DNA of 24,465 nt from a virus. Made by a program: the position numbers and the translations under genes. Where the stretch lies: the IMG/VR virus record IMGVR_UViG_3300030104_005084, positions 1 through 24,465 of that record. One strand, given 5' to 3'. Shown piece by piece: positions 1-24,465 of the stretch (position 1 is its first letter; the number at the start of each line of letters is the position of its first letter). Below the pieces are notes generated by a model. That model ran no database searches. It was not told where the DNA came from and was given only the letters and a program-made list of their open reading frames with translations.

Positions 1-797
1 TTGGTCATGTCAGCCCCACTATTTAGGTTAATAGGCTTATCGCCCATTACTTGGGTAACTATTTCCTGTAGTCTTTCAGTAAGTTCATTCTTTTCAGCTA
101 AAAACTCCTCTTCCACCTGCTTTAAGGCTTCCATATCAATTTTTACGCCATTCATCTCTATCTCACAGAGAAACATCAACATATCTGACATAAAATCGAT
201 CACATTATTCAAAGATAGGTTTTCTGCCTTCGTTAAGTCCTTTAATTGAGATAAATAGATCTCACCGCAGACCTTTACGTCAGCTTCTGCATACTCAACT
301 ACGTCTGCGAGAGGTATTTCAGAGAAATCCATACCTGATTTGAACTTCTCATCAATCAACTCGCTCTTTTTGTAGCTCTCTGTCTTCCTACGCAGCGCAG
401 TTTCTTTCAGAGATATCTTTGTTCGATTAGCATTACCTTCGAAATCAAACTCGAAGAACCTACCCTTCAGTAAGCAATATTCTATTATCATCGTGCAGAT
501 TACTTTAGGTGGAATAGGTAGATCCATCTCCTGTAACCATTCCACATCAAACTTTGCGTTATGTACTAAAAGAATATCTGCATCATTGAGGTGATCTACT
601 AAACGACTAATTCCATCTGGCTCGTAGCATTCAGTGTGATAGAAAATATCACTGTGAACGACATCTACTGTCTCGCTACCTAGCCAACCGTAATGTGCGG
701 AGATTAGTTTATTCTCTGGGTTTTTAGGTGAGTTATCTATTCTACCATCGATCCTTCTAACAGTAGTCTCTAGGTCAAGTACTAGTATATTAGTCAT
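1..797 (-). CDS. polA: Family A DNA polymerase, N-terminal part (runs off left edge)
   Basis: This is the phage replicative polymerase; the first 265 codons are visible and the polymerase domain lies beyond the window. The 3'-5' exonuclease domain is clear. Exo I is LDLETT (D8, E10), Exo II is LLVHNAKFD (N80, D84) and Exo III is YAEAD (Y169, D173), so proofreading should be active. After it come EIEMNGVKID (about 212-221) and PINLNS (about 255-260), which in Pol I-like enzymes mark the passage into the polymerase domain. There is no 5'-3' exonuclease domain before it, as in T7-like polymerases. The ATG at 797 follows GAGGTGAGCA and overlaps the upstream gene by 8 bp, indicating translational coupling. 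It is the last visible gene of the leftward helicase operon. Confidence 0.93.
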   Translation of the reverse strand, partial: MTNILVLDLETTVRRIDGRIDNSPKNPENKLISAHYGWLGSETVDVVHSDIFYHTECYEPDGISRLVDHLNDADILLVHNAKFDVEWLQEMDLPIPPKVICTMIIEYCLLKGRFFEFDFEGNANRTKISLKETALRRKTESYKKSELIDEKFKSGMDFSEIPLADVVEYAEADVKVCGEIYLSQLKDLTKAENLSLNNVIDFMSDMLMFLCEIEMNGVKIDMEALKQVEEEFLAEKNELTERLQEIVTQVMGDKPINLNSGADMT

Positions 798-1083
798 TGC
801 TCACCTCTTTGCTGTATAAAGGGTGAGGTTTGTATTTGGTAAATTTAAAGGCGGTGTCGTTCTCTACGAGACTTATTTTTGACCAAGCTTCTAAACTCAT
901 AGGCTCAAAGCATACTATATCATCTCTGATTACTTTAACTTCAGCTTTGGGATTAAAGCCCTGAGACATTAACTCCCTAGCCATTTTACCAATGAGAGAG
1001 CCTCGTCTAGAGACCACAGTATAGCCATCAGGCTCACAAGTTACACTGTAAGAGCCTCGCAATCTTAATACTATCTTATTCAT
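790..1083 (-). CDS. Hypothetical 97-aa protein between helicase and polymerase
   Basis: I do not recognise a family. The protein is basic at its N-terminus (MNKIVLRLRGSY) and mixed in character, with no membrane segment and no Cys cluster. The ATG at 1083 has a good ribosome site (AAGGA, 6 nt upstream). The gene overlaps polA by 8 bp and a 23-aa membrane peptide ORF by 4 bp. Its place in the middle of a replication operon suggests an accessory replication role, but no motif supports that. Confidence 0.8.
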   Translation of the reverse strand: MNKIVLRLRGSYSVTCEPDGYTVVSRRGSLIGKMARELMSQGFNPKAEVKVIRDDIVCFEPMSLEAWSKISLVENDTAFKFTKYKPHPLYSKEVSND

Positions 1084-1151
1084 TTGTTATCCTTCCAGAC
1101 CGTCCATAGAAGAAGAACAACCAGTACAATCATTAAATAATCAGACCACAT
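1080..1151 (-). CDS. 23-aa single-span membrane peptide
   Basis: A very short ORF filling the gap between helicase and the 97-aa gene. It starts at ATG 1151, inside the end of the helicase gene (11-bp overlap), and its TGA overlaps the next ATG (4-bp ATGA junction). The product begins MWSDYL, continues with a nearly unbroken hydrophobic run of V, L, I and W, and ends WKDNK, which is the layout of a one-helix membrane peptide with a positive tail. AAGG lies 9 nt before the ATG. A second in-frame ATG at 1133 would give 17 residues. The overlap pattern on both sides supports a real gene, but no homologue can be named. Confidence 0.5.
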   Translation of the reverse strand: MWSDYLMIVLVVLLLWTVWKDNK

Positions 1152-2355
1152 AGCGAGATACCTTTCCTTGCAAATTGCATTGAACAGTTCCATGCCATCC
1201 AGATATTTTATTTTTCATCACAGTAATCCAACGTGCAGGATCATCAGGGTTGTCTGCCTGATCAAGCTTTCCGATACCTAAAAGTAAGTCAGCCTCTGAC
1301 TGCTTAGATACCCTACTGCCTTCTAACATCGACATTGATAGTCGCGTCTTACCCTCTGCATCACCATTGGCTTGGGAAAGCCCAATAAGCGCACAGTTAT
1401 ATTTCTTGGCGCATTCGCGTAGCCTGTAGTAAAGTTCTCTAAGACGTTCATGTCCTGAGTTAAACTTCTCTGTCAGGGCTATCTTATCAGCCATATCTAT
1501 TACACAGAGGTCAGGTTGCTCTTTGGCTAGATAACCTTCTAGCATCTGAATATCCCAACCTTGGGCATCAACAAAAAACAGACGGTCTTTTATTCCGCTA
1601 TACTTGGCTGCAGCCGCTGAGGGATCAGCTTGTATTTCATCTTTTGTAAGACCAGTGTAAGCTTGAATAGCTCTTAGTTTTGTACGTTTTGCGACCTCTT
1701 CGTTGGCTACATAACAAACCTTTGCTCCTTGCTGACAGAAACCTGCAGGAGAGGCAGCTAAACTTACAGCAAAGGCTGTTTTGCCTACGTTAGAGTAAGC
1801 CGCAATGACACCAAATTCTCCACGACCTATGCCATATACATGCCTCGCTAATGTCTCGATGTTAAATTTAAATCGGTTAGTATCCGACACTACGGCTAGT
1901 AACTCGTAGATGTCATCTGTAACATTGTCTCCGTAGTCATCTGGTAGATAACCCGACCCAACACGCTCTAGTAAGGTGTTCAAGCTATCCATTGCTTTGC
2001 AATCACCTTCGCTCATGCGAATGCCTAGATTAGCGATGTCTAGCCCAGTGTGTTGCCGCCAGAGAGATTCTATGACATCTACTGCTACAGCTTGATCCAT
2101 ATGTTCAGCGTCAGCGATAGATGATATTTGATCTTCCATCTCTGCAGTCCATGATGCAGTGGAAGTTGGGTTTTTAGATTTCCAGTAAGTAAACAGTTCT
2201 AAGGGAGTTATATCCTTATTAAACTTAGTCTGGAGTTCGTTAATAGTAGTAAATAATTCTCTGAGTTGATCGTCAAATAATGCTGCTCTTAATTTTGCCT
2301 TGTTTGCCTCAAAGAACGAATTGCTTAAACAGTTCTTTAAAATAGAGTGGTTCAA
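1141..2355 (-). CDS. Phage replicative DNA helicase (DnaB/RecA-fold)
   Basis: A 404-aa ATPase that should unwind DNA at the phage fork together with the separate primase and PolA in the same arm. Residues 1-165 form a helical N-terminal part. The RecA core follows, with Walker A AYSNVGKT (186-193), a NEE box with the probable catalytic Glu (218-220), Walker B LCVIDMAD (283-290) and a sensor/H3-like LIGLSQANG (323-331), and then LEGSRVSKQSEADLLLGI, typical of DnaB/gp4-like helicases. No primase or zinc domain is fused. The start is TTG at 2355: AGGA lies 7 nt upstream, an in-frame stop lies just before it, and no ATG is available. A terminator upstream (2423-2453) separates it from the primase group, so it needs its own promoter in about 2356-2422. 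Confidence 0.9.
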   Translation of the reverse strand: MNHSILKNCLSNSFFEANKAKLRAALFDDQLRELFTTINELQTKFNKDITPLELFTYWKSKNPTSTASWTAEMEDQISSIADAEHMDQAVAVDVIESLWRQHTGLDIANLGIRMSEGDCKAMDSLNTLLERVGSGYLPDDYGDNVTDDIYELLAVVSDTNRFKFNIETLARHVYGIGRGEFGVIAAYSNVGKTAFAVSLAASPAGFCQQGAKVCYVANEEVAKRTKLRAIQAYTGLTKDEIQADPSAAAAKYSGIKDRLFFVDAQGWDIQMLEGYLAKEQPDLCVIDMADKIALTEKFNSGHERLRELYYRLRECAKKYNCALIGLSQANGDAEGKTRLSMSMLEGSRVSKQSEADLLLGIGKLDQADNPDDPARWITVMKNKISGWHGTVQCNLQGKVSRYVV

Positions 2356-2383
2356 TGTGTTTTCCTTTTGCTAACACTTTTAT

Positions 2384-2390
2384 AGTTGGT
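2384..2390 (-). repeat. ACCAACT leader motif upstream of helicase
   Basis: A single copy of ACCAACT about 29 bp before the helicase start. The same short motif stands in front of the integrase, the 69-aa gene, the DUF932 gene, the 112-aa gene and the 147-aa gene. It may be part of a shared leader; its function is not known. Confidence 0.35.
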
Positions 2391-2422
2391 ATTTATATGG
2401 CAGCATTACCACCTAATGAAAA

Positions 2423-2453
2423 TAAAAAAAAGCCCCAGTTTCTACTGAGGCTC
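2423..2453 (-). terminator. Rho-independent terminator after the 2485-3970 group
   Basis: On the minus strand AGCC-T-CAGT pairs with ACTG-G-GGCT (one internal mismatch, 4-nt loop), and the stem is followed by eight T (2424-2431). It lies 30 nt beyond the stop of the 66-aa gene and in front of the helicase gene. Confidence 0.8.
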
Positions 2454-2484
2454 AAAAAACTTGTTAAGTTGTTGTTTTTAAATA

Positions 2485-2685
2485 TTAATTTTGTCTAAAT
2501 TTCATCCTAGAAATGTCAGGCTTGGCAGAGCCTCTTCTCTCTTTGATGTCTAAGGCAGTATAACTAATATTCTTATTTAGACTTACTAATGTATTTAAGC
2601 TATCTTGTAATTTAGCTTCCATTGATGCTGCCTCTTTGAAGTTATCTACTTCCATATCGACAAGCATTATTGCGCGTAGTTGCAT
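2485..2685 (-). CDS. Hypothetical 66-aa protein
   Basis: A small protein without recognised motifs. It starts MQLRAIMLVDMEVDNF, has a helical, acidic centre (about 18-35) and a basic tail with KERRGSAKPD. The ATG at 2685 is preceded by AAGGA at good spacing. It is the last gene before the terminator at 2423-2453 and follows the HNH-like remnant gene by 22 bp. Confidence 0.7.
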   Translation of the reverse strand: MQLRAIMLVDMEVDNFKEAASMEAKLQDSLNTLVSLNKNISYTALDIKERRGSAKPDISRMKFRQN

Positions 2686-2707
2686 ATTTATATTCCTTAA
2701 AAGTTGA

Positions 2708-2986
2708 TTAATTAGTTTCCCCCGAAATCAACTGTAAGGGCGGTCCAATGGGTGGGTTTAGCCAATTAGAACATCTACATTCAAATATACCTGAAGTGTA
2801 AGCGCGTACGTTTAGCGTATTGGTCGCAATAGATTTTTGAATACTAAAAAGTGTGAAAAAACTATTTTTTAAATACCACCAAGTGTAGCAACCAGACCGA
2901 AATCTTTTATTAAACAATTTTAGGTCATTGTTTTTAAAACGAGATCTAAAGATTATATCCCCACTTAGCCCCTTTGTTCTTTTCAT
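2708..2986 (-). CDS. Small basic protein resembling a truncated HNH endonuclease
   Basis: A 92-aa protein starting at the ATG whose ATGA overlaps the primase stop; a longer reading from 3013 is possible but would overlap the primase by 31 bp. Its last 27 residues, FECRCSNW followed by GPPLQLISGETN, resemble the start of phage HNH nucleases (C-x2-C, W, GKPL-x-L-x-L-[DE]HI-x-G). Here the catalytic His pair and everything downstream are missing, because the frame stops right at that point. The middle is rich in R, K, F and W. It could be a decayed homing-type nuclease inserted behind the primase, or an unrelated small basic protein. The HNH link is an inference from a weak local match. Confidence 0.5.
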   Translation of the reverse strand: MKRTKGLSGDIIFRSRFKNNDLKLFNKRFRSGCYTWWYLKNSFFTLFSIQKSIATNTLNVRAYTSGIFECRCSNWLNPPIGPPLQLISGETN

Positions 2987-3744
2987 TTTAATATACATTC
3001 CTCGATGTAACACTTAGTAGCATGTTTTAGGTCTTTATCTGTAAATCTAATTTTTATTCTTCTGTCATAATTCATAGCCTGGACTATAGCCTTACGACTA
3101 GCATCTTTGTCAAGTATTAAATATACGTTATTGTACTTAGTTAGTAGCTTTTTAGCAACACTAGTAAGTGTTGTCCCCAACAAAGGTAAGCCCACATAGC
3201 TATTTACTAAGGAAACATTACAGGCTGAAGGAACATCTTCTACTAGCACTAAGTTATCTCCAGTTCCTATGGGAGTAGGTTCGCTGACATCTCCGTAAGA
3301 AATCCATTTTGGTTGACCCTTTCTTATAAGTCTTCCTACTGCACCCTCGCCTACAAAAAATAACACTCTTTGGTCTGCAGGTGCGTATTTAATCTTAATT
3401 AATTTATTCTGGTATGCCTCGTAGCTGTTTACGCTCTTAACATATTGTAGGGCGTTTGCGTGGCTTTCTATACAACTAAGGATTTCAGGCAAAGGTCTAA
3501 ATTGACGCACATGTATATTAGTTTTATTATTTAAATAATTCTTAGCTGCTTCTAACCCTCTGTCACCAGAGTGGATACCTTTAGTATTACAACTGGCTCT
3601 AAAACAATTCCAGAGAAGTTTACCATCGAACTTACTAACAGACATCTTCTTAGAACCACCGCAAACTGGGCAGGTGATTATCTTTCGTTCACCTTCTCTT
3701 ATAGGGATGTCTTTGATTAGCTCTAGCTGTTCTTTATAGGTCAT
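2983..3744 (-). CDS. DNA primase (zinc-binding plus TOPRIM domains)
   Basis: A 253-aa stand-alone primase that should make RNA primers for PolA, corresponding to the N-terminal half of T7 gp4. The zinc ribbon is CPVC (C25, C28) with C47 and C52. The TOPRIM domain shows LVLVEDVPSA (E169) and LILDKDAS (D212, D214), then FTDKDLKHA. No helicase motor is attached; that function is in the neighbouring 404-aa gene. At 253 aa it is short for a bacterial DnaG but normal for the primase part of T7-like proteins. The ATG at 3744 overlaps the upstream Cys-protein gene by 11 bp and has no strong ribosome site, so coupled translation is likely. Confidence 0.9.
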   Translation of the reverse strand: MTYKEQLELIKDIPIREGERKIITCPVCGGSKKMSVSKFDGKLLWNCFRASCNTKGIHSGDRGLEAAKNYLNNKTNIHVRQFRPLPEILSCIESHANALQYVKSVNSYEAYQNKLIKIKYAPADQRVLFFVGEGAVGRLIRKGQPKWISYGDVSEPTPIGTGDNLVLVEDVPSACNVSLVNSYVGLPLLGTTLTSVAKKLLTKYNNVYLILDKDASRKAIVQAMNYDRRIKIRFTDKDLKHATKCYIEECILK

Positions 3745-3970
3745 CTGGACGCAATCGAGGCTTAATTATATCCTTACTTTTTACAGAAGACTTCTCGCAG
3801 AGCATGAATATATTATGGTCAGAAACATTATCAGCCATGAAAGTATATAGAGGCTCTGCAGAGATCATAGCATCTAGGCATTGTTCGTATGAATTTAGCC
3901 AAAGTCTCACAGTAACTTGTTCATCCTGAATAGTGTAAGAAAAAACTAAGGCGGTAAAAAATGTTATCAT
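3734..3970 (-). CDS. Small exported or membrane two-Cys protein (family copy A)
   Basis: A 78-aa protein with a hydrophobic start (MITFFTALVFSYT) that looks like a signal or membrane anchor, then SYEQC (C31) and, 27 residues later, MLC (C58). This layout recurs in three late-region proteins at 15995, 16287 and 21426, so it belongs to a dispersed small family. The C-terminal KPRLRPDDL is polar. AGGA lies 7 nt before the ATG. It is the first gene of the primase transcription unit, with a possible TTGACT/TATCCT promoter upstream (4010-4037). Confidence 0.72.
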   Translation of the reverse strand: MITFFTALVFSYTIQDEQVTVRLWLNSYEQCLDAMISAEPLYTFMADNVSDHNIFMLCEKSSVKSKDIIKPRLRPDDL

Positions 3971-4009
3971 AGTATAATCCTATATTCCGACCCCCGAAGG
4001 GTCGTCCGA

Positions 4010-4037
4010 AGGATACAGTCATAAGTGGGATAGTCAA
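4010..4037 (-). promoter_or_regulatory. Possible sigma70-like promoter for the primase group
   Basis: On the minus strand TTGACT (4037-4032), a 16-bp spacer and TATCCT (4015-4010) precede the gene starting at 3970. The -35 box is inside a 15-bp repeat that recurs at 6835-6849. A hairpin with a GACCC/GGGTC stem (about 3990-4004) lies in the leader. Confidence 0.4.
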
Positions 4038-4046
4038 CACTTAACT
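4032..4046 (-). repeat. 15-bp repeat AGTCAACACTTAACT, copy 1
   Basis: Identical to 6835-6849. On the minus strand it reads AGTTAAGTGTTGACT, with TTGACT usable as a -35 box. It lies 81 bp from the tRNA-like attP core, so it could be an operator or an integrase arm site. A related TTAACAGTT follows at 4071-4079. Confidence 0.6.
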
Positions 4047-4126
4047 GCAATCAACTACTGACTATTTTCATTAACAGTTTTTAACACCTAGATTTCCTAA
4101 CCCATTGATTTTAAACGATAACCAAC

Positions 4127-4167
4127 TAATCAATTGGTCGTAGGTTCGATCCCTACCGTCGGAGCCA
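4127..4167 (+). other. attP: attP core: 3' half of a tRNA gene (tRNA-Asn-like)
   Basis: The 41 bp read as the 3' part of a tRNA: end of the anticodon loop (TAA), stem strand TCAAT, variable bases TGGTC, T-arm GTAGG-TTCGATC-CCTAC, acceptor strand CGTCGGA, discriminator G and CCA. The G discriminator, T36 and the variable region fit tRNA-Asn(GUU). The 5' half is absent: no TCCGACG acceptor strand lies upstream. Phage integrases of the tyrosine type often use such halves to restore the tRNA after insertion, and an integrase gene is 0.9 kb away. Phage genes on both sides mean this is attP, not attL or attR with host DNA. Confidence 0.8.
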
Positions 4168-4217
4168 ACTATCTGATAATAAACGATTATTTAGGTTTTT
4201 ATCTCTAAAAATTGGCA

Positions 4218-4257
4218 CAAAAAAAGGAAATTGGCTTTTGCCAAGATTTGCCAATTT
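4218..4257 (-). terminator. Terminator after the int-thyX operon
   Basis: On the minus strand AAATTGGC (4257-4250) pairs with GCCAATTT (4235-4228), followed by CC and seven T. An alternative inner stem TTGGC/GCCAA shares one arm. T bases on the plus-strand side could make it work in both directions. It starts just past the stop of the 55-aa gene. Confidence 0.8.
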
Positions 4258-4258
4258 T

Positions 4259-4426
4259 TTATTCACCCGACTCATAATTTACTCTATACACAAACTGCAT
4301 TGCTTCTTTTAATGTATTAAAAGAGTGTATTGCACCACCATTTTTACCAACCTGCACTTGCACAGTATCGTTCCACTGATTTTTTGTTACGATGCAATTT
4401 CCGTATTTAACATCTACTTTTTCCAT
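4259..4426 (-). CDS. Hypothetical 55-aa protein downstream of thyX
   Basis: The start is taken at the ATG of a TAATG overlap with the thyX stop (MEKVDVKYGN), with GGGAG upstream; a 10-residue longer reading inside thyX is less likely. The product has a beta-rich look (CIVTKNQW, TVQVQVGKNGGAIHSF) and a helical end (LKEAMQFVYRV). No family is recognised. It is the last gene of int-thyX, immediately before the terminator. Confidence 0.68.
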   Translation of the reverse strand: MEKVDVKYGNCIVTKNQWNDTVQVQVGKNGGAIHSFNTLKEAMQFVYRVNYESGE

Positions 4427-5109
4427 TATTGTAAAGCTCCCTGCAGTGCTTCCCACGAATGTGGGTAGATAGTATTCATATCTACTGCAATGTCTATGGC
4501 GATTCGTCTGGTCTCTGTCTGGGCTTCATCCGACCTTCGCAACTTACACATCTTAGCAAATGCATCGAGACTGCCAGACCAGTAAAACTCTGTAATCATG
4601 TTTTGAGGCAGGATCATACGAGCCTGTTCTTCACATACACCTAGCTTGAGTAGCTGATTATACTTGTAGACTGCATCTTGCGTCTGACTGATTGAAGTAA
4701 GGATTGCCTCATTAGCTCTGTCATCATCTAATCTACCACCGCTGCCCTGTTTCTTGTCATCGACAGCTTCTCGCCACCACTCAGGGAAGAATAATTCTGG
4801 TTCTGATTTCACATACCTGCGCGAGATCTCATTCAGTCGTAAATATTCATGTTTGACCAGTTGCCTAGCTACGAAGATTGGGGCTTTGCAGTAAAAGGTA
4901 GCGAAACAATGCCCGAAGCATGAAAGGTGCTTGTGCGAGGCTAGGTATTTAATTAACTTCTTATCTTTATCTTTTAAGATGGGAACAGATGGACCATTAC
5001 CTGCTTGCGAGTAACCGTGTGGCTCTGACTTCTTATTAAAACTCACCCTCGCAGCATTCACGACTGAGAGGTCACTGCCCATGTGATCTACTAATTTTGC
5101 TGATATCAT
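4426..5109 (-). CDS. thyX: Flavin-dependent thymidylate synthase ThyX
   Basis: It should make dTMP from dUMP with FAD, NADPH and methylene-tetrahydrofolate, supplying nucleotides for phage replication. At 227 aa it has normal length. Visible are ARVSF (20-24), the helical HLSCFGHCFATF part (61-72) and the signature KHE-x7-S ending in NEISRRYV (86-100). The canonical signature is RHR-x7-S, so Arg to Lys and Arg to Glu changes are present, as I recall for other phage ThyX proteins, while the active-site Ser96 and Arg97/Arg98 remain. RQNMITEFYW-type C-terminal contacts are visible around 168-177. The ATG at 5109 has AGGA within the end of the integrase gene, one base after its stop, so the two are co-transcribed. 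Confidence 0.93.
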   Translation of the reverse strand: MISAKLVDHMGSDLSVVNAARVSFNKKSEPHGYSQAGNGPSVPILKDKDKKLIKYLASHKHLSCFGHCFATFYCKAPIFVARQLVKHEYLRLNEISRRYVKSEPELFFPEWWREAVDDKKQGSGGRLDDDRANEAILTSISQTQDAVYKYNQLLKLGVCEEQARMILPQNMITEFYWSGSLDAFAKMCKLRRSDEAQTETRRIAIDIAVDMNTIYPHSWEALQGALQ

Positions 5110-5110
5110 G

Positions 5111-6415
5111 TTAATTCCTAATTTTCTTTAGTTGTTGTTTTAATCTTTGGATTTCGTTCTGTGCATCGAGGAGTGCTTTGTCGGTAACCTGACCAGTTTC
5201 CATCTGTTGTGCGGCTGCTTTCCAACCCACTCTATCTTCCATAACTGGACCGCCATTGTGACCAATACTGGTTAGCAGACCTCTCTTGTTCATTGCGTTG
5301 GTTGCTTCTACTTCGCCTTGTCGTGCATAGATAACGAGCATCGAAGGGTTCTTGTGACCAGTGAGAGCCATCAACTCTCTGTCTGTGCAGCCCGATCTAC
5401 TAGCGTGAGTAGTACCAGTGCGTCTGAGGTCTCCGACCCTTGGGTAGGTAAGTAGTGGCTGTCCTTGTTTATTCTCTCGATCACCATCCTGCACCATCGA
5501 CCACTTCAATGGCTTAACAACTGTCTGTTTAAAGACAACTGATACTCTATCTACAGTGTAAGGCTTCTTTGTAGGCTCTTCTCGCAAGATGATATCATCG
5601 ATATATCTCTCGTCACCTAACAACTCTTGATGCAGTGCTAGTCTATCTTTGATACCCTGCGTAAGAGGTATAGCCATTCTAGTTTTAGTCTTCTTCTGTC
5701 TGAAGTACCCTATTCCAGTTTCTACATCACGCCATCGAAGTCTACGAATATCTACTGGACGCTGACACCAGTGGTAGCAGAGCGTGATCATAGTACCCAT
5801 TGAGTATCTACCCACTGCGTCACACTGTTCTATAGCCTGAGTTACCATATCTTCATCCCAGAGGACGGCTCTGGCTTCCAATATAGGTATTGTTACTAAA
5901 GAAAAAGGATTGATATTAGCTAGACCGCATTTGACACCCTCATTCCAAGCTGCGCGTAACCGCATAAAACAAGTTACTGCTTTGTGAGTACTTACGTCCT
6001 TTTCTATGTCGTTGAATAAGTACTTGGCATGTTCGTATGTAACGTCTGTAGCTTTCATCTCATCGAAGCGTACTGACTCATTTCTCAATTTGAAGCTCAT
6101 GCAGTATTCAATGTGACTAGCGTAACTTCTCATCGTGGAGAGGTCATTATCTCGATACGCAGGACTTGCTTTCCACTCGTCAATTAGGGATCTGACACTG
6201 TATTTATCGTCACAAGTATGTGTATCAGTACCACCTTTTAAGTGTGTATCTAATTTACGCTGCCACGCATAACCTAATGCATTGGCTTCCGTTAAAGTAT
6301 CAAAACGATCTCTTTTAAGGTCTGGAAAATAACGTAGTAATTTAGGCGTAGGCTTCACACCATAACTTCTGCCATTTTTTCTTTTCTCAATTCTTACATA
6401 AGGAGCGATTTTCAT
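5111..6415 (-). CDS. int: Tyrosine recombinase (phage integrase)
   Basis: A 434-aa site-specific recombinase that should insert the phage into the tRNA gene matched by 4127-4167. An arm-binding-like N-terminal part (1-65) and a SAM-like core-binding domain (about 70-170) precede the catalytic domain. Catalytic residues seen are R219 (CQRPVDIRRL), K243 or nearby (KKTKTR), R331 (GDLRRTG, where the usual His of HDLRRT is Gly328), H354 (LTGHK) and Tyr363 (VIYAR). The C-terminus carries IGHNGGP (384-390), a short motif common in alphaproteobacterial phage proteins, and a coiled-coil tail (415-431). The ATG at 6415 lacks a clear ribosome site but lies behind four ACCAAC-type motifs and an inverted repeat. 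Confidence 0.93.
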   Translation of the reverse strand: MKIAPYVRIEKRKNGRSYGVKPTPKLLRYFPDLKRDRFDTLTEANALGYAWQRKLDTHLKGGTDTHTCDDKYSVRSLIDEWKASPAYRDNDLSTMRSYASHIEYCMSFKLRNESVRFDEMKATDVTYEHAKYLFNDIEKDVSTHKAVTCFMRLRAAWNEGVKCGLANINPFSLVTIPILEARAVLWDEDMVTQAIEQCDAVGRYSMGTMITLCYHWCQRPVDIRRLRWRDVETGIGYFRQKKTKTRMAIPLTQGIKDRLALHQELLGDERYIDDIILREEPTKKPYTVDRVSVVFKQTVVKPLKWSMVQDGDRENKQGQPLLTYPRVGDLRRTGTTHASRSGCTDRELMALTGHKNPSMLVIYARQGEVEATNAMNKRGLLTSIGHNGGPVMEDRVGWKAAAQQMETGQVTDKALLDAQNEIQRLKQQLKKIRN

Positions 6416-6416
6416 T

Positions 6417-6477
6417 TGGTTGGTTCTTTCGGTTGGTTACACAGACAAACTGTTAAGAGTTGGTATTAACAGTTGGT
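6417..6477 (-). repeat. Cluster of four ACCAAC motifs in the integrase leader
   Basis: Minus-strand ACCAAC(T/C) copies lie at 6418-6425, 6431-6438, 6458-6464 and 6471-6477, the closest directly before the start codon. The same motif marks the leaders of several other genes in both arms. Confidence 0.5.
6448..6474. promoter_or_regulatory. Perfect 9-bp inverted repeat upstream of int (operator-like)
   Basis: AACTGTTAA, a 9-bp spacer and TTAACAGTT form a dyad 33-59 bp before the integrase start. Single half-sites occur near attP (4071-4079) and in the 13.5-kb intergenic region (13563-13571). It could be a repressor or excisionase site controlling int. Confidence 0.55.
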
Positions 6478-6507
6478 GCTTACAACACCACCGACTATAG
6501 TGTCAAT

Positions 6508-6534
6508 AAAAAAAAAGACCCACCGAAGTGGATC
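6508..6534 (-). terminator. Strong terminator after the 66-aa gene
   Basis: On the minus strand GATCCAC-TTCG-GTGGGTC, a 7-bp stem with one G-T pair and a stable UUCG loop, is followed by nine T. It closes the unit of the 6560-6760 gene and isolates the integrase promoter. Confidence 0.9.
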
Positions 6535-6559
6535 TCTTTAGATTAACCTAGAATAGTGG

Positions 6560-6760
6560 CTACCCTGCAGATACCTTTACTATTTCTTCCCATCCGTCAT
6601 ATTTCTCATCACACCAGTGAAGAGGAACGGCTTCGAAAATTTTAAAATCAACCATATAGACTATTACTAACGCCTTTTTGTCTTTTTTGACTAATTCTAT
6701 AGTATTTTGTATTACTTCGCTTAGTTCTAAGGCTTGTTTGGTGTCTATAATAGTGTCCAA
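6560..6760 (-). CDS. Hypothetical 66-aa protein, first leftward gene
   Basis: Not recognised. The start is TTG at 6760 (reading MDTIIDTKQALELSEV); an ATG at 6782 is in another frame. The chain has a helical first half and a beta-like second half (KALVIVYMVDFKIFEAVPLHWCDEKYDGW). It is a single-gene unit next to the divergent regulatory and origin region, a place where phages often keep regulators, but no helix-turn-helix is apparent. Confidence 0.6.
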   Translation of the reverse strand: MDTIIDTKQALELSEVIQNTIELVKKDKKALVIVYMVDFKIFEAVPLHWCDEKYDGWEEIVKVSAG

Positions 6761-6834
6761 AACCTGCTGTACCTTTCTCCATTAGTTTAAAACTTTACAA
6801 TTAATCTTGCAGTTTTGACCTAATTTTTTCATTA

Positions 6835-6849
6835 AGTCAACACTTAACT
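6835..6849 (-). repeat. 15-bp repeat AGTCAACACTTAACT, copy 2
   Basis: Exact copy of 4032-4046, in the same orientation and again upstream of a leftward gene (66-aa gene). The minus strand offers TTGACT as a -35 box, but no convincing -10 box follows at 16-18 bp. Confidence 0.6.
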
Positions 6850-6850
6850 C

Positions 6851-7030
6851 TAGGCTTGCGCGAGCGCGAGTATATAAGATTAATTTATCCACAGAGTTAT
6901 CTACAATAGATAATGTGATATTTTCTTATAAAATTAGTAAGATAATAAATTTTTAAAATCAAAAATAAAAAAATAAAAAATTTTAAATCAAAAAAAAAAT
7001 TAAAGGCTGATCAAAAAATAAATTTGATTT
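6851..7030. other. Candidate replication origin with DnaA-box-like sites
   Basis: TTATCCACA (6885-6893, the consensus DnaA box) and TTATCTACA (6897-6905) stand in the same direction, followed by about 115 bp made almost only of A and T (about 6915-7030), suited for strand opening. Just before them a short GC-rich dyad CTTGCGC-GA-GCGCGAG lies at 6855-6870. The whole 346-bp region 6761-7106 has no gene, separates leftward from rightward transcription and probably also holds the early promoters. Confidence 0.55.
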
Positions 7031-7106
7031 AGGCAGATGATTAGTGTATTGGAAGGTATGCCACTTAATAAGGTGGCTAGGTAACCAACTAATAGGAAAT
7101 AACCAA

Positions 7107-7316
7107 ATGACTATGATTGCAGTCTATCCAACCAAAAAATCTCTGAAAGAGAATATTGGTAAAAAGCTTGCTTATATAGAGACAAGCTTATTCGGTAATG
7201 AATACAAAAGCAACGGTTCGTTCGTTGTATGTAACAGACCGCACATGACCAACATCGGTCGTGAATGGTTTGCACAAGTCACGATTAAAAACGACATCAT
7301 AGTAGGTGTCAAATAA
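7107..7316 (+). CDS. Hypothetical 69-aa protein, first rightward gene
   Basis: The start is taken at ATG 7107 (MTMIAVYPTKKSLKENIGKKL), with AGGA 9 nt upstream, rather than the GTG at 7044. The protein is basic and compact, with SLFGNEYKSNGSF, NRPH and a beta-rich end (EWFAQVTIKNDIIVGV). I have a weak memory of similar short proteins on phages and plasmids of Proteobacteria but can give no function. An ACCAACT motif lies in the leader. Confidence 0.75.
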   Translation: MTMIAVYPTKKSLKENIGKKLAYIETSLFGNEYKSNGSFVVCNRPHMTNIGREWFAQVTIKNDIIVGVK

Positions 7317-7332
7317 GGTGGCTTGTAATTTT

Positions 7333-7390
7333 GATAAAGCCATTCAGTGTTTTGATCGTCTGGCTTTATCTACTGACCCTTTTCGAGGGT
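7333..7390 (+). repeat. Two consecutive RNA hairpins before the DUF932 gene
   Basis: GATAAAGCCA (7333-7342) pairs perfectly with TGGCTTTATC (7361-7370) across an 18-nt loop. A second hairpin, ACCCT-TTTCG-AGGGT, is at 7376-7390. Neither has a T tract, so they are not ordinary terminators; they could protect or control the mRNA of the gene at 7436. Confidence 0.55.
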
Positions 7391-7435
7391 TAACCAACTT
7401 TAATTTTAACCAACTAAAAAAAGAAAGGGCATAAT

Positions 7436-8293
7436 ATGCCATTAGATTTTACTTCAATTAACCGCCAAATCGAACTTCCACAACATTTGGATTTTAAGCC
7501 AGTGTTCGAGCCATCACGAATGTCAGGACACAATTTCGTGGTTAATCCAATATCAGGGGAAGCTATCGGTCACGTTAGCACCAAGTTTAACTGTGTAGAC
7601 CACCAGACATTTTTCAGTGGTCTCTGGGATCAGATAACTGAGAATATGGACAGTGACGATATCTTGAACGCTCAGGTCAGATTTAAGTCGGGGCATCGAG
7701 GTGGTTTTGCACTGGCAGACATTACATTCCCATCTATTAAAACTTTGATCGAGACAGATAGCGGTCATAAGACTGAGCTTAGGCAGAGGATTATTGGTAT
7801 TCACGGTGTCAATGGTTCTGCATCTAACATTACCCTGTTTGGATCAATAGATACCTTTTGCACTAACGGTTGTGTAAGTGGTGAATATTCAGTGGTTCGA
7901 AGAAAAAATACTTCTGGGTTTAATTTACCTGATTTTATTTCAGAATTACGCAGAGCTAAGAATGACTTCTATATGGAAAGTGAACGGCTCAAAGTATTTG
8001 CTCAGACAAATTTACGAGAGACCACTGTCCAAAAGTTACTTGAGGACATTATTCCCAGTGAGCAAAAGCAGAAAAAGATGTACGACCTGTATATGGAAGA
8101 GGCATATGTAAGAGGGCATAATAAGTTTGCTCTTATGTCAGCTTTTACCAATTACGCCTCTCACACTATGGGTAATGGCTTTGAGCCTAAAAATACTGCA
8201 GCTAGGGCAGAGCATGAAACATCTAATATGTTTAAGCGTGAATTAGAGGTCAATAAGTGGATGTCTGATGACCGCTTTTTATTGGCGGCTTAA
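7436..8293 (+). CDS. DUF932 family protein
   Basis: A 285-aa protein whose layout fits DUF932 (phage/plasmid-like) proteins. The N-terminal half is beta-rich with HVSTKFNCVDHQTFF (46-60) and FALADITFP, the central GVNGSASNITLFGS is followed by FCTNGCVSG (141-149), which corresponds to the (V/F)CxNG box of the family, and the C-terminal half is helical (from about 165). The biochemical role of the family is unsettled; members are common on plasmids and phages near replication or anti-restriction genes. AAAGGG precedes the ATG, and two ACCAACT motifs are in the leader. It opens a long, tightly spaced early operon. Confidence 0.75.
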   Translation: MPLDFTSINRQIELPQHLDFKPVFEPSRMSGHNFVVNPISGEAIGHVSTKFNCVDHQTFFSGLWDQITENMDSDDILNAQVRFKSGHRGGFALADITFPSIKTLIETDSGHKTELRQRIIGIHGVNGSASNITLFGSIDTFCTNGCVSGEYSVVRRKNTSGFNLPDFISELRRAKNDFYMESERLKVFAQTNLRETTVQKLLEDIIPSEQKQKKMYDLYMEEAYVRGHNKFALMSAFTNYASHTMGNGFEPKNTAARAEHETSNMFKRELEVNKWMSDDRFLLAA

Positions 8294-8295
8294 TC

Positions 8296-8532
8296 ATGCA
8301 GCGTCTTAAAGCTATCCAAATAATGTCAGGACATTACTTATGTAAGAATTTTCCTGACAATTGGCATAAGTGGTCGGATCGTAAGCTCGAAAAGTTTATG
8401 AAAGACAACGTATGGCAACCTTTTGAATATTGGTCTACTGACGATGTTTTCTCAGTAATCCAAAGCGCAGCAATAGAACTCTGCCATCAGATTAAAGAGG
8501 ACAGAAAGCTTCGGGAGAAATCCGATGCATGA
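8296..8532 (+). CDS. Hypothetical 78-aa protein
   Basis: Not recognised. It starts two bases after the DUF932 stop, so translation is probably coupled; there is no strong ribosome site. The protein has several Trp (WHKW, WQPFEYW), a helical charged C-terminus (KEDRKLREK) and two isolated Cys. It overlaps the next, 36-aa membrane gene by 8 bp. Confidence 0.7.
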   Translation: MQRLKAIQIMSGHYLCKNFPDNWHKWSDRKLEKFMKDNVWQPFEYWSTDDVFSVIQSAAIELCHQIKEDRKLREKSDA

Positions 8533-8635
8533 GGAACGTATTCTTCAATTTTTAGCAGACATAATCAGGGCGGTAATAATCGCCCTGTTAACTATTTTTT
8601 TAACCTACTGGTTTATTCAAACCGTAACCAACTGA
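8525..8635 (+). CDS. 36-aa single-span membrane protein
   Basis: A very short gene starting at ATG 8525 with GGGAG 7 nt upstream and overlapping the previous gene by 8 bp. The product starts MHEERILQFLADIIRA and continues with a hydrophobic helix of about 18 residues (VIIALLTIFLTYWF), then IQTVTN. The clear ribosome site and the operon spacing argue for a real gene. It may act at the host membrane; no family is recognised. Confidence 0.6.
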   Translation: MHEERILQFLADIIRAVIIALLTIFLTYWFIQTVTN

Positions 8636-8645
8636 AAGGAAAACC

Positions 8646-8984
8646 ATGTCAGATTTAATGACAAAAGAGCGAGTAAAAACATCTCGCAGAATTAAAGCCC
8701 TCAAAAAAAGAGAGCATAAAATCCGCAGACAAAATGCGATTACTCTTGATAGATTAATCAAAATGGAAGCTGCAACCCATGACCGAAAAATACCCTGCGA
8801 TGTTCTGGAATTTGCAGATAAGCTTCGATGGTCTAATTCTAAACAGGGTTGGCAGCGAATAGGTGATCTCACCCTGCCCCATCTAATTCGGGCAGTGCTT
8901 AAAGATTTACCGCCACACAGTAAACCTAATTGGGTCGATTATTCAGAGTTGGATATTACCCAGAATTTTGAGGCGTCAGTATGA
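8646..8984 (+). CDS. Hypothetical basic 112-aa protein
   Basis: Not recognised. Residues 7-45 are a strongly basic helix (KERVKTSRRIKALKKREHKIRR), suited to binding nucleic acid, followed by a mixed domain with KLRWSNSKQGWQRIGDL. The ribosome site is AAAGGA and the ATG is at 8646. An ACCAACT motif lies just upstream (8627-8633). It ends in an ATGA overlap with the next gene. Confidence 0.75.
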   Translation: MSDLMTKERVKTSRRIKALKKREHKIRRQNAITLDRLIKMEAATHDRKIPCDVLEFADKLRWSNSKQGWQRIGDLTLPHLIRAVLKDLPPHSKPNWVDYSELDITQNFEASV

Positions 8985-9175
8985 CACTATCAGAAACCAT
9001 CTCAATTGTTTGGCATGTTGATGACGTTTTAGAACAAGCTAAACAAAGAAATATTAAAATTAGCAGAGATCAGGCTACTCATTTGTTGCATCGTATGGAT
9101 GCGAAGCATGATGCTACCATTGGTATCAATTGGGAAGTGATAGACTGTTACTTAGATATGCATAAGGAACTGTAA
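8981..9175 (+). CDS. Hypothetical 64-aa helical protein
   Basis: Coupled to the previous gene by a 4-bp ATGA overlap and preceded by GAGG. The sequence WHVDDVLEQAK, RDQATHLLHRMDAKHDATIGINWEVID resembles a small helical protein often seen in Proteobacteria and their phages (two helices, a D-A-x-x-GINW box), whose function I do not know. Confidence 0.75.
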   Translation: MTLSETISIVWHVDDVLEQAKQRNIKISRDQATHLLHRMDAKHDATIGINWEVIDCYLDMHKEL

Positions 9176-9176
9176 T

Positions 9177-9704
9177 ATGAAATTATCAGTAAAAGAATTT
9201 TTCGATATTCTAGATGTCGATAGTGAAAATGTCGGGGAGATTACTCTGACAAAAACCATGCTCGATAAATGCATTATTGATGCTAATCTATCAGTGGTTA
9301 AGTTCGCGGAAAGCTTAGGCGAGATAGAGACACGTTATATGCAGCCATTAGGATATGACCACGTTAAACAGGTTAAAAAATGGGAAGAGGTAACTGTCAA
9401 TTTTTTAGAGGGTATTCACTACAGCCTTATTGGAAATGGTCACAGAGTAATGATCGAGGGCAAGCATCTCATTACAACGGATGAGGATGTCTGCGAGACA
9501 GTAACAGTTCGATCTAACAAGTGGACTGAGGATAACTGCAGGATCGTATTCTACAAAACCGCGCGAGGTGATAAACGCATCTCAATATCAGGTCTCAGAA
9601 AGTATGCTCAGGTAGGCGATAAAGTAGCCTTGACCTTCGGGAGTAATGGCTGTCTGATTATTAATATCAGTAGAACATTCGGAGGTGCGTCTAATGCAAT
9701 ATGA
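9177..9704 (+). CDS. Hypothetical 175-aa protein
   Basis: Not recognised. The N-terminal half is helical and acidic (MKLSVKEFFDILDVD); the C-terminal half is beta-rich with repeated short strands (VTVRSNKW, CRIVFYKTARGDKRISISGLRKYAQVGDKVALTF), perhaps a small barrel. It begins two bases after the previous stop with AAGGA upstream and overlaps the next gene by 11 bp. Confidence 0.75.
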   Translation: MKLSVKEFFDILDVDSENVGEITLTKTMLDKCIIDANLSVVKFAESLGEIETRYMQPLGYDHVKQVKKWEEVTVNFLEGIHYSLIGNGHRVMIEGKHLITTDEDVCETVTVRSNKWTEDNCRIVFYKTARGDKRISISGLRKYAQVGDKVALTFGSNGCLIINISRTFGGASNAI

Positions 9705-10041
9705 AATCGAAGAGAATGACGAATATACACCGCCTAAATTTTTGGTTGTGGATGAATATGGGGAATGTATGGAAAACGAAAAAGGTGAGAGCCTTTTCGA
9801 TACCAGAGAATATGCCCAGAGTGTTATTAACAATTTAGAAATGAATGCTAAAGAAATTGAAGTGGATTTTCTTTTAAGTGATTTAAGTATTGCTTTTACT
9901 TTTACTGTTCACATTAACGAGGTGGGAATTGATCCAAGTAATAGCAAGGAAGAAATAGAAAAAGCGATTTATGCATTCTTTAGGCATACACCTATCGATA
10001 TCGAGGAATATAGATTTGTAGGTTCGTCTAATGGCAGATGA
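9694..10041 (+). CDS. Hypothetical acidic 115-aa protein
   Basis: The ATG at 9694 is chosen because GGAGG stands 8 nt upstream; a GTG nine bases earlier is less likely. The product is acidic (EIEENDEYTPP, EEIEKAIYAFF) without recognised motifs. It overlaps both neighbours by about 11 bp, so it is part of the same operon. Confidence 0.73.
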   Translation: MQYEIEENDEYTPPKFLVVDEYGECMENEKGESLFDTREYAQSVINNLEMNAKEIEVDFLLSDLSIAFTFTVHINEVGIDPSNSKEEIEKAIYAFFRHTPIDIEEYRFVGSSNGR

Positions 10042-10210
10042 TCGAGTTTGTATGCACTATGTAGTAGATCGAGTAGAGGACATTTTAGATGCCCCTGCAG
10101 ATGACATCGGTTGTTATCACGATCAGATGGTTGAAGCCTTAGATAAATTCAAACGAGAATTGATTTACAATTTAGGTGCTAATCAGAGAATTTTTCATAA
10201 AGAAAATTAG
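10031..10210 (+). CDS. Hypothetical 59-aa protein at the end of the first early operon
   Basis: It starts MADDRVCMHYVVDRVEDILD and ends with a TAG at 10208-10210, 16 bp before a terminator. Residues 35-45 (MVEALDKFKREL) look helical. The 11-bp overlap with the previous gene and a TAGG...GTCTAATG context very like that of the previous gene support it. No family is recognised. Confidence 0.62.
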   Translation: MADDRVCMHYVVDRVEDILDAPADDIGCYHDQMVEALDKFKRELIYNLGANQRIFHKEN

Positions 10211-10226
10211 ATCCAAAACATAAACT

Positions 10227-10257
10227 AAAAAGGGGCGGCTTCGGTTGCCCTTTTTTT
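10227..10257 (+). terminator. Terminator of the 7107-10210 early block
   Basis: GGGCGGC-TTCG-GTTGCCC (two G-T pairs, UUCG loop) is followed by seven T, with A-rich sequence before it. Confidence 0.88.
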
Positions 10258-10446
10258 ATGTAGGTAGGTTAACGCCTTTTTATGATTAATAGTGAGCAAA
10301 ATAGCTAAACGCACTCAGTGGGCTTTATATCGCCTCTTCGAGGCATCTCCCCACAATTAAGAAAGTGTTTGCATAAACAATTAAATTAATGCTAATTATT
10401 GGGTTACAGGCAGTGTGCCTGACAACCAACTTTGAGAGGTAACCAA
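10258..10446 (+). promoter_or_regulatory. Leader region of the second early operon
   Basis: No gene is seen. It holds GCACTCAGTGG (10310-10320, repeated at 13332-13342), a GCCTC-TTC-GAGGC hairpin, an AT-rich stretch likely to include a promoter (TTGCAT at 10369, no clear -10), a perfect CAGGCA-GTG-TGCCTG dyad (10407-10421), ACCAACT, and then the ribosome site GAGAGG. Confidence 0.45.
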
Positions 10447-10890
10447 ATGACTAACGAAACCAAAACAACCGCAGAGATTATTAGCACCAAATTACCTACG
10501 GAAGATATTTCAAATATTTACATCGGGGAGTGGGCTTATGAATACCGCAATCCCGAAGCCTGTGAACCTTCAGATAATATTGCGACAAGCTACAATGTGA
10601 CCGCTGTAGATTACAAAGGCAGAACATGGGTGCATCATTTTAAACTATCCACTGAGAACCACCATCAAGAGGAATGCAAAGAACGCCTCGCAAAATTAAT
10701 AGGACGTATTCATGCTCACCTAGCATTAGGTGGTTCAATTGATCTGGAGCATTGGGGGCAAGGTCATCCTGCTTATGGTTCTGAAGCTTGGCAGGAATTC
10801 GAGAGAGAGGAAATCCAACCTGCCGCAGAAATGTTGAGCAGAGGTGGGCATTTTGAAGATTTGCCAGACAGTGTCAGGGGGTACTTCTAA
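10447..10890 (+). CDS. Hypothetical 147-aa protein
   Basis: Start ATG 10447, behind GAGAGGT and AACCAA; an upstream TTG at 10432 is rejected. The chain begins polar, then shows NVTAVDYKGRTWVHHFKL and a His-rich centre (ENHHQEEC, GRIHAHLALGG), and ends GYF. No known domain is recognised. A TAATG overlap joins it to the next gene. Confidence 0.75.
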   Translation: MTNETKTTAEIISTKLPTEDISNIYIGEWAYEYRNPEACEPSDNIATSYNVTAVDYKGRTWVHHFKLSTENHHQEECKERLAKLIGRIHAHLALGGSIDLEHWGQGHPAYGSEAWQEFEREEIQPAAEMLSRGGHFEDLPDSVRGYF

Positions 10891-11138
10891 TGGGTAGGAA
10901 GGTATCCCGTAAATTACAGCGCAGATGTTATGTCTGCGCTAAAAATTTTCGATCAGTCGAGAGGCTTTATGACGAACATGAAACCAAGACATTTCATTTC
11001 TTTAAATACGGTGGCTTCTGCACTTTAGCATGTGCCGCAGAATATGGCATCCGAAGTCTGGATGCAGGTCATTGTTTTGATCACGATGGTAATTTGCTTA
11101 CTCCCGATGCACTGAAAAATTTAAATCAAAAAAGTTAA
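10890..11138 (+). CDS. Small zinc-finger-like protein, 82 aa
   Basis: Basic N-terminus (MGRKVSRKLQRR), then CYVC and, about 28 residues on, FCTLAC, giving a C-x2-C...C-x3-C set that could bind zinc in a treble-clef or FCS-like fold. The end (DHDGNLLTPDALKNL) is polar. DNA, RNA or protein binding is plausible but unproven. It is translated through a TAATG overlap with the previous gene. Confidence 0.72.
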   Translation: MGRKVSRKLQRRCYVCAKNFRSVERLYDEHETKTFHFFKYGGFCTLACAAEYGIRSLDAGHCFDHDGNLLTPDALKNLNQKS

Positions 11139-11144
11139 TTCGAA

Positions 11145-11160
11145 ACAGCCTTCGGGCTGT
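11145..11160 (+). repeat. Hairpin ACAGCC-TTCG-GGCTGT
   Basis: A perfect 6-bp stem with a UUCG loop 7 nt after a stop codon, but without a T tract. It may stabilise the 3' end of the upstream message or act as a weak, factor-dependent terminator. Confidence 0.5.
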
Positions 11161-11220
11161 CTGTATACCTTGGGCAAGATGCACTGATGAGAACGCCCCC
11201 AACTAGAGAGGACACTAACC

Positions 11221-11433
11221 ATGTCAATTGTAGAAATTTTTAAGCAAGTAGAATTACGCAAAGTTAAGCAAGGCGATCTGTTCAAAAGAAAGCCATATGC
11301 AAAATCATATTTTGTAAGAAACCACTACAACCCAAAAGACTTTTTCGGTGCTGCTAATTTTACCTGCACAAATTGGGATAATGGCAATGAGGTATTCTTG
11401 AAACCATCAACACTAGTATTTGTGGAGGTTTAA
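11221..11433 (+). CDS. Hypothetical 70-aa protein
   Basis: The ATG at 11221 has AGAGAGGAC upstream. Sequence features are LRKVKQGDLFKRKPYAKSYFVRNHY and CTNWDNGNEVFLKPSTLVFVEV, a beta-rich small fold similar to short phage proteins I have seen without assigned function. It is two bases before the DUF2786-type gene. Confidence 0.72.
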   Translation: MSIVEIFKQVELRKVKQGDLFKRKPYAKSYFVRNHYNPKDFFGAANFTCTNWDNGNEVFLKPSTLVFVEV

Positions 11434-11435
11434 AG

Positions 11436-12173
11436 ATGTCAGTAGATCGAAAAGAAATCTTAAAAAAACTGAAAGCATTTTCAGAACGCACAGTAGAAAA
11501 TGGTTGTACTGAGGCTGAGGCTATGGCTGCAGCTAGGGCAATGCAATCCCTACAGGATAAATACAACCTGACATTAACTGAGCTAGACATCGAGCTAACC
11601 GAATACGTTAACGAGAGGATGAGCCTCGGCAAAAAAGTAAGGCATCCAGTTTGGGGAGCATTACACGGCTTGATGATGTTTTGTGAGGTTCGCATTGTCG
11701 GAAAAACTGGTGGCATCGCAATTGTAGGTCAACAGCATAAAGTTGATAATGCGGTCTATCTAATCAGTACCTTGATGTCGGCAATGGAATTAGAATTCCT
11801 CAATTATAAAAATACTTGGGAGTATGACGAAGAGGTCAATTATAATGGAATGCATCCCAGAAGGGTTCGATCAAATTTTATGAATTCGATGGCTAGACGC
11901 CTCAGCTATCGGCTTTATGACATGTTCAAAGAGAGCCGTAAAAATTCTCAGGTGATGGCTAATAAATCAGCCAGTGGCACTGCACTGGTTGTACTGGCAG
12001 ATAATGCACTCGATGCAGAATACCGCAGACAATTCCCCAGAACGCGGTCTGCAGCGTCCAGATCAATCGGTGGCGGTTCTGCATCGGAAGCAGGAAGGGC
12101 TGCAGCTAATAGAGTAGGTCTGAACAAAGGTGTCAGATCTGGTGGTTCAATTTCTGGATACATCGGGAGATAA
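11436..12173 (+). CDS. DUF2786-type protein, 245 aa
   Basis: Residues 6-46 (EILKKLKAFSERTVENGCTEAEAMAAARAMQ, split into helices, then KYNLT) match the DUF2786 pattern: KI-x-ALL, AEA, A-x-x-L(M/Q)-x-KY. The middle (65-165) corresponds to the domain usually following it, with a HPVWGALHGLM helix and RRVRSNFMNSMARRL. The C-terminus is rich in Ala, Gly, Ser and Arg (residues 200-245) and probably disordered. Function of the family is not known; it is frequent in phages. The ATG follows GGAGGTTTAAAG. Confidence 0.78.
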   Translation: MSVDRKEILKKLKAFSERTVENGCTEAEAMAAARAMQSLQDKYNLTLTELDIELTEYVNERMSLGKKVRHPVWGALHGLMMFCEVRIVGKTGGIAIVGQQHKVDNAVYLISTLMSAMELEFLNYKNTWEYDEEVNYNGMHPRRVRSNFMNSMARRLSYRLYDMFKESRKNSQVMANKSASGTALVVLADNALDAEYRRQFPRTRSAASRSIGGGSASEAGRAAANRVGLNKGVRSGGSISGYIGR

Positions 12174-12177
12174 TGAA

Positions 12178-12363
12178 ATGGATTTCAACAGTATATTATC
12201 TCAGCTATTCGATCAGTCTGGTGAGCTAAGTTTTAGCTCATTGGATATCAGACAATTTCAGGCTCAATCTAATCAGATGCACCCTGTATCCTATGATTTG
12301 TGGAGGGCTGATCTTTTGATTGCCCAGGCGATCTCAGGTGAAGACTTTGGGGGGGATTTATAA
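12178..12363 (+). CDS. Hypothetical 61-aa protein
   Basis: Start ATG 12178 with GGGAG 8 nt upstream; the longer reading from 12130 lies inside the preceding gene. It begins MDFNSILSQLFDQSGELSF, is acidic and ends GGDL. Unknown family. TAATG overlap with the next gene. Confidence 0.65.
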   Translation: MDFNSILSQLFDQSGELSFSSLDIRQFQAQSNQMHPVSYDLWRADLLIAQAISGEDFGGDL

Positions 12364-12722
12364 TGGGCTATGTAAGTAGTGAGGAAGGCATGAGATTTAC
12401 CCGCCTATGGTGCGGAACTAAATCAGCCTACCATCGAGCAGGAGCAGGTAAATCAGTTTTAATCAAATTGCGTTGGTTAACGGATGATGAAAAAAGCATT
12501 ATCGCTTATTGGGATTTCTACGGACAAACTGCAGAAATAGCTGAGGCAAAATGCGATCAGAAGCTGCACGACATTTCACTGGTTTGTGAGGGCTACACCC
12601 TGCATAAATATTTCCTTTTAGACGGATCGTCTGGAAAAATATCTTCGGACACTTGGAAATATGCAGGAACGTCATGCTGCAGCATCTGCAGACCTGAGAA
12701 AGAGGGGGCTGACAATGGTTGA
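12363..12722 (+). CDS. Hypothetical 119-aa protein with C-terminal Cys cluster
   Basis: Not recognised. The body is mixed alpha/beta (FTRLWCGTKSAYHRAGAGK, IIAYWDFYGQTAEIAEAKC), with CEGYTLHKYF and a C-terminal SCCSICRPEKEG that could bind metal with the upstream Cys. TAATG start coupling and GGGGGGG upstream. It overlaps the next gene by 8 bp. Confidence 0.7.
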   Translation: MGYVSSEEGMRFTRLWCGTKSAYHRAGAGKSVLIKLRWLTDDEKSIIAYWDFYGQTAEIAEAKCDQKLHDISLVCEGYTLHKYFLLDGSSGKISSDTWKYAGTSCCSICRPEKEGADNG

Positions 12723-12999
12723 TTATGCGTATTCCAATTTAGCTTTTAACTTTGGCTGTGAAATCTCGAAGATGCAGTACGTCATGGCTGAGGCTAACAG
12801 TATTGAGCTTCTAGACTGCTTCGGTTCTGTTAATCGCTTGATCGTTACCCTCAGTAAAATTTCCAATCCAAATAGCGAAGTAATGAAAGAGCTTGACCAT
12901 TATTACACTAAGCGAAATTGCTTGCACATCGAGCTTACCAACCGACTGCACTATCGCGATGCATCGAGGGCTGAAAATCTGATCGAGAGGGTGAGCTAA
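12715..12999 (+). CDS. Hypothetical 94-aa helical protein
   Basis: Start ATG 12715 preceded by GAGGGGG at 6 nt; a longer reading from 12661 is unlikely. Mostly helical (MAEANSIELLDCFGSVNRLIVTL, MKELDHYYTKRN). No family known. It ends with a TAATG overlap into the next gene. Confidence 0.68.
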   Translation: MVDYAYSNLAFNFGCEISKMQYVMAEANSIELLDCFGSVNRLIVTLSKISNPNSEVMKELDHYYTKRNCLHIELTNRLHYRDASRAENLIERVS

Positions 13000-13184
13000 T
13001 GAAACGCATAGCAGTAGCCTTTGATGAATGCGGAACGGAGATCTTTATTGAGATGGGTAAATCTGAAACCCTCGACACATTGAGGGAGAGACATCCAGAG
13101 TGCAGCTTCCGATATATCAAGACTGAAAGCATCGATTACTGGTACGATAGGAACACTGGCGATCAGGACGATTACGGCTACTAG
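12999..13184 (+). CDS. Hypothetical 61-aa protein, last early gene
   Basis: It starts MKRIAVAFDECGTEIFIEMG and has a tyrosine- and aspartate-rich end (YWYDRNTGDQDDYGY). GAGAGGG precedes it. No family is recognised. It closes the second early operon 20 bp before a terminator. Confidence 0.68.
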   Translation: MKRIAVAFDECGTEIFIEMGKSETLDTLRERHPECSFRYIKTESIDYWYDRNTGDQDDYGY

Positions 13185-13205
13185 TACTTAGATAAACAAC
13201 TAAAG

Positions 13206-13232
13206 AACCCTGCTTTTTAGTGGGGTTTTTTT
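13206..13232 (+). terminator. Terminator of the second early operon
   Basis: AACCCTGC pairs with GTGGGGTT (8 bp including two G-T pairs, 6-nt loop), and T extend to 13232. Confidence 0.85.
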
Positions 13233-13891
13233 ATGTCCTACGGCTCGATCAGAATAGTATCTGAGAGGCGCGGAGAGAGTCACTGATAAGCCAAACTGTT
13301 CTCAGGTATATTTATATCCAAAAGATTTACCTGCACTCAGTGGCTCTTACATTGGCTCTGGTGACATCTAGTTAAGTGCTGGGTTTGGGAGAAAATTGCA
13401 AATAGGTATACAATCTCGCGCTTCTATCCGATTAAAAATATCCGTCAATTGTAGAAAATTTTCTTAATTAGATAGCTAAGGAATAATTTCCTGCAGCTTA
13501 GATTAATTAACTGATTTATTTTTTTCTAATTGATTGCTCGATGCTGCATTTTTCTAGGCATCAACTGTTAATGTCAGGTTATTAGTTTAAGGATCGAGCC
13601 AGTTACTGTGTTGATTTTGTTACTATTTATCTGCCTAATTTTTTTTCTTTAAAAATTTTTCCAGAGGGGGCGAGTGCCACCCCCCTACCCCCACGTTACC
13701 GTATACAACCCAGACATATTTTGGGAAAATGGCAACCGTAAACAGCCATTAGCGTATTTCTACTAGAAATATTCTGTAAAGCTTCTATATATTAGGTGTT
13801 AAGCTTGACATGTTACAAGATGTTGGGTACTATCATAGAAAAATACAGGTAACCAGTTATTTCGATAGAGCAACTTATCGGAGCAACTAAT
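13233..13891. promoter_or_regulatory. 660-bp non-coding region between early and late genes
   Basis: No ORF worth calling on either strand. It contains GCACTCAGTGG (13332-13342, repeated from 10310), AGTTAAGTG (13370-13378) and AACTGTTAA (13563-13571) as copies of motifs seen near attP and int, a nested stem around AGGAA-TAAT-TTCCT (13482-13495) within CTAAG...CTTAG, AT-rich stretches, a run of G and C tracts (about 13664-13691), and the late promoter at 13805-13833. An untranslated RNA cannot be excluded. Confidence 0.5.
13805..13833 (+). promoter_or_regulatory. Near-consensus sigma70 promoter for late genes
   Basis: TTGACA (13805-13810), a 17-bp spacer and TACTAT (13828-13833) lie 58 bp before the first late gene. 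GTTAAG (13798-13803) sits one base before the -35 box, an arrangement like that of the 15-bp repeat (GTTAAG-TG-TTGACT). Host RNA polymerase should read it. Confidence 0.72.
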
Positions 13892-14221
13892 TTGAATGAT
13901 AACGGACAGGACGTTACTTTAGAAGTTCCCCTCTTTATCGATAATGATTTATTCGAAGACGATGACGGTGAATTTATACTGCAGACCAGTGTATCACCAG
14001 ACCTAGACGAGAAGCCAGTTATAAAAGAGCAGCCGTTTGAGGAAGTCATTAACTTAATAATCGAGTTTCACGAAGAAGACGGAGACTACCACGAGTTATA
14101 CAAGGTAAGCAACGGCTTACTACATCAATCTGAAAGGATACGAGAAGTAGCAGACAAGCTTGAGTCCAGTACTCATGCGGTAGCTGACTTATTCAATACT
14201 TCTTATGAGCCACCAACCTAA
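13892..14221 (+). CDS. Hypothetical acidic 109-aa protein, first late gene
   Basis: The start is TTG at 13892 with CGGAG 7 nt upstream; no in-frame ATG is near. The product is strongly acidic (DNDLFEDDDGEF, EFHEEDGDYHE) and helical towards the end (SERIREVADKLESSTHAVADLF). An acidic DNA mimic or scaffold-like role is conceivable but unsupported. It overlaps the Endo VII gene by 17 bp. Confidence 0.68.
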   Translation: MNDNGQDVTLEVPLFIDNDLFEDDDGEFILQTSVSPDLDEKPVIKEQPFEEVINLIIEFHEEDGDYHELYKVSNGLLHQSERIREVADKLESSTHAVADLFNTSYEPPT

Positions 14222-14591
14222 TCTATTTGGGTGGTTAGAAGATACTCTTCCAGACGATGCGATTGAATGCAGACACTGCAAGCAAGTAAAACCTAGAGAA
14301 GCATTTAGGTTATATCGCAGGGCAACTGGAGATCGGGAATGTAGGAGTACTTCCTGTAAGGAATGTCAGAAGCGTAATCTCAGGATAGTGAATGAGATAC
14401 GAAAGACTGCCCCACCCAAGCCAGATCAGTGTCAGTGCTGCGGCAAAGAAGACAATAAACTTGTCCTCGACCACTGCTACGAGACAGAGACATTCAGAGG
14501 GTGGATTTGTTCTCACTGCAATCTCTCAATCGGCTTGTTGGGAGACAACATACAAGGAATAAAAAGAGCTATTAAATATCTAAAGTCATAG
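14205..14591 (+). CDS. Endonuclease VII-like HNH nuclease
   Basis: A 128-aa recombination-endonuclease-type protein. The core is C76-x2-C79, the catalytic DH pair (D89-H90) in KLVLDHC, RGWIC, C102-x2-C105 and the CNLSIGLLGDN end (N106, D114, N115), the Endo VII signature. It should cleave branched DNA, clearing junctions before packaging, as T4 gp49 does. The N-terminal part adds an extra Cys set (C22-x2-C25, C46, C51-x2-C54) that may be a second zinc site. Its position ahead of the terminase genes fits a packaging-linked role. Confidence 0.88.
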   Translation: MSHQPNLFGWLEDTLPDDAIECRHCKQVKPREAFRLYRRATGDRECRSTSCKECQKRNLRIVNEIRKTAPPKPDQCQCCGKEDNKLVLDHCYETETFRGWICSHCNLSIGLLGDNIQGIKRAIKYLKS

Positions 14592-14632
14592 CGGTTATGC
14601 AGGTTATGACTCTACTGAGCAAACTCTCCAAA

Positions 14633-14641
14633 TGTTATAAT
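14633..14641 (+). promoter_or_regulatory. Extended -10 promoter before the DUF1127 gene
   Basis: TGT followed by TATAAT gives a perfect -10 with the TG extension; a -35 box is poor. It lies 25 bp before the DUF1127 ATG, so the gene may be expressed on its own. Confidence 0.55.
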
Positions 14642-14666
14642 GTACTACAGTATATAGGAGACAGTA

Positions 14667-14819
14667 ATGCTTAGGAAAATATTCAATAAAATTACAGATA
14701 TGCAAAGAAGACGTACTGCTTATTGGCAGTTACAGAATTTAACAGACCAACAACTACACGACATTGGCGTTAGTCGAAGTGAGATATACAGGGCGGCATA
14801 CAAAGATCCTATTAGATGA
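14667..14819 (+). CDS. DUF1127 (YjiS-like) small protein
   Basis: A 50-aa protein with the full DUF1127 pattern: a basic N-terminal helix (MQRRRTAYW), then LQNLTDQQLHDIGVSRSEI, matching L-x-x-L-x-D-x-x-L-x-DIG(L/V)-x-R. Such proteins are abundant in Alpha- and Gammaproteobacteria. In alphaproteobacteria some bind RNA and influence small-RNA turnover and stress or phosphate responses (established for the family in general, not for this one). AGGAG is at good spacing. It has its own promoter and couples by ATGA overlap to a 38-aa membrane peptide. A phage copy may have been taken from a host to alter RNA metabolism; that is an inference. Confidence 0.85.
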   Translation: MLRKIFNKITDMQRRRTAYWQLQNLTDQQLHDIGVSRSEIYRAAYKDPIR

Positions 14820-14932
14820 AGCTAGTAGCCTATCTACTTATCTTACTATTAATTACGGATTGGGGAAATGGAGTCAGAGGGCTAAGAGTAGTCTTCTATA
14901 AAGACATCTACTCCCATACTAGGGTGACTTAG
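14816..14932 (+). CDS. 38-aa peptide with N-terminal hydrophobic segment
   Basis: Overlaps the DUF1127 stop by ATGA. The product starts MKLVAYLLILLLITDW, a signal-peptide or membrane-anchor profile, then a short basic tail (RGLRVVFYKD). Unknown family. The coupling suggests a DUF1127 partner or a small secreted peptide. Confidence 0.5.
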   Translation: MKLVAYLLILLLITDWGNGVRGLRVVFYKDIYSHTRVT

Positions 14933-15013
14933 AGGTATCTATATATAGAAGCCCTCTCAACTACACTCTCATTGTACCATTAAAACCGATTTTCGTCAAT
15001 CATAACGTGTCGT

Positions 15014-15028
15014 AACTAACACTTAATT
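15014..15028 (-). repeat. Diverged copy of the CACTTAA repeat
   Basis: AACTAACACTTAATT agrees with AGTCAACACTTAACT at 11 of 15 positions and ends 6 bp before the -35 box of the promoter at 15035. Confidence 0.35.
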
Positions 15029-15034
15029 AAATGA

Positions 15035-15063
15035 TTGCCTTAACTTCTGATTATTGGTATAAT
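15035..15063 (+). promoter_or_regulatory. Sigma70 promoter for the packaging/structural operon
   Basis: TTGCCT (15035-15040), a 17-bp spacer and a perfect TATAAT (15058-15063) with an extended TG before it. It drives the gene at 15095 and probably everything through terminase. Confidence 0.75.
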
Positions 15064-15071
15064 GTAGGAAC

Positions 15072-15095
15072 TAGGCATCCAAGTAGGAGTGCCTA
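15072..15095 (+). promoter_or_regulatory. Hairpin presenting the ribosome site in its loop
   Basis: TAGGCA (15072-15077) pairs perfectly with TGCCTA (15090-15095). The loop contains the ribosome site AGGAG (15085-15089), and the stem reaches the A of the start codon. The structure begins only about 2-4 nt after the expected transcription start, so it may tune translation or protect the 5' end. Confidence 0.55.
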
Positions 15096-15352
15096 TGAAA
15101 AGCCTTAACTTATATTACATCAGAGCCGCAATCGAAGCGAAAACAGGGCAGAGGCTAGATTTTCCCACAATAAGGCGGTTGCTTGTAGAAGAAGGGCTGA
15201 TCACCCAACGAGAGTTAGATGCCAATCCTATGGCACATAAATTTAGAGGATACGGAGCCTATTTCTTTACTGAAGAGAACTCTGTGGACATACCCCCCGA
15301 ACCAGAAAGATTTTTACCCACCTACTACATCGAGGAAGAGTTTGATGAATAA
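15095..15352 (+). CDS. Hypothetical 85-aa protein
   Basis: Start ATG 15095 with AGGAG 5 nt upstream; the GTG six bases earlier overlaps that site. The N-terminal part is helical (YYIRAAIEAKTGQRLDFPTIRRLLVEEGL), followed by RELDANPMAHKFRGYGAYF and an acidic end (EEEFDE). No family is recognised. It overlaps the next gene by 8 bp. Confidence 0.72.
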   Translation: MKSLNLYYIRAAIEAKTGQRLDFPTIRRLLVEEGLITQRELDANPMAHKFRGYGAYFFTEENSVDIPPEPERFLPTYYIEEEFDE

Positions 15353-15518
15353 AAAATATGTGAATTGTGGAGCTAGTGTGAAGCCTAATGGAAAAGCCAA
15401 GATGTATGGTGGCGGTATGGCTATGAAGAAAAAGAAACCCTCTTACAACATGGGCGGCATGGCACAGAAGAAGAAAGCAGGAAACGCATCAGGAAACATG
15501 GGGATAAAGAACTCATAA
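15345..15518 (+). CDS. Lys/Gly/Met-rich 57-aa protein
   Basis: ATG at 15345 behind GAGGAAGAG, overlapping the previous stop. Low-complexity and very basic, with imperfect repeats GGGMAMKKKKP and MGGMAQKKK, and a tail of Gly, Asn and Ala. Similar short basic Gly/Met proteins stand before the terminase or portal genes in marine phages as I recall; they could be minor virion or DNA-binding components. Function is not established. Confidence 0.7.
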   Translation: MNKKYVNCGASVKPNGKAKMYGGGMAMKKKKPSYNMGGMAQKKKAGNASGNMGIKNS

Positions 15519-15533
15519 TCTTGTGAGTTTTTT
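15509..15533 (+). terminator. Weak terminator-like hairpin across a stop codon
   Basis: AACTCA (15510-15515) pairs with TGAGTT (15524-15529), followed by TTTT. The TAA stop (15516-15518) is in the loop. It may only reduce transcription into the downstream genes. Confidence 0.4.
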
Positions 15534-15544
15534 AGGGGGAGAGA

Positions 15545-15994
15545 ATGCTTGCAGAATTGGCTGCTTGTACGGCTGCGTATTCTACTATCAAGACTGCGAT
15601 TCAACAGGGTCGTGAGTTAGTTGATTGTGGTAAATCTATAGGGGCTTTTGTCTCTGCAGAAGAAGATTTAAAGGCAAAAGTCGAGAAGAAGAAGAACAGC
15701 GTTTTTACAAAAGTCTTAGGTAAAGCAGGGGATGACTTCGAAGAGTTTCTAGCCTTAGACAAGCTCAAGCAACAGAAGCGCGAATTAGAGTCTCACATGC
15801 GGCTTTATGCAAGACCTGGGATGTATGATGATTGGGTAGCCTACCAAGGGCAGATGCGGAAGCAACGGAAGGAAGCCCTGAGAATAAAGCAGAAGGAAGC
15901 CGAAGAGCTTCGGGAAATGCTTAGTTGGATATTCATTATAGTTGTTCTCTGGGGCGGTATCTGTGGTTTAGCTTATTGGTGGTTTTTTACTTAG
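15545..15994 (+). CDS. Coiled-coil protein with C-terminal membrane anchor, 149 aa
   Basis: MLAELAACTAAYSTIKTAI at the N-terminus, a charged coiled coil (about 40-125, KLKQQKRELESH, RKQRKEALRIKQKEAEEL) and a C-terminal hydrophobic helix (about 128-147). The segment RPGMYDDW-x4-GQ is typical of a protein found in many marine podoviruses in front of the terminase, without assigned function. Membrane placement suggests lysis or virion-membrane contact. The ribosome site is GGGGGAGAG. Confidence 0.75.
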   Translation: MLAELAACTAAYSTIKTAIQQGRELVDCGKSIGAFVSAEEDLKAKVEKKKNSVFTKVLGKAGDDFEEFLALDKLKQQKRELESHMRLYARPGMYDDWVAYQGQMRKQRKEALRIKQKEAEELREMLSWIFIIVVLWGGICGLAYWWFFT

Positions 15995-16162
15995 ATGTGG
16001 TTTTTAGTTTGGTTACAGTTCATGCATGGTGAGTTCGATTACTATCACATTGATACGTTTGGCTCTGAAGAGAACTGCAAGGTTCAGTTAGAGAAATCTA
16101 AAGTCCTGATTACGAACTCTGCCAGTACAGTGGAATGCTTTGAGGTAGACAAGGGTGTATGA
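15995..16162 (+). CDS. Small two-Cys protein (family copy B), 55 aa
   Basis: The ATG follows the preceding stop directly. A short hydrophobic start (MWFLVWLQFMHG) leads to FGSEENC (C28) and VEC (C48). Same layout as the proteins at 3734, 16287 and 21426: hydrophobic N-terminus, an [FY]-x(1,2)-[ST]-x-E-x-C box and a second Cys about 20 residues later. It overlaps the next gene by 4 bp (ATGA). Confidence 0.6.
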   Translation: MWFLVWLQFMHGEFDYYHIDTFGSEENCKVQLEKSKVLITNSASTVECFEVDKGV

Positions 16163-16287
16163 AACTTGTCTCCGAAGGATACAGATATGTTTTGTATGAC
16201 CACAAAGGTTTCGTCTTAATTATTACCAGATGCAAGTCTATCGCCTTGAATATTATTAAATCTAGGAAGCGTAATAAAAAGAAATAA
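16159..16287 (+). CDS. Basic 42-aa protein
   Basis: Begins MKLVSEGYRYVLYDHKGFVL by ATGA overlap with the previous gene and ends in a run of Lys and Arg (KSRKRNKKK). Its stop overlaps the next ATG by one base. No family is recognised; the compact packing supports a real gene. Confidence 0.55.
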   Translation: MKLVSEGYRYVLYDHKGFVLIITRCKSIALNIIKSRKRNKKK

Positions 16288-16493
16288 TGGAAACTTTCTT
16301 ATTAGTAATATCAATGTGGGGTCATAATGGCTTGGATTGGGAGTATATGGGTAATCAGTATGTCTACAATACTCCCATGACCGAAGTCGAATGTACCCGA
16401 ATTGCAGAAGAGAGTTCTTGGACTAGGTGGGAGAGTAACCAATTCTATCGCATTTCCATTGAGTGCGTACCGAATAATAAAGACGGAGCATGA
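16287..16493 (+). CDS. Small two-Cys protein (family copy C), 68 aa
   Basis: METFLLVISMWG at the start (hydrophobic), a Tyr-rich part (GNQYVYN), then MTEVEC (C36) and ISIEC (C60). Adjacent to copy B, with one small gene between, so the pair probably arose by duplication. The two Cys could form a disulfide after export. Confidence 0.65.
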   Translation: METFLLVISMWGHNGLDWEYMGNQYVYNTPMTEVECTRIAEESSWTRWESNQFYRISIECVPNNKDGA

Positions 16494-16496
16494 GGG

Positions 16497-16760
16497 ATGG
16501 AAGATAGATTAGATCGGATTGAGACTAAAGTGGACAAGTTATCTGAAGCAATGGTTGAGATGGTTCGTATGGAAGAGCGAATGGTCACTGCGTTCAAGAG
16601 AATGGATAACATAGTCGAATACCAGAAGAAGGCAGATGACCGACTAGATGAGATGGAGAAGCAAGCCATTGTTCGAGGTCAGAAGATTGCCTTTGCTGAA
16701 CGTATATTCTGGATGATTGCCACAGGCATAGTTGGTCTGTGCTTTGTATTTCTGAGGTAA
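16497..16760 (+). CDS. XhlA/holin-like coiled-coil membrane protein, 87 aa
   Basis: A regular coiled coil (about 1-60, MEDRLDRIETKVDKLSEAM and on) precedes a single hydrophobic helix (about 67-86, FWMIATGIVGLCFVFL). This matches haemolysin XhlA-type holin-associated proteins, which help form the lysis lesion. No endolysin is in the window, so the lysis assignment rests on architecture only. GGAG precedes the ATG. Confidence 0.6.
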   Translation: MEDRLDRIETKVDKLSEAMVEMVRMEERMVTAFKRMDNIVEYQKKADDRLDEMEKQAIVRGQKIAFAERIFWMIATGIVGLCFVFLR

Positions 16761-16763
16761 ATT

Positions 16764-17138
16764 ATGGAAGAGAAGAAGCAACTCACTGACATGCAATCTC
16801 TGTTTCTAGAGCTACTGATGACACCTGAGTGTAAGGGTAACATCAGACTAGCAATGAAAGAGGCAGGATACGCAGACACAACGAGTATATCTGCAGTCGT
16901 AGGACCACTACAAAAGGAGATTAACGAGAAGGCATCTATGATGTTAGCTATGAATGCTCCTAAAGCAGCTTTCTCTATGTCCGAAGTCTTAGATAACCCA
17001 GAGGCTATGGGAGCGAGAAACTCGATAGCCGCTGCAGCCCAGATACTAGATCGAACAGGGCTGATTAAGAAAGAACAAGTAGAAGTTAATAATACAGGCG
17101 GTGCTATGTTTATCCTACCACCGAAAAATGACGATTGA
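16764..17138 (+). CDS. terS: Terminase small subunit
   Basis: A 124-aa protein directly before TerL. The N-terminal part has a helix-turn-helix-like element (LTDMQSLFLELL ... IRLAMKEAGYADTTSISAVVG), and the C-terminal end (AAAQILDRTGLIKKEQVEV ... MFILPPK) is typical of phage small terminases, with a beta tail for TerL contact. It should recognise the packaging site. Ribosome site GAGG; overlap of 4 bp with TerL. Confidence 0.8.
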   Translation: MEEKKQLTDMQSLFLELLMTPECKGNIRLAMKEAGYADTTSISAVVGPLQKEINEKASMMLAMNAPKAAFSMSEVLDNPEAMGARNSIAAAAQILDRTGLIKKEQVEVNNTGGAMFILPPKNDD

Positions 17139-19009
17139 ATGAATGGAAAAATCGCACTCGACCCAACAAGAATGCGAAAATACCATATGCTTATGTAGCG
17201 TCAGAAGATGATCCACTAGTCTTAGTACCTGATCAGGAAAAGGCAGACTATGTAAATCAGGCTATGGATTACTTAGAGGAAGGGAACTCCTCTAGAAAAG
17301 TTGCTGCGTGGCTGATTAGTAAGACAGGTGATTCAATAACTCACCAAGGTCTTATTCTTATATGGAAGCGTTTTCGAGGCAAGGGTACGGAGAACCCCTC
17401 GAAGAGACTCAAGCAGCTAGACAAGGAAGCCAAGAAGAGAAAGCCAAAGACAACGGCTGAGAAGAAACTGGCTATAGCAAAGCGTAAGCAGACAGACGCT
17501 AAACGCAGACTTACCATAGCTAAAAAAGGATTAGAGCAACTCACTACTAAGGAAGATAGTACCTCAAGTACGCTAGACTTCGACAGTATTGATCAGCAAA
17601 AACAGAAGCAGGAAGTAGTCTTCGCACCTAATGAAGGACCACAGACAGACTTCCTAGCCGCGAGTGAACGAGAAGTATTATTCGGAGGGGCAGCAGGAGG
17701 TGGGAAAACTTTCAGCTTAATATCCGACCCCATGAGATACTTCTCAAACCCTAATTTTAATGGGTTAATTCTACGAAGAACAAATGATGAGCTTAGGGAA
17801 ATTGTCTGGAAAACTCAGGAGCTTTATCCCAAAGCATTCAAAGGAGCAAGATGGGCAGAGAAGAAGTCACAATGGACTTTCCCAAGTGGTGCTAAATTAT
17901 GGCTCACTTATCTAGAGAGAGACCAAGACGTTCTTCGATATCAAGGTCAGGCGTTTAGTTACATAGCCTTCGATGAGTTAACGCAGTATCCTACAGACTT
18001 TGCTTGGAACTACATGCGCTCACGACTTCGTACCACAGACCCTACCCTGCCCATCTACATGAGAGCGACTACAAACCCAGGAGGTATAGGACACGGTTGG
18101 GTCAAGAGGACGTTTATAGACCCTGCCCCTGCAAATACAAAGTTTGTAGCTAAGGACATCGAGACAGGTGAAGAATTAGTCTATCCAGAAGGTCACGAAA
18201 AAGCAGGTGAGCCACTCTTCTACAGACGCTTTATACCTGCGAAATTATCTGACAATCCCTACTTAATGGAGGGTGGTCAGTACGAGGCTAACCTACTCTC
18301 TCTACCAGAGATGCAGCGTAGGCAGCTACTAGAAGGAGATTGGTCGGTTGCAGACGGTGCAGCGTTTCCTGAATTTAGACAGAAATATCACGTTATTGAA
18401 CCTTATGATATTCCGATTGACTGGGTCAGATTTAGGTCATGCGACTACGGCTATGCTAGTTACAGCGCAGTTCATTGGTTTGCTATTGATCCAAGCTATG
18501 AAACTCTAATCTGTTACCGTGAGTTATACTTAACCAAACACACAGGTAGGGATCTAGCTAGGGCAATACTAGAAGCCGAAGGTTCAGAGAAGATACAGTA
18601 TGGGGTCTTAGACTCTAGTTGTTGGCACAAACGTGGGCAAATGGGTCCATCTATAGCTGAGGAAATGATTGCTGAAGGATGCAGATGGCGACCCAGTGAT
18701 CGAACTAACGGTGCTAGGGTCGCAGGAAAGAACCGACTGCATGAAGTATTAAAGGTAGATGAGGATTTAGAGAGATCAGGAATACAGTTTTTCAATACAT
18801 GTAGGCAGGTAATAGCAGATTTACCAATTATTCCCTCAGATCCTAAAGGTGGTGACGATATAGACCCCCGAACCTCGCAACAGAGACACACTTATGACTC
18901 AATTAGGTACGCAGTTATGAGTAGACCGAGAGCTTTCAGTCCATTTGATATTGGACATGGCGTACCTCAACAAGTCTGGCGACCTGCAGACGCAATTTTT
19001 GGATACTAA
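17135..19009 (+). CDS. terL: Terminase large subunit with N-terminal extension
   Basis: A 624-aa packaging motor. The ATPase shows Walker A GGAAGGGKT (184-192), Walker B YIAFDE (276-281) and the ATTNPGG coupling motif (311-317). The RNase H-like nuclease has acidic residues D437 (CDYGY), D493 (VLDSS) and D588 (YDSIRYA). Residues 1-150 are an unusual addition for TerL: a helix-turn-helix-like unit (DYLEEGNSSRKVAAWLI ... SITHQGLILIWKRF) and a Lys/Arg-rich helix (about 88-135). The start is TTG at 17135, overlapping the TerS stop; the ATG at 17139 is out of frame and an in-frame stop lies upstream, so translation is probably coupled. Confidence 0.93.
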   Translation: MNEWKNRTRPNKNAKIPYAYVASEDDPLVLVPDQEKADYVNQAMDYLEEGNSSRKVAAWLISKTGDSITHQGLILIWKRFRGKGTENPSKRLKQLDKEAKKRKPKTTAEKKLAIAKRKQTDAKRRLTIAKKGLEQLTTKEDSTSSTLDFDSIDQQKQKQEVVFAPNEGPQTDFLAASEREVLFGGAAGGGKTFSLISDPMRYFSNPNFNGLILRRTNDELREIVWKTQELYPKAFKGARWAEKKSQWTFPSGAKLWLTYLERDQDVLRYQGQAFSYIAFDELTQYPTDFAWNYMRSRLRTTDPTLPIYMRATTNPGGIGHGWVKRTFIDPAPANTKFVAKDIETGEELVYPEGHEKAGEPLFYRRFIPAKLSDNPYLMEGGQYEANLLSLPEMQRRQLLEGDWSVADGAAFPEFRQKYHVIEPYDIPIDWVRFRSCDYGYASYSAVHWFAIDPSYETLICYRELYLTKHTGRDLARAILEAEGSEKIQYGVLDSSCWHKRGQMGPSIAEEMIAEGCRWRPSDRTNGARVAGKNRLHEVLKVDEDLERSGIQFFNTCRQVIADLPIIPSDPKGGDDIDPRTSQQRHTYDSIRYAVMSRPRAFSPFDIGHGVPQQVWRPADAIFGY

Positions 19010-19010
19010 T

Positions 19011-21146
19011 ATGGCATTAATGGACAAACCTCTACCAGACGAAGACTCAGATTCTAGCTTAGTTGTACCTCTAGCGGAAACTGGTGACGTTGAAGCGGAG
19101 AATACTGAGTATCACGGTGCGGTAGCATTCATAAAGTCACAATATAACCGCGCAAAAGACGCAAGATTGAGTGATGAAGAGAGATGGCTAGACTCATACC
19201 GTAATTATCGAGGTATTTACTCCAGTGAAGTGCAATTTACCGAAACTGAGAAGTCTAAAGCCTTCATAAAAATCACAAAAACCAAGGTTTTAGCGGCTTA
19301 TGCTCAACTAGTGGACGTATTATTCGCAGGAAGTAAGTTTCCTATTGGAATTGAAGCTAGAAAGTACCCAAATAACGTAGCAGATACAATTTCTTTTAAT
19401 CCAAACGCCCTTACTGAAGAAAAAGTCAAAGAAGAAGCAGGTGTAGATTATAAAATACCCAATAATGTAGTGCGACCTGACCTCGCTAAAGACTTAGGCA
19501 TCTATAAAGAAAATTTAGCAGTCATCGAGGACGATTTAGAACTAGGCGCAGGTAAACTACCAGGGTCTATTACTTATGAACCTGCAAAAGTAGCTGCTAT
19601 GAAGATGGAAAAGCTGATGCATGATCAGCTAGACGAAAGTGAAGCACCAAAACACCTAAGATCTCTATCTTTCGAGACCGTACTGTTTGGTACTGGCGTA
19701 ATGAAGGGTCCATTTGCCCAATCTAAGGAATATCCGCGTTGGTCAGAGGACGGTGACTACGACCCCATTATGGAAACCATACCAAAGATGGAATATGTCT
19801 CTATTTGGGATTTTTACCCAGATCCTGACGCAAGAAATATGTCTGAGGCAGAGTTTACCATACAACGCCACAGAATGAACCGAACTCAGCTAAGATCTCT
19901 AAAGAAACGCCCCCACTTTCGTAATGAGTCTATAGAATTAGCTGTCGAATACGGACCAAACTACGAGCGTAGTTACTGGGAAGATCACATGGAAGATGAC
20001 GGTGTCAGCCATGAGATGGATCGATATGAAGTTTTAGAATACTGGGGAATATTAGATACTGAGTTAGCAGAAGAAGCTGACATAGATATTCCAAGAAAAC
20101 TAGCTAAACAGGATGAGATCCAAGTAAATATCTGGATTTGTAATGGGCAGATTCTACGACTAGTTCTTAATCCATTTACTCCTAGCCGTATTCCTTATCT
20201 ATCTGTTCCCTACGAGATTAACCCCTACTCATTCTGGGGTATCGGTGTAGCCGAAAATATGGAAGACACCCAACTCCTGATGAATGGCTTTATGAGGATG
20301 GCTGTAGATAACGCAGCCCTGTCTGGTAACTTAATATTCGAGATAGACGAGACTAACCTAGTACCAGGACAGGATATGAGTATATACCCAGGAAAGGTAT
20401 TTCGTAGGCAGTCAGGAAGCCCTGGGGCTGCTATCTTCTCAACCTCGCCAAAGAATACCGCACAAGAGAATTTATACCTATTCGACAAGGCTCGACAACT
20501 GGCAGATGAGGCTACTGGTATACCTAGCTACTCGCATGGTTCTGGAGCCGTTGGTGGTGTAGGACGAACTGCCAGTGGTATGTCTATGTTGATGGGGGCT
20601 GCAGCGCAAAACATCAAAGCCGTAGTCAGAAACGTGGATGACTACTTACTGGGTCCACTAGGTAAAAGCCTGTTTGCATTTAATATGCAGTTCAACTTTG
20701 ATCCTGAAATGGTTGGAGATTTAGACGTAAAGGCTAGAGGTACAGAGAGCCTAATGCGAAACGAGGTGCGTAGCCAACGACTACTACAGTTTATGCAGAT
20801 GACTAGTAATGAGGTTATGGCTCCGTTTGTTAAATATGATTACATCCTGAGAGAACTCGCTGCTTCTATGGATCTCGATGAAGAAAAAATCTTAAACGAT
20901 CCTAGAGAAGCGGCAATACAACAGAAGATGATGGCAGAGATACAAGCTATGATGCCTCAGCCACCTGCCCCACCACCTAATGCTGCAGCCTCTGCAGTAC
21001 CCCCAGTTTCAGATCCTACAGGAAACGGTGGTGGAACCATAGTTCAAGGACAAGCTCCTGAGCCAGATGCTGCAGGATTCACTGGTCAAGGTGGCGGTGA
21101 TAATGGCGGCAATCCACAGCCACAACCACAAGGAATTATTCAATGA
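19011..21146 (+). CDS. Portal protein
   Basis: 711 aa from the ATG one base after the TerL stop; the longer reading from 18945 lies in TerL. Size, position directly behind TerL and content fit a portal (head-tail connector) of the large podovirus/P22-like type. It has a long helical and mixed body, NPYSFWGIGVAENMEDTQLLMNG and ASGMSMLMGAAAQNIK (stem-like helices), and a C-terminal helix followed by a Pro/Gly/Gln-rich tail (about 650-711). No catalytic motif is expected. The exact portal family is not certain. Confidence 0.82.
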   Translation: MALMDKPLPDEDSDSSLVVPLAETGDVEAENTEYHGAVAFIKSQYNRAKDARLSDEERWLDSYRNYRGIYSSEVQFTETEKSKAFIKITKTKVLAAYAQLVDVLFAGSKFPIGIEARKYPNNVADTISFNPNALTEEKVKEEAGVDYKIPNNVVRPDLAKDLGIYKENLAVIEDDLELGAGKLPGSITYEPAKVAAMKMEKLMHDQLDESEAPKHLRSLSFETVLFGTGVMKGPFAQSKEYPRWSEDGDYDPIMETIPKMEYVSIWDFYPDPDARNMSEAEFTIQRHRMNRTQLRSLKKRPHFRNESIELAVEYGPNYERSYWEDHMEDDGVSHEMDRYEVLEYWGILDTELAEEADIDIPRKLAKQDEIQVNIWICNGQILRLVLNPFTPSRIPYLSVPYEINPYSFWGIGVAENMEDTQLLMNGFMRMAVDNAALSGNLIFEIDETNLVPGQDMSIYPGKVFRRQSGSPGAAIFSTSPKNTAQENLYLFDKARQLADEATGIPSYSHGSGAVGGVGRTASGMSMLMGAAAQNIKAVVRNVDDYLLGPLGKSLFAFNMQFNFDPEMVGDLDVKARGTESLMRNEVRSQRLLQFMQMTSNEVMAPFVKYDYILRELAASMDLDEEKILNDPREAAIQQKMMAEIQAMMPQPPAPPPNAAASAVPPVSDPTGNGGGTIVQGQAPEPDAAGFTGQGGGDNGGNPQPQPQGIIQ

Positions 21147-21214
21147 AATACTGCAAACCGTGTGAATCAAAAATGACCTGTAAAACAACAGGGAAGTGTT
21201 CAAAGAAAAATTAA
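21143..21214 (+). CDS. 23-aa four-Cys peptide after portal
   Basis: ATGA overlap with the portal stop. The peptide starts MKYCKPCESK and has four Cys at 4, 7, 13 and 19 among many Lys (C-x2-C-x5-C-x5-C), enough for a tiny zinc knuckle or disulfide knot. Its TAA overlaps the next ATG. Similar tiny four-Cys peptides occur beside portal genes in marine phages as far as I recall. Confidence 0.6.
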   Translation: MKYCKPCESKMTCKTTGKCSKKN

Positions 21215-21429
21215 TGGATAAGAAATTTTACCAGTCGTTATTACCTTTGGTAAACGACAAATTACAATACGAAACCTTAAAACATTACGCTGATCAAAGA
21301 ATAGAGTTTCTACGAACTTCTTTAGAAACCTGTAAGGATCAACACCGCGTCTTAGAGATGCAGGGTGCAATAGCGGAACTTAGAAGGATAGCTACTCTTA
21401 GAGATGAAACTATCATGGGTGCAGAATGA
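21214..21429 (+). CDS. Hypothetical 71-aa helical protein
   Basis: ATG at 21214 by TAATG overlap; the longer reading from 21196 is unlikely. Mostly helical, with a Lys-rich start (MDKKFYQSLLPLV) and RIEFLRTSLETCKDQ, EMQGAIAELRRIATLRDE, a pattern found in small proteins between portal and scaffold or capsid genes of podoviruses. Function unknown. Confidence 0.7.
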   Translation: MDKKFYQSLLPLVNDKLQYETLKHYADQRIEFLRTSLETCKDQHRVLEMQGAIAELRRIATLRDETIMGAE

Positions 21430-21629
21430 TATCTACTTGGGTAGCTATCGTAACAATCTGCAACGGAATGATGGCTTTTGATTGTGACTCTATAGTCCAT
21501 CGAAAGACTTTCGAGCAAATGATTAATTGTCAGGAAGAGCTTACGATGTTTTTAGCTCTCGCAGAAAAGAGCAACGTCATAGCTTTTGGTGGATGCCACA
21601 AAGTTTCTGTGGACGCAAATTTACTTTAA
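21426..21629 (+). CDS. Small two-Cys protein (family copy D), 67 aa
   Basis: ATGA overlap with the previous gene. The hydrophobic start MISTWVAIVTICNG is followed by RKTFEQMINC (C35) and GGC (C57), the layout shared with copies A, B and C; it has two extra Cys (12, 20) in the first part. Likely exported or membrane-anchored. Function unknown. Confidence 0.65.
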   Translation: MISTWVAIVTICNGMMAFDCDSIVHRKTFEQMINCQEELTMFLALAEKSNVIAFGGCHKVSVDANLL

Positions 21630-21642
21630 TTAGGAATATTTC

Positions 21643-24423
21643 ATGGGTGTTCTACAAGACCTACTAGACAGGGATGAAAACGAACCACAAGGATATCTAG
21701 AACTAATGCTAGATAATGTGGTGGGTTTAGATAATAACCGCACCAGTGTAGGTGAAGCCCTTGGACAGAAGATCAACGAGGATGAACTTCAATTTCTTAA
21801 AGATACTGGAATGGGTATCTATGAAGGTGCAAAAGAGTTTGTTCAAAATCCAATAGAGACTACCAAAGAAGTAGTTACTGATGTTGCAACGTCTGTAAAA
21901 GATTTATTTACAAAAAACGAAGAAGAACGTCTTCAGGAAATGTTTGGTGTGGATAGCTCAGAAGCCACTCCTGAACAGATTAACCAAATGAGAGAAGGTA
22001 GATTTGGAGACTTTCTCAACACAGCTTCATTAGTTCCTGTGGCAGGTGGTGCTTTTAAGGCAGGTAAATCTTTAGCCAGTGTACTCCCTGAACTAGAGAT
22101 AAACCCTAACACCGTAGGGATGAACTTAGGAAACATAAAATTTAAAAAAGAAAAACTAGATGACGCTGATTTAAATGACGAAAATATAGACTCTCTTACT
22201 GAAGAACTAATGTCTGTAGCAGCGTACCAAGCAGCAAATATGGGTAAGAACGGAAGCCCTCCAATAAATTCAATTAAGGGATATAAGTTATTTAGAATAA
22301 ATAGAGAAACTGGAGAGCTATTCCCTTTATATGTAGATGCTAAAACAGCAATACCCATAAACGAATGGGTTCCTGCAATAGCAGGAGATTTAACAAAATC
22401 TGGTAAAGTTAAATCTGAGATAGGTGAGCTTGCATACCGTCCAGGGTTTCATGCTGCCCAATTACCTTGGGTAAATCATATTGGTTCTAAGTTTGAGATT
22501 ACTAAAGAAAAATTTGACGAGCTAAAAGCTGATGGAGCTAACAATCTAATACAAGAAAATACTAAATCAGGTACAAAGTATTACGAGAGACTAAGAGATG
22601 AGGACACCGTATGGGCAGAAGTTGAGATGCCTAACGATGTTGATTGGCAGTCAGAGGCTAATGCAAAGGCAAGAATTAAAAAGGACGGTACTCCTGAAGC
22701 TAAGACTGCACACATAACAGACCAAATTCCAGTAGGTGGTACATATCTATATAATACCAAGGCAGGTAACCCTAACCAGTGGCTTATTGGCGGCTCGATG
22801 AAAATAAACAGGGTACTGGATGATGCTGAAGTAGAAAAAATTAATATGGATGCAGGGGTACTTGGTTCAGATATGCCAAGAAAACCCTACAGCCAAAACA
22901 ATAAAGTACCTGCGTCAGTAGCAAAACAAACGGATGAAATGCTCAACACCAGTAAAGTCGTTCCAGGAGGTAATCCTGAGTTTGGTCCTACTGGAAGAAT
23001 ATCCACAAGAATGCCTCTACAAGCCCCTGTAAAAGATGAAATTCCAACGGAAGAATTTTACTCAGGTGAGCTTATTATTGATAGGAATGTAATGGATGAA
23101 GCAGGTACAACTGAAAAAAATATGGAGTACCTTGCTTCCAATCGTGAACAAAGTGATGACGTAGTAAAATCAAAAGGTAAAGAAAGACCTTTATTCACTT
23201 CCACAACTCCTAATCCGTATGAAGATATAGGAGATGTACCCTACTTTCCTGGATTTAAAGCATTAGAAGGAATGTCTACGGAAGACAGGGTAAAGTTCGT
23301 ATCTGCTATGCAGAAGGAAAATTTAGAATGGGTAATGACTAAACTACCTAAAGGCTTTCAAGACAGAGCAAAACTCTGGTATACTGGTGCTAATAGATTT
23401 TCAGAAGAGCTTGCTTCTAAATATGGCGTTCCAAGACAGTCAATGTCAGGAGTCCTTGCAGCACTATCACCTCAAAAGGATTGGTTTCAAAATGCATCTC
23501 TTGCTGAACGAGTAGCAGATGCCGCAATCAATAATAGAAACTTCCCTTGGTCCTCTGAAATGAGTGCGGTTGTAAATAAATACCCCACTTTTAAAACAGG
23601 GGGTCGTGGTAAAAACGCAGCTATTTGGGAGAGTATTCAAGGAAAGAAATACTCTGAGTTAGAAACCACTAAGCAGAAGGCTATGTGGATAAGAGCGTAT
23701 GATGAAGCGCATAATCCTAAAACCTATAGAGCCTTAACACCAGAAGGTGATTTAGGAGACATAATTCTATCAGGTAATTCTCCCAAGGATATTGCATGGG
23801 GTGGATTTAATCCCATTGAGAAAGCGGTAGATGCTTTGGAAAGTGGTGGAGATTTTAAAGTTTTATCCGATGCTATGGGCGGTCAGCACAAGGTAAGAAA
23901 CTTCTTTAATAATATAGAAGTGCCTTTTTCAGATATGGGTGACGTTACTATTGATACTCACGCTATTGCGGCTGCTTTAATGAGACCTTTGGGAGGAGAT
24001 GATCGATTAGTTGCACAAGGACTTGGTGCAATTGGGGGTCAGAATAAATACCTTGGGGCAAAGGGTAATTATGGTTTTATAGCTGATGATTATCGGGATG
24101 TAGCAGATAATAGAGGACTGCTTCCAAGGGAAGTACAATCTATTACTTGGGAAGGTATTCGGTCTTTGTTTAATAACAAGAGTGATGCCGTAAAGCGCAA
24201 AGTAAATACTATCTGGTCACAAGTGGATAAAGGCAATCTTACCCAACAACAAGCTTTAGATCTAATTGAGTCAGAATTGGGGGGGTTTGGTGCAACCAAC
24301 CAAGTACTTACGCCTAGAACTAATAGATCAATATCTGCAGGTGGCTCGACTATGTTTGCCGCAGGAGGACTAGCATTGCTCGATGAAGCAGAGGAAGAAG
24401 AAGGTTTTGCTTCTCCTAAATAA
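21643..24423 (+). CDS. Large polyvalent-type protein, 926 aa
   Basis: A multidomain protein of a size typical for internal virion or polyvalent proteins that enter the cell with phage DNA. Residues 1-200 are acidic and helical. Region 1 (about 212-400) has GYKLFRINRETGELFPLYVD, ELAYRPGFHAAQLPWVNHIG, VWAEVEMPNDVDW and HITDQIPVGG, which I recall from other large phage proteins. Region 2 (about 540-850) has RFSEELASKYG, GVLAALSPQKDW and GGQHKVRNFFNN (K750) followed by VTIDTHA (D771), an HhH-GPD-like arrangement. The C-terminus is acidic (EAEEEEGF). ATG at 21643 with AGGA upstream. It stands where podoviruses often keep structural genes. Confidence 0.75.
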   Translation: MGVLQDLLDRDENEPQGYLELMLDNVVGLDNNRTSVGEALGQKINEDELQFLKDTGMGIYEGAKEFVQNPIETTKEVVTDVATSVKDLFTKNEEERLQEMFGVDSSEATPEQINQMREGRFGDFLNTASLVPVAGGAFKAGKSLASVLPELEINPNTVGMNLGNIKFKKEKLDDADLNDENIDSLTEELMSVAAYQAANMGKNGSPPINSIKGYKLFRINRETGELFPLYVDAKTAIPINEWVPAIAGDLTKSGKVKSEIGELAYRPGFHAAQLPWVNHIGSKFEITKEKFDELKADGANNLIQENTKSGTKYYERLRDEDTVWAEVEMPNDVDWQSEANAKARIKKDGTPEAKTAHITDQIPVGGTYLYNTKAGNPNQWLIGGSMKINRVLDDAEVEKINMDAGVLGSDMPRKPYSQNNKVPASVAKQTDEMLNTSKVVPGGNPEFGPTGRISTRMPLQAPVKDEIPTEEFYSGELIIDRNVMDEAGTTEKNMEYLASNREQSDDVVKSKGKERPLFTSTTPNPYEDIGDVPYFPGFKALEGMSTEDRVKFVSAMQKENLEWVMTKLPKGFQDRAKLWYTGANRFSEELASKYGVPRQSMSGVLAALSPQKDWFQNASLAERVADAAINNRNFPWSSEMSAVVNKYPTFKTGGRGKNAAIWESIQGKKYSELETTKQKAMWIRAYDEAHNPKTYRALTPEGDLGDIILSGNSPKDIAWGGFNPIEKAVDALESGGDFKVLSDAMGGQHKVRNFFNNIEVPFSDMGDVTIDTHAIAAALMRPLGGDDRLVAQGLGAIGGQNKYLGAKGNYGFIADDYRDVADNRGLLPREVQSITWEGIRSLFNNKSDAVKRKVNTIWSQVDKGNLTQQQALDLIESELGGFGATNQVLTPRTNRSISAGGSTMFAAGGLALLDEAEEEEGFASPK

Positions 24424-24432
24424 GGAAATTAA

Positions 24433-24465
24433 ATGGACCCTTTAACACAGCATCATTTTTATAAC
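24433..24465 (+). CDS. Start of the next gene (cut by right edge)
   Basis: ATG at 24433 with AAGGA 6 nt upstream opens a frame (MDPLTQHHFYN) without stop to the window end. Only 11 codons are visible, so no product can be named; it follows the 926-aa gene by 9 bp. Confidence 0.5.
   Translation, partial: MDPLTQHHFYN

Follow-up and report, generated by a model that had tools for sequence, protein, structure and literature searches.

A 24-bp inverted repeat at control points of a temperate marine Roseobacter phage as the putative operator of a phage-encoded regulator

An inverted repeat of 24 bp, TTARGTGY-N8-RCACYTAA, recurs at about seven control points of a temperate, marine Roseobacter virus, and we consider it rather likely, judging from the DNA, that this dyad is the operator of one phage-encoded dimeric regulator. 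The window analyzed, a whole virus record of 24.5 kb, belongs to an HMO-2011-type phage of subgroup III; its closest terminase matches are the Roseobacter phages CRP-738 (80% identity), CRP-235, CRP-212, and CRP-3. The HMO-2011 type is one of the most abundant phage groups in the sea, and some of its members integrate (PMC6918029). In the window, the integrase gene, thyX, and the primase and helicase genes follow one another in leftward reading, and early genes are followed by late genes in rightward reading. A defined operator would serve as bait for finding the regulator and as a predictor of the genes under its control, and it makes the question of lysogeny testable in slow-growing hosts.

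RESULTS

Discovery and statistics of the dyad

Two scans with integrase profiles yielded about 130 usable integrase loci of HMO-2011-type subgroup III, corresponding to 72 representatives at 90% identity. The near-clade relatives compared with the window are L003 to L006, and the subgroup I genomes used for comparison are those of HMO-2011, CRP-1, and CRP-603, two of which infect Roseobacter strains; non-coding masks were derived from open reading frames. In the P arm of attP, 33 of 68 representatives contain the word GTCAACA (0.8 expected), and there is likewise a strong over-representation of CACYTA. At late promoters, 7 of 19 de-duplicated sequences have CACYTA at 5 to 16 bp upstream of TTGAC, compared with 0.03 in shuffles. 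Lining up the words from the P arm and the late promoters gives the dyad, whose half-sites are 16 bp apart from center to center.

The spacing is fixed. With up to three mismatches, a spacer of 8 bp returns 75 non-coding and 36 coding matches, whereas any other spacer from 0 to 20 returns at most 38 non-coding ones; after de-duplication, the non-coding matches number 38 at spacer 8 and 4 to 16 at the others. Permuted half-sites give a de-duplicated mean of 6.9, the top permutation (26) being nearly the same word as the real half-site. Non-coding DNA, unlike coding DNA, has raised numbers of both the N8 inverted pair and the back-to-back arrangement in a 24-bp register. The dyad was first spotted by eye in the same data in which it was later counted; the matrix test described below runs across clades. 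Within the near clade, variation in the half-site columns is only a little below that of the flanks (21% versus 26%).

A symmetric matrix was built from 14 sites of other clades and applied to the window and to L003 to L006. Ranks 1 to 6 in the window are all intergenic control sites (4021, 7069, 15003, 13792, 2393, and 10361, in this order), rank 7 is a coding match, and rank 8 is the integrase-promoter site at 6472; every one of the seven best matches in L004 is a control site. None of 300 column-permuted matrices put six of its top seven matches in non-coding DNA (mean, 1.2). Positions 250 to 790 are masked as non-coding although the polymerase gene apparently begins there, and the test is slightly conservative for this reason. 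Among the isolates, CRP-212 has six dyads compared with 1.3 for control spacers, five intergenic by annotation and one overlapping the end of the polymerase gene, and CRP-3 has two with one mismatch. The nearest isolate, CRP-738, has one dyad, not above control spacers; no dyad was found in the genome ends of CRP-235, and no excess in the three subgroup I genomes.

Dyad sites in the window

The seven sites (S1 to S7) are given without strand, and the promoters mentioned are predicted from sequence. The leftmost, S1 (TTATATGG-N8-CCACCTAA, 2393 to 2416; matrix rank 5, score 10.7), is upstream of the helicase gene, and its counterpart in L004 is TTATATGT-N8-ACACCTAA. The best-scoring site is S2 (ATAAGTGG-GATAGTCA-ACACTTAA, 4021 to 4044; rank 1, 19.2), which encloses the predicted early-left −35 box TTGACT and lies within the P arm of attP. 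It reads ATAAGTGT-N8-ACACTTAA in L004 and L006, and the P-arm element is found family-wide. Nearby, at 3990 to 4004, where the early-left transcript likely starts, there is a small hairpin (GACCC-CCGAA-GGGTC), which is kept in relatives with other paired letters (GCCCC..GGGAC, GGGGCC..GGCCCC).

Upstream of the integrase gene, S3 (6453 to 6495) consists of two overlapping dyads, TTAAGAGT-N8-ACAGTTGG at 6453 and GTTGGTGC-N8-CCACCGAC at 6472 (rank 8, 9.1). S3 is degenerate in the window and better in L004 to L006; the L005 version, TTAGGTGC-N8-CCACCTAC, scores 21.8. The integrase dyad lies downstream of a TTGACA box. S4 (TAAGGTGG-N8-CCAACTAA, 7069 to 7092; rank 2, 16.6), kept in L003 to L006, immediately precedes the first early-right gene (ATG at 7107), between its likely start site and the ATG. 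The neighboring region from 6850 to 7030 may be a replication origin: it has a GC-rich imperfect palindrome, about 100 bp of nearly pure A/T, and a clade-conserved DnaA box (TTATCCACA at 6885), and DnaA-like boxes are present there in CRP-3 and CRP-212 too.

S5 (GAAAGTGT-N8-ACAATTAA, 10361 to 10384; rank 6, 9.6) stands upstream of ORF 10447-10890 and, as at S2, has a predicted −35 hexamer inside the dyad; in L004, it is joined back to back by a second dyad. Together with 2393 and 6472, 10361 is among the degenerate dyads of the window. At the late promoter, S6 (TTAGGTGT-TAAGCTTG-ACATGTTA, 13792 to 13815; rank 4, 10.7) reads TTAGGTGT-N8-ACACCTTA in L003, and the −35 box, TTGACA at 13805, overlaps the right part of the dyad in the window clade. 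At S2, S5, and S6, the predicted −35 box is within the dyad or abuts it. In CRP-3 and CRP-212, the late half-site is just upstream of the −35 box. Upstream of the late promoter, the long stretch from 13660 to 13780, with a GC-rich repeat, GTATACAACC, and ATTTTGGGAAAATGGCAACCGTAAA, is conserved even in distant relatives; Rfam gave no match anywhere in the window, this segment included. The rightmost site, S7 (TAACGTGT-CGTAACTA-ACACTTAA, 15003 to 15026; rank 3, 14.2), is upstream of the promoter of ORF 15095 and reads TTACGTGT-N8-ACACTTAA in relatives.

Relation to the motif first described

The initial annotation had described a recurrent element composed of GTTAAG and CACTTAAC, and its coordinates are correct: AGTCAACACTTAACT at 4032 to 4046 and 6835 to 6849, AGTTAAGTG at 13370, AACACTTAA at 15018, and GTTAAG at 13798. 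However, neither word recurs beyond chance, with 15 copies of GTTAAG against 15.5 expected in shuffles and 19 of CACTTAAC, one mismatch allowed, against 21.7. The 15-mer AGTCAACACTTAACT with up to three mismatches is found three times (1.1 expected), a number reached by 11 of 100 shuffles, and a collection-wide scan for it returned 46 scattered contigs, just one of them a close relative.

Comparison with relatives separated these places. Both places of the 15-mer read AGTCAACAC[C/T]TAACT in relatives, with T as the first base at 4032 in L004 and L006. Five genomes agree in 14 of 15 columns at 6835, compared with 40 to 53% in the flanks, and seven genomes agree in 13 of 15 at 4032. The 15-mer at 4032 and 6835 is a genuine island of conservation among relatives. 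The 15014 copy is also kept, its flanks being likewise conserved. The copy at 13370 is not conserved (it reads GTTAATGG in L004 and L006) and was dropped as an element, and the GTTAAG letters at 13798 are replaced by GTTGGC or GTTATG in relatives, the adjoining TTAGGTGTT at the late promoter being invariant. Three of the five places (4032, 13798, and 15014) fall inside dyads (S2, S6, and S7); the one at 6835 to 6849 is a conserved half-site AGTCAACACTTAACT, also given without strand, which adjoins TTGAC, has no full dyad, and reaches a matrix score of only 5.8.

The motif had also been placed flush against a −35 box, which holds at 4032 (TTGACT-N16-TATCCT); at 6835, there is no conserved −10 box. 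The sites at 2393, 6472, 7069, and 10361 were missed. The comparison gives good support to a phage-wide operator at early-left, early-right, and late control points, but with the 24-bp inverted repeat, not GTTAAG, as its element. The CtrA box, TTAA-N7-TTAA at promoters, does not describe it either: the pattern has one occurrence, at 2697, outside the sites.

Anatomy of attP

The attP core is the 3′ end of a tRNA-Asn(GTT) gene identified by ARAGORN at 4127 to 4168 on the plus strand, and it is present exactly in more than 118 bacterial genome stretches, nearly all from Rhodobacteraceae. With its core at a tRNA gene end and the integrase gene near, it is an attP of the tRNA-targeted tyrosine-integrase kind; the integration target of CRP-3 is tRNA-Met (PMC6918029). 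The P arm carries an IHF consensus site (TAACCCATTGATT, 4098 to 4110, plus strand), and 30 of 68 representatives have YAANNNNTTGATW near −40 from the core.

In the P′ arm, a word is present four times between 4210 and 4258 (TTGGC, TTGGC, GCCAA, and GCCAA, entered without strand as a group) at positions that are fixed in the tRNA-Asn relatives, about 44, 64, 72, and 81 from the core end. These words are probably arm-type sites of the integrase, and they could also form terminator hairpins. The two direct and two inverted copies are identical fourfold within each phage, and the word varies between near-identical phages (TTGGC, TGGAA, GGGAT, GTGGC, and CTGCA in L003 to L006 and other tRNA-Asn relatives). 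The integrases of L004 and L006 differ by 0.9% after residue 63 and by 33% before it, and their words differ as well (GGGAT and CTGCA), as expected of arm-type sites. This looks like a switching of the arm-site specificity of the integrase; a family-wide correlation between integrase N-terminus and arm words was not supported (partial r of −0.23).

Candidates for the regulator gene

The best candidate is an 85-aa open reading frame at 15095 to 15352 on the plus strand, picked out by co-occurrence and by dyad S7 before its own promoter. It was found in 35 subgroup III loci and is absent from the three subgroup I genomes; among phage records, it occurs only in CRP-738, CRP-235, CRP-212, and CRP-3, four subgroup III isolates. 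Its predicted fold is a few helices, with no PDB sequence match, no Foldseek match at E 0.001, and a VIA-align Z of at most 3.4.

The 175-aa product of 9177 to 9704 is predicted to form a B3-like DNA-binding pseudobarrel (LEC2, VAL1, ARF1, BfiI, and EcoRII N-domain; Z of 5 to 8), and its homologue sits upstream of int in CRP-738 and other relatives. We rejected this protein as the regulator: its family did not turn up in CRP-3 or CRP-212, whose dyads are good, and it does occur in CRP-1, where dyads are not in excess. No protein with a recognized DNA-binding domain was linked to the dyad sites. A 50-aa protein encoded at 14667 to 14819 is conserved in subgroup III and by eye resembles host DUF1127 proteins.

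DISCUSSION

The arrangement of the dyads relative to the predicted promoters at early-left, S5, late, integrase, and early-right suits a repressor. The late half-site upstream of the −35 box in CRP-3 and CRP-212, together with S7 upstream of its promoter, would suit activation too, and we therefore favor a dimeric repressor or dual regulator encoded by the phage. Such a protein would most likely bind the dyad as a dimer, cooperatively where dyads are back to back. At the early-left, integrase, 10361, and late promoters, it would keep RNA polymerase out by occupying the −35 box or the promoter spacer; at the early-right gene, it would obstruct the polymerase from a position between the likely start site and the ATG. 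A single regulator of this kind would set the timing of early and late transcription or maintain lysogeny. Since the P arm of attP contains the early-left promoter, this protein would also be loaded next to the site of recombination.

Three other explanations were weighed. The dyad might be bound by an Apl/Cox-like recombination directionality factor, a protein that serves excision at attP and regulates early promoters. Half-sites are dense in the P arm at a fixed distance from the core, 10- to 15-mers are common to the P arm and the int-upstream region in many relatives (the k-mer sharing is significant in just part of them), and the phage 186 protein Apl binds pR-pL as well as attP (PMC7498355). 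However, Apl and similar factors use direct repeats 10 to 11 bp apart (PMC7498355), whereas the repeats here are inverted and 16 bp apart, and dyads are also found at the late and helicase promoters, far from attP. We regard this explanation as unlikely. The suggestion that a host transcription factor uses the dyad, the phage having copied host operators into its own promoters, is quite unlikely in our judgment. No phage regulator is proven and the dyads are at sigma-70-like promoters, as this suggestion would have it, but there is no spacer-8 excess in 0.9 Mb of host DNA (mostly Rhodobacteraceae contigs with the attB tRNA, pieces near one gene) and none in the subgroup I phages, even in the two that infect Roseobacter strains.

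A reading of the 15-mer at 4032 and 6835 as no more than an integrase arm-type site or the −35 region of a promoter, with the other places due to chance, is very unlikely. TTGAC is indeed contained in the 15-mer, a −10 box is properly spaced at 4032, and the counts of GTTAAG and CACTTAAC match shuffled expectation. Against this stand the spacer-specific enrichment, the cross-clade matrix ranks, and the late-promoter statistic, and the 15-mer is unlikely to be an arm site because the P′-arm words change between near relatives and the 15-mer does not. Beyond the preferred reading, in which one dimeric phage regulator acts at the dyads, we raise a more speculative proposal to which we give a low but appreciable chance: a new family of small regulators, of the ORF15095 type and without a known fold match, may control lysis-lysogeny in integrase-bearing HMO-2011-type phages, with promoters and attP coupled via the dyad. 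If this were true, transcription and recombination would be coupled through one inverted-repeat site.

Two studies of HMO-2011-type phages, PMC6918029 and PMC9038755, name no repressor or operator; the word "repressor" is absent from the former and "promoter" from the latter, and a wider full-text literature search found neither a repressor nor an operator. The kind of system is known, but the dyad operator itself appears to be undescribed in the literature searched. The operator of the PadR family reportedly reads ATGT-N8-ACAT, and the spacing of the inner TGT-N8-ACA coincides with that of the dyad; however, the outer half-site differs, and no PadR-like protein was found within the window.

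Cox of phage P2 is of the same kind as Apl of phage 186 and has sites at attP and at early promoters, a double placement that is also found here. However, the sites of Apl are 6-bp direct repeats spaced 10 to 11 bp (PMC7498355), about one helix turn, and the spacer-specific signal here is carried by inverted repeats at 16 bp. The operators and stoperators of mycobacteriophage L5 are asymmetric 13-mers, bound by a monomer, present more than 20 times per genome, and oriented with transcription (PMC9283540). Both phages are temperate and carry one motif at many promoters and intergenic places, but the signal here, a 24-bp dyad, is symmetric and recurs at about seven places within 24 kb, and it is not an L5-type stoperator. 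In lambda-type OL/OR systems, palindromic operators lie over the early promoters. The present dyad is longer with an 8-bp gap, it is found at helicase, integrase, and late sites too, and no CI-like protein was recognized. It shares with OL/OR the palindromes over early promoters, which are predicted ones here, the back-to-back 24-bp register in some relatives is near the lambda operator spacing, and a fixed-spacing inverted repeat at several promoters is the arrangement of a palindromic multi-operator phage repressor.
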